Source: Bifidobacterium eulemuris
GTDB taxonomy: Bacteria; Actinomycetota; Actinomycetes; Actinomycetales; Bifidobacteriaceae
DNA length: 64,000 nucleotides
NCBI RefSeq assembly: GCF_014898155.1
Contig: NZ_CP062938.1
Coordinates: forward strand, 1,364,001-1,428,000
Direction: 5' to 3'
The notes beneath the pieces were generated by a model. The model saw only the letters and a list, made by a program, of their open reading frames with translations. It did no database searches and had not been told where the DNA came from. How positions within the stretch are numbered: position 1 is the first letter of the stretch; the number at the start of each line of letters is the position of its first letter. Both the position numbers and the translations under genes were made by a program. Below are positions 1 to 64,000 of the stretch, piece after piece.

Positions 1-1073
1 AGGCGCAGATGCTTGACCAGCAGGCCCACGGTCACGAAGTCGCGGTAGGGCAGGCCGTTGGCCACCTCCACCATGTCGGCGGGCGCGGGCTTGGCGCCGG
101 CCTCACCGGCGGCGGCCGGCGCGTTGATCGCGTTGACCAGGTCCTTCACCGGCATCGAGGAGATGAACTGGTCGGCCGCGAGTTCGGTGCGGTTGCCTTC
201 GGAATCCTCGTACACCACGGCGGCGATCGCGCCGTCCACCTGCTTGAGCTCCACCACCTTGGCGTCGGTGAGCACCTTGACGCCGGCGGCGGCGCAGTTC
301 TCCTCGACGGTCTCCCACAGCTGGCCGGGGCCGTACTTGGGGTACCAGAACTCCTCGATCAGCGAGGTCTCGACCTCGGAGCTGTCGCGCTTCTTGGGGC
401 TGAGTTTGGCGAAGGCGTTCTTCAGCACGCCCATGATGCTCAGTCCCTTGACGCGCTGCGCGCCCCAGTCGGCGGAGATCTGCGAGGGATGGCGGCCCCA
501 CAGCTTCTCGGTGTAGCCCTCGAAGAACATGGAGTAGAGCTTGCGGCCGAAGCGGTTGATGTAGAAGTTCTCCAGATTGTCCTCGGGCAGCTTGTGCACC
601 ATGGAGGCGAGGTAGGAGAAGCCGGCCTGCATGGTCAGTTTGAAGCCCATCGCCCGGAAGGTGTTGGCGCTCAGCGAGATCGGATAGTCGAAGAACCGGC
701 GGTTCCAGAAGATGCGGGAGACACGGTGGCGCTTGAGCATCACCTTGTCTTCGACCTCGGGATCGGGGCCGCCCGGCTCCATATCGTGTTCGCGGCCGAG
801 CTTGCGGTCGTCGTATGAGGGCGCGCCCTGCAGCGGAAGCGTGTCCTTCCACCACTGCATGATGCGTTCGTCCTTCGAGAAGAAGCGGTGGCCGCCGATA
901 TCCATACGGTTGCCGTTATGGCGCACGGTACGTGAGATGCCGCCGAACTCACGGGTCTCCTCAAGCACGGTCACGTCGTACGCTTCTGCGCCGCCGTCCT
1001 TGATCAGTTCCCATGCGGCGGTCAGACCGGCGGGGCCGCCGCCGATAATCACCACAGATTGTTTTTCGGTCAC
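1..1073 (-). CDS. FAD/NAD(P)-dependent oxidoreductase, partial
   Basis: The N-terminal part opens with a dinucleotide-binding beta-alpha-beta motif, VVIIGGGPAGLTAAWEL, at about residues 7-23, followed by an acidic residue after the second strand (VLEE) and a GGHRFF segment. Later segments such as FEGYTEKLWG and SADWGAQRVKGLS are typical of the amine-oxidase / UDP-galactopyranose-mutase-like FAD family in actinobacteria. About 357 residues are present and the C-terminus lies beyond the window edge. I chose the GTG at 1073 because AGGAGA lies five bases upstream and the Rossmann motif then begins near the N-terminus. It probably oxidises or isomerises a sugar or isoprenoid substrate; the substrate is not deducible. 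Confidence 0.8.
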   Translation of the reverse strand, partial: MTEKQSVVIIGGGPAGLTAAWELIKDGGAEAYDVTVLEETREFGGISRTVRHNGNRMDIGGHRFFSKDERIMQWWKDTLPLQGAPSYDDRKLGREHDMEPGGPDPEVEDKVMLKRHRVSRIFWNRRFFDYPISLSANTFRAMGFKLTMQAGFSYLASMVHKLPEDNLENFYINRFGRKLYSMFFEGYTEKLWGRHPSQISADWGAQRVKGLSIMGVLKNAFAKLSPKKRDSSEVETSLIEEFWYPKYGPGQLWETVEENCAAAGVKVLTDAKVVELKQVDGAIAAVVYEDSEGNRTELAADQFISSMPVKDLVNAINAPAAAGEAGAKPAPADMVEVANGLPYRDFVTVGLLVKHLR

Positions 1074-1242
1074 GATGTCTCCTTGCTCATCAAAATCAGG
1101 GACAGTCTACCCGACCCCGCGGCGAACGCACGCTCTTCATGTGCGAATGCACACAGAATCATTCCCAGCATAGCCCGCAAAAGCCCGCCATTTCGCCTGT
1201 TATCGTTCACACCAGCGAAAAGGGGGCGGGCTGAGGCGCCAA

Positions 1243-1557
1243 TCAGTGGATATCGTCGGGAATGTCGATATCGGTTTTCTGCACTTCCTCGACGTTCACG
1301 TCCTTGAAGGTCACGATGCGCACGGATTTGACGAAGCGGCTGGAACGGTAGACGTCCCACACCCATGCGTCGGTGAGCTGCACGTCGAAATAGACGTCCT
1401 GCCCGGCGGAACGCACGTTGAAATCGACCTTATTCGCCAGATAGAACCGGCGTTCGGTCTCCACCACGTAGGTGAACAGTTTGATGACGTCACGATACTC
1501 CCGATACAGGGCGAGTTCGGCGTCGGTTTCGTAGTTGTCGAGATCCTCGGCACTCAT
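1243..1557 (-). CDS. DUF2469 family protein
   Basis: This 104-residue protein has the hallmark start MSAEDLDNYETDAELALYRE and the later blocks VVETERRFYLAN, TDAWVWDVYR and VRIVTFKDVNVEE, which identify the actinobacterial DUF2469 family. Its biochemical role is unknown; it is small, acidic and lacks membrane segments. A longer GTG start at 1572 overlaps the stop codon of the upstream GNAT gene as GTGA, so coupled translation is likely. Family members normally begin at MSAEDL, which favours the ATG at 1557; five extra residues would be added by the GTG. Confidence 0.85.
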   Translation of the reverse strand: MSAEDLDNYETDAELALYREYRDVIKLFTYVVETERRFYLANKVDFNVRSAGQDVYFDVQLTDAWVWDVYRSSRFVKSVRIVTFKDVNVEEVQKTDIDIPDDIH

Positions 1558-1568
1558 ATGTCGTTCGC

Positions 1569-2633
1569 TCACTTACCTTCCGTGTCGCGCTTGCGGCCGC
1601 GGCCCAACGTGCGCCACCATGCGTCCTTCGACGTTTTGCGTTCGGACTGCCCGTAGGGCCAGTTGCTTTCCGGTTCCGATTCGCCCGAAGCGCCGGCATT
1701 GGCCGGATGCGGCCTGCCGGTGGATTCTCCGGCCGCCGGTTCGGCCTCGTTCATATGATCCTCGCGTTTCGGCTCGCCCGCAGGCGTCTCGCCGGAGTGT
1801 TCGGATTCGCCCACGGCGGTTTCGCCATCGCCCAAATCGACCGTCTGCCGGATGGCGAGGGAGTGCTCGCGCGCGCTCAACGCCTCCTTGACGCCGGGAT
1901 TGTCCTCGAACACGTGCATGCCGAAGGCGTCGAGGGAACGGATCGGGTCGTATTCGTCGACCAACGTGTCCATCACGATCAGATCCTGGTATTTGTTGTT
2001 CTCCGTATCCCACAGGGCGTCGCGCGAGACGCCGGAGGGCACGAAGCCCAGCGAACGGTAGACGGAGTTCGAACGGGAGTTCTTCTCGGGCACGCCCACC
2101 CAGATGCGGTGCATGCCCAGGCCAGCGGGCTGCGGCGCGAATCCGAAGGTCATCACGCGCGGCATCGCGTCTCGCGAATAGCCGCGGCCGCGGTAGTCGC
2201 GTCCCAGAATCACCTGGATGCGCGCGGAACGCGACCAGCCGTCCACATCGATCAGGAAGATCATGCCGATCACCTTGTTGGGCGTGGGGGCGTCGAACTC
2301 GCCGTCGTCGTCATGGTCGGCGTCGGTGAGGATGGCCCAGGCCACGGTGCGGCGGGATTCGGGATCGCCCACGCCGGATTCCGCCGGCTGCTGCCCGTTC
2401 GTCCATGCCACGGAACGTCGGACCCATGCGTGCACCAGCGCGCGCTCGGCGGCCGCGTCCTTGCCGGTGATTTTGGACGCGCCGTAGAAGGCGTCCAGCT
2501 CGTCGAGCCTGGGAAGATCCTCCACGGTGGCGGGCCTCAGATGCACCATCTCGCCACGAATCGGCGGAATGACGATACGTGCAGGCAGCTCGCGGGACGA
2601 CTCCCCTGTTTTCTGAGCGGTGTTCTCGATCAT
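1569..2633 (-). CDS. GNAT family N-acetyltransferase
   Basis: About 354 residues. The first two thirds match a GNAT fold of the RimJ type: MVHLRPATVEDLPRLDEL at the start, the acetyl-CoA loop in GRDYRGRGYSRDAMPRV, and VPEKNSRSNSVYRSLGF near the end of the domain. The last hundred residues are hydrophilic and low in complexity (Glu, Gly, Ser, Asn), ending in a basic tail. Such enzymes transfer acetyl from acetyl-CoA to an amine; the acceptor is unknown. The start is uncertain: ATG at 2633, ATG at 2645 and TTG at 2666 are all in frame, and AGGAA lies just before 2633. The stop overlaps the possible GTG start of the DUF2469 gene. Confidence 0.8.
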   Translation of the reverse strand: MIENTAQKTGESSRELPARIVIPPIRGEMVHLRPATVEDLPRLDELDAFYGASKITGKDAAAERALVHAWVRRSVAWTNGQQPAESGVGDPESRRTVAWAILTDADHDDDGEFDAPTPNKVIGMIFLIDVDGWSRSARIQVILGRDYRGRGYSRDAMPRVMTFGFAPQPAGLGMHRIWVGVPEKNSRSNSVYRSLGFVPSGVSRDALWDTENNKYQDLIVMDTLVDEYDPIRSLDAFGMHVFEDNPGVKEALSAREHSLAIRQTVDLGDGETAVGESEHSGETPAGEPKREDHMNEAEPAAGESTGRPHPANAGASGESEPESNWPYGQSERKTSKDAWWRTLGRGRKRDTEGK

Positions 2634-2837
2634 GGTTCCTAACATTTCCTCATGATTGGTCAACAATCAATGCCGAACATATCTTACTCGGCTGTATGAA
2701 CGCTGGAAGAAAATCGAGCGTGATATGCCCCACACCCCACCATGCGGCACGGCGTGTTTTCGTTCAGGATCCGTGTTTCGTTCAGGATCCATAGGAGTAG
2801 TAGGAGCATGGTGGAATGGGACGGCCGCCCACCGTTC

Positions 2838-3326
2838 TCAGCCGCGTCCGAGGCTATGGCGCGATGCCTGGTAGCGTTGCACGCGGTCCGAACGGGTTAC
2901 GCCCACGCTTATTCCGGGCAGCGGCACCGGCTCGCGCGCAATGCGCTCCTCGAGACGCGCCACACGCTCCTCCAACTCCGAGATCCGACGCGCCTGCATC
3001 AACGTGAGCGAACGCGTCAAAACCTCCAACGAGCCGCCCGACGGCACCGACATGTCCACATCCCGGGTGTCGTCGTCGCCCTGCGCGTCCAACGGCATCG
3101 ACGCCCACCGGTTCGTGCACCGCTCGATGCGCTTGCGCCCGATGATCTTCGGGTCCAGCCCCGCCTCACGGAACAGGGCCACCGGAGACTCGCCCGCCCG
3201 ATACCGGCGCAGGAACTGTTTGCGGAACTCCGGCGAGTAATGAATCCGATACTCGCTCACATCCGCCACCGCCGGCAACGTGAGCAGATACGCCCGCTCC
3301 TCACGCGTGAACGCCGTACGACCCAT
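2838..3326 (-). CDS. HTH-domain protein, transposase OrfA-like
   Basis: A 162-residue protein with an N-terminal helix-turn-helix-like region: FRKQFLRRYRAGESPVALFREAGLDPKIIGRKRIERC resembles the DNA-binding subunit of IS3-type transposases. The C-terminal half includes a short predicted coiled coil, RISELEERVARLEERIAREP. The start at 3326 is supported by GGAGGT seven bases upstream. No OrfB-like integrase gene, terminal repeat or target duplication is visible nearby, so it may be a domesticated regulator or orphan of an insertion sequence. It lies downstream of the tip adhesin on the same strand, separated by two strong inverted repeats. Confidence 0.6.
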   Translation of the reverse strand: MGRTAFTREERAYLLTLPAVADVSEYRIHYSPEFRKQFLRRYRAGESPVALFREAGLDPKIIGRKRIERCTNRWASMPLDAQGDDDTRDVDMSVPSGGSLEVLTRSLTLMQARRISELEERVARLEERIAREPVPLPGISVGVTRSDRVQRYQASRHSLGRG

Positions 3327-3383
3327 CGCACACCTCCAAACCAACAACTACGACACGGCCCGCCCCATAGCGAACCCCGCCCC

Positions 3384-3420
3384 GTTGGTTGGTCCGGCCG
3401 GGCCGGCTGGACCAACCAAC
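3384..3420. terminator. perfect 12-bp inverted repeat, probable pilus-locus terminator
   Basis: The arms GTTGGTTGGTCC and GGACCAACCAAC flank a GC-rich loop about 60 bases past the stop of the giant surface protein. No clear T run follows on the minus strand, so rho-independent function is inferred from stem strength and position. Confidence 0.55.
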
Positions 3421-3427
3421 GAGTCCG

Positions 3428-3464
3428 CCCGGCCAGACGTTCCTCCGTGGAACGCCGGACCGGG
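3428..3464. terminator. imperfect 16-bp inverted repeat
   Basis: Arms read CCCGGCCAGACGTTCC and GGAACGCCGGACCGGG with three mismatches. On the plus strand it is followed by CTGTTTTTCC; on the minus strand it lies 17 bases after the adhesin stop. It may form a double terminator with the neighbouring repeat. Confidence 0.45.
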
Positions 3465-3480
3465 CGAAATCCTGTTTTTC

Positions 3481-6400
3481 CTACGCGTGGTTGCTCCACA
3501 GTTGTGAGCCCTTACGCCAGCGCAGCCACGCGGCCAGACCAAGCAGGGCGACCAGCACCGCCGGCACGATCACCTGCATCCACCACGGCTTCGTACCCGT
3601 CAATGGCAGTTGGCTCACCGGGGGCAGGCTCGCCGTCCATTGGCCCTTCCACGTCACGGCCGTGTTGTAGTCGGTGATCCGCTGCGTGGTCGTCTGCGCC
3701 GCCGGGTCCACGACGTTCTTGCCCTCATCGACGGACCAGCCGTTGAACGTCACCGTACGCGAATTATTGTTCTCGACCTTCCAGTTCAACGGCCCCTGCT
3801 TGCCTTGGAAATCCGACTGCTTCTCGCCCAAGTTCACCGTGGGCAGGTAATAGCGGTCGAACAGGTAACGGCCCGTATACGCCGGATAATTCGCCAACAT
3901 CGACGCGATCGAAGGTCTTTCAGCAGAACCATCCCCCATAGGATAACAGGGCATGCCATCCATGAGCAGCCAGCACAATGACGGCTTGAACGAGCTGTCA
4001 TGCAGCATCGAGATGTTGTCCGCGTACGAGACCTTCTGCTCCACGCGGTACACCGCCACCATCAACGTGCCCGACAGCCCCGGGTTCGTCGCGGTCGGCC
4101 CGGACTCCGAGGTGGGGTTCGGCGTGTACTTCCAGCTCGTATTCGCGATGTCGTTGCCCAGACCTTGAACCTTCAGACCACCGGACAACGCCACATCCCC
4201 CGTCGTGCAGTACAGATCCCGCTGGCTTGGAATGGTGACGCCCTTATCCCGCAGCAGCTGGTCGCATGTCTGTCCCGACACCAACGACAGATTGACGTAG
4301 TCGTCGGTGGTCCCACTCTCTGGCTTCACCCTCGCCTTGGCGGTCAACGTTGCCGGAGGCATGTAATCGGGATCCTGGTCGTACCGGTACGTGGTCGCCA
4401 ACATATTATTCGAGTATTTCTCCGGCACCGGCATGATGAACCGCACCGTACTCGTCTGGAACGCGGGGATTCCGTCTTTCTTAAAATCGTTCTGGTTGAA
4501 CGCGGACCACCCATCGTAAGGGACACCGGTCACCACGGTACCCACATAATACTGGTACGTCTTGCCGAACACGCTCTCCACCGTGCGCACCGTATCGTTC
4601 TGACTCCATTGCGCCTCGAGATACACGCCCTTCGCGTCGTCGGGGATCGCGAACAAGCCGATAGTGATGAGATTGCCCGGCTGCACGTTCGGCAATGGCA
4701 CCGTGTTGTCGCCCACGACGGTCGTAATCTCATCGCCCTTCGCAGCGCACTTCTCGTCCGTACACCAGTACGCCTTCCACCCCTCGAAATACCAGGTCTT
4801 GCCATTGGACGCCGTGCGCGTGGGCACCACGTTCTGCACCTCGACCTGCGCGGTCGACGGATCCCGGCCGGCCAGATTGTACGACACGTCCACCGGCATC
4901 GAATTCTGATCCACCTGCCCCTCTTTCGTGCCAGCTTGCACCGTAGAATCACCCACGTGGAAGGTCGCCTGGTACGTGACCGCCGTCGCGCTGATCGACA
5001 GCGTGTACGGCTGCGTCGAATACTTGGGCGTCTTATCGTACACAAGGCAGTATATCCACTGGGAGGGCGAGCCGTTTCCTTCCGTCTTTTCGAAGAAACA
5101 GCGGTTGGAATGGGCCGAACCCGGACTCCAGAACGTGCTCTGGAATCCGATATTCCCAGTGCCGACGGCGACATGCTCCTGCGGCGTGGGATCGATAGGC
5201 AGGTCTATCGTCGTCTTTCCGTCGTATTTGGTCACCTTCACCTGATAGTTCGTGTAACCCAACTCGCGTTTGAACCGGAACAGCATACCACGCCCGGCCC
5301 GATAGTCGTTGTGCTTGTAGTAGCGGTCAGAACCGTATTTTATCTGCTGAACTTCGTCGCCTGGCTTCAAGGCCTCGAGCTGGGTCGTCCACGCCGCCCA
5401 CTCCTGACGCGGATTCGATGCCCAGGTCATCTTCGTCTCATAGTTGCCAGACTTGATTGTGCCGGAGTGCTCCCAACCCTCCACTTCGACTCCGTTTTCG
5501 TTGAACTTGCCGTAGTACGCCCTGTACATCTGCAGATCGCTCACACCGGTCGTGTTGCCGATGAACAACTCGCGGTTGATCGACTTGGTCCAGGTCAGCT
5601 TCACGCTCACATCCGTGGTCACACCCTCAAGGAAAATGAAGTACGGGTGGATCGACATCATATTCTGCTGCGCATTAGAAAGGTTGGAATCGGTGGTGGA
5701 GGTCACCATGCTCCCCGACGGGCGGTACAATTGGATTCCCTCGCACACCGCCACCTTGACCCCGTTCAGCGCCCCACCGGACAAGGTCGTATACGCGCAC
5801 GGCATGCTGGTGGCATCCGTCGGCTCCGCATTACCGCCTTGCAGGTCGCCGGTCTTGCCCATATAGGTCGGCACCGACGCGCGCTCCAACGTCTTCTCGT
5901 ACGCACATCCCTTCTTGTTCGCCGCAGTGTCGGTGCTCGTCGCGCAGATCGTGATGGCTGACAGGAACTGCGTCCACCCAAGGGTCTTATCGGACTGCGA
6001 AGTCATGTTGTCCTGCTGGTAACGGATGTCGTTCAACGCCAAAATAGCCACGCTGCCGCCGTTATACACCGAAAGGCCGTCCACGGACAAATCCGTGTAC
6101 TGAGCATCCGTGTATACCTCATCGTTGGCTCCCAAACCATTCTGGGTTTTCGTGTCCCAACTATTGGAGAGCATACCGTACATTGCCGATGTACCAAAGA
6201 TACTAGTGAAAACTCCTGTTTGAGCGGCACTCTTAATCTTGCCACGCAACTCCGAGCCGTCGTCAGTCCCTCCAGTGTATTGGCCGCCCAAAGCCTTGTT
6301 GATCTGAACCTTCATGGTCTCGAAGCCGGGGTTGAGCGACTGGTTCCTGACCGTGGTGACCATACCGATGGTCTGCTGGCCCGCGGGACTCATACCTCCC

Positions 6401-8181
6401 GTATTGTTCTCGTACTCGGTCGTGCGCCCGGAGATCGACGTCACGCTCACGTTATGGCTGCTGCCCGTCGTCCTCACGGTAGTGCCAGCGATTGTACTAC
6501 TACCGTTAACGCTCGCGCTGATGGACTCCTTGACGCACAGCAGGAACCCCCTACTGCTACTACTGCCGCTAGCGGGTTCCTGGAACGTACTTCCCAGGGT
6601 TCCACTCGTGGCCTTCAACGTGAATGACTGCATGTTCGTCGAGGGGTTCAACTCACCCACGGCAGCAACGGTAACCCTGCGTGTATCAGCGCTGGCACTG
6701 TTCAGACTGTCATACACTTTCGAGTTCGTGGACTCACTGCACTTCTCGTTCTCGTCGGCGGTGTAGCCCTCTTTGAGATACATCATCAACTGGCTGCCCG
6801 CATACGTCTTCTGCACCTGGAACGAAATCCAACCCGTCTCATGCGTGCTCGCGTCGCCCGTCGCCTCTGTCACAACCGTCCCGCTCAGGCCCGTACCCGA
6901 ACTGTCGACGCCCAACGAACGATACCCCACGCGGATGCTACCCGTGTTCACGAACGACACCACGACCTGCGCGCCATCCGGCAGCTTCGTCAACATGCAC
7001 TTGTTCACCTTGGAGCCGGTACCGCTCTCGAGGTTCCCATCGACCCACGGCGTGCACTGGTTGGTGGCCGTCTTGCCGCCGCTCTCATCGTACGCCAGCA
7101 CGTACGTCTCATTGTTGATCGTGCCCATCCACGCCAGGCGCATACGCAACTGGCCTTGGTACTTCAGCCACACGCCGTCGTACTTGTAGCCCTGGCCGTT
7201 CGGCAAACCAATGGAGCTCAGATAATAGTTACTGCTACCAAGTACGGCGGGTTTGCCGTCGACGCGCTGAATGTACTCACTTCGGAAGCACTTACTCACG
7301 AGAAAAGCGAAAGCCGATGTACCATCAGTGATGCCTTCATTGGGGAAATGCGTCTTAAGAATCGTAATCAGTTCGTCCTCGTCCTTGGCCAACGTCATAT
7401 GCGCGCCACAGTTGTACGTCGTGTAGATCTCGGCATCGACACTGGCCTTATTCGTGGGATCCACTTTGACGAACCCCAAGGCATAGTTGTCATACCTATT
7501 GTTTGACGACGCTGTGGTGGCCTGGCCATTCAACGTCAAACCGACCTTCGGCACATTGGTTTTCAAATCACCCACCGTGTAATCCGTGTACGCCTTCGCG
7601 TTCTTCGGATCCCACGTCGTGGAGTTCACCGCCTGGGCGTCCGTGCCGTCATCGTTCGCCGCGAACACACCCTCATCCGCCGACACACCAGTATTGTCGC
7701 CGGATGAATCATCCGAAACGACGGACGGCTCATCCGACGCGTCCGCCACGTCCGACGTGCCGGACGCGTCGCCGGCCGAATCACCCTGCACGTCGGCATC
7801 GCCCGCACCGGTCGCATCGGACGCGTCGGACGAATCAGCGGACGAACCGGTCGAATCAGCGGACGAGTCACCGGTCGCACCGGTCGAATCGGACGTATCG
7901 GTCGAACCGCCGGCGGTACCGGACGTGTCCTCGGACGAGCCGGCGGTGCCGGTCGAATCAGTGGTGGTGCCGGTCGTATCGGACGTGTCGGTGCCGGCGG
8001 TACCGGTCGTGTCGGTGGTGGTCTGGGCCGTGTCGGTGCCGGACGCCTCCTCGGCGTACGCGTTCGTGGCGCTCGTGGCCACACCCGCCAACATCGCCAA
8101 CGCGCACAAGGACGGCAACGCCCTACGCGCCACAGCGCACGTCGCCCTACCGACAGCCTCCAACCAACGAGCATCCATCAT
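3481..8181 (-). CDS. giant LPXTG surface protein, probable pilus tip adhesin
   Basis: This 1,566-residue protein has a signal peptide ending near NAYAEE, then about 120 residues rich in Ser, Thr, Asp and Gly, then a long region of predicted beta structure. Near the C-terminus are segments ending in FEGWKAYW and VTFNGWSVDEG, typical of InlB-type (Listeria-Bacteroides) beta repeats. The cell-wall sorting signal is LPLTG at residues 1525-1529, a hydrophobic helix and a short basic tail. I chose ATG 8181 because GAGGTG lies seven bases upstream. Its place beside a backbone pilin and class C sortase suggests the minor or tip subunit that contacts the host. The order in the locus is unusual: the tip gene is last. 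Confidence 0.85.
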   Translation of the reverse strand: MMDARWLEAVGRATCAVARRALPSLCALAMLAGVATSATNAYAEEASGTDTAQTTTDTTGTAGTDTSDTTGTTTDSTGTAGSSEDTSGTAGGSTDTSDSTGATGDSSADSTGSSADSSDASDATGAGDADVQGDSAGDASGTSDVADASDEPSVVSDDSSGDNTGVSADEGVFAANDDGTDAQAVNSTTWDPKNAKAYTDYTVGDLKTNVPKVGLTLNGQATTASSNNRYDNYALGFVKVDPTNKASVDAEIYTTYNCGAHMTLAKDEDELITILKTHFPNEGITDGTSAFAFLVSKCFRSEYIQRVDGKPAVLGSSNYYLSSIGLPNGQGYKYDGVWLKYQGQLRMRLAWMGTINNETYVLAYDESGGKTATNQCTPWVDGNLESGTGSKVNKCMLTKLPDGAQVVVSFVNTGSIRVGYRSLGVDSSGTGLSGTVVTEATGDASTHETGWISFQVQKTYAGSQLMMYLKEGYTADENEKCSESTNSKVYDSLNSASADTRRVTVAAVGELNPSTNMQSFTLKATSGTLGSTFQEPASGSSSSRGFLLCVKESISASVNGSSTIAGTTVRTTGSSHNVSVTSISGRTTEYENNTGGMSPAGQQTIGMVTTVRNQSLNPGFETMKVQINKALGGQYTGGTDDGSELRGKIKSAAQTGVFTSIFGTSAMYGMLSNSWDTKTQNGLGANDEVYTDAQYTDLSVDGLSVYNGGSVAILALNDIRYQQDNMTSQSDKTLGWTQFLSAITICATSTDTAANKKGCAYEKTLERASVPTYMGKTGDLQGGNAEPTDATSMPCAYTTLSGGALNGVKVAVCEGIQLYRPSGSMVTSTTDSNLSNAQQNMMSIHPYFIFLEGVTTDVSVKLTWTKSINRELFIGNTTGVSDLQMYRAYYGKFNENGVEVEGWEHSGTIKSGNYETKMTWASNPRQEWAAWTTQLEALKPGDEVQQIKYGSDRYYKHNDYRAGRGMLFRFKRELGYTNYQVKVTKYDGKTTIDLPIDPTPQEHVAVGTGNIGFQSTFWSPGSAHSNRCFFEKTEGNGSPSQWIYCLVYDKTPKYSTQPYTLSISATAVTYQATFHVGDSTVQAGTKEGQVDQNSMPVDVSYNLAGRDPSTAQVEVQNVVPTRTASNGKTWYFEGWKAYWCTDEKCAAKGDEITTVVGDNTVPLPNVQPGNLITIGLFAIPDDAKGVYLEAQWSQNDTVRTVESVFGKTYQYYVGTVVTGVPYDGWSAFNQNDFKKDGIPAFQTSTVRFIMPVPEKYSNNMLATTYRYDQDPDYMPPATLTAKARVKPESGTTDDYVNLSLVSGQTCDQLLRDKGVTIPSQRDLYCTTGDVALSGGLKVQGLGNDIANTSWKYTPNPTSESGPTATNPGLSGTLMVAVYRVEQKVSYADNISMLHDSSFKPSLCWLLMDGMPCYPMGDGSAERPSIASMLANYPAYTGRYLFDRYYLPTVNLGEKQSDFQGKQGPLNWKVENNNSRTVTFNGWSVDEGKNVVDPAAQTTTQRITDYNTAVTWKGQWTASLPPVSQLPLTGTKPWWMQVIVPAVLVALLGLAAWLRWRKGSQLWSNHA

Positions 8182-8344
8182 GAACGGCACCTCAATCAAT
8201 CAACCAAACCAATCCCACGACCCCATGCGAGGCGCCGGACCGGACAGCCCGCCTCACGGCGGACCGACGAACAACAACCACAACCACCCGGACCAAACCA
8301 GGCGAAACGTCATCACACACCCCCGCCACAAGCAGGAGCCCTAT

Positions 8345-8685
8345 CCCACCACTCACGGCGGGAACCATCCCGCCATTCAGGTCGGGAACCATCCCGACCA
8401 GTCGGGTCGGGGTCCATCCAGCCACTCAGGCTGGGGTCTATCCCAACCAATCAGGCCGGGCCTTATCCCACCGTTCAGGTTGGGAACCTTCCCGATCATT
8501 CGGGTCGGGGCCTATCCCAACCCATTCGGGTCGAGAACATCCCAACCGTTCAGGTTGGGAACCTTCCCGATCATTCAGGTCGGGGCCTATCCCAACCGTT
8601 CAGGTCGGGAACCGTCTCAACCATTCCGGTCGAGCGCATCCCGACCGTTCAGGTCGGGAACCATCCAGCCCGCTCGCGGGCCGGG
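8345..8685. repeat. array of about 14 tandem short hairpins
   Basis: Units of 23-26 bases each carry a small stem-loop, for example CCCGACC-GTTCA-GGTCGGG. The stems vary in step: CCCAACC pairs with GGTTGGG, and CCAGCC pairs with GGCTGG, so pairing is kept while sequence changes. The array sits between the pilin stop and the adhesin start, both on the minus strand, so it would be in any read-through mRNA. It could lower or stabilise downstream transcript and set pilin-to-tip ratio; that role is inferred. Confidence 0.8.
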
Positions 8686-8730
8686 ACCGCCCCATCGAAG
8701 CCGGGGCCGCTTCCCTCTCGTTTTCTTTTC

Positions 8731-8820
8731 CGTCATCCCACGTGGGGACGAAAGGGTTTCCGTCATCCCACGTGGGGACGAAAGGGTTTTCGTCATCCCG
8801 GGCGGGGACGGAAAGGAGGT
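8731..8820. repeat. three tandem 30-bp repeats
   Basis: Three copies with exact 30-base spacing begin at 8731, 8761 and 8791, each starting CGTCATCCC and containing a small dyad such as CCCACGTGGG. The third copy is more diverged. They run directly into a copy of the dispersed GTCATCCTGAGCGGAG element, so they probably arose by expansion of it. Confidence 0.8.
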
Positions 8821-8829
8821 TTTCTTTTT

Positions 8830-8872
8830 CGTCATCCTGAGCGGAGCCCGTGAGGGCGGAGTCGAAGGATCC
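8830..8872 (+). repeat. dispersed intergenic element copy
   Basis: Reads CGTCATCCTGAGCGGAG, a short variable centre, then CGGAGTCGAAGGATC. The same ends recur at several intergenic sites of this window in both orientations. Confidence 0.75.
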
Positions 8873-8954
8873 CGGAACCGTCGGCACCGAGGAACACGAA
8901 ACCCCACAAACCCGTCCCGCCCGGGACGACGAAAAAGAAGGAAGAAAAGCGTGA

Positions 8955-8980
8955 CGGCCCGCAGAGAAGGAAATGGGCCG
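8955..8980 (-). terminator. possible terminator after major pilin gene
   Basis: On the minus strand CGGCCC pairs with GGGCCG and is followed by a T-rich stretch (CTTTTCTTCCTTCTTTTT). The stem is only six bases, so termination may be partial, which would suit an operon where the tip gene is expressed less than the pilin. Confidence 0.4.
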
Positions 8981-9055
8981 CCACACAACCAGGACAGGCA
9001 TCCCGGCCGCCACACAAAGCGACGGACCGGAAAACCTTAGGGGAGCCACCCGGCG

Positions 9056-11065
9056 TCAGGCGACGACCGAAGCGGCCTTACGGGAACGACGATAGGACGC
9101 CAGACCGAAACCACCCAGCACCAGAGCCACGACCACGCTCAGAGCGATGCCCGCGCCACCGGTCATGGGCAGCTGGGTCAGGCTCGTGATGTTGTGCACG
9201 TAGTCACCCGCGTTGATGGTAGGGGGACCGTCCACCTTCGCCTTGTTGAGGTCGAGCAGCTGGCCCAGATCCTTGTAGAAGGCATCGCCGCCCATCTTCT
9301 CGGCTTCGGTCTTCGTCAGGGCCTTGGCGGTCAGCGAGTTATAAGTGGCGCCCGAGCCGGTGCCGGTCTTGCCGGTGACCTGGATGGTGTAGGTCGGGGC
9401 GAACGACTGCAGGTAGCCGGTAGCCACGGTGGCCTCCTCGACGATGTAGTAGCCCGAGGTCAGGTTCGGGAACTTCACCGCGCCGGTGGTGGCGGCGGAC
9501 TTCACCTCGCCGGCCAGATTGCCCTTGGCGTAGCTGAGGGAGTCACGGTCGCCCGAGACATTGACCTTGTAGATGCGGTAGGTCGCGTCCGCGACGCCTT
9601 CGTAGTTGTTCTTCGGGCCGACGTTGTACAGCGTGTAGTCGACGGTCGTGTTCTGCGGTTCCTGATCCTTGCCGGCTTCGGTTCCGTCGAACTTGAACAG
9701 GTAGTCGTTCACCGCGCCGGACTGGGTGGACTCGATGAACGCGTAGTACGTCATCACGACATCGGCCGAGGCCGCCACGCCGGGGATCTTCATGACCTGG
9801 TTGACGTCCGCGAGGAAGTACTTGTCGTTCTCGAGGATGCCGCTGGCGACCTCACCACCGGTGCTCTTGTCCTGGCCCACGAACTTGTTATCGTCGTCGC
9901 CGGAGGCGGTGTTCTTGTACGTCAGCGTGTAGGTGTAGTCCGTGCCGCCGGCCGTCGACAGGGTGGTGTTGCCGACCTTGAGGGTCAGGGCCTCGGCCGT
10001 GGCCAGCGTGGTGGCGTCCTTCTTGATGCCGTTGTCGTTATCGTCGAACGTCAGGGAGGAGAACTTGTTGTCGACGATGCTCTTCACGCCCGCGATGGTC
10101 TTGAGGACCGTCACGCCGGCGCGCGGGGCGTCGTAGATCTTCATGTTGTGGTTCGCGTCGTTGGCGCTCCAGTTCGACGGGATCGAGGACGACAGCGTGA
10201 ACTTCACCAGCGTGCCGTTCGCGTCGCTCCACACGACCTCGCCCTTCTTGGTCGACTCATAGTCCGGCTTGTCCGGATCGACGGGATCGGGCTTCTTGTC
10301 CGGGGTGTTGCCGTCGGACGACTTCAACGCGACCTCGCCCAACTGCTGGCCCTTCAACACCTTGACCGTGTTGTCTGCATCCGGGCAGTACGTGGACGGA
10401 ACGATCATCGTGGACACCGCGTTCACGGTGGCGGTATCTTTCGTGATGGTCTTGTTGCTGGTGATCACATACACGCCCTGGCTGAAATCACCGGCGGCGT
10501 ATGCCGTGCCGTAAGCCTTGCTGGTCAGATACACATCGTGATTGGTGCCGTAGTTCTCTACACTCGGCTCGTACTGCGCGGTGGCGGCGATGGTCGTGTT
10601 CTTCAGCAGGCCGGTGCCGGCGGTGGTGTCGGCCAGCGCGTCGGCGATCTTGCGCAGCTTCTCGGCATAGCCGGGGTCGCCCATATGCTGGGAGATGTAT
10701 GCCACCGGATTGTCGTAGTACGTCTGCTGCGTCGTAGAGTCTTTGTCGTAGATGTCGGACTTGTAACCGTCCGGATCGCCCGCCTCGATGGCCTCGCGCA
10801 GCAGAGTCTTGACCTGAGCGTCGGCGACCGTCGTGACGTCGGCGTTGTTCGCGTCCACCGACACGTAATCGCCGATCTTGTACAGACGCCACGTCGAGCT
10901 CTCCGAGTTCTCCGCGGTCAGACCCGACATATGGATATACGGGACACCGTCCTGCGGCACGGCCGCGGCCGCGCTGGCGGTACCCGTGCCGAGCGCCATA
11001 CCGGCGACCAGCACAGCGGCGGCGGACAACGCGCCCGCCACACGCTTCAAAGCATTCGCTTTCAT
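9056..11065 (-). CDS. fimA: major pilin subunit, isopeptide-forming, LPMTG-anchored
   Basis: A 669-residue class C sortase substrate. It has an N-terminal signal peptide ending near TASA, a long beta-rich body, a late SpaA-like domain with an E-box-like segment YYIVEEATVATGY that would serve an intramolecular Lys-Asn isopeptide bond, and a sorting signal LPMTG at residues 632-636 followed by a hydrophobic helix and RRSRK. Such proteins polymerise through a lysine to form the pilus shaft. ATG 11065 is preceded by GGAG at proper spacing. The sortase gene is immediately upstream. A G13 tract and a short leader ORF lie in the 5' region, pointing to phase variation of expression. Confidence 0.9.
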   Translation of the reverse strand: MKANALKRVAGALSAAAVLVAGMALGTGTASAAAAVPQDGVPYIHMSGLTAENSESSTWRLYKIGDYVSVDANNADVTTVADAQVKTLLREAIEAGDPDGYKSDIYDKDSTTQQTYYDNPVAYISQHMGDPGYAEKLRKIADALADTTAGTGLLKNTTIAATAQYEPSVENYGTNHDVYLTSKAYGTAYAAGDFSQGVYVITSNKTITKDTATVNAVSTMIVPSTYCPDADNTVKVLKGQQLGEVALKSSDGNTPDKKPDPVDPDKPDYESTKKGEVVWSDANGTLVKFTLSSSIPSNWSANDANHNMKIYDAPRAGVTVLKTIAGVKSIVDNKFSSLTFDDNDNGIKKDATTLATAEALTLKVGNTTLSTAGGTDYTYTLTYKNTASGDDDNKFVGQDKSTGGEVASGILENDKYFLADVNQVMKIPGVAASADVVMTYYAFIESTQSGAVNDYLFKFDGTEAGKDQEPQNTTVDYTLYNVGPKNNYEGVADATYRIYKVNVSGDRDSLSYAKGNLAGEVKSAATTGAVKFPNLTSGYYIVEEATVATGYLQSFAPTYTIQVTGKTGTGSGATYNSLTAKALTKTEAEKMGGDAFYKDLGQLLDLNKAKVDGPPTINAGDYVHNITSLTQLPMTGGAGIALSVVVALVLGGFGLASYRRSRKAASVVA

Positions 11066-11083
11066 AGATGTTCTCCAATCTTC

Positions 11084-11203
11084 TTAACGGTGCATTTGCC
11101 AGTGGGATGACAAAGCCACAGGGCTTAGTCTGCCCCCCCCCCCCCGCGATGAACGCAAATCAGCAATGAAAAGGGGGTAGCGAACCGCGCGATTCGGGGG
11201 CAT
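11084..11203 (-). CDS. possible 39-residue leader peptide crossing the G tract
   Basis: An ORF from ATG 11203, with a weak CAAGG upstream, passes through the G13 tract and with 13 G ends at TAA 18 bases before the pilin start. One G fewer stops it right after the tract; one G more makes it run past the pilin start in another frame. A leader whose stop depends on tract length could switch pilin translation or Rho access. It is unsupported by any family. Confidence 0.4.
   Translation of the reverse strand: MPPNRAVRYPLFIADLRSSRGGGGRLSPVALSSHWQMHR
11133..11145 (-). repeat. G13 homopolymer in pilin leader
   Basis: Thirteen G on the minus strand, 67 bases before the pilin ATG. Slipped-strand changes at G tracts are an established phase-variation mechanism and have been reported for bifidobacterial sortase-dependent pili. 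Whether it acts here through the leader ORF or promoter spacing is not decided by the sequence. Confidence 0.8.
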
Positions 11204-11482
11204 ATCAGCCTTGAGGCAGGCAAACGCGACCCCCTACTTCAACCCTCTAACTGCACCCGAAGCATCAAAATCGGCCTTTAGGGCAGCATTTGCGCTCACG
11301 CATGCGAACCGGCACAGAAAGGGGCCACCCCACATATGCGCGAAAAGGGACATCCGGACCACGGTCTCCCAACCAAACCCGGCCGTCCACACGCACACGA
11401 AAAGGACCGGCGGCGCTTCCCCATACCAAATCGGAGAACAGCGAACATGGACGCGCCACGCGCGGAAAGGCGGACGCCGCTT

Positions 11483-12838
11483 CTAGGAGGGAGTCGGGCG
11501 CGGGCCGCGCGGGCGTCGCGGGCCTCGCCGGTCGAACCACAATTCAGCTGCGTGGTGTGGGTGTGGGTACGGGCGTAGGTGGCGTTCGCGCAGCCACGAC
11601 CACACACGCAACAACACCAACAGGGGCAGGGCGAGGAGGAGGAACACCAGCAGTCCCACCAGCACCGGGTCGCCGGGCGCGTCGGCCGCGTCGGGGACCA
11701 TCGTCGGGATGACCGCGCGCTCCGCACGGATGATCAGACGCTGCGTGTTCACCCCGTACGGCGTGCATGTGAACAGCGTGAGCAGATCCCGACCCGGTTC
11801 CACCGTCAGATACGTCGTATCATCCGGATCCGTGATCTGCACGTCGAACACCTTATAACCCAACGTCTCGCCCAACACGTGGATATACATCACATCACCC
11901 GAACGCAACTCATCCACACGCGTGAACATCAGCTTATCCGGCAGACCACGATGCGCGGCGATCACCGAATTCGTGGACTCGCCACCCACAGGCAGACTCG
12001 TGCCGTACAGGTGGCCGGCCCGGCTGGTAAGCACCTCGTCCGACGTGCCGTGCGCAATCGTCAGGTACACGGAGATGCTCGGAATCTCGATCGTCGCCAT
12101 CGCACCCGAACCGTTCAGGGAGAGGAGGCTTTGGTAGCGTTCGTCGCTCTGGGAGCGGCTCACGTCCGGATCATCGCCGAACGGATCCGCCCCCTCGCCC
12201 AACTCCGTCTGCGGAGAGGCGGCCAACTCGGCGTTATACGCCTCCGCCGCCTCCAACGCGGCCTTCTGCTCCTCGGAAGGCCACTGCGCCACCTCCTCGT
12301 CGAACGCGCGGGCGCCATACGCGGAATCCAACGTGTTATACGCCTGCAAAGCGAAGGGGCGCAGACCGATGAACAGGGAGGAGCAGATCAGGACCAGGGC
12401 GACCACAAGCCACACCCCGCTGCGGGCGTGGGCGCGACGCGCGCGGCGACGGTCCTCACCGCACACGGCACGCCAATCATCCCACGACCACACCAACGGA
12501 GCATGCGGAAGCGCGGCCGCCACAACGGGAAGACGACGACGGGCACGCGCGGAAAGAGGCTTGACGGGCTTCGCGGGGGTGACGGGATTCTTGACGGGCT
12601 TCGCGGCCAACTCCGCAGCCCGAGCCTCGGCGGCCTTCTTCCCCAATACCACCGCCAAATTCACCAACGGCCTATCAGACCCATCGACGGAACCATCAAC
12701 GGACTCATCAAAATCAGACAACTCCACGCCATCCTCGGCTCCGTCATCCCCAACGGACCCGAGCGATACGGCATCCGCGTCCGACGCGGAGGCGGACTCG
12801 GCGCAGCCACGGTCTTTGCCTCGACCGAAGAACAGCAT
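11483..12838 (-). CDS. srtC: class C (pilin-polymerising) sortase
   Basis: About 451 residues. A cytoplasmic, acidic and Ala/Lys/Pro-rich N-terminal region of some 130 residues is longer than usual. It is followed by a membrane helix (VWLVVALVLICSSLFIG), the catalytic domain with His296 in AAHRG and Cys358 in FTCTPYG, the nearby Arg in QRLIIR, and a second membrane helix with a basic tail near the C-terminus, the layout of class C sortases. A DPFGDD segment may be part of the lid, although the classical DPW/F lid is not certain. It joins pilin subunits by lysine transpeptidation. ATG 12838 was chosen over the GTG at 12874 because AGGGTGG precedes it. It is the first gene of the pilus locus. 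Confidence 0.9.
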   Translation of the reverse strand: MLFFGRGKDRGCAESASASDADAVSLGSVGDDGAEDGVELSDFDESVDGSVDGSDRPLVNLAVVLGKKAAEARAAELAAKPVKNPVTPAKPVKPLSARARRRLPVVAAALPHAPLVWSWDDWRAVCGEDRRRARRAHARSGVWLVVALVLICSSLFIGLRPFALQAYNTLDSAYGARAFDEEVAQWPSEEQKAALEAAEAYNAELAASPQTELGEGADPFGDDPDVSRSQSDERYQSLLSLNGSGAMATIEIPSISVYLTIAHGTSDEVLTSRAGHLYGTSLPVGGESTNSVIAAHRGLPDKLMFTRVDELRSGDVMYIHVLGETLGYKVFDVQITDPDDTTYLTVEPGRDLLTLFTCTPYGVNTQRLIIRAERAVIPTMVPDAADAPGDPVLVGLLVFLLLALPLLVLLRVWSWLRERHLRPYPHPHHAAELWFDRRGPRRPRGPRPTPS

Positions 12839-12945
12839 GACAACACCACCCTGACCATACGAATACACATACACGCAGATTTCAGGGCTTCGCCAATCCC
12901 ACTACCGCGCAAGTGTAGCGCATAAAACGCAAAACCGCCCCACGG

Positions 12946-12986
12946 GATCCTTCGACTACGGCCTACGGCCTCCGCTCAGGATGACG
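12946..12986 (-). repeat. dispersed intergenic element copy
   Basis: Reads GATCCTTCGACTACGG, centre, then CCGCTCAGGATGACG on the plus strand, the reverse orientation of the copy at 8830. It lies upstream of the sortase gene. Confidence 0.75.
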
Positions 12987-13045
12987 AGCAGAAAGAGAGA
13001 AACGCCGCCACACAAGACGACGCACGCACGTACGCGCGCAAAACG

Positions 13046-13205
13046 AAAGCCGGTGTCCGAAGACACCGGCTAAACGCTTGACTGGAAGATGGGTGATAAT
13101 CCAATACCCACCGGCTCGGTCAACCTCCTGAAATCAGGCATTACCCGCGCTGATTTTTCGGAGGAAGCTAGCGGTGCCTCGCCGGCAACATCCATCATAA
13201 CCGAC
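13046..13205 (+). promoter_or_regulatory. structured leader repeat, copy 1 of 3
   Basis: Begins with the hairpin GCCGGTGTC-CGAA-GACACCGGC (13049-13070), then a second dyad around GGGTGATAATCCAATACCC, then CCTCC, a 35-40 base spacer, and GGAGG (13160-13164) nine bases before a GTG-started eight-codon ORF. CCTCC can pair with GGAGG and hide the ribosome site. Matches no RNA family I recognise. Confidence 0.7.
13174..13200 (+). CDS. eight-residue leader ORF, copy 1
   Basis: GTG-started, reads M-P-R-R-Q-H-P-S, with GGAGG at ideal distance. The sequence is nearly the same in the two following repeats, so it may be translated or act as a ribosome-binding sensor. No function is known. Confidence 0.35.
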   Translation: MPRRQHPS

Positions 13206-13217
13206 CCACACAACGAG

Positions 13218-13375
13218 AAAGCCGGTGTCCGAAGACACCGGCTAACCGGATATTAAAGGTGGGTGCTAACCGACACCCACCGGCTCGGCCAACCTCCTAA
13301 AGTCATGTGCATTACGCGCCCTGATTTTTCGGAGGAAGCTAGCAATGCCTCACCGGCAACATCCATCATAACCGA
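13218..13375 (+). promoter_or_regulatory. structured leader repeat, copy 2 of 3
   Basis: Hairpin GCCGGTGTC/GACACCGGC at 13221-13242; second stem GGTGGGTG-CTAACCGA-CACCCACC, which differs from copies 1 and 3 by paired changes; CCTCC and GGAGG (13331-13335) retained. Paired substitution in the second stem is direct evidence for an RNA structure. Confidence 0.7.
13345..13371 (+). CDS. eight-residue leader ORF, copy 2
   Basis: ATG-started, reads M-P-H-R-Q-H-P-S, nine bases after GGAGG. Its codons include CAT, CCA and TCA, which look uncommon for this GC-rich genome and might slow ribosomes; that is inference. Confidence 0.35.
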   Translation: MPHRQHPS

Positions 13376-13400
13376 TAGCGCACGACCCCATGCAAAGCGA

Positions 13401-13560
13401 AAAGCCGGTGTCCGAAGACACCGGCTAATGCGCTTTTCAAAGGATGGATATAATCCAATATCCACCGGCTCGGCCAACCTCCTGAAGTCATGTGCATTAC
13501 CCGCCCTGATTTTTCGGAGGAAGCTAGCAATGCCTCACCGGCAACATCCATCATAACCGA
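13401..13560 (+). promoter_or_regulatory. structured leader repeat, copy 3 of 3
   Basis: Hairpin at 13404-13425; second stem GGATAT-AATCCA-ATATCC, again compensated; CCTCC and GGAGG at 13516-13520. It leads into a further conserved segment (13561-13674) with two GTCGACGAAGACC direct repeats and the hairpins GTCCGGC-AACC-GCCGGAC and GCCGCG-TCCAA-CGCGGC just before the small membrane-protein gene. Confidence 0.7.
13530..13556 (+). CDS. eight-residue leader ORF, copy 3
   Basis: Same coding sequence as copy 2, M-P-H-R-Q-H-P-S, with GGAGG nine bases upstream. It ends about 120 bases before the small membrane-protein start. Confidence 0.35.
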   Translation: MPHRQHPS

Positions 13561-13674
13561 TACCATTGTCTTTGTCGACGAAGACCTTCTGCAATGGGTC
13601 GACGAAGACCGTCCGGCAACCGCCGGACGACGCTGCCGCGTCCAACGCGGCGCGGCCTTTCAAAGGATTGGATT

Positions 13675-13833
13675 ATGAAAAATCCAAATGAGGAGCCGCG
13701 CGGCGGCTCGGTAATCTGGCTCATGGCGGTGCTCGTCATCGCCCTGTCGGCCAAGGTGGACTCCACCGCGGCCAACATCGCGATACTGGCTCTGACCACG
13801 TACGCGATCAGAGCCGGAAACAGCCGCCAGTAA
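13675..13833 (+). CDS. small two-helix membrane protein, module copy A
   Basis: A 52-residue protein: a short polar head MKNPNEEPRGG, a first hydrophobic helix SVIWLMAVLVIALSAKV, a loop, and a second helix around AANIAILALTTYAIRA, ending in a polar GNSRQ tail. AAGGA lies eight bases upstream of ATG. A paralogue of the same length at 56443-56601 differs at about nine positions, mostly conservative, and both are preceded by the same leader and followed by the same hairpin, which is strong evidence that this is a real gene. I recognise no family. It could be a type I toxin-like peptide, a holin-like protein or a membrane regulator; the sequence alone does not decide. Confidence 0.75.
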   Translation: MKNPNEEPRGGSVIWLMAVLVIALSAKVDSTAANIAILALTTYAIRAGNSRQ

Positions 13834-13845
13834 CGGCACACTCAG

Positions 13846-13875
13846 CCCGCCACGAGTCACACGGCCCGTGGCGGG
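13846..13875 (+). terminator. hairpin after small membrane protein A
   Basis: CCCGCCACG and CGTGGCGGG form a nine-pair stem, 12 bases after the stop. The equivalent hairpin follows the paralogue at 56613-56638. No long T run follows. Confidence 0.6.
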
Positions 13876-14084
13876 TCATCCTCGAGGATACACCCGATCC
13901 CGCATCCGACCAATCCGGACAAGGACGGCACATCCATCCGCACGGCACCTCCTGACGGACGCACCACAATAGGGATCGAGAAACAACACGATTTAGCATG
14001 TTTCACGGCATCTCCTGGCATCAGACGTCAAGAGCTACCGCAAAGAGGCGCGCAAAGACGCCTCAGATGAGCGGCAAAATGAAA
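13876..14084. other. gap with no gene seen
   Basis: Lies between the hairpin of the small membrane gene and the gatB terminator. I see no ORF with a ribosome site, no repeat and no RNA signature in it. Confidence 0.5.
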
Positions 14085-14118
14085 GGCCTCTTCCGCGCGC
14101 ATAGCAGCGAAAGAGGCC
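14085..14118 (-). terminator. rho-independent terminator of gatCAB
   Basis: GGCCTCTT and AAGAGGCC pair; on the minus strand TTTCATTTT follows. It is about 30 bases past the gatB stop. Confidence 0.75.
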
Positions 14119-14148
14119 CATCCATGCCGGAGAAAGGCTGCAGAAAGG

Positions 14149-15645
14149 CTACTTGATCTTGCCCATCACAACCTTGGTGACGGCCTTCGCGTCGGCCTGG
14201 CCGCGCGTGGCCTTCATCACGGCGCCGATGATCACGCCCATCGGCTTCATGTTGCCGCTCTTGAGCTTCTCGGCGACATCCGGGTTGGCGGCGAGCGCCT
14301 CGTCCACGGCCTTGTCGATCAGGCCGTCGTCGGAGACGATCTTGTAGCCGTGCTTCTCAACGACCTCGGCGGGCGTGCCCTCGCCGGCGAGCACGCCGAC
14401 GACGGTCTGCTTGGCGAGTTTGTCGTTGAGCTTGCCCTCGGCGATGAGCTTCTCCACCTCGGCCACGTCGGCCGCGGTGATCGGCAGCTCCTCCAGCGAG
14501 ACGCCCTTGGCGTTGGCCTCGCGGCTGAGCTCGCCCAGCCACCACTTGCGCGCGCCGGCCGCGGTGGCGCCGGCGGCGACGGTGGCCTCGATCAGGTCGA
14601 GCGCGTCCGCGTTGAGCACGTCGCGCATCTGCAGGTCGCTCAGGCCCCATTCGGCCTTGAGCCGGTTGCGGCGCTCACGCGGCATCTCCGGCATCTCGGC
14701 CTCGATGCGGGCGATATGCTCCTTGGTGATGTGCAGCATCACCAGATCGGGGTCAGGGAAATAACGGTAATCGTCGGCGTCGGACTTGACGCGGCCGCCG
14801 GCGGTGGACTGCGAGGACTCGTCCCAATGGCGGGTCTCCTGCAGAATCTCGCCGCCTTCGGAGAGGATCTGTGCCTGGCGGCGGATCTCGTACTGCACGG
14901 TCTTCTCGATGGCGCGGAACGAGTTCACGTTCTTCGTCTCGGAACGGGTGCCGAAGGGGTCGGAGGCCGAACGGCGCAGCGACACGTTCACATCGGCGCG
15001 CATATTGCCCTGCTCCATGCGGGCGTGGCTGATGTTCAGCGCACGCACGATGTCGCGGATGGCGCGCATGTACGCGGCAGCGATCTCCGGCGCGCGTTCG
15101 CCCGCGCCCTCGATGGGCTTGGTGACGATCTCGATCAGCGGCACGCCGGCACGGTTGTAGTCGACCAGCGAATGGTCGGCGCCTTCGATGCGGCCGTCGG
15201 AACCGCCCACGTGGGTGTTCTTGCCGGCGTCGTCCTCGATGTGGGCGCGTTCGATCGGCACGCGGAAGACGGTGCCGTCCTCCAACTCCACGTCCAGATA
15301 GCCGTTGCCGTTGGTGGGCTTGTCGTACTGCGAGATCTGGTAGTCGCGCGGCATATCCGGGTAGAAGTAGTTCTTGCGGGAGAACTGGCTCCATTCGGCG
15401 ATTTCGCAGTGCAGAGCCAGGCCCAGCTTGATCGCGTAGTCCACGGCGGTGGCGTTCAGCACCGGCAGCGAGCCGGGCAGGCCGAGCGAGACCGGGGTGA
15501 GCTGGCTGTTCGGCTCGCCGCCGAAGGCGACCTCCGCCGGGCAGAACAGCTTAGTGGTGGTGCTGAGCTCCACGTGGGTTTCCAGACCGAGGACCGGGTC
15601 GAATTGCTTGACGGCCTCGGAGTACTTCATCAGTTTGTCAGCCAT
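14149..15645 (-). CDS. gatB: Asp/Glu-tRNA amidotransferase subunit B
   Basis: 498 residues, normal for GatB. The start [22 protein letters not shown], the block [17 protein letters not shown], the metal/tRNA-site region EDDAGK, and the C-terminal YqeY-like domain ending [18 protein letters not shown] are diagnostic. With GatA and GatC it converts Glu-tRNA(Gln) or Asp-tRNA(Asn) to the amide form; GatB holds the kinase site that activates the misacylated tRNA. It is the third gene of a compact gatC-gatA-gatB operon, 35 bases after gatA. Confidence 0.97.
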
Positions 15646-15680
15646 GATGCTTCCTTAGTTCCTTTCCGATTCCGCGCGTC

Positions 15681-17213
15681 TCACTCGCCCAGCCAGGGGG
15701 TGTTGAGGGACTGCCAGATCGGGCCGCCCCACTGTTCTTCCAGCGCGGCCTCAAGCGCCGCGGCCGGCTTGTACATCACCTCGTCGCGCTGCTGGGGCGC
15801 GATGAGCTGGAAGCCGACCGGCAGGCCGTCGTCGGACAGGCCCGCGGGGATCGACATGGCGGGCATGCCGGCGAGGTTCGCGGGGATGGTGGCGATGTCG
15901 TTCATATACATGGCCAGCGGATCGTCCATCTTCTCGCCGAACTTGAACGCGGTGGAGGGGCTCGTCGGGGAGACGAGCACGTCGCACTGCTCGAAGGCCT
16001 TGTTGAAGTCGTCGATGATCAGCGTGCGCACCTTCTGGGCCGAGCCGTACCAGGCGTCGTAGTAGCCGGCGGAGAGCGCGTAGGTGCCCAGGATGATGCG
16101 GCGCTTGACCTCGTCGCCGAAGCCGGCCTCACGGGTGTAGGCCATCATGTTGGCGGCGGTGGAGGGCACGCCGGCCGGCGGCATCACGCGCAGGCCGTAG
16201 CGCATGCCGTCGTAGCGGGCGAGGTTCGAGCTCACCTCCGACGGCATGATGATGTAGTAGGCGCCCAGCGCGTACGGGAAGTGCGGGCAGCTCACCTCGG
16301 TGACCTGAGCGCCCATGGACTCGAGCAGGGCGACGGCCTCGTTGAAGCGGGCTTCGACGCCGGGCTGGAAGCCCTCGCCGCCGAGCTCCTTGACCAGGCC
16401 GACCTTGAGGCCCTTCAGGTCGCGCTTCATGCCCTCGCGGGCGGCCGCGGCCATCGGACGCGGGCCTTCGGGGATGGAGGTGGAGTCGCGCTTGTCATGG
16501 CCGCCGATGATCTCCTGCAGCAGCGCGGAATCCAGCACCGTGCGGGTGACGGGGCCGATCTGGTCGAGCGAGGAGGCCATGGCGATCGCGCCGAAACGGC
16601 TCACGCCGCCGTAGGTGGGCTTGACGCCGACAGTGCCGGTCAGGGCGCCGGGCTGGCGGATCGAGCCGCCGGTGTCGGTGCCGAGGGCCAGCGGCGCCTC
16701 GAACGCGGCCACAGCGGAGGCCGAGCCGCCGCCGGAGCCGCCGGGCACGCGCTCGGTATCCCACGGATTGTGGGTGGGGCCATAGGCGGAATGCTCGGTG
16801 GACGAGCCCTGCGCGAACTCGTCGAGGTTGGTTTTGCCCAGGATCGGCATGCCGGCGGCCTTGAGCTTCTCGATCACGGTGGCGTCGTACGGCGGCACCC
16901 AGCCTTCGAGGATCTTCGAGGCGGCGGTGGTCTCGATGCCCTTGGTGACGATCATGTCTTTGATTGCGATCGGCACGCCAGCCAGCTCGGGCAGCGCGGC
17001 CTTCTCGTCGGCGGATTTCGTGTCGAAGGCGTCGGCCTGCTCGCGGGCCACGTCGGCGGAGACCTTGAGGAAGGCGTTGACGCTCGGTTCGGCGGCCTCG
17101 ATCACCTCGAGATGGGCGTCGACCAGCTCGCGGCTGGACACTTCGCCGGACTTGACCTTGGCGGCCATCTCGACGGCGGACAGTTTGACGATGTCGTTGG
17201 TGTTCACGGTCAT
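15681..17213 (-). CDS. gatA: Asp/Glu-tRNA amidotransferase subunit A (amidase)
   Basis: 510 residues. It shows the amidase-signature Ser-cisSer-Lys machinery: Lys in [14 protein letters not shown], and the two serines in the region [16 protein letters not shown] followed by [16 protein letters not shown]. It releases ammonia from glutamine and passes it through a channel to GatB. Gene start at 17213 follows the gatC stop by one base, which indicates translational coupling. Confidence 0.97.
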
Positions 17214-17214
17214 C

Positions 17215-17511
17215 TCACTCCTCCCCCAGAATGCGCGGTGCGACGAACATGCCGGCCTCGGTCTTCGGGCCGCCGGCGGTGGCCTCCTCCTGCGTGAGCG
17301 GGGTCTCAGGCACGTCGGGACGCAGATAGGCCTCGAGCGGCACGGGGTTCGCGGTGGGAGCCACGTCCGCGGACGCGACCTCCTGCACCTTGTTGATGGA
17401 GTCGGCGATGACGTTCAGCTCGCCTTGCAGACGGGTGATCTCCTCGTCAGTGAGCGCGATGCGGGCGAGATCGCCCAAGTGCTCGATTTCTTCACGTGTG
17501 AATGTAGGCAT
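17215..17511 (-). CDS. gatC: Asp/Glu-tRNA amidotransferase subunit C
   Basis: A 98-residue GatC with the conserved opening [20 protein letters not shown] and the helix plus LRPDVP tail that belts GatA and GatB together. ATG 17511 was preferred over the upstream GTG at 17541 because family members begin with this segment; the upstream extension would add ten residues. It is the first gene of the operon. Confidence 0.93.
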
Positions 17512-17565
17512 GCGCCCTACTATACGTGCGGTTTGTGACACGCGCGAGAGAACACCCGCTTCCGC

Positions 17566-18552
17566 TTACTTGACGTCCACGCGCCTGACGACGAGCAGCC
17601 CGGCGACCCAGGCGACCACGGTCCAGGCGAGCAGGATCAGACCGGACTGCCACCATTGCGGAATCCAATAGTCCTGCGGAATGGCGGCGCTCACCGAATC
17701 CCGGATGCCGGCGGTCAGAAAGTTGTTCAGCGCCGAATCGGGCAGACAGTAGGCCACCGAGCCGAGCCAGGAGAAGCGGCTGGAGGCCAGCGAAACGATG
17801 GAGACCACGGAGGAGAGGATCATCAGCAATCCCACCACCGCGCACACGCCGCCCACGGTGGAGCGGGTCAGTCCGCCGAGGCCTTGGGCCAGCAGGGCGA
17901 CCAACATCATCGCCACGGGGAATCCGACCAGCACAACCGGCACGATGCGGCGTTCATCGGCGGTGAGCGCGGTGACCTCGTATCCGCCGGTCATCGCCGC
18001 CATCACACCCCAGGCGAGCAGAATGCCCGCCACGGAGGCAAGCAGGGTGAACAGCGCCACGGCCAGCGATTTGGAGGAGTAGAACATGCCGCGGCGCGGA
18101 TTGGCCGCCAGCGACGACTGCACGCTGGAGGTGGTGTATTCGCTGGTGATGGCCATCACGCCGAAGATGGCGACGACCAGTGCGGACGCGGAGCCGGACG
18201 AGGCGAGCATCGACCACATGTTGGAGGCGGCGAGCGGCTGGGGGTCGGACGAGAATTCGCCGGTGGAGGGGTCTATGGAGGCGAGCAGGGTCACGGCCCA
18301 CACGCTCAGCGCGGCCATCGACACCGTGACCGCGATGGTGATGCCGAGCAGCCATTTGGTGGAGTTCAACGACCAGAGTTTGATCAGTTCGGCTTTGAGG
18401 CTGCCGCCGAAGGTGAGGCGGGCGTGGCGGTTCACGCTGCGGCTGGCGGCGTAGGTGTTGCGAGGATTCATCGTGCTTGGCGTGTTCATTGGGCTTGTCG
18501 TGTTCATTGGGCTCGTCGTGTTCATGGTGTTCATGGTGTTCATCACGTTCAT
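17566..18552 (-). CDS. ABC-2 type transporter permease
   Basis: 328 residues with about six membrane helices, for example WLLGITIAVTVSMAALSVWAV near residue 70 and a final helix ILLAWTVVAWVAGLLVV. The large extracytoplasmic loop and the EYTTSSVQSSLAANPRR segment fit ABC-2 permeases of the drug or lantibiotic export type. The N-terminus has a run of Met-Asn-Thr repeats produced by a small tandem DNA repeat, with many possible starts; ATG 18552 overlaps the ATPase stop as ATGA, which supports it. Works with the ATPase encoded just upstream. Substrate unknown. Confidence 0.85.
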   Translation of the reverse strand: MNVMNTMNTMNTTSPMNTTSPMNTPSTMNPRNTYAASRSVNRHARLTFGGSLKAELIKLWSLNSTKWLLGITIAVTVSMAALSVWAVTLLASIDPSTGEFSSDPQPLAASNMWSMLASSGSASALVVAIFGVMAITSEYTTSSVQSSLAANPRRGMFYSSKSLAVALFTLLASVAGILLAWGVMAAMTGGYEVTALTADERRIVPVVLVGFPVAMMLVALLAQGLGGLTRSTVGGVCAVVGLLMILSSVVSIVSLASSRFSWLGSVAYCLPDSALNNFLTAGIRDSVSAAIPQDYWIPQWWQSGLILLAWTVVAWVAGLLVVRRVDVK

Positions 18553-18680
18553 CGTGCGGCCTCCGAATCCGTTGCGGTTATTGGGGTCGCGGGGTCGGGG
18601 CCCTGTGTGGATTCTTGCGGAACAGTCCGTGAAACATCCTGTGAAACACCGCGTGAAACAGCTTGTGAAACACCTTGCGG
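18475..18680. repeat. micro-repeats at the junction of the two ABC genes
   Basis: GTGTTCATTGGGCTYGTC and GTGTTCATG units (18475-18552) give the permease its Met-Asn-Thr head; TGTGAAACA-type units of 12-15 bases (18625-18680) give the ATPase its VSQ-rich tail. Both extend the proteins in frame, so they are tolerated expansions at adjoining termini. Confidence 0.65.
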
Positions 18681-19670
18681 ACCATCTTGCGGACCGGCGG
18701 CACTGACGGCACCGACTGGACCACCTGCGAAGCCGGGCACATCCGCGGCGAGATATTCCGCGTGCCTGTGGGTCAGCGCCATATAGGCATCCTCCAATGA
18801 CGCGCGCTCCTCGACCAGTTCGTAGGTCACCAGCTGCGCCTGCGCGAAGGTGCGTGCCGCGGCTTTCAGATCGGCGCCGACGATGCGGAACACCTCGCCA
18901 TCCTCGGGATCGGCGGAGACGCGGGCGACGGGCATAAGCCGCACTTCAGGCGCCTGCGCGAAGATGGCGTGCAGTCTGGCCGGGTCGGGCGTGCACACGC
19001 GGATGGCCCGGCGCGAATGTTCGGCCACGAAACGCGCCACCGTAGTGGTCTCCAGAATGCGGCCCTGGCCGATGATCACCAGATTGTCGGCCGTAAGCGC
19101 CACTTCGCTCATCAGATGCGAGCTGAGCAGCACGGCGCGGCCTTCGGCGGCGTAATAGCGGCACAGGTCGCGCACCCATTTGACGCCTTCGGGGTCGAGG
19201 CCGTTGATCGGCTCGTCGAGCACGAGGTTCTTCGGGTCGCCGAGCAGCGCGGCCGCGATGGACAGCCGCTGACTCATACCCAGCGAAAACTGCCCGGCCT
19301 TACGCTTTTTCACGGCGGTGATGCCGGTCATGTCGATCACCTCGTCGACGCGGCGCTTGGGGATGCCGTTGGTCGCGGCGAGCGCGCGCAGATGGTCGTA
19401 GGCGGAGCGCGAACGGTGGGCGGATTTGGCGTCGAGCACCGCGCCGACCTCACGCAGGGGCGCGGGCGATTTGGCGAACGGACGGCCGTCGATCAGCGCT
19501 TTGCCCGAGTCTGGCGTGATCAGTCCGAGCGCGGCGCGCATGGTGGTAGATTTGCCCGCGCCGTTGGGCCCGAGGAATCCGGTGACGACGCCGTCTTCGG
19601 CGGTGAAACTCACGTCGTTCAGCGCCTGCTTGGCACCGAAGCGTTTGGAAAGCCCTGTTATCTCAATCAT
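18549..19670 (-). CDS. ABC transporter ATP-binding protein
   Basis: 373 residues. Walker A LGPNGAGKSTT near residue 35, a signature-like LGMSQRLSIAAAL near 133, Walker B LVLDEPINGLDPEG near 152 and the switch histidine in LLSSHLMSEV are all present. The C-terminal 50 residues are low complexity with repeated VSQ/VSR units, encoded by a short DNA tandem repeat around 18620-18680. GGAG precedes ATG 19670. It pairs with the downstream ABC-2 permease to export an unknown substrate. Confidence 0.92.
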   Translation of the reverse strand: MIEITGLSKRFGAKQALNDVSFTAEDGVVTGFLGPNGAGKSTTMRAALGLITPDSGKALIDGRPFAKSPAPLREVGAVLDAKSAHRSRSAYDHLRALAATNGIPKRRVDEVIDMTGITAVKKRKAGQFSLGMSQRLSIAAALLGDPKNLVLDEPINGLDPEGVKWVRDLCRYYAAEGRAVLLSSHLMSEVALTADNLVIIGQGRILETTTVARFVAEHSRRAIRVCTPDPARLHAIFAQAPEVRLMPVARVSADPEDGEVFRIVGADLKAAARTFAQAQLVTYELVEERASLEDAYMALTHRHAEYLAADVPGFAGGPVGAVSAAGPQDGPQGVSQAVSRGVSQDVSRTVPQESTQGPDPATPITATDSEAAR

Positions 19671-19868
19671 GGCTCCAACCTAGCCGACTTTCGTTCGACC
19701 GCACATCTTTTCGGCACCCCCGGTCATCACATGTGTACCGGCACGAGAGGATCATCTGGTTGACATTCACGTCCAATTCGCCGGTTATCACAGTTGTCAC
19801 ACGTGTACCGATGCAAAATCGAATCGGCCGTTATCAGGTGGATGGGTTGAAAATCACAGGAAGATACC

Positions 19869-20013
19869 ATGAAACACCATCATGACCGGAAGGATGGCGC
19901 TGTTTACTGATATCAGCTGCAATAAGCCGGAAGCCCCAACAGGCTTCTGATAACTGAACCCTTCTCCTCTTCTTCTTTCTCCAGCCCGGAGGCCCTCCAG
20001 CCTCCGGGTTTTT
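19869..20013 (+). ncRNA. candidate small RNA or leader with strong terminator
   Basis: A 13-codon ORF (ATG 19869, stop 19910) leads into a dyad with TATCAG/CTGATA and AAGCC/GGCTT, then CCCGGAGG-CCCTCCAG-CCTCCGGG followed by TTTTT (to 20013). The terminator has no recognisable gene before it on the plus strand; the next gene begins at 20222. It may end a small RNA or act as an attenuator for the ATPase gene. Confidence 0.45.
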
Positions 20014-20074
20014 CCTTGCCTGATCGTGCGTAGCGTTGTCAGCCGGCCTAAACGTCTTAACCTCACGGGCGCAA

Positions 20075-20189
20075 GCCAACTACCGTAGTAAAAAATGGCC
20101 AACTGCACTGATAAAAAATGGCCAACTACCGTAGTGAAAAACAGCCAACTACCGTAGTAAAATATAGCCAACTACCGTAGTAAGCCTCA
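20075..20189. repeat. five tandem 23-bp repeats
   Basis: Exactly 23-base units starting at 20075, 20098, 20121, 20144 and 20167, each beginning GCCAACTACCGTAGT and ending in an A-rich run; unit two is the most diverged. CTACCGTAG is an imperfect palindrome. The array ends about 30 bases before the ATPase start, so it may be a binding-site array controlling that gene. Confidence 0.85.
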
Positions 20190-20221
20190 ATAAAGCTTGA
20201 AATTCCAAGGAATGAGTGGTT

Positions 20222-21496
20222 ATGACACGACGTTATATGAAGCGCATTTATGATCAGGTGCTCAAAGAGCGCCTGGAAGCCAAAGGCGCGGTACTCGTCG
20301 AGGGACCGAAATGGTGCGGCAAGACATCCACGGCGGAGCAAATCGCATCCAGCGCCATATATCTGCAGGATCCCAGCTCACGCACCCAAAACCTGCGCAT
20401 GGCCGAAATGGATCCCGCCCGACTGTTGCAGGGGAGCGTCCCACGGCTGATCGACGAGTGGCAGGATGCGCCCAATCTGTGGGACGCGGTGCGTTTCGAA
20501 GTCGATCACCGTGATGATTTCGGCCAATTCATTCTGACCGGCTCCAGCGTCCCCGCCGATCTCAACGCGCTGCATCACACGGGTACAGGCCGTATCGCCC
20601 GCATGAAAATGCGCACGATGTCGCTGGCCGAATCGGGCGATTCGACCGGCGAAGCGTCGCTTTCCGCGCTGTTTCAAGGCGAACAAACAACAGCGCAGGG
20701 GCGGCGGACGGATATACGCGAACTGGCTTTCCTGCTATGCAGAGGCGGCTGGCCAAGGGCGGTTGGCACTTCGGAGAAAGTCGCGCTACGTCAGGTGGTG
20801 GATTATCTCGATGCGGTGTGCGAAATCGACATTTCCCGTGTGGACGGCGTGCGTAGGAACCCAGCCCATGTGCGGATGCTGCTGCGCTCCTACGCGCGCA
20901 TGATTTCATCACAGGGGACGCTTGCCGCCATGCAGATGGATTTACGTTCGGCGGGAATTGAGATGTCCGAATCAACGTTTTTGGAATATACGGAGGCACT
21001 GCGCAAACTCTTCGTCATCGAAGATCTTTCGGCATGGAATCCCAATCTTCGTTCGAAAGTCGCTATCCGCACTTCACCGACGCGGCATCTGTGCGACCCC
21101 TCGATCGCCGCCGCCGCTCTGGAGACCGGTCCCGACGAACTGGTGGATGATCTCGAGACGTTCGGGCTTCTGTTCGAAAGCATGTGCGTCCGCGACCTGC
21201 GCGTATACGCCGACGCGTTGGACGGAACGGTTTTCCATTACCGTGACAAGCTGGGCTTGGAATGCGACGCCGTCGTGCATCTACGCAACGGCCGATACGG
21301 ACTGATCGAAATCAAACTGGGTGGAGAGAGCCTGATCGCTCAGGGCGCGTCCACCTTGCAGGCACTCGCCCAGAAAATCGACACGACCAAAATGCGCGCC
21401 CCCTCGTTCCTGATGGTGCTCACCGGAACCGGTGATTTCGCTTACGCTCGGGAGGATGGCGTCTGGGTGGTGCCCATCTGCGCCCTAGGCGCATGA
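20222..21496 (+). CDS. AAA-family ATPase with DUF4143 domain
   Basis: About 424 residues. The N-terminal ATPase has Walker A EGPKWCGKTSTAEQ, Walker B PRLIDEWQDAP, and sensor-1-like FILTGSSVP. The C-terminal half has the DUF4143 nuclease-like layout, with GLECDAVVHLRNGRYGLIEIKLG resembling the Asp-Glu-x-Lys core of PD-(D/E)XK folds. Such proteins are common in bacteria and have been linked to mobile DNA or toxin-like functions, but their role is unproven. ATG 20222 and GTG 20216 are both possible starts; AAGGA precedes both. The gene has repeats immediately upstream and a large inverted repeat downstream. Confidence 0.8.
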   Translation: MTRRYMKRIYDQVLKERLEAKGAVLVEGPKWCGKTSTAEQIASSAIYLQDPSSRTQNLRMAEMDPARLLQGSVPRLIDEWQDAPNLWDAVRFEVDHRDDFGQFILTGSSVPADLNALHHTGTGRIARMKMRTMSLAESGDSTGEASLSALFQGEQTTAQGRRTDIRELAFLLCRGGWPRAVGTSEKVALRQVVDYLDAVCEIDISRVDGVRRNPAHVRMLLRSYARMISSQGTLAAMQMDLRSAGIEMSESTFLEYTEALRKLFVIEDLSAWNPNLRSKVAIRTSPTRHLCDPSIAAAALETGPDELVDDLETFGLLFESMCVRDLRVYADALDGTVFHYRDKLGLECDAVVHLRNGRYGLIEIKLGGESLIAQGASTLQALAQKIDTTKMRAPSFLMVLTGTGDFAYAREDGVWVVPICALGA

Positions 21497-21516
21497 CACG
21501 TTGTCATATGGACACA

Positions 21517-21696
21517 GTTGACAACGATTTAGCCATAGGGGGGTATGGTGCCAACGGTGTTTCAACGGTTTGTGAGCTTAGGTGGTTAAATCGTTGTAGT
21601 TGACATAGCGTCACTTACAACGATTTAACCACCAAAGCCCCAAAATCGGCCTAATCTCGTCGACGCCATACCCCCTATGGCTAAATCGTTGTCAAC
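21517..21696. repeat. nested long inverted repeat
   Basis: Outer arms 21517-21548 and 21666-21696 are almost perfect over 31 bases; inner arms 21581-21598 and 21616-21633 (GGTGGTTAAATCGTTGTA and its complement) are perfect over 18. Both pairs share AAATCGTTGT. It lies between convergent genes and could be a bidirectional terminator or a MITE-like element. Confidence 0.8.
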
Positions 21697-21701
21697 AATG
21701 A

Positions 21702-21726
21702 TGTTGGGCGATCCAGCTGTGCATGG
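21702..21726. repeat. 25-bp direct repeat, left copy
   Basis: Begins TGTTGGGCGATCC and ends TGTGCATGG. It is identical to 24028-24052, which is the 3' end of the SpoU methyltransferase gene. Together the copies bracket the phase-variable surface gene. Confidence 0.9.
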
Positions 21727-21779
21727 TCAGGGCGGCCGCAATATCAATCTGCGACCGCCCTGACCTCCATACGGAAGCG

Positions 21780-23871
21780 CTACAGGTTTCTGCGTCGAAT
21801 ACTGAGCATCGCACCAGCTGCCACTATCAGCAAGATGCAGACCAATCCCCACATCGAGATATCGGCGCCCGTACGGGATATCGTGGCCTTGCCCCCGACA
21901 TCAGCACCTGTGGCAGTTCCCTTGGTATCGGCGGCCGTGTCGCCGCCAGTATCGACGGACATGTCGCCACCAGCACCAACGGACGTGTCGCTGCCAGCGT
22001 CGGACGCATCACCGCCGACATCAGGCACATCACCACCAGTGTCGGTCGTGTCGTCACCAGCGTCAGATGCATCACCGCCAGTATCGGGCGCATCACCACC
22101 AGGCGTGTGGTCATCGTCCGGCGAAGTGGGTTTTGCGGGTTCGACGCCCTGTGCGACCACCACCGTCACACTGTCGCTGGGATAGTGGTTCGCGTCGCCC
22201 GCCACGCGGACCTCATACACGCCAGGAGCCAGACCGCCCACAGCTTCAGCATCGGCCGCAACCGAGCTCCAGACATCACCGCCGACGAGACGGTACTCCA
22301 TGGCATCGCTTACACCGGTGATGGACCCGTCGGACTTCCCGTACTGCGTTTCCGCCGTCGCGGCCACGGCATCGGGAGCATTCTGCGAAGCCTTGTCCAC
22401 AAACAGTACGCCGGCAACGGGCGTCACAGCGTAATTCGCGGTCACGTCAATCCCATCGCGAACTATACGTAGATCCGCCACGTTCAGCTCGTAAGTGCCG
22501 GCATCGAGCATCGTTCCCTCAGTGGGATCGAACGTCACCGTCTGCACCAAGTCGCCTTCGATCAAGCCGTTCCCGGTGACGGTTATCTTGTCCATTCCTC
22601 CGGCGACGGCATCACCATATACCAGATTCTGGTCGGCGACGGTCACGGTGATTGGACGCGGTGTGATGTCGGCAGACAATATTTGCGAGGTTCCCGCTAC
22701 CGTATAGTTCAAGGCGCGAACTCCGGCACCGAATTGCAGAGCGTAGGTCACAGTGACCTCTTTGCCGGTTCCTACGTTCGCATCCGCGAAGGCCGCGCTG
22801 GCGGTCAACGTGATCTTGCCCTCATCGCGCGGTGCCACATTCGTCAGCTTGTAGCCCGACACGCTTGCACTGATGGTGCCGTCATAGACTTTCGACGCGA
22901 CCGCGGTTCCCTCCGCACCCAGCTGGCGTCTGAGGATCGTCAGATTGTTGTTCGTGGTCGACGCATCCACGGTGTAATACGCATCGGTCACATTCACACC
23001 GTTGCGGGTGATGGTCACGCCGGAAGCCGTGATCATCCTCATGTTGCCGGCATTGGTGTCTGTGCTGCTCACGGTGGCGGTGGCGATCACATCGCCGTCG
23101 AGTAGTGAGTCGTAGTTGCTTCCTGTGGCGACCTGCACCCATTGCGGTCCACTGTTCACCGGATCGCCGTAGGTGATGGTCTGCGGAGCGGGTTCGATGA
23201 GCACGTTTCGTTTGTATACGGTGCCATTGTTTCTGGTGTATCCAGACTCTCCTACCACGTATTTGCTCGCGTCCGCGCCGGATAACAGGTATGTCACCGT
23301 ATAGGTTTTGTTGTTGATACCCGGCTCGGCATCTTCCAGCTCCGCATGTACGCGCATGATTACGTCGTCATCGTTGATCACGCCGGTGTAGTTCAACGAA
23401 GAGACAAGGTCATCCGACAGCACTGTGGTACCGTCATAGGTTTTCGACGCCTTCACAAACGGTGACATCATGCCAAAATACAGTTTTTTGGGTGACGCGT
23501 CGAAGGTGACGGTTGCGGAGACGCTCGCGTTAGGGTTGCCACTTGCCGTTACGGTTGCAGTGACGGATCCGGTGCCGACGTCCTCAACGGTGACCGCACC
23601 GGTGGATGCGTTCACGCTTGCCGAACCGGTGGCGTTCCACGTCACGGCACCGCCTGGCCCGCCCGACGTGCGCAATGTGAATGTGGCACCATACGTCACC
23701 GTCGAAGGCAGACCGATTATAGACAAATCAGCCGCATGCGCGGTATTCGACGCCCCCCCCCCCGAAACAGAGTCCGCATAGCAAAGCTAGCAGTGAGCAT
23801 GCGAACATTATCCAGTTTCGCGATGATCGCGAGGGTGTGCGGCTATCTGAGTTACTCGTTGAGTGTTGCAT
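21780..23871 (-). CDS. phase-variable MBG/YDG-repeat surface protein, out of frame at G11
   Basis: The body contains YDG/MBG-type repeats (KTYDGTTV, KVYDGTIS, PITVTVADQNLVYGD), then an Asp/Gly/Thr/Ser-rich spacer, and ends ISRTGAD, a hydrophobic helix and RRRNL, like a non-canonical sorting signal. The open frame alone starts at TTG 23726 without a signal peptide. In the frame of ATG 23871 (AAGGAA upstream) lies a signal peptide: basic head, core IMFACSLLALLCGLCF, then the G tract. With 11 G the product stops after 47 residues; with 10 or 13 G it joins the body through ASNTAHAAD, a good signal-peptidase site, giving about 696 residues. This is therefore an ON/OFF gene in the OFF state, or a sequencing error of one base. 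Confidence 0.8.
23753..23763 (-). repeat. G11 homopolymer inside a signal-peptide coding region
   Basis: Eleven G on the coding strand, at codons 37-40 counted from ATG 23871. Lengths of 10 or 13 restore the reading frame of the surface protein. Confidence 0.85.
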
Positions 23872-23927
23872 ATTCGTTCCTTACGTCATCATGCGCCGTT
23901 GCATGTGACTTCAGTCTACCCCTATAA

Positions 23928-23963
23928 GATTCTTCGACCGCGTTTACCCTGCTCAAGATGACG
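23928..23963 (-). repeat. dispersed intergenic element, diverged copy
   Basis: GATTCTTCGACCG, centre, then CTGCTCAAGATGACG. It lies between the surface gene start and the methyltransferase stop, inside the segment bounded by the direct repeats. Confidence 0.6.
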
Positions 23964-24017
23964 AAAGAACGCACAGACCTCCACTCATGGCACCGTAAAG
24001 AAAATGCAATGGGACAG

Positions 24018-24869
24018 CTAGACGGCGTGTTGGGCGATCCAGCTGTGCATGGCGACGGCGGCGGCGGCACCCGCGTTGATGGAACGCACCGAACCGAATT
24101 GGGATATATACACCACATCGTCGGCCAGGTCGAGCGCCTTGTCGCTCAGGCCCGGGCCTTCCGCGCCGAACAGCAGCAGGCAACGCTTGGGGAAGCGGTA
24201 GGTCTCCAATGGCACCGCGCCGGGGATGATGTCCATGGCGATGACGCGGGCCGCCTCCAGCTCGCGGATACGCGCGTCCAGCTCGGAGATCCGCGCGGTG
24301 AGGTCGTCGAGCCGCGCGACCGAATCATCCGCATACGAACCGGAGGCGATGTCGTGCGCGTGCAATGCCGCGGCGGCGGCCTGCGAGCGCGCGAAGGCGA
24401 TTTCGCCGGCGATGCGGTTGCGCCAGCATTCCACGAGTTCGGCGATGGATGGATGATGCTCGACATGCTGGTATAGCTCGGTCATCAGCGCGCCTTTGCG
24501 GTTCCATTTATGCGGCCCGACAATATGCACGCGTCGCGCCTGGAAGGCGTTGGCGGTGCGCACCATGGAGCCGATGTTGAAATCGTGCGTCCAGTTCTCC
24601 ACCGCGACTTCGAAATCATGGCGGCCGCGCGCGTCGAGGTCGGCTTTGATGGCGGACACGCTCCAGTATCGGTAGCGGTCGAGCACGTTGCGACGGTCGC
24701 CCTCGTCGAGCAGGGCCGTGTCATAGCGCGCGTCGAACGCCTGAGACGTGGGATCGTCGGGGCGCGGCTCGCCGGGGTGGGTTTCCTCCCATGGGCCGAG
24801 GCCCACCTCGCGGAAGGTCGGTTCACCGGAGGCTTTGGCTGCTGCTGAGATGGCGTTAGGAGTGTGCAT
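24018..24869 (-). CDS. SpoU/TrmH-family RNA 2'-O-methyltransferase
   Basis: 283 residues. SPOUT motifs are clear: NFNIGSMVRTANAF-like HDFNIGSMVRTANAF (motif 1), LLLFGAEGPGLSDKALD (motif 2) and YISQFGSVRSINAGAAAAVAMH (motif 3, knot and SAM site). Between motif 1 and 2 is an Ala/Asp-rich insert of about 70 residues that may be coiled. It methylates a ribose in tRNA or rRNA using SAM; the target is unknown. Its last codons include the 25-bp sequence that is repeated 2.3 kb downstream. Confidence 0.85.
   Translation of the reverse strand: MHTPNAISAAAKASGEPTFREVGLGPWEETHPGEPRPDDPTSQAFDARYDTALLDEGDRRNVLDRYRYWSVSAIKADLDARGRHDFEVAVENWTHDFNIGSMVRTANAFQARRVHIVGPHKWNRKGALMTELYQHVEHHPSIAELVECWRNRIAGEIAFARSQAAAAALHAHDIASGSYADDSVARLDDLTARISELDARIRELEAARVIAMDIIPGAVPLETYRFPKRCLLLFGAEGPGLSDKALDLADDVVYISQFGSVRSINAGAAAAVAMHSWIAQHAV
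24028..24052. repeat. 25-bp direct repeat, right copy, within methyltransferase 3' end
   Basis: Encodes the segment AMHSWIAQH of the methyltransferase. The matching copy at 21702-21726 lies outside any gene, as expected when DNA inserts at a gene end and regenerates it. Confidence 0.9.
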
Positions 24870-25024
24870 AGGCGCGTGGTGTTCTTCCCGGATGCGGAGT
24901 ATCGAGCGAGTGTTGGCGATAAGTCATCGCGATGGTCGGAATGGTCGGAATGGTCGAATGGCTGATGGGACGAGGCTACGCCGCTCGCGATGCGTCGCCG
25001 TCATGCGTTGGCATCATGCGTTGG

Positions 25025-25720
25025 CTATGCGTTGAGTTCGGATTCGTCGAACACGGGCACGAACGGCAGGGAGCGCTGTTCGTCGGCGACTGGATTGATC
25101 ACTTCGATCACGGCATTGCCTCCGGCCGAACCCGCCGAACCCGCAGATCCCGCCGATTCTCCGGCATCGCCCACACCGCCGACCAACGAGGTGATGGCCA
25201 CCACTTCGGCGCCCTGGGCTTCGACCACGCCGAAATCAAGGCTGAGTTCGTTGCCGTTGCGCAGCGTGACCAACGAACTGGTCTGCACATAGGATTTCTC
25301 GGACAGCCAGGCGTCCACCAGCACCACGCGGCGATTCTTAATCGACGGGCCTTTGATGGAGGGATAGACGAAATCCATCACGAAGCCGTCGAGATCCTCG
25401 CCGCGGGAGGCGGCCGCATGGATCATGGCGGACACCAGCGGCACGGCGGCGGCGGTGAGCGCGCCGACGGCGTCGAAGTCATCCACCGAATATCCGGCGT
25501 CCTCCAACGCGTCAAGCATCACATGGCCCATCACGGCGGCGGCGCGATGGTCGAAGGTGACGGCGTTCAATTCGCTGAACGGCTTGCCGACCACATGGTC
25601 GCGCAGCATCACGCGCAATTGTTCGCGCGGGTCGAGCTTGGCGAAATCAACGGCGGCGCGAGCGTCACGCACGTCGGGCGTGCCGGTGGTACGGAATCCT
25701 GTGGTCTGCTTCTCGGTCAT
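25025..25720 (-). CDS. orotate phosphoribosyltransferase-like protein
   Basis: 231 residues with the overall type I phosphoribosyltransferase layout: VGALTAAAVPLVSAMIHAA in the position of the pyrophosphate loop and KNRRVVLVDAWLSEKSYVQ in place of the PRPP loop. The usual Asp-Asp/Thr-x-x-Thr-Gly-Gly loop is not kept, so classical PRPP catalysis is doubtful. Near the C-terminus is a run of SAG repeats. ATG 25720 has AAGGTGGG upstream. It lies just downstream of rmuC; the actual role is unknown. Confidence 0.6.
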   Translation of the reverse strand: MTEKQTTGFRTTGTPDVRDARAAVDFAKLDPREQLRVMLRDHVVGKPFSELNAVTFDHRAAAVMGHVMLDALEDAGYSVDDFDAVGALTAAAVPLVSAMIHAAASRGEDLDGFVMDFVYPSIKGPSIKNRRVVLVDAWLSEKSYVQTSSLVTLRNGNELSLDFGVVEAQGAEVVAITSLVGGVGDAGESAGSAGSAGSAGGNAVIEVINPVADEQRSLPFVPVFDESELNA

Positions 25721-25769
25721 AGCGCCCACCTTAGCGTCAGATATGGTCGGGCTTGGCAGCTCGGCACCA

Positions 25770-27161
25770 TCAGTCGGATTCACCATCCGAAGGGGATTCG
25801 GTGACCTCCGGCGCGGCGAGCTCGTTGATATTGCTTTTCTCCGAATCAAGCAGAGGCACCTCACCGATCACCTTGGAGGCGTCAAGTTTCTGCAGTTTGC
25901 GGGCCGTGGGAAGCACGCGCTTCTCCAGACTGGCGGCGAACTGGTTGTAGGCGTTCACGGTTTTGGTGATCTGGCCGCCCAGTTTGATGGCGCGATCGCC
26001 CAGCACGGCGAAACGATCATAGAGCTCGCGGGACAGGTCGAACAGCATCTTGGCGTCGTCCGTCAGGCTCTGCTGCTGCCATGCGTAGGCCACCGACTTC
26101 AGCACCGCCCACAATGTGACCGGCGAGGTCAGCGCCACCTTTTTGGCGAAGGCGTCGTCCATCAGCGTGGGGTCGGACTCCAACGCGGCCTGCAATAGCG
26201 CCTCGTTGGGAATGAACGCCACCACGAAATCCGGCGCCGTGGGGAACGCGTTCCAATACGCGCGCTCCCCCAACGCGCGCACATGCTCGCGCAAGGCCTT
26301 CGCATGGGCGCGCAACAGGTCGGCGCGACGGTCGAGATCCTCGGCGCTGGCGGTTTCCGGAATCTCGCAGGCCCGCTGGTAGTCGGCGTACGGCACCTTG
26401 GCGTCGATCGGAATGGTTTTGCCGCCGGGCAGATGCACGATCATATCCGGACGCTGGACGCGGCCGTCCGCGCCGGTGACCACCACCTGGGTGTCGAAGT
26501 CGACGTGCTCCAACAGCCCCGCGGATTCCACGATATTGCGCAGCTGGGCCTCGCCCCACGCGCCGCGCACCTTGTTGTCGCGCAGCGCCGCCGACAGTGA
26601 GCTGGTCTCCTTGTCGAGCCGAGCCTGCTGTTCGCCGAGCCCTTTGAGCTGCTCGCCCAACGCGCCCATCTCGCGCTTGCGTCCCTCTTCGATCTGCGCG
26701 ACCTTGCTTTGCAGGGCGTCGAGATTCTTGGCCACGGGAGCGAGCGCCTCCAGCACTTTGCTCTGCTCGGCCATCGACTTGGCCTGGGCGAGACGACGTT
26801 CTTCGGCGGCTTTGGCGGCCTCCTCACGTTTGGCCCGTTCCTGCGCGGCGTCGCGCTCACGCTCACGCTCGATGCGGATCTGCTCGGCCTGCTGGGCCTG
26901 GGCCAACTGCGATTTGACGAAGGCGAGCTGTTGGTTCATGCCCTCCAGCTGCGCGCGCAATCCCGCCTCACGCGTCTCATGCTCCACGATGTCCGCGCGG
27001 GCGGACTCGAGTGAGGCCTTCAGCTCGTCGACCTCCGCGCCACGGACGGCGCGCGCCAGCTCCTGCCCTTTGCCCCGCCCATACAGGAATCCGGACAGCA
27101 ACCCCAACGCGGCACCGACGAGCAGCGCCACAACGATCATCACCACAGCAACAGTATCCAT
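25770..27161 (-). CDS. rmuC: DNA recombination protein RmuC
   Basis: 463 residues. One N-terminal membrane anchor (VAVVMIVVALLVGAALGLLSG), a long Ala/Glu/Arg/Gln-rich coiled coil to about residue 200, then the RmuC core: GAWGEAQLRNIVESAGLL, VQRPDMIVHLPGGKTIPIDAKVPY and FVVAFIPNEALLQAAL. The core resembles PD-(D/E)XK nucleases. RmuC limits inversion between short inverted repeats, which is notable in a region so rich in them. ATG 27161 has GGAA at five bases. Confidence 0.92.
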   Translation of the reverse strand: MDTVAVVMIVVALLVGAALGLLSGFLYGRGKGQELARAVRGAEVDELKASLESARADIVEHETREAGLRAQLEGMNQQLAFVKSQLAQAQQAEQIRIERERERDAAQERAKREEAAKAAEERRLAQAKSMAEQSKVLEALAPVAKNLDALQSKVAQIEEGRKREMGALGEQLKGLGEQQARLDKETSSLSAALRDNKVRGAWGEAQLRNIVESAGLLEHVDFDTQVVVTGADGRVQRPDMIVHLPGGKTIPIDAKVPYADYQRACEIPETASAEDLDRRADLLRAHAKALREHVRALGERAYWNAFPTAPDFVVAFIPNEALLQAALESDPTLMDDAFAKKVALTSPVTLWAVLKSVAYAWQQQSLTDDAKMLFDLSRELYDRFAVLGDRAIKLGGQITKTVNAYNQFAASLEKRVLPTARKLQKLDASKVIGEVPLLDSEKSNINELAAPEVTESPSDGESD

Positions 27162-27328
27162 ACGTTCCAGTAAACCAGCCCTTGCGAACAGCGGTACTTT
27201 TTTACCTATCTCGCGCCTTTCGCCGCTCCAACGCCCACAGCGAACGCGCGAACGCCTTGCGGGGGCGATAATGGTCGTCAGGAGAGTCGGCACCCACGTG
27301 ACGAACATCGAGGAAGGCAGGCAACGCT

Positions 27329-30300
27329 ATGGAAGGCAATCCAATGGCATCCGCGATCATTCTGTTGGTCGCGGCGGCCTTCACCGCGGGCATCCTGTGG
27401 TTCTTCTTCGCGAAACAGCGGGGCACAGCCGGCGAACTCGCCGACGATGGCGGCAGTCAGAGCGCGACGATCACCGTGAAGGGCGGCTACTCCCCCGCCG
27501 TGGTGACCATGCGGGCGGGAGTGCCCACCACACTGCGCTTCGACCGGCAGGAGACCGGCGAATGCACGTCCCATGTGGTGTTCGCCGATCTGGGATTGGA
27601 CGCGATGCTGCCCGGCAACGCCGTCACCGAAGTGCGGCTGCCCGCGCTGGCGTCGGGCGAATACCCCTTCGCATGCGGCATGAATATGGTGCACGGACTG
27701 CTGCGCGTCGAGGGCGACGCCCCAGCTGAAACGGACGCGCCGGGCGAATCGCATGACGCCGCGCCCGCCCCGGCCTCCGCCGACTACGTCGAAGCGGAAC
27801 GGCGCGAAGCCGAGGAACGCCGCAAGGAGATCTCGCATCTGACCGCATTGGTGATCGTGGGTGCCGTGCTCACCGCGCCCGTGTTCGTGGTGATGATGCT
27901 GCATATGGTAAACCACATGTGGGTGCCACAATGGCTGATGAACCCCTGGTGGCAGGCCGTGTTCATCACTCCGGTGATGTTCTACTGCGGCATGCCGATC
28001 CACCGCGTGGGGTTCCCCGCGCTGGCGCACCGCTCGCCGGATATGAATTCGCTGGTCTCGCTGGGCACCTCGGCCGCGTACCTGTACAGTCTGGTGGTGT
28101 GCGTGGCACCGGGAGTCCTGCCCGAGGGCTCGCGCGAGCCGTATTTCGAATCGGTGGGTGTGGTGATCACCCTGGTGTTGCTCGGCCGTCTGATGGAGAC
28201 CAAGGCGCGCGAAGGCACCGGCAAGGCCGTGCAAAGTCTGATCACGCTGCGTCCGCGCGTGGCGCACCGGCTCGATACGGATTCGTTCGGCGCTGACGGA
28301 ACCGACGCCGCCGCCGATTCCGGCCGCATGTTCGACACGACCGCCACCACCGCCGACTTCAGTAGCGCGTTCGACGCAACCGCCGCCACTAACGCCACCG
28401 CCACAACCGATGCGGCAAACGTCGACGCCGCCGGTTCTGTAACCTCCCCATCGAACGCTCCCGCGGGCCACGCCCCATGGATGAACCCCGCCAATACCAC
28501 GGATATCGACATCGACGAGGTGCGCGCCGGCGATCTGATCGTGGTGCGCGCCGGCGAGCGCGTGCCGACCGACGGCGTGATCGTCGCAGGCGAGGCGCGC
28601 GTGGACGAATCAATGATCACCGGCGAATCCGAGGCGGTGACCAAGTCGGCCGAGCGTGCGCCGACGCTGACCGGCGCTACAGTGCTGCTGTCGGGCCATG
28701 TGCTGATGCGCGTCACACGCGTGGGCGGCGACACCGTGCTCTCCCAGATCATCGCGATGGTGGCCCGCGCGCAGGCGACCAAGGCGCCGGTGCAGCGCCT
28801 GGCCGACCGTATCGCGCGGGTGTTCGTGCCCGCGGTGATGGTGGTCGCCGTGTGGACCTTCGCCATCTGGTTCGCGTTCGGCCCCGACCCGGCGTTGGCG
28901 CACGCGCTGGTCACCGCGGTGAGCGTGCTGATCATCGCCTGCCCGTGCGCGCTGGGACTGGCCACGCCGCTGTCGGTGACGGCGGCGACCGGCCTGGGCG
29001 CGCTGCATGGCGTGCTGGTCACCAGCGCGAAGGCTTTGGAGCAGGCGCGCGATATCGGCACGGTGGTGTTCGACAAAACCGGCACCATCACGCGCGGCAT
29101 CACCGATGAGACCTCGTCGTGGGATAGGCCGAGCTACGAGTTCGATCCGATCAAGGACGGCTCGCGTGAGGCGGTGGCCGCTTTGCGCGCGGCCGGCATC
29201 CGCACGGTGATGCTGTCCGGAGACAAGGCCGAAGTGGCAGAGCGCATCGCACGCGAGGTCGGCATCGACACGGTGATCGCGCAGGTCAGGCCGGACGGCA
29301 AAGCCTATTGGATTCGACAATTGCAGAATGAGCGCGATGGCAAGGCCAACGCATTCGAGACGGTTGGCGCAGCCGGCGAAGTTGGCGCGGCAGGCGAGGC
29401 CGAAGCGTCCAATCCAGGCAACGAAGGGGCGCGAGATGCCTCGACTTCGCTCGGCATGACGAAAGAGTGTTCCGCACGCACGCACGACACGCACTGCGCA
29501 CAGTCCGGCATGACGAAAGAGCGCTCCGCACGCGCACACGACACGCACTGCGCACAGTCCGGCATGACGAAAGAGCCCGCCACACGCGCGCACGGCGTAC
29601 ATGACGCACAGCCCGACATGACGAAAGAGCGCGCCGCATGCACACACGGAACGCACGACGCACAGTCTGGCATGACGGAAGAGCGCTCCGCACGCGCACA
29701 CGGAACGCAGACCCGCCGACCCCGGCTTATCGCGATGGTGGGTGACGGCATCAATGACGCGCCGGCGTTGGCGCAGGCCGATTTGGGCATCGCCATCGGC
29801 ACGGGCACGGATGTGGCGATGCAGTCCGCCGATGTGACGCTGATGAGCGGCGATCTGCGCGGCGTGCTCACCACCATCGAGCTGTCCAAAGCCACAATGC
29901 GCAATATTCGGGAGAATCTGGGTTGGGCGTTTGGCTACAATCTCATCGGCATTCCGCTTGCGGCCGGCGTGCTGTACCCGATCACCGGCTGGCTGCTCAG
30001 CCCGATGATCGCCGGTTTGGCCATGGCGTTGAGTTCGGTGTGTCTGGTACTTAACGCAAACCGCTTACACAAAGTGAAGATTGGCGGAAAATCAACGTTT
30101 TCACACAGCGTCAATAACGACTCTCGAGCACAAACCGAGATTTCGACACACCAAACTCGAAATACGGGTTTTGAAAGCGCTCCACGGGTCATCATCGACG
30201 AGCGGAGCACGCTCGCACCCACCGCAACAAACAAGGAGAACCATATGGATATGCACATGCACGCGGCCGATCCGAACGCCGCCGAAACCGCCATCGATCC

Positions 30301-30430
30301 GGTGTGCGGCATGACCGTCGCCGTGAATAGCGAAGCCATCACGCGCGAGCACGACGGCGAAACCTATTATTTCTGCGGCGAGCGTTGCGCCGTCAACTTC
30401 GCCAAAGCGCCCGAAATGTTCCTGGAGTAG
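27329..30430 (+). CDS. copA: copper-type P1B ATPase with cupredoxin head and YHS tail
   Basis: 1,033 residues. Order: one membrane helix, a cupredoxin-like domain (about 45-130) ending YPFACGMNMVHG, a membrane block, an actuator domain with MITGES that carries an Ala/Thr-rich insert, the ion-site motif CPC at 538-540, the phosphorylation motif DKTGTIT at Asp582, GDGINDAP from 805, final helices, and a YHS domain (DPVCGMTV, YYFCGERC). It exports copper or a similar soft metal. Between the P-domain strands (709-794) are four and a half 18-residue repeats such as GMTKERSARAHDTHCAQS. The YHS part may also be made separately from 30245. GGAAGG precedes the start. Confidence 0.9.
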   Translation: MEGNPMASAIILLVAAAFTAGILWFFFAKQRGTAGELADDGGSQSATITVKGGYSPAVVTMRAGVPTTLRFDRQETGECTSHVVFADLGLDAMLPGNAVTEVRLPALASGEYPFACGMNMVHGLLRVEGDAPAETDAPGESHDAAPAPASADYVEAERREAEERRKEISHLTALVIVGAVLTAPVFVVMMLHMVNHMWVPQWLMNPWWQAVFITPVMFYCGMPIHRVGFPALAHRSPDMNSLVSLGTSAAYLYSLVVCVAPGVLPEGSREPYFESVGVVITLVLLGRLMETKAREGTGKAVQSLITLRPRVAHRLDTDSFGADGTDAAADSGRMFDTTATTADFSSAFDATAATNATATTDAANVDAAGSVTSPSNAPAGHAPWMNPANTTDIDIDEVRAGDLIVVRAGERVPTDGVIVAGEARVDESMITGESEAVTKSAERAPTLTGATVLLSGHVLMRVTRVGGDTVLSQIIAMVARAQATKAPVQRLADRIARVFVPAVMVVAVWTFAIWFAFGPDPALAHALVTAVSVLIIACPCALGLATPLSVTAATGLGALHGVLVTSAKALEQARDIGTVVFDKTGTITRGITDETSSWDRPSYEFDPIKDGSREAVAALRAAGIRTVMLSGDKAEVAERIAREVGIDTVIAQVRPDGKAYWIRQLQNERDGKANAFETVGAAGEVGAAGEAEASNPGNEGARDASTSLGMTKECSARTHDTHCAQSGMTKERSARAHDTHCAQSGMTKEPATRAHGVHDAQPDMTKERAACTHGTHDAQSGMTEERSARAHGTQTRRPRLIAMVGDGINDAPALAQADLGIAIGTGTDVAMQSADVTLMSGDLRGVLTTIELSKATMRNIRENLGWAFGYNLIGIPLAAGVLYPITGWLLSPMIAGLAMALSSVCLVLNANRLHKVKIGGKSTFSHSVNNDSRAQTEISTHQTRNTGFESAPRVIIDERSTLAPTATNKENHMDMHMHAADPNAAETAIDPVCGMTVAVNSEAITREHDGETYYFCGERCAVNFAKAPEMFLE
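29453..29707 (+). repeat. 54-bp tandem repeats inside the copper ATPase gene
   Basis: Units start at 29453, 29507, 29561, 29615 and 29669, spacing exactly 54 bases, so the frame is kept. Each opens GGCATGACGAAAGAG. The first is preceded by TCGACTTCGCTC, the end of the dispersed intergenic element, which shows its origin. The encoded units are rich in His and Cys. Confidence 0.9.
30245..30430 (+). CDS. YHS-domain protein, possible internal start in copA
   Basis: AAGGAG (30233-30238) stands six bases before an in-frame ATG that begins MDMHMHAADPNAAE, followed by a complete YHS domain with two Cys in CGERC. The preceding 130 bases look like intergenic DNA read in frame. A 61-residue copper chaperone-like protein may thus be translated in addition to the fusion. 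Confidence 0.55.
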   Translation: MDMHMHAADPNAAETAIDPVCGMTVAVNSEAITREHDGETYYFCGERCAVNFAKAPEMFLE

Positions 30431-30451
30431 GACGAGCTTCCCGCCACCTCT

Positions 30452-30489
30452 CGTCATTCCGAGCGGAGCGAAGCGGAGTCGAGGAATCC
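30452..30489 (+). repeat. dispersed intergenic element copy
   Basis: CGTCATTCCGAGCGGAG then CGGAGTCGAGGAATC. An opposite-facing, shorter copy follows at 30535-30564, so the pair can fold into a long hairpin between the convergent copper ATPase and ribokinase genes. Confidence 0.7.
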
Positions 30490-30643
30490 CGCCGCGTTTG
30501 CGGCGTTGAGATCCTTGCATCTCGCCCTTGCGCCCTCGGACTCACGCCCTCCGCCCAGAATGACAAGTAGACCAACAGCCCTCTAAAGCAACGCGAAGCG
30601 CCCCTCCCATCGGACGATGTGGAGGGGCGCTCTGTTCTTGGTC

Positions 30644-31615
30644 TTAGGCGAAGGCGGTGCGGATTTGGGCGGAGGTGCCGTAGGAGGCTTGGGCGCCGTA
30701 TCCGGTGGCGGCATAGGCCGAAACATAGGAGGCCAGGCGGGCCGCGTCATGCAACGAGAATCCGGAGGCGAGGCCGGCGAGCACGGTGCCCATGAACGAA
30801 TCGCCGCAGCCGGTGGTGTCCACCGCGTCGACTCTGACCGGGGCGATGCGCGTCACCGGCTCGGCCGCCGTGGCGTCCAACACCACCGACCCGTCGCCGC
30901 CCAACGTGATGATCGCCTGCTCGAAACCATATTCGCGCATGCGCTCCAACGCATAAGCCCAGTCGAATCCGTTCCAATCATCGTCTTCCGGCTCGTCCAC
31001 GCCAAGCAACTGCACCATCTCATGCTCGTTGACGAGCAGCACATCCGACACGGCGATCAACTCGGCGGGAATCGTCGGCGTGAACGGCGAATTGTTCAAC
31101 AGCACCTTCACGCCCGCATCATGGCACATGCGCGCGGCCGCGGTGACCGTATCGATCGGGCTTTCCAAGCACAAGCCCAGCACGCTCGACGAGGTCAGCG
31201 CATCGCGCATCGACTCGGCGTAATCCACCGTGACCTGCGCGTTGGAGCCCGGCGAATACACGATGGTGTTCTCGCCGGACGAATCCACCGTAATCACCGT
31301 GGTGCCGCTGGGGCCGAGCACGCGGCGCACATGCGACACGTCCACGCCCGCGTCGGCCAGTTGGCTGAGCAGAAAGTCAGCGTTCGTGTCGGAGCCGACC
31401 GCGCCGAACATGCGCACGGTGGCGCCGATGCGGGCGGCCGCGGCGGCCTGGTTGCCGGACTTGCCGCCGGGCAGGATCTGCAGAGGACCGCCGTTGACAG
31501 TTTCGCCCGGGCCGGGCAGCCGTTCGGTGGTGACGGTGTAATCCGCATTCATCGACCCGATGACGCTGATCACGCCATGGATGTCGTCGAGCAGGGCGAG
31601 AGGGCTGTTGGCCAT
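30644..31615 (-). CDS. rbsK: ribokinase (PfkB family)
   Basis: 323 residues. PfkB signatures are present: the Gly-rich LPGGKSGNQAAAAARIG near the N-terminus and DTTGCGDSFMGTVLAGL near the C-terminus with the catalytic Asp in TGCGD. SMNADY at the start is typical of ribokinases. It phosphorylates ribose to ribose 5-phosphate. ATG 31615 has AAAGGA seven bases upstream; a longer frame adds unlikely residues. It is last in a group with a nucleoside hydrolase, an MFS transporter and a LacI regulator, so the ribose probably comes from nucleosides. Confidence 0.9.
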   Translation of the reverse strand: MANSPLALLDDIHGVISVIGSMNADYTVTTERLPGPGETVNGGPLQILPGGKSGNQAAAAARIGATVRMFGAVGSDTNADFLLSQLADAGVDVSHVRRVLGPSGTTVITVDSSGENTIVYSPGSNAQVTVDYAESMRDALTSSSVLGLCLESPIDTVTAAARMCHDAGVKVLLNNSPFTPTIPAELIAVSDVLLVNEHEMVQLLGVDEPEDDDWNGFDWAYALERMREYGFEQAIITLGGDGSVVLDATAAEPVTRIAPVRVDAVDTTGCGDSFMGTVLAGLASGFSLHDAARLASYVSAYAATGYGAQASYGTSAQIRTAFA

Positions 31616-31665
31616 GAGGGGTCCTTTCAAAAGGCGGCGGGAGGTGCGAGGCGAGGGCGGGCAGA

Positions 31666-31720
31666 GGAGTGACCCGAACGATACGGGTGATCCGAAACGA
31701 TACGGGTATACGGACGATAC
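31666..31720. repeat. three to four copies of ACGATACGGG
   Basis: Short direct repeats between the MFS and ribokinase genes, spaced about 17-20 bases. A GCCGGCCGG/CCGGCCGGC hairpin at 31746-31782 sits between them and the MFS stop. Function unknown; the hairpin may protect or end the MFS transcript. Confidence 0.55.
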
Positions 31721-31789
31721 GGGCGATATAAGACGGGAAGTGTGGGCCGGCCGGCACCCACGCAAGGCGGTTACCGGCCGGCGAAGGGC

Positions 31790-33199
31790 TTACTTGGCGG
31801 CGTAGATCTTCTTACGGAAGACCAAGTAGACGATCAGGCCGAGCAGGATGACCGCGCCGCAGATGAGCAGCAGGTTCGAATAGCCCGCGGCCGCTCCGGT
31901 GGCGCCGACGATGCTGCCGCTCTGCAGGGAGGTGGCGCCGATCAGACCGCCGATGATCGAGATGCCGATGGAGGCGGTCACGTTCATCACCAGATCGTTC
32001 ATGCCCACGCCGCGGCCGGATTCCTCGGTCGGCAGGGTGCCGAGCACGGTGGAGACCACCGGCGAGTACAGGAGGCCGACGCCGGCGTAGAACAGGCAGG
32101 CGCACAGCGTAAGCGCCAGGAAGCCGGCGTTGATGAAGATGGCCGCGCCCAGGAAGCCGCACATCATCAGGCAGGCGGCGGTGATCACCGCGGCCTGGGT
32201 GCCGATTTTGCCGACGATCAGACCGGAGGTGGTGCCGAACACGGCGGCGCAGATGAAGGCCCACACCAGGTAGGTGGACACGGTGGAGGTCTCCATGCCG
32301 TACAGGTCACGGCCGATCGCGTTGAAGATCGGGGAGATGCAGTAGTTCACGAAGTAGAACACGGCGATCAGCGAGATGGCCATCAGCCAGCGGGTGTTCT
32401 TGAAGAACGCCGGGGTGATGAACGGGTTCTTGGCCTTGGTGATGTAGACGCCGAAGCCGATGAACAGCACGGCGGCCACAAGCAGCAGCCACCAGTTCAT
32501 GTACGAGAAGAACAGGGTGAGGAACATGGTGGCGACGCCGAAGATCGCGAAGCCGAGGCCGTCGACCTTCTCGCCGTTGCCGTTCTGGTCGGGCAGGTTC
32601 TTGAGCAGCAGCGGCAGGAACACGATGGTCACGGCCGGGATGAGGAACAGGAACTGCCATGCGATGGAGCTGAGCAGGCCGGCGGCGAACACGCCGATCG
32701 ACGCGGAGAGCTGGTAGCCGGCGGTGAACAGGCCGAAGAAGATCACCTTCAGCGAGTTCTTCAGATACTTGGTGGCCACCACCAGATAGGCTGAGCCGGC
32801 CACCTGCTCACCGGCGGTCTGCAGCACGCGGGCGATGATCACGGTCCACAGGTTCGGCTCGAACAGATAGTTGGCCACAAAGCCGAAGATCGAACCGACC
32901 AGCAGGGTGACCAGTCCCACGACGACGAGCTTCTTCAGGGAGACGAAATCACCCAGAGAACCGTAGATGAAGCAGACGATGCCGAGCACGATGCTCGGGA
33001 ACGCGGTGATCAGCGAAGCCTGGGCGGGCGCGCCCACGTCGGCGCCGACCTGCTGGAACACGAGGTTGAAGCCCTGCAGGCACAGGGTGCCGAGGATGAA
33101 GGTGATCAGCAGCGGTATCAGCGCGCGAATGGCCATCTTGTTGGTGGCGTCGTCCACATCGGCCGGGACGGCCTGGGCAACGGCGTTGTTGTCGGACAT
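31790..33199 (-). CDS. MFS transporter, probable nucleoside or ribose uptake
   Basis: 469 residues with about 14 membrane helices, starting LIPLLITFILGTLCLQGF, and an MFS motif-A-like loop SLGDFVSLKKLV between helices two and three. The 14-helix layout is of the DHA2 type, usually exporters, but its place between ribokinase and nucleoside hydrolase genes suggests uptake of ribonucleosides. AAAGGAAC precedes ATG 33199. Confidence 0.8.
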   Translation of the reverse strand: MSDNNAVAQAVPADVDDATNKMAIRALIPLLITFILGTLCLQGFNLVFQQVGADVGAPAQASLITAFPSIVLGIVCFIYGSLGDFVSLKKLVVVGLVTLLVGSIFGFVANYLFEPNLWTVIIARVLQTAGEQVAGSAYLVVATKYLKNSLKVIFFGLFTAGYQLSASIGVFAAGLLSSIAWQFLFLIPAVTIVFLPLLLKNLPDQNGNGEKVDGLGFAIFGVATMFLTLFFSYMNWWLLLVAAVLFIGFGVYITKAKNPFITPAFFKNTRWLMAISLIAVFYFVNYCISPIFNAIGRDLYGMETSTVSTYLVWAFICAAVFGTTSGLIVGKIGTQAAVITAACLMMCGFLGAAIFINAGFLALTLCACLFYAGVGLLYSPVVSTVLGTLPTEESGRGVGMNDLVMNVTASIGISIIGGLIGATSLQSGSIVGATGAAAGYSNLLLICGAVILLGLIVYLVFRKKIYAAK

Positions 33200-33234
33200 G
33201 GTTGTTCCTTTCTGAAATCTTCTGTGCTCTCGAA

Positions 33235-33265
33235 GGGCGCCCCCGCCTTTGGCGGCGGAGGGCGC
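33235..33265 (-). terminator. intercistronic hairpin
   Basis: GGGCGCC and GGCGCCC-type arms with an inner CGCC/GGCG stem lie between the hydrolase stop and the MFS start. No T run follows, so it probably tunes or protects mRNA within the operon. Confidence 0.5.
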
Positions 33266-33285
33266 CGTTCTTCATGTCGGCCGCG

Positions 33286-34242
33286 TCAGCCGGCGTTCTT
33301 CGCCAGGGAGGTGATGCGGGTCATGAACTCGTCGAGGAAGCGCGGCACGTCGACGCCGACGGCCACCTCCATGGTCTTGTTCGGGTCGTTGAGGCGTTCG
33401 TTGTCGCCGATGGTGCGGCCGCGGGTGGCGCCTTCGACATCCACCTGCATGTTGATGGCCAGCGTGCTGACCAGCGTGGGATCCACGGCCACGCCGACGG
33501 CCAGCGGATCGTGCAGACCGCAGCCGCCCAGATGCGGCGAGGTGGTCTCATAGGCCTTGATGTAGAAGTCGGTCATGTCGGCGAGGAAGGCTCCGGCGGT
33601 GGTACCCAGGTCGCGCCAGCGCTGGGTCTCCCTGTAGGTGAGCAGGGTCTGCAGGGTCACGTCGAGGCCGATCATGGTGGCCGGCGCGCCCGAGCGGAAC
33701 AGGTGGTCGGCGGCCTCCGGATCCTGCGAGATGTTGGCTTCGGTCCAGGCGTTCACGTTGCCTCCCACGGTGAGCGCGCCGCCCATCAGCACGATGCGGC
33801 CGATTTCGTCCTTGATCTCCGGCGCTTTATCAAGCGCGGCGGCGATGTTGGTCATCGGGCCGGTGGGCACGTAGACGAGGTCCTTGCCGTAGGTTTTGAC
33901 GGCGTCGATGATGAAGTCGACGGCGGATTCGCTTTCCGCCTCGCGCGGGGAGTCGGGGATCTCGACGTCGCCGATGCCGTTCTTGCCGTGGATGAACGCG
34001 GAGATGTCGAGCACTTCGAAGGAGTCGGTGGTGCTGGAGTGCGGCAGGCCCTTGTAGACCTTGACGTCGGGGCGGCCGAGCAGGTCGGTGATGGCCAGCG
34101 CGTTGCGCACACCCTGGTCGAGCAGCACGTTGCCGTAGGTGCCGGTGATGCCGATGAGCTCGACCTCCGGGCTGCCCAACGCGTAGGCGATCGCCAGCGC
34201 GTCGTCGATGCCGGTGTCGAGGTCGAGAATAAGCTTCGTCAT
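33286..34242 (-). CDS. ribonucleoside hydrolase
   Basis: 318 residues of the inosine-uridine nucleoside hydrolase family. The calcium-binding cluster LILDLDTGIDDALAI (family DxDxxxDD) is at the N-terminus; VYVPTGPMTNIAAAL and LHDPLAVGVAVDP supply further ribose and metal contacts. It splits ribonucleosides into base and ribose, feeding the ribokinase of the same cluster. The start at 34242 is set by AGGAAGG upstream. Base preference cannot be read from the sequence. Confidence 0.92.
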   Translation of the reverse strand: MTKLILDLDTGIDDALAIAYALGSPEVELIGITGTYGNVLLDQGVRNALAITDLLGRPDVKVYKGLPHSSTTDSFEVLDISAFIHGKNGIGDVEIPDSPREAESESAVDFIIDAVKTYGKDLVYVPTGPMTNIAAALDKAPEIKDEIGRIVLMGGALTVGGNVNAWTEANISQDPEAADHLFRSGAPATMIGLDVTLQTLLTYRETQRWRDLGTTAGAFLADMTDFYIKAYETTSPHLGGCGLHDPLAVGVAVDPTLVSTLAINMQVDVEGATRGRTIGDNERLNDPNKTMEVAVGVDVPRFLDEFMTRITSLAKNAG

Positions 34243-34381
34243 AATAGGGCCTTCCTGATATCCGGTATTCGTTGTGACCCATCGCCGTGGATCGATCTGC
34301 CGTGATCGCGTCGGTGGGGGCGGCGTCGCCATGCCGGTGGTTGAGTTATGCGCGGGTGAATGCCTTGCCGTTGCATATCAT

Positions 34382-34437
34382 GTTGATTTAACGTTTTAGC
34401 ATCCTTGGTGAGTTCCATGATAAAACGTTAAATCAAC
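34382..34437. promoter_or_regulatory. pair of inverted LacI-type operators
   Basis: Two 17-base arms, GTTGATTTAACGTTTTA and its exact complement, face each other 22 bases apart. Each contains a CG-centred dyad (TTAACGTT-like). They lie 140-195 bases before the hydrolase start and just after the LacI stop, so the neighbouring regulator is the likely ligand-controlled binder. Confidence 0.7.
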
Positions 34438-34476
34438 GAAGTCAAATCCCGCGAAACGCCGGAAAAATCAAGGCAA

Positions 34477-35517
34477 TCACAAGGCGAGCGCACCCACCGT
34501 GCCGCCCTCCACCAGTCGGGGCGTCACCAACTCGCGCTTCGGAGACTCAAGCCACGGCTTGCCCTTGCGCCCGCCCGCGCCGATCCTCGACACGATGGCG
34601 GCATGGCATGCCTCAGCCAGGGCCGGCACGTTCTGGTCCACCGTGGTCAGCTCGGGCATGCCGAACCGTCCGGCGATATTGTCATAGCCGACCACCGAGC
34701 AGTCGTCGGGCGCGCGCAATCCGCGCTCACGCATCCGGCTGAGGAATCCCATGGCCATCAGGTCGTTGCAGCAGAACACCGCCGTGGCACCGGCGTCGAT
34801 GATGCCGTCCGCGGCGTCATACCCACCGAGGAAACGGTACCGCCCGCTGACGTTCAGCTCCGGCTCCAACGTGATGCCATGTTCGGCGAGCTCGTCGACG
34901 AACCCGGCGAAGCGCACCTTCACATCCCCGGGGCGCTCGTCGCCGGCGACGCACGCCACACGACGATGCCCCGCCTCCACCAGCAATCTGGCGGCCATGC
35001 GCCCGCCCTGATAGTGGTCGGCCCCCACCGCGTCGCACCACTGGTCGCCGGTCAGACGGTCGGCCAGCACCACCGGGCAGTTCAGCCGCTCCACATCCTC
35101 GCGCAACTGCGTGCAGTCCTCCATCGACTCGCGCGCGGGAATCAGCAGAATGCCGTCGACCCCTCTCGCCTCCAGCGTGCGCAGCAATCCCCGCTCGGTT
35201 TCGCGCGAATCGTCCGAATTCGCCACGATCAGCGAATATCCGTCGGAACCGCAGACATCCTCAATCGCCTTGGCCAGCGAGGCGAAGAACAGGTTTTCGA
35301 TATCGGGGATCAGCAGGGCCAACAGCATGGATTGGCTGGTCACCAGACCGCGCGCCATCTGGTTGGGCACGTAGTTCATGCGCGTCGCGACCTCGATGAT
35401 GCGTTCGCGCGTCGCCTCGGTCATCCGCGCAGGCCGGCCGTTCAGCGCCTGCGACACCGCCGTCATCGAGACGCCGGCCTCGGCCGCGACGTCCTTCAGG
35501 GTGACCCTACGCCCCAT
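34477..35517 (-). CDS. LacI-family regulator of ribonucleoside genes
   Basis: 346 residues. N-terminal LacI HTH VTLKDVAAEAGVSMTAVSQALNG and hinge, then a periplasmic-binding-protein-like sensor (LALLIPDIENLFFASLAKAIED). ATG 35517 was chosen since MGRRVTLKDVA is a normal family start. The gene is upstream of the hydrolase, MFS and ribokinase genes and two matching operators lie between. Ribose or a nucleoside is the expected inducer. Confidence 0.9.
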   Translation of the reverse strand: MGRRVTLKDVAAEAGVSMTAVSQALNGRPARMTEATRERIIEVATRMNYVPNQMARGLVTSQSMLLALLIPDIENLFFASLAKAIEDVCGSDGYSLIVANSDDSRETERGLLRTLEARGVDGILLIPARESMEDCTQLREDVERLNCPVVLADRLTGDQWCDAVGADHYQGGRMAARLLVEAGHRRVACVAGDERPGDVKVRFAGFVDELAEHGITLEPELNVSGRYRFLGGYDAADGIIDAGATAVFCCNDLMAMGFLSRMRERGLRAPDDCSVVGYDNIAGRFGMPELTTVDQNVPALAEACHAAIVSRIGAGGRKGKPWLESPKRELVTPRLVEGGTVGALAL

Positions 35518-35604
35518 CGCCACCACACTCCCTTCAATAACCCGACACAACCACGATACGTCATTATGCCGCCCGTCGATGCCCCATTGCCGTCCACCCA
35601 ACCG

Positions 35605-35646
35605 AGATCCTTCGACTCCGGCCTACGGCCTCCGCTCAGGATGACG
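35605..35646 (-). repeat. dispersed intergenic element copy
   Basis: GATCCTTCGACTCCGG, centre, CCGCTCAGGATGACG, nearly identical to the copy at 12946. Confidence 0.8.
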
Positions 35647-35723
35647 AAAAGGAAAGGAACAGCCCACCCAGGATGACGGCGGGATGACGACGGGAGAACG
35701 GCGGGAGGGCCGCGGGGAGAATC

Positions 35724-36731
35724 CTACTGCGCGACCCACAATTCCGAATCGAGCGGCCACTCATTGGGGGAACAGCCGCGCAGGTCCATGGACTGCTGTT
35801 GCATCAAGGGCGCCGCCTGTCCCGCGCCGCCGCATGTCGTCTCGTTGTCGGTATGCCCCAGACGATGCCCCACCTCATGGTTGATCACCATCCTGCGGTA
35901 TCTCGCCAACGTGCCGCCGTTGGCGAGCCAATCCTCGGTCGCGGAATTCCAACGGTCGACGTTGATGATCACGCTGTCGCCGACCCGACAGCTATAGGAT
36001 TCGGAGCAGCCTTCGGAATACGAGCTCATATACTGCGCTTCCGAGAGGATCAGCGTCATATCGCATTGCCCGTCCGCGCTTTCCTCGAACGTCACGCCCG
36101 CGCGCGGCCATCCCTCGGGGCTGTTCAGCGTGGAGAACACCGTGTCGGAGAAAACGGCCGCGTCCCCCACCTCGCCATTGGTGGCCACGCAATACCGATA
36201 TCGGGTCGTGGCCTGACCGCTCGCGTTCGCCGTCTGCTCGGCTTGGGCCAGCAGCTCGGCACGCTGGTCGGCGCTTAACGGGGCGCTTTCGCCCGTCCCA
36301 TCATCAGACGCATTCTCAGATGACTGCGCGTTTTCGTCCGTGTTTTCGGCATCGTTGCTGTTGTCGGCTCCGTCGGCTCCGCCGTCACCATCGTCTGATG
36401 CCTCCCCGCCCTGCGTCGGCGAAGTCGACGACGTTTGGGATGACCGCGTGGCGGCGTCGCCTCCCGCGGCATCGTCCGCCGCTTTGCCTGAATGCCATAT
36501 CGTGAGGATCACGGCCAGCGCCGCAACCAGCAGCACACCCAACGTTCCGAACACCACGATGCGACGGATCATGTAGATTCGATGCAGCTCCCGCCGCCCG
36601 GCGTCCGCCCTCGCAGACGAATTTCCATCCCCCGCAGGCGACGCCCCACCATCGCCCTGGCTTGTCGCGTGCGGCTTGAGCGCCGATACGACGACACCCG
36701 CGAATCTGAGAAATGGATTGTCGCTACTCAT
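35724..36731 (-). CDS. DUF3152 protein, membrane-anchored zinc-peptidase-like
   Basis: 335 residues. A membrane helix (IVVFGTLGVLLVAALAVILTIW) near residue 60, then an Asp/Ser/Asn/Glu-rich linker of about 90 residues, then the DUF3152 domain with RMVINHEVGHRLGH, a HExxH-like zinc motif with a third His, and paired cysteines. The domain would be outside the cell. It probably cleaves peptides but no substrate is known. ATG 36731 is chosen for MSSDNP; the ribosome site there is weak. Confidence 0.8.
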   Translation of the reverse strand: MSSDNPFLRFAGVVVSALKPHATSQGDGGASPAGDGNSSARADAGRRELHRIYMIRRIVVFGTLGVLLVAALAVILTIWHSGKAADDAAGGDAATRSSQTSSTSPTQGGEASDDGDGGADGADNSNDAENTDENAQSSENASDDGTGESAPLSADQRAELLAQAEQTANASGQATTRYRYCVATNGEVGDAAVFSDTVFSTLNSPEGWPRAGVTFEESADGQCDMTLILSEAQYMSSYSEGCSESYSCRVGDSVIINVDRWNSATEDWLANGGTLARYRRMVINHEVGHRLGHTDNETTCGGAGQAAPLMQQQSMDLRGCSPNEWPLDSELWVAQ

Positions 36732-36783
36732 AACAACGCCAATTCTAGACTCGCGGGTGTGACGTAACCGTTTATCGTCCCCG

Positions 36784-37521
36784 TTACGCGAACAGCGTCT
36801 GGTAAAGGAAGGCACCCACGATAGCGCCCAGAATCGGCGCGACCACCGGAATCCAAGCCTCCGACCAGCGCGAGGAGCCCTTGTGGGCGATCGGCAGGAC
36901 GGCGTGCAGCAGACGCGGCATCAGATCGCGGGCGGGGTTGAGACCGGGACCGGTCGGGCCGCCCATGGAGGTCACCAGACCCCACACGATGAAGCCGACG
37001 ACGATCGCGGCGGCGGCCGGCGTCTCCTCACCCCACGGCGAGGTCAGGCAGCACAGCGCGCCCAGCACCAGCATCAGCGTGCCGAAGAACTCGTTGACGA
37101 AGTAGTTCACCTTGGAGCCGGAGGCGTCGGTGGTACAGAAGGTACCGAGGATCGCGCCCTCGTCCTCGGTGGCCTGATAGTGCGGATAATAGGTCGCGTA
37201 GACGACGAGCTGGCCCACAACGGCACCCAGCAGCTGCGCGATGATGTACGGCAGCACCAGAGCCCAGTCGAACATGCCGTTGACGGCCTGGGCGATGGTC
37301 ATGGCCGGGTTGATATGCGCACCGGAGATGGCGCCGAACATCAGCACGGGGAACATCACGCCGAAACCGTAGCCCATGGCGATGGTCAGCCAGCCGGAGG
37401 CATGGCCTTTGGTGCCTTTCAGTTCGACGTTGGCCACGGCGCCGTTGCCGAAGATCATCAGCACGGCCGTGCCCACGAATTCCGCAGCCAAAATGGTGAA
37501 CATGGAGTATTCCACAGTCAT
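36784..37521 (-). CDS. aquaporin / glycerol facilitator
   Basis: 245 residues with six membrane helices and two half-helices carrying the NPA-type motifs: SGAHINPAMT and GPGLNPARD. The Asp after the second NPA (NPARD) is typical of glycerol-conducting members. It lets water or small polyols cross the membrane. AAAGAGA precedes ATG 37521. It is separated from the DUF3152 gene by about 50 bases and may share its transcript. Confidence 0.92.
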   Translation of the reverse strand: MTVEYSMFTILAAEFVGTAVLMIFGNGAVANVELKGTKGHASGWLTIAMGYGFGVMFPVLMFGAISGAHINPAMTIAQAVNGMFDWALVLPYIIAQLLGAVVGQLVVYATYYPHYQATEDEGAILGTFCTTDASGSKVNYFVNEFFGTLMLVLGALCCLTSPWGEETPAAAAIVVGFIVWGLVTSMGGPTGPGLNPARDLMPRLLHAVLPIAHKGSSRWSEAWIPVVAPILGAIVGAFLYQTLFA

Positions 37522-37758
37522 TCTCTTTCTCTCTGACTTTCGCCTCCGAGCCTGTGGGGAGACTCTCCGCAAGTTGGAAGCATGCGCGGCATTCCACCGC
37601 ACCGAACACCACAAGATTTTACCGTCGATGCCGACGTTTCCGCGCCATACGTGGCATCCCTGCCAGCCGCCGGTCCGCCCTAGAAGATCATTTCATCGAA
37701 AAGGAATCATTACGGCAATGTTTGCAAGCCACCGGCACGAGCCATACAACATACTTTA

Positions 37759-38169
37759 GCGTGGACGAGATGACAGTAATTGACGATTCGTCCACGGCAA
37801 TGCCTCCGACAGCGTAGATGGGGGTGGCAGACACTAACAATCCTTCCACGGTGGCACATACCTCAGCATGGAGGAATCGACAGTTAGTAACCATCCATCC
37901 ACGGTGACGCATCCGCCAACGTGGACGGGTCAACAGCTACTAGCCGTTCATCCACGCTTGGCATGCTCACCGTGGACGGATTGACAGATAGTAGCGTTTC
38001 ATCCACGGTGACGGCACCGTCAGTGTGGACGGATCGATAGACACTGACGGCTCATCCACGCTTGGCGTGCTCAGCGTGGATGAATCGGCAGTATGTGGCA
38101 TCCCGTCCACGCTGGCATGTCCCTCATCGTGGACGAATTGACAGACACTAACCATTCATCCACGCTCAG
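37759..38169. repeat. array of eight 51-54-bp imperfect palindromic repeats
   Basis: Each unit starts near AGCGTGGACG, has a middle like TTGACAGACACTAACC, and then ATCCACG, so CGTGGAT/C and ATCCACG pair across about 35 bases. A 10-15 base tail (GGCATGCTC-like) joins units. No ORF with a ribosome site spans it. Units differ by up to a third, so the array is old or under pairing constraint. No function recognised. Confidence 0.85.
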
Positions 38170-38194
38170 TTCCTATAACCCCACAACCCCGCAA

Positions 38195-38245
38195 ACGAAC
38201 CGGCTTAACGGCCAAAATGTGGGGTTAACGGCCAAAATGTGTGTC
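38195..38245. repeat. two copies of TTAACGGCCAAAATGTG
   Basis: Direct repeats 22 bases apart between the palindromic array and tRNA-Lys; a third partial CCAAAATG follows. Role unknown. Confidence 0.6.
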
Positions 38246-38355
38246 CAAAATGGCCTGCAGGGTCTTGTGCCGCAAGGGTTTGAGGCCTTTTGATGTGGGG
38301 CGGGCGGCTTTCAAGGCCGGCCAGAAAGATGCGTGAAGCGCCGCAAAACAAAAGA

Positions 38356-38381
38356 ACCTCGGTCGAATATCGACCGAGGTT
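38356..38381 (-). terminator. tRNA-Lys terminator
   Basis: ACCTCGGTCGA-TATT-CGACCGAGGT stem followed on the minus strand by TTCTTTTGTTTT, directly after the tRNA 3' end. Confidence 0.85.
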
Positions 38382-38386
38382 TCTCG

Positions 38387-38463
38387 TGGTGCCCCCTCAG
38401 GGACTCGAACCCTGGACACGCTGATTAAGAGTCAGCTGCTCTAACCAACTGAGCTAAAGGGGC
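38387..38463 (-). tRNA. tRNA-Lys (CTT)
   Basis: The minus strand folds into a complete cloverleaf. The acceptor stem is GCCCCTT with AGGGGGC, the anticodon stem is GCTGA/TCAGC around loop CTCTTAA (anticodon CTT), and the T arm holds GGTTCGAGTCC. CCA is encoded. Downstream of it lies a strong terminator. Confidence 0.97.
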
Positions 38464-38584
38464 GTTGGTCATTTCTTGAGCCGAGTGAACAGTTTACTCA
38501 GGCTCGATAGATATGCAAGTCGGCGTGTCGCGACACCACCCCAACAACACCCGCACGGCATGCCCCATATGTGCGGCACATGAT

Positions 38585-38683
38585 GCGGTGGTGCCCATCG
38601 TGCGATGACCATAGCACTAGGTTGGAATTCCAACGTTTTAAACCACCGCACCATGGAAAGCACAACACCATGGGCACCACCGC
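38585..38683. repeat. 14-bp inverted repeat with inner palindrome
   Basis: GCGGTGGTGCCCAT (38585-38598) and ATGGGCACCACCGC (38670-38683) are exact complements. Between them is the palindrome GTTGGAATTCCAAC. The segment separates tRNA-Lys from the rplI terminator; no gene seen. Confidence 0.65.
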
Positions 38684-38732
38684 ACCATGGGCACCGTCAC
38701 AGGGCTTCACAGGGATCATGATGGAAATATGC

Positions 38733-38766
38733 GAAAGCCTCCCCGGGCGGACCTGGGGAGGCTTTC
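38733..38766 (-). terminator. rplI operon terminator
   Basis: GAAAGCCTCCCC pairs perfectly with GGGGAGGCTTTC about 55 bases after the rplI stop. It closes the rpsF-ssb-rpsR-rplI operon. Confidence 0.8.
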
Positions 38767-38822
38767 GATGCTTAAGCTCAGACTTTTCGCAGTCTGATGG
38801 GGTCAGGCCGTCAGGCCCAACG

Positions 38823-39269
38823 TCACTCGGCCACGACCTTCACGGTGAAGGACGCGGTGATCTCCGGGTGCAGGGCCACCTTGGCGGCGAAGTCGCCGGT
38901 GGTCTTGATGTTCTCGACCTCGATGGCCTTCGGATCGACGGCGGCCTTGGGAGCCAGAGCCTTGGCGATCGCGTCGGCGGAGATGCCACCGAACAGCTTG
39001 CCGGACTCGGAGACCTTGGCGGCGATCGTCACGGTGGAGCCCTCGATGGCGGCCTTGGCGGCGACGGCATCCTCGCGGGTGGCGACGGCCTTGGCCAGGC
39101 GGGCGCGCTTCATGGCGGCGATCTGAGCCTCGGCACCCTTGGTCCACGCGAAGGCGAGGCCCTGCGGGATCAGGTAGTTGCGGGCGTAGCCGAGCTTGAC
39201 CTCGACGACGTCGCCGGAATGACCGAGGTTGGAGACGGTCTTGGTGAGAATAACCTTGGTAACAGCCAT
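38823..39269 (-). CDS. rplI: 50S ribosomal protein L9
   Basis: 148 residues, standard length. The start [38 protein letters not shown] and the final beta-rich domain are typical L9. It binds 23S rRNA domain V and bridges ribosomes. GGAGG precedes the start, and it is last in the rpsF-ssb-rpsR-rplI operon. Confidence 0.97.
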
Positions 39270-39287
39270 GTTCTAATCCTCCTGAAC

Positions 39288-39536
39288 TCAGCGGCCCGAG
39301 GTGGCGTACGGCAGCAGGGCCATCTCGCGGGCGTTCTTGATCGCCTTCGAGATCTTGCGCTGCTCCTGCACGGACACACCGGTGATACGACGGGAACGGA
39401 TCTTGCCGCGATCGGAGATGAACTTGCGCAGCAGCGCGACGTCCTTGTAATCGATCTCGGTGACCTTCGCCGCCTTCAGCGGGTTCGGCTTCTTCTTGAA
39501 CGGCTTGACCGGCGGTTGCGGCCTCTTGCGTGACAT
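39288..39536 (-). CDS. rpsR: 30S ribosomal protein S18
   Basis: 82 residues with a basic Pro-rich head ([16 protein letters not shown]), then [22 protein letters not shown] and [26 protein letters not shown], all diagnostic of S18. It pairs with S6 on the 30S platform. AAGGAG lies before ATG 39536. Confidence 0.97.
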
Positions 39537-39590
39537 GATGTTCTCCTTTTACAAACTATGTATTTCTATTCGCTGCGTAAGCTGGGACGA

Positions 39591-40211
39591 CTAGAACTCG
39601 GGCTCGTCGCTCTCCCCACCGAAATCGGCCGAACCGCCGAATGTGGAGAAGCCGCCCGCGCCGCCCGCATTGCCCCACGGATCCGCGGCGGGCGCGGCGG
39701 CGGGGTTGGAGGGCATGGCGGAGGCGCCGCCGGAGTATCCGGCACCGCCCTGATAGCCACCGTTGCCACCGGAGAAGCCGGTGCCGGCGTTGCCGCCGAA
39801 GCCTTGGCCGCCCTGGGCACCGCGGCCCTGGAAGCCGCCCTGACCGGACGACTGGCGGGTCACCTGCGCAGTGGCATACCGCAGGGAGGGGCCGATCTCA
39901 TCGATCTGCATCTCCATTACGGTGCGGTTGGAACCGTCGTTCGCCTGATAGGAACGCTGCTGCAGACGACCGGTCGCGATCACGCGCATGCCCTTGGTCA
40001 GGCTTTGCGCGCAGTGATCCGCCAGATCGCGCCAGGCGGAGCAGCGCATGAACAGCGCCTGCCCGTCATCCCACGAATTCGTCTGACGGTTGAACGTGCG
40101 CGGCGTCGAAGCGATGGTGAAGCTCGCCACAGTCGCCCCGGAGCCGATGGTGCGCAGCTCGGGATCCGACGTGAGATTGCCCACGATGGTGATGGTGGTC
40201 TCGCCTGCCAT
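39591..40211 (-). CDS. ssb: single-stranded DNA-binding protein
   Basis: 206 residues. OB-fold in the first 110 residues ([44 protein letters not shown]), then a Gly/Ala/Gln-rich flexible tail and the acidic tip SDEPEF that recruits partner proteins. It coats single-stranded DNA in replication and repair. Placed between rpsF and rpsR as in most bacteria. Confidence 0.96.
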
Positions 40212-40266
40212 GACGGTTACCTTCTTGTCTTTACACCAGCTGGTTGCAGCTGCTTAACGCTAGGGT

Positions 40267-40560
40267 TCAGGCGTCCTTACGAAGGATCTTCGTACGGATC
40301 ACGGATTCGTTGAGGTTGAGCACACGGTCGAGCTCATCGCTGGTGGCGGGCTCGGCGGTGTAGGTCACCACGACATAGTTGCCTTCGGTCTTGCCGGCGA
40401 TCTCGTAGGCGAGCTTGCGGCGTCCCCAATAATCGGGTTCGTCGACGGAACCGCCTTCGTTGGTGACGATTTCCATATACTGCTCGGTCAGCTTCTTCAG
40501 ACCGCGCTCATCCAGTTCAGGATCGGCAATGAACATCAGTTCGTACTTGTGTGCAGACAT
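40267..40560 (-). CDS. rpsF: 30S ribosomal protein S6
   Basis: 97 residues: YELMFIADPELDERGLKKL, GRRKLAYEIAGKTEGNYVVV and LNESVIRTKILR are standard S6. ATG 40560 has GGAGG upstream; the longer open frame to 40629 adds unrelated residues. It is the first gene of the operon, whose promoter may use TATAGT near 40675 on the minus strand. Confidence 0.96.
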   Translation of the reverse strand: MSAHKYELMFIADPELDERGLKKLTEQYMEIVTNEGGSVDEPDYWGRRKLAYEIAGKTEGNYVVVTYTAEPATSDELDRVLNLNESVIRTKILRKDA

Positions 40561-40798
40561 CACCCACCTCCTTCGGACTAATCGGCCACGGACGTTCCGC
40601 GGCAGGAGTGTGTTTGCATGCAGCTCCATACGTCACGGCGCATGAACGCGCCGCTCCCTATGGGCAACTTGCCTACTATATGTCACCCCCGCGACGGCGT
40701 AGGGCGACGCTCGGCGCGGCCCAAGACGGAGGTGCTTGTACACTGGACTACGGCGCAAGCAGACCAACCATCGATCCAACCATGTAGAGGGATAGGAC

Positions 40799-41812
40799 AT
40801 GTCGACCATTCTTGAAGGCACGCCGGATAAGCGACTCGCTTTGGTCACGGGGCGGGCATACCCGGAGCTCGCGAACGAGGTCGCATCGTACCTCGGCGTC
40901 GACATTCTGGAGACCACCGCCTACGACTTCGCGAACGGCGAGATGTACGTGCGGTTCTCCGAACCGGTGCGCGGCGCGGACGTGTTCGTGCTGCAGTGCC
41001 ATGCGGGCGACCTCAACAAGTGGATCATGGAGCAGCTCATCATGATCGATTCGCTCAAGCGCGCCTCCGCCCGCTCGATCACCGTGGTCGCGCCGTTCCT
41101 TGGCTATTCGCGCCAGGACAAGAAGCATCAGGGCCGCGAGCCCATCACCGCCCGTCTGATTTTCGACCTGTTCAAGACGGCCGGCGCGGACCGCATCATG
41201 ACGGTCGATCTGCACGCCACGCAGGAGCAGGGCTTCTTCGACGGCCCGGTGGACCATCTGACCGCAACCCCCGTGCTCATCGACTATGTGCGCGACGCTT
41301 TGCCGCTGGAGAACACCACGATCGTCTCCCCGGACGCCGGCCGCATCAAGGTGAGCGAACAGTGGGCCCGCAAGCTCGGCAATCTGCCGTTGGCCTTCAT
41401 CCACAAGCAGCGCGACATCACCCGCCCGAACCATGCCGAGGCGCATGGCATCATCGGCGAGGTGGACGGCCGCGACTGCGTGGTGGTCGACGATATGATC
41501 GACACCGCCGGCACCATCTGCGAGGCGGTGCGCACGCTGAAGGACTCCGGTGCCAAGTCGGTGACGCTGGTGGCCACCCACGGTCTGCTGTCCGGACCGG
41601 CGATCGAACGCCTGTCGCAGTGCGGCGCGCGCGAGATCGTGTTCATGGACACCGTGCCGATCACCGAAGAGAAGCGTCTGCCCAATATGACCGTGCTGTC
41701 GGTGGCGCCGCTGCTGGCCGCCGGCATCCGTTCCGTGTTCGAGGAAGGCTCGGTGGCGACGCTGCTCGAGGGGCTGCCGGAGGATATGCGCCCGCGCAAC
41801 ATCTACGCGTAA
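40799..41812 (+). CDS. prs: ribose-phosphate pyrophosphokinase
   Basis: 337 residues. Features: YVRFSEPVRGADVFVLQ, the flexible-loop region SRQDKKHQGREPITARL, the catalytic DLHATQEQGFFD, and the PRPP-binding DCVVVDDMIDTAGTICE. It makes PRPP from ribose 5-phosphate and ATP for nucleotide, His and Trp synthesis, and therefore also supplies the upp product in this window. Divergent from rpsF. The start is preceded by AGAGGGATAGG. Confidence 0.97.
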   Translation: MSTILEGTPDKRLALVTGRAYPELANEVASYLGVDILETTAYDFANGEMYVRFSEPVRGADVFVLQCHAGDLNKWIMEQLIMIDSLKRASARSITVVAPFLGYSRQDKKHQGREPITARLIFDLFKTAGADRIMTVDLHATQEQGFFDGPVDHLTATPVLIDYVRDALPLENTTIVSPDAGRIKVSEQWARKLGNLPLAFIHKQRDITRPNHAEAHGIIGEVDGRDCVVVDDMIDTAGTICEAVRTLKDSGAKSVTLVATHGLLSGPAIERLSQCGAREIVFMDTVPITEEKRLPNMTVLSVAPLLAAGIRSVFEEGSVATLLEGLPEDMRPRNIYA

Positions 41813-42153
41813 GGGGAACCGCCCGAACCGCTTCGGTCGCCCGAACCGCGGAATCCCGCGAGACCCGCACCGCACTCCGTCCCGCGTCGCATTCCGGCCC
41901 GCGCCCGCACTCCGGTCCGCTTTCAAACCCCGGCCCCGCTTTTCATAAGTCCCGGCACGCATCCCGGACACCACTCCGGCAGTTGCGTCCGCGGCCGTCA
42001 TCACGCCGATTTGTCGCGCGTTATCACCACATGCGATAACGCGCGCGACGTGTTCGTTACATGCGCGCGTTAGTCTCGTTGTTTGTCGGAAAATTTCCAG
42101 AACGAGCCATCGCATGGCACCGCCCGCCATGCTTGAAGAGAGAGGATACGGCC
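41813..42153. other. gap with strong hairpin, no gene
   Basis: The first half is C-rich with loose repeats of GCACTCCGG-like words. At 42013-42049 GTCGCGCGTTATC faces GATAACGCGCGCGAC around a seven-base loop. This dyad may terminate prs or be an operator for the downstream binding-protein gene. No ORF with a ribosome site. Confidence 0.55.
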
Positions 42154-43017
42154 ATGTCCGTCAAAACCCGAGTTCTGCGTGCCGCCACCGCCGCCGTCGC
42201 GGCCGCGGCCCTGCTGCTGCCCGCCGCCTGCGGCACGTCCAATGACGCCGCCAACGACGCCAGCGTCGATTCCAGCGACATCACCCAGCAGACCGTCACC
42301 CCCGGCACGCTGACCATCGCCACCGGCGACCCCGCCTACTCGCCGTGGGTGCTCAACGACGATCCCGAATCCGGCGAGGGCTATGAGGCGGCCGTCGCCT
42401 ACGCCGTGGCCGAGCAGCTCGGCTTCAGCGAGGACGACGTGCAGTGGGCGCGCACCACCTTCGACTCCGCCATCGCGCCGGGCGCCAAGGATTGGGATCT
42501 CAACATCCAGCAGTTCTCCATCACCGATGAGCGCAAGCAGGCGGTCGACTTCTCCCCGAGCTACTACAACCCGACGCAGGCCGTGGTGGTGCGTCAGGAT
42601 TCGCAGTACGCCTCCGCCACGTCGATCGACGACCTGAAGGACGCCACGATCGGCGCCATGGTGGGCACCACCAGCTACGACTTCGCCAAGGAAGCCATCA
42701 AGGACGACATCCAGACCTTCAACGACAACGCCATGCTGGCCCAGGCGCTGGCCGCCAACCAGATCGACGCGCTGGTGGTCGACACCCCCACCGCGGTGTA
42801 CATCGTGGACTCCGGCCAGGTGGAGAACAGCGTGGTCATCGGTCAGATCCCCGACTCCGAGGATCCGCAGGGCATGGGCATCGTGCTGCCGAAGGATTCG
42901 GCGCTGACCGACGCCGTCACCGACGCGGTGAACGCGCTGATCGAGGACGGCACGCTGGCGTCGCTGCAGGAGCAGTGGCTGGCCGAATACACCACCGACA
43001 TCCCCACGTTGGAGTAA
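42154..43017 (+). CDS. amino-acid ABC transporter binding lipoprotein
   Basis: 287 residues. A lipoprotein signal with lipobox LPAACG, then a solute-binding family 3 domain: TLTIATGDPAYSPWVL, GYEAAVAYAVAEQLGF, WDLNIQQFSITDERKQAVDFS and IGAMVGTTSYDFA. Such proteins bind polar or basic amino acids outside the cell and deliver them to an ABC permease. No permease or ATPase gene follows, so it is an orphan here. AGAGAGGA precedes ATG 42154. Confidence 0.88.
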   Translation: MSVKTRVLRAATAAVAAAALLLPAACGTSNDAANDASVDSSDITQQTVTPGTLTIATGDPAYSPWVLNDDPESGEGYEAAVAYAVAEQLGFSEDDVQWARTTFDSAIAPGAKDWDLNIQQFSITDERKQAVDFSPSYYNPTQAVVVRQDSQYASATSIDDLKDATIGAMVGTTSYDFAKEAIKDDIQTFNDNAMLAQALAANQIDALVVDTPTAVYIVDSGQVENSVVIGQIPDSEDPQGMGIVLPKDSALTDAVTDAVNALIEDGTLASLQEQWLAEYTTDIPTLE

Positions 43018-43042
43018 CGCCGGTCCAACCGTCGAGACGTAA

Positions 43043-43090
43043 AACGCACGCCCCGTTTGACGCGCCCTTGGCGCTCAGGCGGGGCGTTTC
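43043..43090. terminator. bidirectional terminator hairpin
   Basis: AAACGCACGCCCCG and CGGGGCGTTT pair between the convergent binding-protein and MATE genes; the right arm overlaps the last codons of the MATE gene. T-rich on the plus strand after the stem. Confidence 0.65.
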
Positions 43091-44505
43091 CATATGCCGA
43101 GCAGCGGGCGCAGCAGCACGGCGAACAGCGCCACGGCGAGCACGGCCGTGGCCAGATCGGCGAAGGCCTGCGCGGCGATCACACCCTGGTATCCGGCCAC
43201 CCGCTCGCCGATGGCCAGCGTGGCCAGCAGCATCACGCCCTGACGGCTCACCGCCAGAATCAGCGCGCCCACGGCCTTGCCCGCGGATTGGAAGGTGGCG
43301 GTGGTGACCAGCACCACGGCCACGCATACCGTGCTGAGCAGCTGCACGCGCAGCATGCCGGTGCCGAGGTCGATGATGGTGGGGTCGTCGATGAAGAATC
43401 CCATCAGCGGACGGGCGCCCAACCAGAGCACCGCGGTCATGGCCAGCGCCAGCGCGCATTGGAATCCGTATGCGAAGCGCAGAATATCCGCCAGACGGCG
43501 CATGTGGGAGCCGCCGTAGGCGTAGCCGATCAGCGGCTGCGCGCCGAATGCGAAGCCGACGAGGATCAGCACCGCGATCATCACGATTTTGAGCGCGATG
43601 CCCATGGCCGCCACCGCGTCGTTGCCATACGGCAGCAGGAACAGGTTGACCAGGATCACGCCGATGCTTTGCGTGATGTTGGTCAGCGAGGCGGGCACGC
43701 CGATGGCGACCACCTGGCCGATCAGATTGCCCGGCACGGCGAAACGCGCGCGTCGTGGCGCGGCGGAGGCGATGGCTCGGGCCGCACCGGCGTCCGCGTT
43801 TTGAACGCCGTCGTCGCGCCGCCACAACAGGCGCGGATCGATGGACAGGCTGTCGCAGCGGCGGACCAGCACCCATATGAAGTAGACGTCGCCGACGATA
43901 TTCGCCACGAAGGTCGCCCCGGCGGAACCGGCGGCACCCCATCCGAACACATGGATGAACAGGGGGTTGAGCGCGATGTTCACCACCGTGCCGATCACCG
44001 TGCCCAGCATGGAGGGCAGGGGCAGACCGGCCGCGCGCAAGGTGTTGCCCGGTCCCATCGAAAGGATGATGAACGGCGCGGCCGCGATGATCCACCGGTA
44101 GTAGGCCGAGGCGTGCGGCATCGTCGAGGCGTCCGCGCCGAGCATGGTGAGGATGGGCCCCTCGAAGGCGAAGCCCAGCGCGATCACCAGCAGGCCGGTG
44201 AGGATCGCGGCGTAGAACGTGAACACGCTCAACCGCTTCGCCTCCATATGGCGGCCTTGGCCGAACAGGCGGGAGATCACCGAGCTGCCGCCGAGGCCGA
44301 ACAGGTCGCCCAAGGCGATCATCGCGGTGAACACCGGCGCGGCGAGCGAAACCCCGGCCACCATGTCGGTGTTGCCGGTATGCGCGATGAAGTAGGTGTC
44401 GACGGCGTTGTACACCAACGTGACCAGCATGCTGCACACCACCGGCAGCGCCAATGAGAAGTATGCGCGCGGAACCGGCGCGTGCTCGAACAACGTGTTA
44501 TCCAT
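43075..44505 (-). CDS. MATE-family efflux transporter
   Basis: 476 residues with 12 membrane helices in two halves. VCSMLVTLVYNAVDTYFIAHTGNTDMVAG and GLGGSSVISRLFGQG in the first half and the matching FGAQPLIGYAYG in the second are MATE hallmarks. It exports cationic compounds or drugs by sodium or proton antiport. ATG 44505 follows GGAAGAA. The 5' region has a terminator-like hairpin at 44705-44722 that could be an attenuator. Confidence 0.9.
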   Translation of the reverse strand: MDNTLFEHAPVPRAYFSLALPVVCSMLVTLVYNAVDTYFIAHTGNTDMVAGVSLAAPVFTAMIALGDLFGLGGSSVISRLFGQGRHMEAKRLSVFTFYAAILTGLLVIALGFAFEGPILTMLGADASTMPHASAYYRWIIAAAPFIILSMGPGNTLRAAGLPLPSMLGTVIGTVVNIALNPLFIHVFGWGAAGSAGATFVANIVGDVYFIWVLVRRCDSLSIDPRLLWRRDDGVQNADAGAARAIASAAPRRARFAVPGNLIGQVVAIGVPASLTNITQSIGVILVNLFLLPYGNDAVAAMGIALKIVMIAVLILVGFAFGAQPLIGYAYGGSHMRRLADILRFAYGFQCALALAMTAVLWLGARPLMGFFIDDPTIIDLGTGMLRVQLLSTVCVAVVLVTTATFQSAGKAVGALILAVSRQGVMLLATLAIGERVAGYQGVIAAQAFADLATAVLAVALFAVLLRPLLGIWKRPA

Positions 44506-44704
44506 GGGTTTCTTCCGTCCCGTATGCTCCCGCCCCAAGCGGCCTTCCACGCCCAAGCGGCTTTCCATGGGTCGGAACCATGCCCGGCCCGCGAACGCAT
44601 CTTAGCGAAGGCCCTTCCCTCGACGGCCGCGGACGACACGGTTGGGACGACACAGATGGGACGACATGCGCCGAATATGAGAGAAGCCCCCGAACATGAG
44701 AAAA

Positions 44705-44722
44705 GCCCCGCCGAAGCGGGGC
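44705..44722 (-). terminator. hairpin in MATE 5' region, possible attenuator
   Basis: GCCCCGC-TTCG-GCGGGGC followed by TTTTCTC on the minus strand, 200 bases before the MATE start and with no recognised gene upstream. A second GGGGGCTT just downstream could pair instead with the left arm, giving two exclusive structures. Confidence 0.5.
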
Positions 44723-45126
44723 CTTCCCAACAAGAACAACTGGAGCAGAATCTCTGCACAACATCATCGTTGTAACGGTAAGTCTTTCCAATGCCCGTCC
44801 AACGTAACAGTCCTCTTGACCATACACTTTTTGTGGGCTCTGCTCTGTTCTGTTCTTGTACCTCATAATGTATTCACCCGTCCGCCCATGCGCAAGTCGC
44901 GCCCTTGCGATGTGCGGTTTTTATCCCAAGTGTTCGTATCTGTTCCCGAGACTCTTCGTGGCGGACGTTACTGTGCGTTTCGAACGGGATCGATGTTCGT
45001 TTCCCGCCGTTTGCGAACATCTCGCGGCGTGTCGCCAACCGTGAACGCACCACATGAACAAATGCTGAAATTCCGTCTCATATAGGCGCGTTCCGCTAGG
45101 TGGCGGACCACGCCAACGCATAGGAT
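44723..45126. other. divergent region between MATE and ppk, no gene
   Basis: Contains an in-frame open stretch on the minus strand (ATG 44866) that crosses the hairpin but has no family match or ribosome site I can support. Otherwise AT-richer than its neighbours and presumably holds the two divergent promoters. Confidence 0.45.
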
Positions 45127-47370
45127 ATGCGTATGGCACAGATATTTGACGCACCCTCGAAAGCGATTCTGCGCAGCCAGATCGCTGAGCATATCGCGGA
45201 AACCGATAAGAACGACCGACGCGTCGAAAGGGAAGGCGAGGCGCCGCTGCCTGCGGACCGCTTCTTCGACCGTGAACTGAGCTGGCTCAAGTTCAACAAG
45301 CGCGTGCTCGAGCTCGCCCAGGACGAGGACCTGCCGCTGCTGGAACGCGCCAGCTTCGCGGCGATCTTCGCCAACAACCTCGACGAGTTCTTCATGGTCC
45401 GTGTGGCGGGCCTGAAGCGCCGCATCGACTCCGGCATCGCCGTCCCCTCGTCCGCGGGTCTGAGCCCCCGCCAGCAGCTGCGTTCGATCAGCGAGCAGGC
45501 GCATCATCTGCAGGACGAGCACGCGCATTACGTGATCGACACGATCCTGCCCGCGCTGGCCAACGAACGCATCGTGCTGCTGGGTTGGGACAAGCTCACC
45601 ACCGCCGAGCAGGAGCGCCTGTCGCGCTACTACCGCCAGCAGGTGTTCCCCGTGCTCACCCCGCTGGCCGTCGACCCGGCCCACCCCTTCCCCTACATCT
45701 CCGGCGGGTCGATCAACCTCGCCGTGATCGTGGAGAACCCGACCTCGGGCAAATCGCATTTCGCCCGCGTGAAGATTCCCGGCAACCTCAACCGACTGGT
45801 GCCGGTCGACGATATGACCGACGAGGAGTCGACCGACGAGCGCTATGGCTTCATCACGATGGAGAACCTCATCATCGCGCATCTGGAGTCGCTGTTCCCG
45901 GGCATGATCATCAAGGAGGCCCGCTCCTTCCGCGTCACTCGTAACGAGGATATCGACGTGGAGGAGGACGACGCCGAAAACCTGCTCAACGCGATGGAGA
46001 AGGAGCTGCTGCGTCGCCGTTTCGGACCGCCGATCCGTTTGGAGATCTCCGACGAGACCAGCCCCTTCCTCTCCCAACTGCTCGCCGACCAGCTCGGCGT
46101 CAGCGCCGACGAGGTGTACCGTCTGCCTGCCCCGCTCGACGCGACCGTGCTGTTCGAGCTCGGCGGCATCGACCGTCCGGATCTGAAGTACCGCCCGTTC
46201 ATCCCGACCACCAACCGGCAGATCGCCGAGGTCGAGTCGAGCCGTGCGCAGGACATCTTCGCCGCCATCCGCGAGCACGACATCCTGCTGCACCACCCCT
46301 ACGACTCCTTCTCCACCTCCGTGCAGGCCTTCCTCGCGCAGGCGGCCGCCGATCCGAAGGTGCTGGCCATCAAGCAGACGCTGTATCGCACCAGCTCGAA
46401 CTCGCCGATCATCGACGCGCTGGTGGACGCCGCGCACGCCGGCAAGCAGGTGCTGGCGCTGGTCGAGATCAAGGCGCGCTTCGACGAGGACGCCAACATC
46501 GCCTGGGCCCGCAAGCTCGAACGCGCGGGCGTGCATGTGGTGTACGGCATCGTGGGTCTGAAAACCCACTGCAAGCTCATCGAGGTGATCCGCCAGGAGG
46601 CCGACGGTCTCAAGCGCTACTGCCATGTGGGCACCGGCAACTACAACCCGAAAACCGCCCGCGTCTACACCGATCTGGGTCTGCTCACCTGCGATCCGGT
46701 GGTCGGCCAGGATATGACCCGCCTGTTCAACCAGCTGAGCGGATACGCGCCCAAGTCGAGCTTCCACCGTCTGCTGGTCGCGCCGCGCACCGTGCGCACC
46801 GGTCTGATCCAGCGCATCCGCCGCGAGGAGGACGCCGCCCGCGCCGGCAAGGAGGCGTGGATCAAGATCAAGGCCAACTCGATCGTGGATGAGAAAACCA
46901 TCGACGCGCTGTACCGCGCCAGCCAGGCCGGCGTGAAAATCGACATCGTCGAGCGCGGCATCTGCTCGCTTAAGCCCGGCGTTCCGGGGCTTAGCGAGAA
47001 CATCCGCGTGCGTTCGATCCTCGGCCGACTGCTCGAGCACAGCCGCATCTACGCCTTCTGCAACGCCGACGGCCCGCAGATCGGCGAAGGTCCGGTCTCC
47101 GGCCCGGAGGTGTGGATCGGTTCGGCCGATCTGATGCACCGCAACCTCGACCGCCGCGTCGAGGCGCTGGTGCGCGTGACCGACGCCGAGCAGATCGACG
47201 AGCTGATCCGCTACATCGACCTGCAGATGGCCGACTCCACCGTCAGCTGGCATATGCAGCCCGACGGCACCTACGTGCGCCATGCCAAGGACGACGAAGG
47301 CCGCCCGCTGGTCGACAGCCAGGAATACCTGATCAAGCGGCACCAGCGCCGCCCGCGCACCAACAACTGA
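45127..47370 (+). CDS. ppk: polyphosphate kinase 1
   Basis: 747 residues, full length. N-terminal [20 protein letters not shown], the head domain, then the two phospholipase-D-like catalytic domains with the phosphorylated His in GLKTHCKL and the [20 protein letters not shown] block, and the second His-bearing region [10 protein letters not shown]. It makes long-chain polyphosphate from ATP. Start may be ATG 45127 or 45133; the former follows ATAGGAT. The stop is followed by a terminator. Confidence 0.96.
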
Positions 47371-47389
47371 CCCAGTGCTGACCCAGTTG

Positions 47390-47426
47390 GACGCCCCTCT
47401 CTCGTCACTCCGAGCAGAGGGGCGTC
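47390..47426 (+). terminator. ppk terminator
   Basis: GACGCCCCTCT pairs with AGAGGGGCGTC and TTTC follows. The loop contains CGTCACTCCGAGC, a remnant of the dispersed element. Confidence 0.8.
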
Positions 47427-47516
47427 TTTCGTCATCCCTCGTGGGAAGTGCCCGACATTTCGCGTAATAACGATCACAGCATCACAGGCCGCGCCATCGC
47501 CGCATACAATACAACT

Positions 47517-48581
47517 ATGGGAACCAAGATGAGACAGATCGTGGAGGCGGCCGGCGGCATCCTGTACCGGCTGCGTCCCGCGCCCTCCCCGGCTGAGGAC
47601 GCCAAGCATATCCTCGAGCACATCGAGGTGTGCGTGGTGCACCGGCCGAAATACGACGATTGGAGCTGGCCGAAGGGCAAGCTGGAGATCAACGAATCGC
47701 ACCGCCATGCCGCCGTGCGCGAGATCAGCGAGGAGACCGGCATTCCGGTGGCGTTGGGACCGTATCTGGGCGAGGTCGAATACCCGCTGGACCAGGAGGG
47801 GCGCAAATCCCGCCGTTCCAAGGACCGCACGGTGGACACCAAGCATATCCTCTACTGGATGGCGTCCCCCATCACCGACGAGGACTCCGAGCATCTGCTG
47901 GACGCGTTGGGCCCCGTGCAACGCGCGGACGTCGGCGAGATCGACGGCATCGTGTGGGTGTCGGTGACGAAGGCGCGCAAGATGCTCACCCACTCCACCG
48001 ACCGCGACGTGCTCGCCCTGTTCGTCGACCGCATCGAGGAGGGCGCGGCTCATGCCACCCCGGTGCTGCTGGTGCGGCACGGCAAGGCAGAGGCCCGCAA
48101 AACCTGGCGCGGCACCGATGCGAACCGCCCGATCACCCCGCGCGGCGCGGCCGCGGCCTACGCGCTCAACCGCGAGCTCGCCTGCTACAACCCGGTGCGC
48201 CTCGCCACCTCGCCCTGGCTGCGCTGCCAGCAGACCCTGCAGGGACTGTCATGGCAGACCGGACGGCCGATGGTCCATCTCGACGCGCTCACCGAGGACG
48301 CCTACGCCGAGAACCCGCGGGCCGCGTGGGACGCGTTGCGCGCGGAGATCGAACTGACGCTCGCCAGCGGGCAGACCGACGCGATCTGCATGCATCGGCC
48401 GGTGATCGGTGGTATGTTCAAATATCTGCGCACGATGTGCGCGTCGACGATGCTGGAGAAACGCTTGATCTCCAAATCGCCGTATATGCAGACCGGCACC
48501 GCCGTCGCCCTGTTCGTGGTGGCAGGCGCCGACGGACCCACGATTATCGATATTCAAAAGGTGGCACCGCTTGTCTATTAA
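47517..48581 (+). CDS. NUDIX hydrolase fused to histidine phosphatase (MutT1-like)
   Basis: 354 residues. The NUDIX box lies around residues 45-75 ([23 protein letters not shown]). From about residue 185 is a histidine-phosphatase domain with the RHG motif in LLVRHGKAE, an SPWLRCQQT segment and MHRPVIGG near the end. This arrangement matches mycobacterial MutT1, which removes oxidised guanine nucleotides or diadenosine polyphosphates. TACAAT at 47505-47510 lies six bases before ATG, so the mRNA may be leaderless. Confidence 0.88.
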
Positions 48582-49323
48582 TCCCTCGCATTTCGGTCCG
48601 GGCAACGGATCGGTGCGCGCGGCCGGCGCGGGATTCGCCCCGTCCGGCATGGGCGCGCGCCCGTCGCGGCCGGGCCAGCTCGCACCCGGACTGCTTGAGC
48701 AGATGGCCGGAGGCATGGACCCCCAGGCGATCAGCGAATTGGCGCATGTCTCCGCGGCCGCGTTGCTCGACCGCGTGCATCACAGCGAGGATCCGGCCGT
48801 GGTGGAGCGCGTGCTCACGCTGGTCGACCGCGAGGGTGTGGATGTGATCGCCGAATTGTGGAGTTCCTCCGAACCGGATTCGTTGCCCGGCATTCTGTGG
48901 AGGCTGTACATGCTGCGCACGTGGATGCGCCGGCATCGCGATTCGATCGCGCGGCTGTGGCGCGTGGGCGAGCCGGTGGCGACGTCCGCCTCCGCCATCG
49001 CCGGCGTGGACCAGGCGCCCACGGAGGATGACATCGCCCGACTGGCGGATTCGATCCTCTCCGGCGCATTCACCGGCGATTTCGCCGTGGCGCTCGAACG
49101 CGCCTCGGCGTTCACCGATGTGGTGGCCACCGGATTGCGTATCGAGGCCCACAGGCTGGTCGTCTCCGCGAACAACGGCGCTGCCGCCGAATCGGACGTA
49201 ACCGACGAGGACGCGCTGCGCACCAAGGCCGCTCGTCTGATGCATACCGCCGGCAACCTGTTCGCCACCGCCAAGGACTTCCAGCACGGCGCGAATCTGT
49301 GGCGTCGGGGACGTCTCGAATAG
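48571..49323 (+). CDS. conserved hypothetical protein
   Basis: 250 residues, TTG start with AAAAGGTGG seven bases upstream and an 11-base overlap with the NUDIX gene, which points to coupled translation. The head is Gly/Pro/Ala-rich; the rest is helical and contains [21 protein letters not shown] and [26 protein letters not shown]. No membrane segment or catalytic motif is visible. I do not recognise the family; similar-looking proteins occur with MutT1 in bifidobacteria as far as I recall. Confidence 0.7.
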
Positions 49324-49440
49324 CCGGCCGGGTACCCGAACGCCCCGATCGGCAAGACGGACGCCTGCCCCTGGACGCATGACGGGGTATGGTTGAAGTC
49401 AGGTCGCGTATGCGATTCGCCGATGGCGGGAGGAGGAGTC

Positions 49441-50436
49441 ATGGTCAACATCTCCGATGTGGCGCGCGCCGCCGGGGTCTCCAAGGCCACCGTCTCGTAC
49501 GTGCTGTCCAACGATCCGCGCATCACGGAGCAGACGGCCGCCAAAGTGCGCAAGGCGGTCGAGGACCTGGGTTATACGGTCAACCATGCCGCCCGCGCGC
49601 TGTCGGTGAAGAAAACCATGACATTGGGCATCATCTCGCCCGCATACCACGGCTCGTATCTGTCGGCGCTGTTCGGCCTGCACATGTATCTGCTGTCGGA
49701 GCAGGCGGCGAAATTCGGATACGACACCCTCTCCATCTGCAGCGACTCCGGCGACCAGGCGCTCAACAAGGCGTGGGCCTCGAGGAAGGTCGACGGATTC
49801 ATCCTTATGGATGTCAGCGACGACGATCCGCGCCTGTCCATGGCGGCGTCCCTGGGCGCGCCGACAGTGGCGTTCGGCTCCCCGTTGGATTCCTACGGAC
49901 TCGACAGCGTCGACAGCGATTTTCCGAAGGCGGCCCAACACACCATCGAATACCTCGCGCAGGAGGGGCACACCGAGATCATCCTGCTGCTGTGGTCGCG
50001 CAGCATCTTCCGCAGAAAGATGGGATTCGCGCTGCGATTCCGCGACACCATCCTCGAACAGGCCAAAATCCACGGCATCACCGCCCATATCGTCTTTCCC
50101 GAGGACGACGAATCCGATCCCTCCGTGACGATCGCCGCCTCGCTGCGCGACTATCCGAACGCCACCGCCATGGTGCTGCACAACGAGTCGGCCACCATCG
50201 TCGCGCCGCAGACCTTCGCCGATTTGGGGGTGCATGTGCCCGATGATCTGCGCGTGGTGACGCTGTTCCCCAAACAGTTGTTCACTTCGATGCGAATCCC
50301 CTTCGTCTCCATCGACATCGACGTCGCCGCCTTGGTGGAGACGGCCATCATGCTGCTGCTTTCGCGCATCTCCAACCCCAACGCGCCGATGGTCAGGCAG
50401 GCTTTCGACTTTCCTATGTCGCTGAAATACCAGTGA
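49441..50436 (+). CDS. LacI-family regulator of the alpha-glucoside operon
   Basis: 331 residues: HTH VNISDVARAAGVSKATVSYVLSND, hinge AARALSVKKTMTLG, and a sugar-sensing domain. A GGAGGAGG site precedes ATG 49441. It is transcribed in the same direction as, and directly before, the ABC sugar transporter and GH31 genes. The CG-centred operator at 50510-50523 over the next promoter is its likely target, so it should repress that operon until its sugar binds. Confidence 0.9.
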   Translation: MVNISDVARAAGVSKATVSYVLSNDPRITEQTAAKVRKAVEDLGYTVNHAARALSVKKTMTLGIISPAYHGSYLSALFGLHMYLLSEQAAKFGYDTLSICSDSGDQALNKAWASRKVDGFILMDVSDDDPRLSMAASLGAPTVAFGSPLDSYGLDSVDSDFPKAAQHTIEYLAQEGHTEIILLLWSRSIFRRKMGFALRFRDTILEQAKIHGITAHIVFPEDDESDPSVTIAASLRDYPNATAMVLHNESATIVAPQTFADLGVHVPDDLRVVTLFPKQLFTSMRIPFVSIDIDVAALVETAIMLLLSRISNPNAPMVRQAFDFPMSLKYQ

Positions 50437-50473
50437 CCGCAAGGATCCGGAGCATCCGGTCCTAAATTCGATT

Positions 50474-50523
50474 TGCGATCCCTCGGCAACGGTGTTATAT
50501 TTATCTCGTTGAACCGGTTAAAT
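50474..50523 (+). promoter_or_regulatory. promoter with overlapping LacI operator
   Basis: A -35 TTGCGA (50474-50479), 17-base spacer and -10 TATATT (50497-50502). The dyad TTGAACCGGTTAAA (50510-50523) covers the start region. It precedes the binding-protein gene by about 100 bases and suits repression by the adjacent LacI protein. Confidence 0.75.
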
Positions 50524-50619
50524 AACCACAGGCCAGTCGTCTATCAGCGCTGTTCACGACCAGGCCACCAAGGAACGGCACCGAAGCCCTCCACCCACAA
50601 AAAGCCGAAAGGAACCGAG

Positions 50620-51795
50620 ATGAACACCTCCACCGCCCGCCGCGTCCTCGCCTCAATCGCGGCCTGCGCCACCGCCATCAGCCTCGCCGGATGCGGCTCA
50701 TCCTCCGCGCAGGACGCCACCACCATCGAATTCTGGGATCCGTACCCCCAGAAAACCGCCGACAGCACCTGGGAGGCCTTCGTCAAGGACTGCGCCCCCG
50801 AGGGCTACACGGTCAAGCGCGTCGGCTACGCCCAATCCGATCTGCTCAACAACCTGACCACGGCCGTCAAGGCCGGCAACGCCCCGCAGATCGCCCTGAT
50901 CGACAATCCGAAGATGCCGACCGCCGTGGACGCCGGCCTGGTCACCGACATCGAGGCCGCCGGCGTGGACGTCTCCGACTACGACGAGAACATCGAAGGC
51001 CCCGGCATCATCGACGGCGTGCAGTACGGCGTCTCCTACGGCTCCAACGCGCTCGGCCTCTACTACAATCCCGAAGTGCTGGAGAAGGCGGGCGTCGACC
51101 CGGCCTCCATCACCGACTGGGATTCCCTGAACGCCGCCATCGAGAAGGTCGTCGAATCCGGCGCCAAGGGCATCACCTTCGCCGGCATCTCCGGCGAGGA
51201 GGGCACCTTCCAGTTCCTGCCGTGGTTCTGGGGCGCGGGCGGCGATCTGACCGACGCCGCGGGCTCGCAGGCCGAGCAGGACGCGCTTGATCTGGTCTCC
51301 GGCTGGGTCAAGAACGGCTGGGCCCCCAAGTCCGTGGCCACCGACAACCAGTCCGCCGCATGGGATCTCTTCCTCACCGGCGAATACGGCTTCTCCGAGA
51401 ACGGATCCTGGCAGGCCGAGTCGGCCAAGGAGCAGGGCTTCGAGATGATCTCCATCCCCGCCAAGGACGGCGGCGTGGCCCCCGTGCCCACCGGCGGCGA
51501 GTTCATCACCATCCCCACCCAGGAGGACATCAGCGACGAGAAGCTGCAGGCCACCGTCGACGTCATCGAATGCCTGATCGGCACGGATGAGAACCTCAAG
51601 GCCACCAACGACGAGATGGTCTATCTCGCCGCCAAGAGCGACGTGCGCGAGCAGCAGGTCGCGGAGAACGACGTCTGGGCCCCGTGGGTCGACGCCGTGG
51701 AGAACGCCGAGGGCCGCACCACCGAGGTCGGACTCGAATACGAGACCATCTCCGCCCAGCTCTCCGAAGATCTCCAGGCCGCGCTCAACAGCTGA
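50620..51795 (+). CDS. sugar ABC transporter substrate-binding lipoprotein
   Basis: 391 residues of solute-binding family 1. Signal peptide with lipobox SLAGCG at about Cys25, then EFWDPYPQKTADSTWEAF, a mid-domain GISGEEGTFQFLPWFWGAGG and EYGFSENGSWQAE. It captures an oligosaccharide outside the cell for the MalF/MalG-type permeases encoded next. No ATPase gene is present, so a shared MsiK-like ATPase is expected. AAAGGAA precedes the start. Confidence 0.93.
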   Translation: MNTSTARRVLASIAACATAISLAGCGSSSAQDATTIEFWDPYPQKTADSTWEAFVKDCAPEGYTVKRVGYAQSDLLNNLTTAVKAGNAPQIALIDNPKMPTAVDAGLVTDIEAAGVDVSDYDENIEGPGIIDGVQYGVSYGSNALGLYYNPEVLEKAGVDPASITDWDSLNAAIEKVVESGAKGITFAGISGEEGTFQFLPWFWGAGGDLTDAAGSQAEQDALDLVSGWVKNGWAPKSVATDNQSAAWDLFLTGEYGFSENGSWQAESAKEQGFEMISIPAKDGGVAPVPTGGEFITIPTQEDISDEKLQATVDVIECLIGTDENLKATNDEMVYLAAKSDVREQQVAENDVWAPWVDAVENAEGRTTEVGLEYETISAQLSEDLQAALNS

Positions 51796-51833
51796 TCCGA
51801 CCACACCCCGCGATTCCCCTTCCTTTCTGATAC

Positions 51834-51869
51834 GGGTACGGCCCAGCGCCTACCGGGCCGTACCCTTTT
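51834..51869 (+). terminator. terminator after binding-protein gene
   Basis: GGGTACGGCCC pairs with GGGCCGTACCC, then TTTT. Placed before the permease genes, it would leave the binding protein more abundant than the permeases. Confidence 0.85.
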
Positions 51870-51938
51870 CCATGCCTTCGCACGCTGCGCCGTCCTCGCG
51901 CATCACGCTTCATCGTTCCATTCGAAAAAAGGTGCATC

Positions 51939-52862
51939 ATGTCCCATTCCGCTCCCCAGGCGCAGACGCGACGTCGCGTCAAGCCCACCACGCTGGCGGC
52001 GATCGGCTTCGCCGCGCCGCTGGCCATATACATGCTGATCTTCTACGTGGCCCCGCTCATCCAGAACATCTCCATGAGCCTGCACCGCTTCACCCGCAGA
52101 ACCTTCATCACCGGAGACGCCCCCTGGTCGGGACTCGAGGTCTACCAAGAGGTGCTTTCCGACCCCGAGTTCTGGACCACCCTCAGGCAGACGCTGATCT
52201 TCGTGGCGATGTCCATCGTCTTCCAGTACGCGATCGGCCTGGCTTTGGCCGTGTTCTTCAACCAACATTTCAAGCTTTCCGGCCTGCTGCGCGGCGCCTT
52301 CCTGGTGCCGTGGCTGCTGCCGCCGATGATCTCCGGCACCATCTGGCAGTGGATGATGGACGCCGACAACGGCATCATCAACAAGTTCATCGGACTGTTC
52401 GGCATGGATCCGGTCTGGTGGCTGCAGGCCGACCGTTCGCTGTGGGCCGTGATCATCGCCAACATCTGGCTGGGCATCCCCTTCAATCTGGTGATCCTCT
52501 ACTCCGGTCTGCAGAACATCAGCGTGGACCTGTACGAGGCGGCCTCGCTCGACGGCTGCAACGCGTGGCAGCGCTTCTGGAAGATCACCTTCCCGCTGCT
52601 CAAGCCGGTCACCATGATCACCTTGCTGCTGGGCTTCGTCTACACGCTGAAAACCGTGGACATCATCTGGATTATGACGAAGGGCACGGGATCCTCCCGA
52701 ACCCTCGCCACCTGGGCCTATGAGATGGCCTTCGGCAAGGGAACCTCGGCCACCATCCAATACTCCGAAGCCTCCGTCATCGGCACCATTCTTATCGTCA
52801 TCGCACTGATCTTCGCGTTCGTCTACCTGTGGGCGCAGCGCAACGAAGAGGAAGGAAAGTAA
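51939..52862 (+). CDS. sugar ABC permease, MalF type
   Basis: 307 residues with six membrane helices. The EAA loop YEAASLDGCNAWQRFWKITFPLLKP near residue 200 is the contact site for the ATPase. LacY-like length and the QTLIFVAMSIVFQYAIGLAL helix fit MalF/UgpA-type permeases. Two bases separate its stop from the next permease start. Confidence 0.94.
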   Translation: MSHSAPQAQTRRRVKPTTLAAIGFAAPLAIYMLIFYVAPLIQNISMSLHRFTRRTFITGDAPWSGLEVYQEVLSDPEFWTTLRQTLIFVAMSIVFQYAIGLALAVFFNQHFKLSGLLRGAFLVPWLLPPMISGTIWQWMMDADNGIINKFIGLFGMDPVWWLQADRSLWAVIIANIWLGIPFNLVILYSGLQNISVDLYEAASLDGCNAWQRFWKITFPLLKPVTMITLLLGFVYTLKTVDIIWIMTKGTGSSRTLATWAYEMAFGKGTSATIQYSEASVIGTILIVIALIFAFVYLWAQRNEEEGK

Positions 52863-52863
52863 G

Positions 52864-53679
52864 ATGCAGCACCGCTCCACCTGGTGGAAGACCGCGATCG
52901 GCGTGGTCCTCACCCTCATCATGCTGTTCCCCATCTATTGGATGATCAACATCGCGTTCACCGACCGCTCGGCCATCCGTTCCGGCGATCTGTACCCCAA
53001 GAGCTTCACGCTGGAGAACTTCCAGCGGGCCTTCTCCGACCAGCTGCCCTACCTCGGCACCTCGCTGCTGATCGCCATCGGATGCGTGATCTTCACGCTG
53101 ATCATCGCGATGCCCTCCTCGTACGCCATCGCGTTCCTGCTGCACAAAGGCCGTAAGATCACCAACTTCCTGCTGATCGTCGCGCAGATGATCCCGGCCG
53201 TGGTCATGGCCCTCGGCTTCTACCAGATCTTCAACGAGATCGGCCTGCTCGACACCATCCCGGGCCTGATCATCGCCGATTCCACGGTGGCCGTGCCCTT
53301 CGCCGTGATGCTGCTGAGCTCGTTCATGATGGGCATGCCCCATTCGCTGATCGAAGCCGCCCAGATCGACGGCGCGAACCAGTGGACCGTGTTCACCAAA
53401 ATCGTGGTACCGCTGTCGCGCAATTCGATTGTGACCACCTCGCTGTTCAGCTTCCTGTGGGCGTGGAGCGACTTCATGTTCGCCTCCACCCTCGACGCGG
53501 GCGGCGGCAAGCTGCGCCCCATCACCATGGGCCTGTACGACTACATCGGCGCGCAGAACCAGGAATGGGGTCCGATGATGGCCACCGCCGTGCTGGCGTC
53601 CATCCCCACCGCGCTGATGCTGATCGTCGCGCAGAAGTACGTGGCCGCGGGCGTGACCGCGGGCGCGGTCAAGGACTGA
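52864..53679 (+). CDS. sugar ABC permease, MalG type
   Basis: 271 residues, six membrane helices, EAA loop IEAAQIDGANQWTVFTKIVVPLSR. The final helices end in IVAQKYVAAGVTAGAVKD, the usual MalG C-terminus. It forms the channel with the preceding permease. Confidence 0.94.
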   Translation: MQHRSTWWKTAIGVVLTLIMLFPIYWMINIAFTDRSAIRSGDLYPKSFTLENFQRAFSDQLPYLGTSLLIAIGCVIFTLIIAMPSSYAIAFLLHKGRKITNFLLIVAQMIPAVVMALGFYQIFNEIGLLDTIPGLIIADSTVAVPFAVMLLSSFMMGMPHSLIEAAQIDGANQWTVFTKIVVPLSRNSIVTTSLFSFLWAWSDFMFASTLDAGGGKLRPITMGLYDYIGAQNQEWGPMMATAVLASIPTALMLIVAQKYVAAGVTAGAVKD

Positions 53680-53703
53680 CCGCCACCCATCCCTCAGCAA
53701 TCC

Positions 53704-53742
53704 GTTGCGTGGGGAGCGCCGGCGACGGCCGCCCCACGCAAC
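53704..53742 (+). terminator. perfect 11-bp hairpin between permease and GH31 genes
   Basis: GTTGCGTGGGG and CCCCACGCAAC enclose a 17-base GC-rich loop. No T run follows, so it more likely stabilises or partly attenuates the transcript before the glycosidase gene. Confidence 0.6.
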
Positions 53743-53765
53743 TCCAACCAACAAAGGAACCCATC

Positions 53766-55838
53766 ATGACCGTAGTAACCTTCGCAGCGGAAGGCAACGC
53801 ACTGACCTGGACCGGCGACGGCGAATATCTGCGCATCGAGCCGTGGGGAGCGGATTCCGTCCGCGTCCGCTCCGCCCGCATGCACGAAGTGGCGAATCCC
53901 GACTGGGCGCTGCTGCCCGAACCGGCCGCCCCCAGCCCCGACGCGCGCGTCGACATCGACGAACAATCCAACACCGCCCAACTGCGCAACGGCAACATCG
54001 TGGTCAAAGCCGTGGCCACCGACGGCGTGTACAGCGGATCGGGATACGAGGAGCCCCGCTGCGCGCTGACCTTCCTCACCGCCGACGGCAAGGTGCTGCT
54101 GCGCGAATCGCCTCGCGGCGGATCGTTGAACCTGCATGCCCGCCGCTTCCAGCCGATCACCGGCGGGGAGTGCAAAGTCACCGTCTCCTTCGAAGCCCCC
54201 GCGGACGAGCGCCTCTACGGCATGGGCGAATACCAGCAGAACGTCATGGATCTCAAGGGCTGCACGCTGGAACTCGCGCACCGCAACTCCCAGGCGTCGG
54301 TGCCGTTCGTGGTCTCCTCGGCCGGATACGGCTTCCTGTGGAACAATCCGGCCATCGGTTCGGTGACCTTCGGCAAGAACCGCACCGAATGGAAGGCCGA
54401 CGCGACCAGCCAGATCGATTATTGGATCTGCGCGGGCGGCACCCCCGCCGCCATCATGGAGCATTACGCCGACGCGACCGGCCACGCGCCCGTCATGCCC
54501 GAATGGGGCCTGGGCTTCTGGCAGTGCAAACTGCGCTACTGGAACCAGGAGCAGCTGCTCGAGGTGGCCCGCGAATTCAAACGCCGCCAGATCCCCATCG
54601 ATCTGATCGTCATCGACTTCTTCCACTGGCCCCACATGGGAGATTTCCGCTTCGAGGAGGAGTTCTGGCCCGATCCCAAGGCCATGGCCGACGAACTGCA
54701 CGAGATGGGCATCAAACTCATGGTCTCCGTCTGGCCGCAGGTGGCCGTCGCCTCCGAGAACTACGCCGAGATGAAGTCGCGCAATCTGCTGGTCAAGGCG
54801 GACGCGGGCGAGGACATCGGCATGATGTTCGAGGGCCCGAGCCAGTTCTTCGACGCCACCAACCCCAAGGCGCGCGCCTACGTGTGGGGCAAATGCCGCG
54901 CCAACTACGCCGATCTGGGCGCCGACGCGTTCTGGCTCGACGAGGCCGAGCCGGAATACGGCACCTACGACTTCGAGAACTACCGCTATTTCGCCGGCCC
55001 CAACCAGCAGATCGCCAACCTGTACCCGCGCGAATACAACCGCGGCTTCTACGAGGGCCAGCTGGCCATGGGCCGCGAGAACGAGATCGTGAACCTCACC
55101 CGATGCGCCTGGGCCGGCTCGCAGCGCTACGGCGCGCTGGTGTGGAGCGGCGACGTGGGATCCACCTTCGACGACCTCAAAGCGCAGGTGACCTGCGCCA
55201 TCCACATGGGCATGGCCGGCATTCCGTGGTTCACCACCGATATGGGCGGATTCCACGACGGAGACATCAACTCCGAGTACTTCCGCGAGGTGCTCGCCCG
55301 CTGGTGCCAGTTCTCCTGCTTCTCCCCCGTGATGCGCAACCACGGCGACCGCAGCGCCCTGCAGCCGGACGGCACGATGAAGCAGACCATCACCAACGCC
55401 GCCGGCGAGCATCGTTCGCCCTCCGGCGCGGACAACGAGCCGTGGAGCTACGGCGAGACCATCGAAGCGGTGTTCACCAAGTACATCGGCATCCGCGAGA
55501 GGATGCGCGAGTACATGCGCGAGCTGTTCGACGAGGCCCATCGCACGGGACACCCGCTGATGCGCGGACTGTTCTTCGAGTTCCCCGACGACGCCACCGC
55601 CGCGGATATCGCGGACGAGTACATGCTGGGCGCCGATCTGCTGGTCGCCCCGGTCATGGAAGAAGGCGCGCGCTCGCGCGAGGTCTACCTGCCCGGCGAT
55701 GCCGGCGTCAGCTGGACCTGCCTGCATGACGGCAGCGTGCATCAGGGAGGCACCACGATTCAGACCGACGCCCCGCTCGACGTGATTCCGGTGTTCGCCC
55801 GCGACGGCCGCGACCACGGTCTGGCAGGCGCGCTGTGA
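53766..55838 (+). CDS. GH31 family alpha-glucosidase/xylosidase
   Basis: 690 residues without a signal peptide, so intracellular. GH31 features: LYGMGEYQQNVMDLKG in the N-terminal beta domain, then the barrel with WPHMGDFRFEEEFWPDP, probable nucleophile Asp392 in FWLDEAEPE and probable acid/base Asp463 in WSGDVGS, and WFTTDMGGF. It acts on sugars imported by the ABC system before it; glucose or xylose alpha-linkages are the family range. A second GH31 enzyme 1.1 kb downstream shares long identical stretches. AAAGGAA precedes the start. Confidence 0.92.
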   Translation: MTVVTFAAEGNALTWTGDGEYLRIEPWGADSVRVRSARMHEVANPDWALLPEPAAPSPDARVDIDEQSNTAQLRNGNIVVKAVATDGVYSGSGYEEPRCALTFLTADGKVLLRESPRGGSLNLHARRFQPITGGECKVTVSFEAPADERLYGMGEYQQNVMDLKGCTLELAHRNSQASVPFVVSSAGYGFLWNNPAIGSVTFGKNRTEWKADATSQIDYWICAGGTPAAIMEHYADATGHAPVMPEWGLGFWQCKLRYWNQEQLLEVAREFKRRQIPIDLIVIDFFHWPHMGDFRFEEEFWPDPKAMADELHEMGIKLMVSVWPQVAVASENYAEMKSRNLLVKADAGEDIGMMFEGPSQFFDATNPKARAYVWGKCRANYADLGADAFWLDEAEPEYGTYDFENYRYFAGPNQQIANLYPREYNRGFYEGQLAMGRENEIVNLTRCAWAGSQRYGALVWSGDVGSTFDDLKAQVTCAIHMGMAGIPWFTTDMGGFHDGDINSEYFREVLARWCQFSCFSPVMRNHGDRSALQPDGTMKQTITNAAGEHRSPSGADNEPWSYGETIEAVFTKYIGIRERMREYMRELFDEAHRTGHPLMRGLFFEFPDDATAADIADEYMLGADLLVAPVMEEGARSREVYLPGDAGVSWTCLHDGSVHQGGTTIQTDAPLDVIPVFARDGRDHGLAGAL

Positions 55839-55900
55839 TCGCCCGCGACCCGGCGAGGCGAGCCGCATAGGCCGCCACAGCCGCGGGACCGAACCGCCCC

Positions 55901-55945
55901 CGTGCCCCATCGACGAGTATTCGTGGATGGGGCACGGCATTTTTT
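55901..55945 (+). terminator. strong rho-independent terminator
   Basis: CGTGCCCCATC pairs with GATGGGGCACG, then CATTTTTT. It ends the ABC-GH31 operon. Confidence 0.92.
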
Positions 55946-56175
55946 GGCGGAACGCGTCATCCGCGCGCGCCCTTGGCCGCGCGTGCCTTATACTGATATC
56001 CGCGTCGGGCCGTGCTTAAGCCCCGGGCTCCATTTTTTGCCGCCGCGAGCGGCCCTTGCGCCGACAGGCGCTTTCACGGCTCGGCGCATTTCCTTTTCTT
56101 GCCCCTCGCAGCCCCCGCCCGAATCCTACCCGCTATCTTTCGCCATTGCCTCCTCATGCGAGGAGAAAGCGAAAA
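55946..56175. other. gap with no gene seen
   Basis: Between the operon terminator and leader module B. A segment of ordinary composition without a supported ORF; TTATACTGAT near 55990 could be a promoter -10 region for the module downstream. Confidence 0.4.
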
Positions 56176-56442
56176 GCCGGTGTCCGAAGACACCGGCTAA
56201 CGCACATCGAAAGTGGGTGCTAATCCGACACCCGCCGGTTCGGCCATCCTCCTGAAGTCGTGTATACCCGCCTTGATTTGGAGGAAGCTAGCGATGCTTC
56301 GCCGGCATCATCCATCATACTCGATACCATTAACTTCGTCGACGAAGACCTTCTAGCGAGGGTCGGAGAAGACCGTCCGGCGACCGCCGGATGACGTTGC
56401 CGCGTCCCACGCGGCGCGGCTCGACATCGAAAGTGCATAATC
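56176..56442 (+). promoter_or_regulatory. structured leader, second locus, single copy
   Basis: Same order as at 13401-13674: hairpin GCCGGTGTC/GACACCGGC (56176-56197), stem GTGGGTG-CTAATCCGA-CACCCGC, CCTCC, spacer, GGAGG (56280-56284), GCTAGC, short ORF, GTCGACGAAGACC, hairpin GTCCGGC-GACC-GCCGGA and GCCGCG/CGCGGC. The distance to the protein start is 267 bases against 271 at the first locus. Confidence 0.7.
56294..56356 (+). CDS. short leader ORF, second locus, 20 codons
   Basis: Starts M-L-R-R-H-H-P-S like the others but the stop TAA has become TAC, so it runs on to TAG at 56354. The ATG and GGAGG are kept, which suggests initiation matters more than the length. Confidence 0.35.
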   Translation: MLRRHHPSYSIPLTSSTKTF

Positions 56443-56601
56443 ATGCATAATCCCAATGAGGAGCCGCGCGGCGGTTCGATAATCTGGCTCATGGCGGTGC
56501 TGGCCATCGCCTTGGCGGCCAAGGTGGACTCCACTGCGGCCGACGTCGCGATACTGGCATTGACCATGTACGCGATACGAGCCGGAAGCAGCCGCCAGTA
56601 A
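56443..56601 (+). CDS. small two-helix membrane protein, module copy B
   Basis: 52 residues, MHNPNEEPRGG then SIIWLMAVLAIALAAKV and a second helix AADVAILALTMYAIRAG, ending SSRQ. Same length as copy A at 13675 with conservative differences such as V/I and S/A, and Asp for Asn in the second helix. The ribosome site is weak (GAAAG), in contrast to the GGAGG of the short leader ORF, so its translation may depend on the leader. No recognised family. Confidence 0.75.
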   Translation: MHNPNEEPRGGSIIWLMAVLAIALAAKVDSTAADVAILALTMYAIRAGSSRQ

Positions 56602-56612
56602 CGGCGACTCAG

Positions 56613-56638
56613 CCCGCCACGGGGCGACCTGTGGCGGG
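56613..56638 (+). terminator. hairpin after small membrane protein B
   Basis: CCCGCCAC pairs with GTGGCGGG 11 bases after the stop, matching the hairpin at 13846. Confidence 0.6.
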
Positions 56639-56695
56639 CCATCCAATCCATATCAAGGATGCTTGGGAACAAAGAAGTTTATACGAGCCGATGCC

Positions 56696-56786
56696 AAAAA
56701 GTCGCGCGAGTTTTATGCAGCAGTTACCAAAAAGTCGCGTGACTTTTTTGCATTAGTGCATAAAAGTCGCGCGAGTTATTTGCATT
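56696..56786. repeat. three 33-bp repeats with AAAGTCGCGCGAGTT core
   Basis: Units at 56696, 56729 and 56762 have exact 33-base spacing, each AAAAGTCGCGYGASTT then a T/A-rich tail and GCA. Core GTCGCGCGA is near-palindromic. The array lies 55 bases before the GH31 operator region. Confidence 0.8.
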
Positions 56787-56840
56787 TGAACAGATGCGTC
56801 CATTTTGCCGGGGTGAACGAAACGCCGTTGCGCGTCTTTG

Positions 56841-56869
56841 TTGTAGCGCTACAATTTTAGCGCTACAAT
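56841..56869 (+). promoter_or_regulatory. two abutting LacI operators forming a promoter
   Basis: TTGTAGCGCTACAA (56841-56854) is a perfect palindrome; TTTTAGCGCTACAA (56855-56868) follows directly. TTGTAG serves as -35 and TACAAT (56864-56869) as -10 with a 17-base spacer. Bound repressor would cover both elements. The LacI gene at 59179 is the likely source. Confidence 0.8.
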
Positions 56870-56976
56870 CATATCGGAGCGTGGCGTCGGACCTCCTTGC
56901 CAGACGCCACGCACACCGCATCCGCACCGACGCCGCCGACGGCGCCGAGACAACGCCGACCAGCACAGGAGCTGCC

Positions 56977-59040
56977 ATGACCACCAACACCACCCACACA
57001 TTCCGCGCCCTGGGCAACGCCCTCGAATGGACCGGAGACGGCGAGTATCTGCGCATCGAGGCCTGGGGAGCGAACAGCGTGCGCGTGCGCGCCCGCCTGA
57101 TGGAACCCATCATCCCCGCCGATTGGGCCCTGCTCGAACCCGAAGCAACCGTCGCGCCCACCATCACCATCGAGGCGAACGCCGACGGCGGAACCACCGC
57201 CACCCTGACCAACGGCGACATCGTCGCCACCGCCGAAGCCAACGCGGAAGGCAGCGCCTGCCGTCTCACCTTCACCAAAGCCGACGGCACCGTATTGCTG
57301 CGCGAAAGCGGCGACGGCGGCGCGCTGCGTCTGCGCGCCCGCAAATACGAATCACTGCCCGGCGGCGGCACACGCGCCACCGTGACCTTCGACGCGAACG
57401 ACGCCGAACATCTCTACGGCATGGGCGAATACCAACAGCCGGTGATGGATCTCAAAGGCAGCACGCTGGAACTCGCGCACCGCAACTCCCAGGTCTCCGT
57501 GCCCTTCGTGCTCTCCTCGGCCGGATACGGCCTCCTATGGCACAATCCGGCCGTCGGACGCGCCACCTTCGCCCGCAACACCACCCAGTGGCAGGCCGCC
57601 GTCTGCGACCAGATCGACTACTGGATCACCACGGGCGCGAACCCCGCCCAAATCGAACGCCAATACGCCGACGCGACCGGCCACGCGCCCGTCATGCCCG
57701 AATGGGGACTGGGCTTCTGGCAGTGCAAACTGCGCTACTGGAACCAGGAGCAGCTGCTCGAGGTGGCGCGCGAATTCAAACGCCGTGAAATCCCCATCGA
57801 CCTGATCGTCATCGACTTCTTCCACTGGCCGCTGATGGGCGACTTCCGCTTCGACGAGGAGTTCTGGCCCGACCCCAAGGCCATGGCCGACGAACTGCAC
57901 GAGATGGGCATCAAACTCATGGTCTCCGTCTGGCCGCAGATCGACCTCGAGTCGGAGAACTACGACGAAATGCGCCGGCGCAACTACCTGGCCAAAACCC
58001 GCCAAGGCAAGGACGTGGGCATGTGGTGGCCGCGCGACAACCAGTTCTTCGACGCCACCAACCCCGAGGCGCGCGCGTTCGTGTGGGCGCTGTCCAAAAA
58101 GAACTACACCGACCTCGGCGTCGACGCGTTCTGGCTCGACGAGGCCGAACCGGAATGGGGCGGCGACTACGACTACGACCACTACCTGTACCATCTCGGC
58201 CCGGTGAACAAAGTCGGCAACGTGTACCCGCAGCTCTACAACAAAACCTTCTACGACGGCCAGCTCGCCATCGGCCGGCAAGACGACATCGTGAACCTCA
58301 CCCGCGCCGCCTGGGCCGGCTCGCAGCGCTACGGCTCGCTGGTCTGGTCGGGCGACGTGCACTCCACCTTCGACGACCTCAAAGCGCAGATCACCTGCGC
58401 CATCCATATGGGCGTCGCCGGCATCCCGTGGTTCACCACCGACATGGGCGGATTCGCGATGGGAGACCCGGAGAGCGAGGAATTCCGCGAACTGTACGCG
58501 CGCTGGTGCCAGTTCTCCTGCTTCTCCCCCGTGATGCGCAACCACGGCGACCGCCTGCCCGGAACCCGCGTGCCCGGCAAACCCGTCTTCGACCGCAAGG
58601 GCAACCCCATCGACCACATCCACACCGGCGCCGACAACGAGCCGTGGAGCTACGGGGAGGCCATCGAGGAGCTGATGCTCAAATACATCCGCATCCGCGA
58701 AACCCTGCGCCCGTACACGCGCGAACTGTTCGACGCCGCCCACACCGACGGCCAGCCGCTGGTGCGCGGCCTGTTCCACGAGTTCCCCGACGATGAGGCG
58801 GCAGCCAACGTGGCCGACGAATACCTCTTCGGCCCGGATCTGCTGGTCGCGCCGGTCACCGAATTCGGCGCGCGCTCGCGCGAGGTGTACCTGCCCGGCG
58901 ACGAGTCGACCACATGGACGAATCTGCACGACGGCACGCAGTATGCCGGCGGCCGGACCGTCGCCGTCGAGGCCCCGCTCGACGTGCTGCCGCTGTTCGC
59001 CCGCGACGGCGCCGACCACGGGCTCGCGGGGATGATCTAG
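56977..59040 (+). CDS. second GH31 family alpha-glucosidase/xylosidase
   Basis: 687 residues, intracellular. Same architecture as the enzyme at 53766, with probable nucleophile Asp388 in FWLDEAEPEWGG and acid/base Asp460 in WSGDVHS. Long identical blocks include the EQLLEVAREFKRR region, while the segments after KTRQGKDVGMWWPRD and near YDYDHYLYHLGP differ, as does the loop before NEPWSYGEA. These differences lie around the active-site rim, so substrate preference has probably diverged. AGGAG precedes ATG 56977. Under a promoter with two LacI operators. Confidence 0.92.
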   Translation: MTTNTTHTFRALGNALEWTGDGEYLRIEAWGANSVRVRARLMEPIIPADWALLEPEATVAPTITIEANADGGTTATLTNGDIVATAEANAEGSACRLTFTKADGTVLLRESGDGGALRLRARKYESLPGGGTRATVTFDANDAEHLYGMGEYQQPVMDLKGSTLELAHRNSQVSVPFVLSSAGYGLLWHNPAVGRATFARNTTQWQAAVCDQIDYWITTGANPAQIERQYADATGHAPVMPEWGLGFWQCKLRYWNQEQLLEVAREFKRREIPIDLIVIDFFHWPLMGDFRFDEEFWPDPKAMADELHEMGIKLMVSVWPQIDLESENYDEMRRRNYLAKTRQGKDVGMWWPRDNQFFDATNPEARAFVWALSKKNYTDLGVDAFWLDEAEPEWGGDYDYDHYLYHLGPVNKVGNVYPQLYNKTFYDGQLAIGRQDDIVNLTRAAWAGSQRYGSLVWSGDVHSTFDDLKAQITCAIHMGVAGIPWFTTDMGGFAMGDPESEEFRELYARWCQFSCFSPVMRNHGDRLPGTRVPGKPVFDRKGNPIDHIHTGADNEPWSYGEAIEELMLKYIRIRETLRPYTRELFDAAHTDGQPLVRGLFHEFPDDEAAANVADEYLFGPDLLVAPVTEFGARSREVYLPGDESTTWTNLHDGTQYAGGRTVAVEAPLDVLPLFARDGADHGLAGMI

Positions 59041-59178
59041 GTCGGATACAGGGCGTGCGGGAATCGTACGATCGTGGGTCCGTGCGTGGGCCCACGCGGG
59101 ACTGCGGGCACGATGCGGACGCGGCTCCCGCACGCTGTAGCATGAAGACACGCAACACGAGGTTGGAAGGAGGGTGCC

Positions 59179-60240
59179 ATGGTCACGCTCGACGATGTGG
59201 CGGCGCGCGCCGGAGTATCGCGGATGACCGCATCGAACGCGCTGCGAGGCAAAACGGTCGTCAAGGCCGAAACCGCGCGGCGCGTGCTCGCGGCCGCCGA
59301 AGCGCTCGGCTACCGTCCGAATATCGCGGCGCGCCAGCTCAGTTCCGGACGCACGCATGTCATCGGCCTGACCATGACCGACTTCGACCTCATCTTCCCC
59401 GCGGACCTCGCCGCCAGCGTCTCCGATCTGGCGCAGGAACGCGGCTATCAGGCGATCGTGCAGCAGACCCGCTTCTCGCGCGACTTCGAGCAGCGGGTTC
59501 TGGCCAGCCCGGCCACGCAGGTCTGCGACGGCACGATCGTATGCTGGCCCAGCTCCGACGCCGCCGACATCCTGGCCTTCGGCCGCACGCAGCCGCTGGT
59601 GTTCTTCGACGGCTTCGGATTGGAGGATCAGGCCGATTGCGTGTTCACCCCATGCGTCGAGGGCATGCGGGCGGCCGCGCGGCATTTGGCCCAGCAGGGC
59701 TGCCGCAACGTGCTGGTGATCGGCGACGCCTACGCGCCGCCCGAGGAGCTCGCCACGGCGAACACCTCCGGCCGGCGGCGTCTGCTCGGCGCCATGCGCG
59801 GGCTGCGGGAGTCGGGATTGGAATATCGCGCGGAAAACGTCTACGCATGCCTGTGGAGCCGCCAGGGCGGCTACGAGCTGATGACGCGGATTCTGGCGGA
59901 ACGGCGCGATTTCGACGGCGTATGCTGTCTGAACGATCCGCTTGCCATCGGCGCGTTGAAGGCGCTGACCGACGCCGGCGTCAGCGTGCCCCACGAGGTC
60001 GCCATCGTGGGATTCGACGGTGTGGAGGACGGCCGCTACACCACGCCCGGCCTGACCAGTGTGTGCGTGGACGCCGGCGAGGTCGCCGCCGCATGCCTGG
60101 ATCTGTTGATCGCGCGTCTTGACGGCAGAAGCGCGGGGAGCGGCGCAACCGACGCGACCGACGCGTATGCGCCGCAAATCCGCACCGTCGGATTCACCCT
60201 CGCGCGGCGGGGCAGCGCCGAACGGAAACCCGCGCTCTAG
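59179..60240 (+). CDS. LacI-family regulator
   Basis: 353 residues. HTH VTLDDVAARAGVSRMTASNALRGK, hinge NIAARQLSSGRTHVIG, and a sugar-binding domain with VAIVGFDGVEDGRYTTPGLTSV. AAGGAGGG precedes ATG. It follows the second GH31 gene and probably binds the paired TAGCGCTA operators at 56841-56868, forming a local feedback unit. Confidence 0.92.
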   Translation: MVTLDDVAARAGVSRMTASNALRGKTVVKAETARRVLAAAEALGYRPNIAARQLSSGRTHVIGLTMTDFDLIFPADLAASVSDLAQERGYQAIVQQTRFSRDFEQRVLASPATQVCDGTIVCWPSSDAADILAFGRTQPLVFFDGFGLEDQADCVFTPCVEGMRAAARHLAQQGCRNVLVIGDAYAPPEELATANTSGRRRLLGAMRGLRESGLEYRAENVYACLWSRQGGYELMTRILAERRDFDGVCCLNDPLAIGALKALTDAGVSVPHEVAIVGFDGVEDGRYTTPGLTSVCVDAGEVAAACLDLLIARLDGRSAGSGATDATDAYAPQIRTVGFTLARRGSAERKPAL

Positions 60241-60298
60241 AGACGCCTCTCGCGCGGCGTGGTCGCGGCCGGGCGGCGGGCGCGTTAATCTTGGACGT

Positions 60299-60946
60299 AT
60301 GAGTATTGATCTTCATGTTTTGGACCATCCGCTGGTCGAGCATAAGCTCACCGTGCTGCGCAACAAGAACACCCCCTCCTCCACCTTCCGCGAACTCGTC
60401 ACCGAACTGGTGATGCTGGAGGCCTACGAGGCCACCCGCGGGCTCGCCGTTGTGGACAAGCCCATCGAAACGCCGGTCGCGCCGATGGTCGGCAAGCATA
60501 TCGCCACCCCCGCGCCGATTATCGTGCCGGTGCTGCGCGCGGGCCTCGGCATGCTCGACGGCATGACCAAGATGATTCCGACCGCCGAGGTCGGATTCCT
60601 GGGTATGAAGCGCGACGAGGAGCATCCCACCCAGCAGATCACCTACGCGAACCGTCTGCCCGACGACCTCTCCGGCCGCCAGTGCTTCCTCATCGACCCG
60701 ATGCTCGCCACCGGCGGCACGCTGGTCGCAGCCACGCACTATCTGGCCGAACGCGGCGCGAAGGACGTCACCGCGATCAACATCATCGCCGCGCCCGAAG
60801 GCATCAAATTCGTCGAGGAGAACATCGACCCGACCATCGACTTCAAGGTCGTGGTGTGCGGCGTCGATGAGAAGCTCAACGAGAAGTGCTATATCGTGCC
60901 GGGCCTCGGCGACGCCGGCGACCGCCTCTACGGCGTGATCGACTGA
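60299..60946 (+). CDS. upp: uracil phosphoribosyltransferase
   Basis: 215 residues: LTVLRNKNTPSSTFRELVTEL, VPVLRAGLGMLDGM, and the PRPP loop IDPMLATGGTL. It salvages uracil to UMP using PRPP from prs and would use uracil released by the nucleoside hydrolase. TAATCT lies eight bases before ATG with no ribosome site, so a leaderless mRNA is likely. Its TGA overlaps the rlmH ATG. Confidence 0.96.
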   Translation: MSIDLHVLDHPLVEHKLTVLRNKNTPSSTFRELVTELVMLEAYEATRGLAVVDKPIETPVAPMVGKHIATPAPIIVPVLRAGLGMLDGMTKMIPTAEVGFLGMKRDEEHPTQQITYANRLPDDLSGRQCFLIDPMLATGGTLVAATHYLAERGAKDVTAINIIAAPEGIKFVEENIDPTIDFKVVVCGVDEKLNEKCYIVPGLGDAGDRLYGVID

Positions 60947-61425
60947 TGCAGATCGACATCGTATGCGTCGGCAGGATCAAAGAACGCTATCTTGCCGACG
61001 CCATCGATGAGTATGCCAAGCGGCTCTCCCGCTACTGCAGGCTCTCCATTCTCGAGGTCGCGGACGAGAAGACGCCGGACCGCGCCAGCGAAGGCGTGGA
61101 ACGTCAGATTCGCGCCAAAGAGGGCGAGCGCATCGCCAAACATCTCAAATCCGACGCGTTCGTCGTCGCCTTGGCCATCGACGGCAAAATGCTCTCCTCG
61201 GAGAATCTGGCGGCGAATCTCGCGCAATGGGGGTTGCGGGGCGTCAGTCATATCCAATTCGTGATCGGCGGTTCCATCGGCCTTGACGATGCCGTGCTTC
61301 GCCGCGCGGATATGAAACTCAGCTTCTCGAAGATGACGTTTCCGCACCAGCTCATGCGCGTGATCCTGCTCGAACAGGTGTATCGGGCCTACAAAATCAA
61401 CGCGCACGAGCCCTATCACAAGTAA
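60946..61425 (+). CDS. rlmH: 23S rRNA pseudouridine-1915 N3-methyltransferase
   Basis: 159 residues of the RlmH SPOUT family: MQIDIVCVGRIKERYL, LAIDGKMLSSENLA, FVIGGSIGLDDAVL, and the C-terminal FPHQLMRVILLEQVYRAYKI. It methylates pseudouridine 1915 of 23S rRNA with SAM. It overlaps upp by TGATG, so is co-transcribed and coupled. Confidence 0.97.
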   Translation: MQIDIVCVGRIKERYLADAIDEYAKRLSRYCRLSILEVADEKTPDRASEGVERQIRAKEGERIAKHLKSDAFVVALAIDGKMLSSENLAANLAQWGLRGVSHIQFVIGGSIGLDDAVLRRADMKLSFSKMTFPHQLMRVILLEQVYRAYKINAHEPYHK

Positions 61426-61458
61426 CGCGACCCAACCGCCTTCCGAGCGGACCCCTCC

Positions 61459-61587
61459 CGTCATCCTGAGCGAAGCGAAGCGGAGTCGAAGGATCTCCTC
61501 ACCTTACCGATGTGAGATTCTTCGACTCCGCGCTACGCGCTCCGCTCAGAATGACGAGAGAAAGAATGTGTTCCGCTCAGGATGACG
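61459..61587. repeat. cluster of dispersed elements, inverted pair plus fragment
   Basis: CGTCATCCTGAGCGAAG...GGAGTCGAAGGATC at 61459-61495, its reverse form GATTCTTCGACTCCGC...CCGCTCAGAATGACG at 61515-61556, and a fragment CCGCTCAGGATGACG at 61572-61587. The facing pair can fold into a long hairpin between two convergent genes and may serve as their terminator. Confidence 0.8.
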
Positions 61588-61596
61588 CGGGAGCGC

Positions 61597-62643
61597 TTAT
61601 TGACGCGCGGAAGGCACGAAGGATTCGAAGATGTGGCGGTCGAACCAGGCGTCGCATTCGGCGACCTCGTCCTGGCTGCGCACCGTCCACGAGACGGTGG
61701 TCGCGCCCATCGAACGGGCGGCGCGCACCTGCGGAGTATTGCCGCCGCGCCAGTCATAGGCCACGAAGTCGGGGCGGGACAGCCAGTCGAACGCCAGCAG
61801 ACCGGCGGCCCAAGCCGAGGCTCCGGACCCGCCCATCGACGCCGCTTCGGCCAACTGGCCACGGCACACCTCCGGACGGTGCTCCTTATACCAGCGCATG
61901 GCCTGGGGATGGAACGACTCGACGACGTACGCGCCCTCATAGCCTTGCAGCAGCGCATCGCCCCGCTCCATCAGCAGATCGCAGCGCTCGTCCCAACGGG
62001 CGTCGCAGTCGAATTTGTATTCCACAACCAGTGGCACGCGTCCGGCCACAACCTTGAGCACGTCGGCGAACAGCGGCACATGCTGGTAGTAACCGTCGGG
62101 CGCGGCGGAAGGCGTGGTGACCAGCGGCGGGCGCTGCTCGGCGCCGGGAAGCGGCTTGGCCACGGCGTCTCCCGGCTTGGCACCGGGGAACAGCGGGATG
62201 CGGGTCAGCTCGTCGTAGGTCAGATCCTCGATGCGGCGCGGGTCGCCCGCCACACGCAGCAGATCTTCGTCGTGCACGACCACCACTTGGCCGTCCAGCG
62301 TCAGCTGCACGTCGAGTTCGATGCCGTAGCCGGCCTCGCAGGCGGCGGCGAAGGAGGCGAGGGAATTCTCCGGAGCGATCGGACCGGTCTCGTTCGGCGT
62401 GGCATAGCCCGCCTTCATCGCCATGCGCCGGGCGAGGGCCACATAATCGCCACTGCCCACGGCGTATTGCGCGGTCAAGCCGGAACCGGCGTCATGCAGA
62501 CCACGGTGGGCGTACCACACGTCGGGAACCGCCGGCACATAATTGCGGCGCTTGTCGCCGAACGCGCGCGGAGCCAGGGCCCAAGCGGCGGCACCTGTGG
62601 CGACCGCGCCGCCGACCAGAACGTTCCTGAGGAATTTCGACAT
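61597..62643 (-). CDS. glycerophosphodiester phosphodiesterase family protein
   Basis: 348 residues. A short N-terminal membrane segment (VLVGGAVATGAAAWALAP), then a GDPD barrel: WYAHRGLHD with the catalytic His, APENSLASFAAACEAGYGIELDVQLTLDG with the metal-binding Glu and Asp, and VVVHDEDLLRVAG with the second His. It hydrolyses glycerophosphodiesters to glycerol 3-phosphate and an alcohol. ATG 62643 is preceded by GGAAGGAAA. Confidence 0.92.
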   Translation of the reverse strand: MSKFLRNVLVGGAVATGAAAWALAPRAFGDKRRNYVPAVPDVWYAHRGLHDAGSGLTAQYAVGSGDYVALARRMAMKAGYATPNETGPIAPENSLASFAAACEAGYGIELDVQLTLDGQVVVVHDEDLLRVAGDPRRIEDLTYDELTRIPLFPGAKPGDAVAKPLPGAEQRPPLVTTPSAAPDGYYQHVPLFADVLKVVAGRVPLVVEYKFDCDARWDERCDLLMERGDALLQGYEGAYVVESFHPQAMRWYKEHRPEVCRGQLAEAASMGGSGASAWAAGLLAFDWLSRPDFVAYDWRGGNTPQVRAARSMGATTVSWTVRSQDEVAECDAWFDRHIFESFVPSARQ

Positions 62644-62690
62644 TTCGTTTCCTTCCATTTGGCTTGTCTCAAGGGTAGCCCCAACACGGG

Positions 62691-63848
62691 TCAAGCCTCA
62701 CGAAGCCAGACGGGGCATGACGGATCCGAAGGGTCGACGGCACGGTCGTCATGTTCGGCGCGCAACGGCTCCCATGAGAAGTCCGACACCAGTTCGGCGG
62801 CGGAGCATGGTTCGGCGTCGGGGCGAAGGTTCAGCAGATACGCGCAGTAGCCGACGACCTGCTCGGGCGTCACTCCGCGGGCGCGCAACGCTCCCATATC
62901 GAGCGAACGTTCGCGTTTGGCAAGACGCTTGCCGGCTGCGTTGTCGATCAGCGGCAGATGCGCGTAGACCGGATGTTCCGGGGAGGAAGCGGTGTTCCTC
63001 CGTTCGCCTGAGGCACCGGCAAGCGAACCGCCGCCGTCCGCGTGGGATTCCACGGGCATCGCCGTCGGCCCGCCGTTCGCCGCTTCGCCGAAGAACGACG
63101 TTGGCGAGTCCGCATGCGCTTGGGGCGTGAAGCCCGCGCCCAGCAGACTCGCGCGGATCCAACGCTGCAGGGCGGTGGAGCGCAACAGGTCGCGGCCGCG
63201 CACGACGCGGTCGACGCCCATGTCGAGATCGTCGACGACGACGACCAGCTGGTAGGCGAACAGCCCATCGGCACGGCGGACCACGGAATCGCCGACCATG
63301 CGCGGCAGGTTGAACAGTTGCGGGCCGAACACCTCATCAATGAATCCCGAGTAGGCGTCGGCGGCGGTCTCATGCGGCGCGGCCCAGCCACCGGGCATCA
63401 CGATGCGCAGCGAATGGCGGTCGCCCCGAGCCAGACGCGCCTTGACCTCGTCCGGCCGCTCCTCCAACAGCCGCCGGCAGGTGCCGGGATAGATCATGAA
63501 GCCGTCACCCTCATTGGGAGCGGAGGCGGCGCGCAGGTCGGCCCGCGAACAGAAGCAGGGATAGACCAGGCCGGCGTTGGCCAGACATGCCAGCGCCTCC
63601 TCATATCGGGCGTGGCGCTCGGGCGAGGACTGGTAGACGGGATCGCCGTCCCAGTCGAGGCCGAGCCAAATCAGGTCGTCCATCATCAGACGGTCGGCGT
63701 CGGGCAGCACGCGCGGGGTGTCGATATCCTCGATGCGCAACAGCATGCGTTCGCCGCGCGAGCGCGCGTCCAGCCATGCGGCGAGCATCGCATACGCGTT
63801 GCCGATATGCATGCGCCCCGATGGGGTCGGCGCGAATCGTCCGGTCAT
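62691..63848 (-). CDS. gluQ: glutamyl-Q tRNA(Asp) synthetase
   Basis: 385 residues with the class I tRNA synthetase core but no anticodon domain. [18 protein letters not shown] carries the HIGH-like motif; [13 protein letters not shown] matches the KMSKS region. Paired cysteines in [11 protein letters not shown] and YPGTCRRL suggest the zinc site. It attaches glutamate to queuosine in tRNA(Asp). The C-terminal half has a Ser/Gly/Ala-rich insert near residues 270-310. GGAGG precedes ATG 63848. Confidence 0.88.
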
Positions 63849-63979
63849 ATCCCTCCCATGTGATCGGTTGACGCAGGGTGATTGCATATATCCCACAGCG
63901 CGTATCAACGCGGCATCCGTTTACCGCAATCGTACTAGACGATGGTGTTCAGAACTCTCGTCATGCTGGCCCACGCCCG

Positions 63980-64000
63980 CGTCATGCCGAGCGTAGTCGA
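63980..64000 (+). repeat. dispersed intergenic element, cut by window end
   Basis: CGTCATGCCGAGCGTAGTCG at the edge, the variant closest to the start of the repeat found inside the copper ATPase gene. Confidence 0.65.

What the first reader, a model, noticed from the sequence alone, without database searches (positions are those of the whole stretch)
13046..13875. Leader-plus-small-membrane-protein module present at two loci
The same ordered set occurs at 13046-13875 and 56176-56638: hairpin, compensating second stem, CCTCC...GGAGG, short ORF, GTCGACGAAGACC, two hairpins, a 52-residue two-helix protein, and a closing hairpin. Distances are kept (271 and 267 bases). At the first locus the front 150 bases are triplicated. 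Second-stem changes pair in all four copies. I know no RNA or protein family with this form. Possible roles: a new translational attenuator controlling a membrane peptide, a type I toxin-like system, or a stress-sensing leader.
Basis: partly seen in the sequence, partly recalled or inferred. Interest (0 to 1): 0.88.

Follow-up and report, generated by a model that had tools for sequence, protein, structure and literature searches.

The report
Antisense RNA guarding tiny membrane protein
What looked like a new RNA leader is more likely a pair of back-to-back genes in bifidobacteria, one for a tiny membrane protein and one for a small RNA that would block its production, a layout like that of type I toxin-antitoxin pairs, and the pair also sits on natural bifidobacterial plasmids.

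Summary
The repeated module is real, but it was read on the wrong strand. Each "leader" copy looks like a ~150-nt small RNA (sRNA) gene on the minus strand, divergent from a small hydrophobic protein (49-58 aa across relatives). Between core and terminator it carries a stretch complementary to the Shine-Dalgarno region of its own neighbour's mRNA. This seed differs between loci yet matches within a locus: 0 of 2000 permutations reach the observed score over 46 loci, 0 of 5000 over 14 further loci.

Protein or sRNA is found in 34 of 112 Bifidobacterium genomes, on 16 Bifidobacterium plasmid records nearly full length and 2 more in part, and in other Bifidobacteriaceae genera.

Best reading: a type I toxin-antitoxin-like system of tisB/istR-1 layout with a hypervariable seed. 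Transcription and toxicity are untested, and no mRNA promoter was found. The triplication is three tandem sRNA copies; only the one beside the ORF matches it.

The parts
13675..13833 (+). small hydrophobic protein, 52 aa (P0001), putative toxin of locus 1
   Evidence: translation; homologues; hydropathy
13393..13545 (-). predicted sRNA c3, next to the ORF and matching it: core helices, seed, terminator; ends approximate
   Evidence: (R1 match 13436-13545 in window numbering)
13550..13578 (-). sigma-70-like promoter of c3: TCGACA-17-TATGAT, 10 of 12
13435..13445 (-). seed of c3, complement of TTTCAAAGGAT
13658..13668 (+). target copy TTTCAAAGGAT overlapping the Shine-Dalgarno region of the ORF
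13611..13650 (+). two hairpins of the predicted mRNA 5' region (13611-13628, 13636-13650)
   Evidence: sequence; fold
13846..13875 (+). closing hairpin after the ORF; possible mRNA terminator, no clear T-run here
   Evidence: sequence; not listed by the scan
13210..13360 (-). tandem sRNA copy c2; -10 TATGAT kept at 13365-13370, no promoter listed there; its seed does not match this ORF; ends approximate
13038..13189 (-). tandem sRNA copy c1; -10 TATGAT kept at 13194-13199, no promoter listed there; its seed does not match this ORF; ends approximate
56443..56601 (+). small hydrophobic protein, 52 aa (P0002), putative toxin of locus 2
   Evidence: translation
56165..56309 (-). predicted sRNA c4 of locus 2; ends approximate
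   Evidence: (R1 match 56205-56309 in window numbering)
56314..56342 (-). promoter of c4: TCGACG-17-TATGAT, 9 of 12
56175..56198 (-). terminator hairpin of c4 with T-rich tail
56204..56215 (-). seed of c4, complement of ACATCGAAAGTG
56424..56435 (+). target copy ACATCGAAAGTG at the Shine-Dalgarno region of locus 2
56612..56639 (+). closing hairpin after the ORF; possible mRNA terminator, no T-run here
   Evidence: sequence; not listed by the scan

Best explanation
Each locus is a type I toxin-antitoxin-like pair. The plus strand encodes a 49-58 aa membrane peptide: one clear hydrophobic stretch, a second one that is weaker in the window's copies, and a basic end. The minus strand encodes a divergent ~150-nt small RNA with its own sigma-70-type promoter, a conserved folded core, a seed and an intrinsic terminator. 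The seed pairs with the mRNA just upstream of or across the Shine-Dalgarno sequence (7-16 nt in the loci where the match is clear) and blocks ribosome binding. When the small RNA is lost or runs out, for instance after plasmid loss, the mRNA is translated and the peptide harms the membrane. The seed differs from locus to locus together with its own target, so each small RNA guards its own gene. Copies c1 and c2 are duplicates whose seeds do not match this ORF. Shown by sequence statistics: layout, promoter, terminator, strand, core helices, within-locus seed match, spread, plasmid carriage. Inferred: transcription, repression by pairing, toxicity, plasmid stabilisation.
For: Seed: the own-locus match ranks 1st in 18 and 2nd in 7 of 55 loci tested of 58 held; over 46 loci chosen by eye the summed score is 418 against 272.5 +/- 10.1 for partners permuted within groups, 0 of 2000; over 14 further loci 134.5 against 85.8 +/- 6.7, 0 of 5000. 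Strand: promoter score over 23 loci 9.1 of 12 on minus, 5.7 on plus, 6.3 in shuffles; 18 of 23 have a shuffle fraction of 0.03 or less; tail after hairpin 1 T-richer on minus in 19 of 21 loci with a stem, of 23; RNAalifold -50.8 minus, -38.6 plus; 80 G-U against 39 A-C cells in the core helices; a separate scan puts a 10-of-12 and a 9-of-12 promoter and all four hairpin-1 terminators on minus. Core helix P3 changes on both sides in many loci. The RNA model leads to loci with far-diverged ORFs of the same plan, with exact matches of 14, 14, 15 and 16 nt at L132, L133, L143, L135. At L033/L149 the sRNA lies on the 3' side of the ORF and a 9-nt match remains. Plasmids: 16 records with at least 80% of the query and 2 partial ones, all Bifidobacterium, of 72,556. 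Patchy: 34 of 112 genus genomes; the module is missing beside the 14149-15645 gene in 21 of 21 relatives compared. Size and hydropathy fit the description of membrane type I toxins in PMC8309996 (passages).
Against: No transcript or toxicity data. No plus-strand promoter for the mRNA was found. Inside the seeds 13 changes keep pairing as G-U and 11 break it, so the seeds themselves do not tell the strand. The seed is hardly more unpaired than the whole sRNA (0.44 against 0.38). Seed matches are poor in several loci that do have the sRNA: L007, L021, L022, L024, L072; L148, G172, G156 and pDOJH10L (for L148 and G172 my window was badly placed). At L033 the 9-nt match is only as good as the best of 23 unrelated seeds for that SD region. 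Structure depends on the alignment: on A6 RNAalifold kept only 6 pairs at -5.6 kcal/mol, and model R1 holds only 4 pairs. In P0001 only the first hydrophobic stretch passes my cut-off. Nothing in Pfam, NCBIfam or PADLOC for the proteins given, none in the PDB, only weak PHROGs hits.
Confidence: 0.72

Rival explanations
1. The small RNA is real and represses the ORF, but the protein is a harmless small membrane protein (e.g. a stress or transport subunit), not a toxin.
For: Toxicity is untested. The family has no named relative. Some ORFs have no sRNA directly upstream (L010, L013, L033; read), which a strong toxin should not tolerate, although at L033 an sRNA lies on the other side.
Against: Plasmid carriage, patchy multi-copy spread, locus-specific self-recognition, decayed ORFs beside intact sRNAs (L128, L140) and tandem spare sRNAs are usual for addiction modules and unusual for housekeeping proteins.
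Confidence: 0.17
2. Plus-strand cis leader: an attenuator or sensor in the 5' UTR of the small protein, with a leader peptide.
For: Elements keep order and spacing, and stems can form on either strand.
Against: Short ORF not conserved; minus-strand promoter and terminator; better minus-strand folding; sRNA copies without a following family ORF, or on the far side of it.
Confidence: 0.05
3. The direct repeats act in DNA, as target-site duplications of a mobile piece or as binding sites of a regulator, and not through RNA pairing.
For: The seed changes show no G-U bias (13 against 11), as expected if RNA pairing played no part.
Against: The repeats lie inside a piece with its own promoter and terminator and always between core and terminator; the match follows the SD region; it remains where the sRNA is on the other side of the ORF (weak on its own).
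Confidence: 0.05
4. A plasmid copy-number or partition RNA that has spread to chromosomes.
For: On plasmids it lies close to rep genes.
Against: Where a rep gene is adjacent, as in L153, L154 and L157, it is on the opposite strand and convergent with the ORF; the module is also chromosomal with no rep nearby, and the seed targets the small ORF.
Confidence: 0.02

Closest known systems
tisB/istR-1 and the divergent type I pairs shoB-ohsC, zor-orz, dinQ-agrB (PMC4147584, passages read)
   Same: Small hydrophobic protein; divergent sRNA gene; short complementarity (21 nt for IstR-1) to the 5' region of the mRNA.
   Different: No sequence relation shown; there the sRNA does not overlap the translation start region, here the match lies 25 to about 10 nt before the start and touches the Shine-Dalgarno sequence; the sRNA here is a ~150-nt structured family with a variable seed; the hosts are Actinomycetota.
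hok/sok (named in the passages of PMC4147584; the rest recalled)
   Same: About 50-aa membrane protein on plasmids and chromosomes, RNA repressor.
   Different: Sok is a cis-antisense overlapping a leader frame (recalled); here the sRNA is divergent and the leader frame is not conserved.
Fst/RNA II, par of pAD1 (passages of PMC4147584; the role of its direct repeats recalled)
   Same: Direct repeats give complementarity at a distance; plasmid stabilisation; the L033 locus here is likewise convergent.
   Different: Usual layout here is divergent; no sequence relation shown.
msoT1/msoA1 of Microcystis (PMC12390103, passages read)
   Same: A type I-like pair outside the phyla where the kind was known.
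   Different: Different phylum; that pair was tested in E. coli, this one was not tested.

Membership tests
type I toxin-antitoxin | small (<60 aa) hydrophobic protein with a membrane-spanning stretch and cationic residues near the C-terminus | tested here: met
   49-58 aa in the intact members; 15-residue hydropathy up to 2.5 for the first stretch; the second stretch passes the cut-off once in P0002, several times in the pNAC1 protein, not in P0001. No dedicated TM predictor and no 3D model were run.
type I toxin-antitoxin | separate RNA gene with own promoter and terminator next to the toxin gene | tested here: met
   by sequence only:
type I toxin-antitoxin | RNA complementary to the toxin mRNA | tested here: met
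   poor in some loci, named under evidence against
type I toxin-antitoxin | RNA is transcribed and represses the toxin by pairing | not testable with these tools
   no transcript data held
type I toxin-antitoxin | protein toxic when unrepressed, relieved by the RNA | not testable with these tools
   needs a bench test
divergent tisB/istR-1 layout | sRNA transcribed divergently from the toxin gene | tested here: met
   promoter strand; exception L033/L149, convergent
divergent tisB/istR-1 layout | pairing region away from the ribosome binding site | tested here: not met
   matches begin 25 to 13 nt before the start codon in most loci; the window's copies run into the SD
any Rfam family | match at gathering score | tested here: not met
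   only a tRNA in the window; permissive scan of locus 1 gave nothing near gathering scores
peptide-leader attenuator | conserved upstream reading frame | tested here: not met
   no start codon there in 5 of 23 loci, unrelated frames of 8-51 codons in the rest

The most novel reading that the evidence does not exclude
A type I toxin-antitoxin superfamily native to Bifidobacteriaceae, the first in Actinomycetota as far as the papers found here say: one conserved sRNA core carries an interchangeable, hypervariable seed that evolves together with the start region of its own toxin, so that new mutually blind pairs arise freely, spread on natural plasmids, pile up on chromosomes and leave spare antitoxin RNAs behind, one of them inside a CRISPR array.
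Probability: 0.6. Interest if true: 0.85.

Novelty: new variant of a known kind. Interest (0 to 1): 0.76.

Why it matters
A 2025 review of Bifidobacterium toxin-antitoxin systems covers type II only, has a section asking why the genus encodes so few, and says that type I cannot be ruled out (PMC12724246, passages read). A 2025 paper states that type I systems were known only in Proteobacteria, Firmicutes and Tenericutes before its own cyanobacterial case (PMC12390103, passages read). If the reading holds, it answers the first and extends the second to Actinomycetota. It would also give a role to unannotated ORFs on cryptic bifidobacterial plasmids, bearing on plasmid stability and vector design, and the variable seeds offer a natural set of matched RNA-target pairs for testing specificity.

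Tried and rejected
Considered and set aside: guanidine-II-like ACGR loops in the GTCGACGAAGACC repeats (recalled motif; the second loop differs at locus 2, and Rfam shows no match); a known riboswitch; type III antitoxin repeats (recalled: there the toxin is an RNase, here a small hydrophobic protein).

Led nowhere or stayed undecided: G-U asymmetry inside seeds (13 kept, 11 broken); accessibility of seed and target; c1 and c2 seeds against the start regions held, best scores 7 and 8.5, none at locus 1; RNAalifold on A6 gave only 6 pairs and R1 only 4, better structure only on the realigned, trimmed set in my script and helix by helix (where the longest-helix search mis-assigns P3 or P5 in some rows); fold comparison was not possible because structure prediction was busy. 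A holin-like PHROGs hit (E 0.0096) of one far-diverged member was not seen for 9 other members scanned. In a sample of 394 genomes of the class only the own genome and two weak hits inside longer open frames appeared. No hit with P0001 in 50,697 phage records and none confirmed in viral contigs.

Rows dropped: one search tested 55 of 58 loci (L066, L067, L082 had no usable start). One search used 46 of those 55: I left out L010, L013, L033 (no sRNA upstream), L025 (frameshift), L034, L064 (duplicates), L075 (decayed), L030, L090; near-identical pairs such as L020/L022 and L083/L084 were kept. One search looked at 23 sRNA places; my motif filter found a family ORF at 8 and missed L135 and L145, whose ORFs are seen.

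Full report
1. What is in the sequence. The window lies at 1364001-1428000 of a 2.92 Mb one-contig genome. The front part is present three times at locus 1, the 24-nt hairpin four times in the genome, and the two ORFs are 85% identical. No Rfam family accounts for it.

2. Homologues. With P0001 alone 26 of 112 genus genomes match; with a 25-row profile 32 of 112, with up to 5 matches in one genome. In the family 35 of 189 genomes match, three of them outside the genus: G156 (E 2e-23), G172 (7e-6) and G115 (3e-4, weak). In 394 genomes drawn from the class only the own genome and two weak hits inside longer frames appear. Pfam, NCBIfam and PADLOC show no family for the proteins given, nor does the PDB.

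3. The strand. Reading the aligned upstream regions shows a conserved block whose reverse complement is TCGACA-17-TATGAT. Over 23 group-1 loci the best sigma-70 score in that region is 9.1 of 12 on the minus strand, 5.7 on the plus strand and 6.3 in shuffles; 18 of 23 loci have a shuffle fraction of 0.03 or less, while L011, L012, L015, L018 and L019 do not. Where a stem was found (21 of 23), the 9 nt after hairpin 1 hold more T on the minus strand in 19 (mean 4.9 against 2.4). RNAalifold on a trimmed realignment of 25 sRNAs gives -50.8 kcal/mol for minus and -38.6 for plus, and the core helices hold 80 G-U against 39 A-C cells. A separate pattern scan of locus 1 lists promoters only on the minus strand (13578-13550, 10 of 12, and a second one, 13123-13096, inside c1) and seven terminator-like sites, all minus, three of them hairpin 1 of c1, c2 and c3. 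At locus 2 it lists one promoter, minus 56342-56314, and hairpin 1 on minus as terminator; its other terminator, plus 55921, belongs to the gene before. So hairpin 1 is the 3' end, not the 5' end, of the RNA.

4. The core. The recovered consensus depends on the alignment: on A6 the tool kept only the outer helix, 6 pairs of which 4 show changes on both sides, and R1 holds 4 pairs.

5. The seed. Between core and terminator each sRNA carries the complement of a stretch that is repeated just before the start codon of its own ORF. Over 55 loci the own match ranks first in 18 and second in 7 against the other loci. Where it is clear it sits at about -235 to -246 in the PRGGS-type group, -326 to -357 in the KPGNSGLCW-type group and -262 to -278 in a third group. 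Over 46 loci with windows set to these places, permuting partners within groups never reaches the observed sum (418; permuted 272.5 +/- 10.1, highest 305; 0 of 2000). Some loci are poor, e.g. L007, L021, L022, L024 and L072. At locus 1 only c3 matches the ORF; c4 matches locus 2.

6. Check on other loci. Covariance model R1, built from the sRNA without any ORF (but with a few seed bases at its end), finds 30 of 112 genomes. Two of these, G068 and G083, are not in the protein list, which makes 34 of 112 in all. It leads to far-diverged ORFs of the same plan, e.g. MPKTQKGPNGDSYLRESIVAIIAALIAKADNIVTDVMLVAVIGYLLAMDYRSRHSRR, whose seeds match over 14 (L132), 14 (L133), 15 (L143) and 16 nt (L135). 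A test over 14 loci (8 of these, 4 plasmids, 2 other genera) gives 134.5 against 85.8 +/- 6.7, 0 of 5000; L148, G172, G156 and pDOJH10L did not stand out, the first two because my window was badly placed. Several sRNA places have no family ORF that I could find (one search lists 15 of 23, two of which, L135 and L145, do have one). The weakest model matches, such as L136, L139, L141, L142 and L146, may be chance.

7. A rearranged case. At L033 in G041 nothing like the sRNA lies upstream, but R1 finds one on the 3' side of the ORF, pointing towards it, with TATGAT and a terminator. Its seed matches the SD region over 9 nt, GCCATAGTA; other SD regions reach at most 8 with this seed, but one of 23 unrelated seeds also reaches 9 with this SD region. 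It fits pairing in trans and is not strong on its own.

8. Plasmids. P0001 finds 6 plasmid records of 72,556, all Bifidobacterium, at E 0.03 to 0.3. With the pNAC3 homologue 16 records match over at least 80% of the query; with the pNAC1 homologue 18 records match, the two extra ones (pKJ50, pB80) only in part. All are Bifidobacterium. I read the upstream DNA of nine of them (pNAC3, p1CACC514, the B. pseudocatenulatum plasmid, pNAC1, pEK13; pBIFA24, pDOJH10L, BLNIAS_P2, p1-5B1): sRNA and ORF are both there; in a tenth (NZ_CP084021) the record start cuts the region. pNAC3 has a 13-nt exact match, pNAC1 and its two relatives 10 nt. The ORFs are annotated 'hypothetical protein'. The total number of Bifidobacterium plasmids in the collection was not determined. 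At the locus-1 site the module is missing in 21 of 21 relatives compared (22 loci including the own one, of 39 genomes that hold the neighbouring gene).

9. How it would work. [quoted passage not shown] The peptide fits the general description of membrane type I toxins in PMC8309996 (passages). What is missing: transcripts, toxicity, the mRNA promoter. The accessibility calculation is neutral (seed 0.44 unpaired, whole sRNA 0.38, target 0.40).

10. Is it known? Eight literature searches listed no type I system of Bifidobacterium; only open-access papers are held. PMC12724246 (2025, passages) reviews type II systems of the genus and says that type I cannot be ruled out. PMC12390103 (2025, passages) places all earlier type I systems in Proteobacteria, Firmicutes and Tenericutes. 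PMC10832533 (passages) reports type II pairs on the B. breve megaplasmid pMP7017.

11. Verdict. I rate it a new variant of a known kind: a new protein family and a new sRNA family, with an unusual conserved-core, variable-seed design, in a phylum without a described case in the papers seen.

Noticed in passing
L131 (G068:C5:55400-57500), locus 492-746: An sRNA copy of this family fills a 197-nt gap between two exact repeats of a CRISPR array whose other repeats are spaced 61-62 nt; a second sRNA copy (about 1412-1517) is followed by a degenerate repeat at 1610.
   Followed up: partly
L149 / L033 (G041:C1:1461700-1463000): sRNA relocated to the 3' side of its ORF, convergent, seed match kept over 9 nt.
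   Followed up: partly
L161 (pDOJH10L), L160 (pBIFA24): A second, incomplete toxin-like reading frame lies after the complete module; partial copies also on pKJ50 and pB80.
   Followed up: no
L150 (G055:C40) and G055:C41: Tandem sRNA copies as at locus 1; in L150 only the copy next to the ORF matches its start region.
   Followed up: partly
window 56686-56783: Three direct repeats of about 33 nt with AAAAAGTCGCG(C/T)GA(G/C)TTTT-like cores just after locus 2.
   Followed up: no
window 56841-56868: Two adjacent palindromes, TTGTAGCGCTACAA and TTTTAGCGCTACAA, before a gene starting near 57000; could be regulator sites (function is a guess).
   Followed up: no
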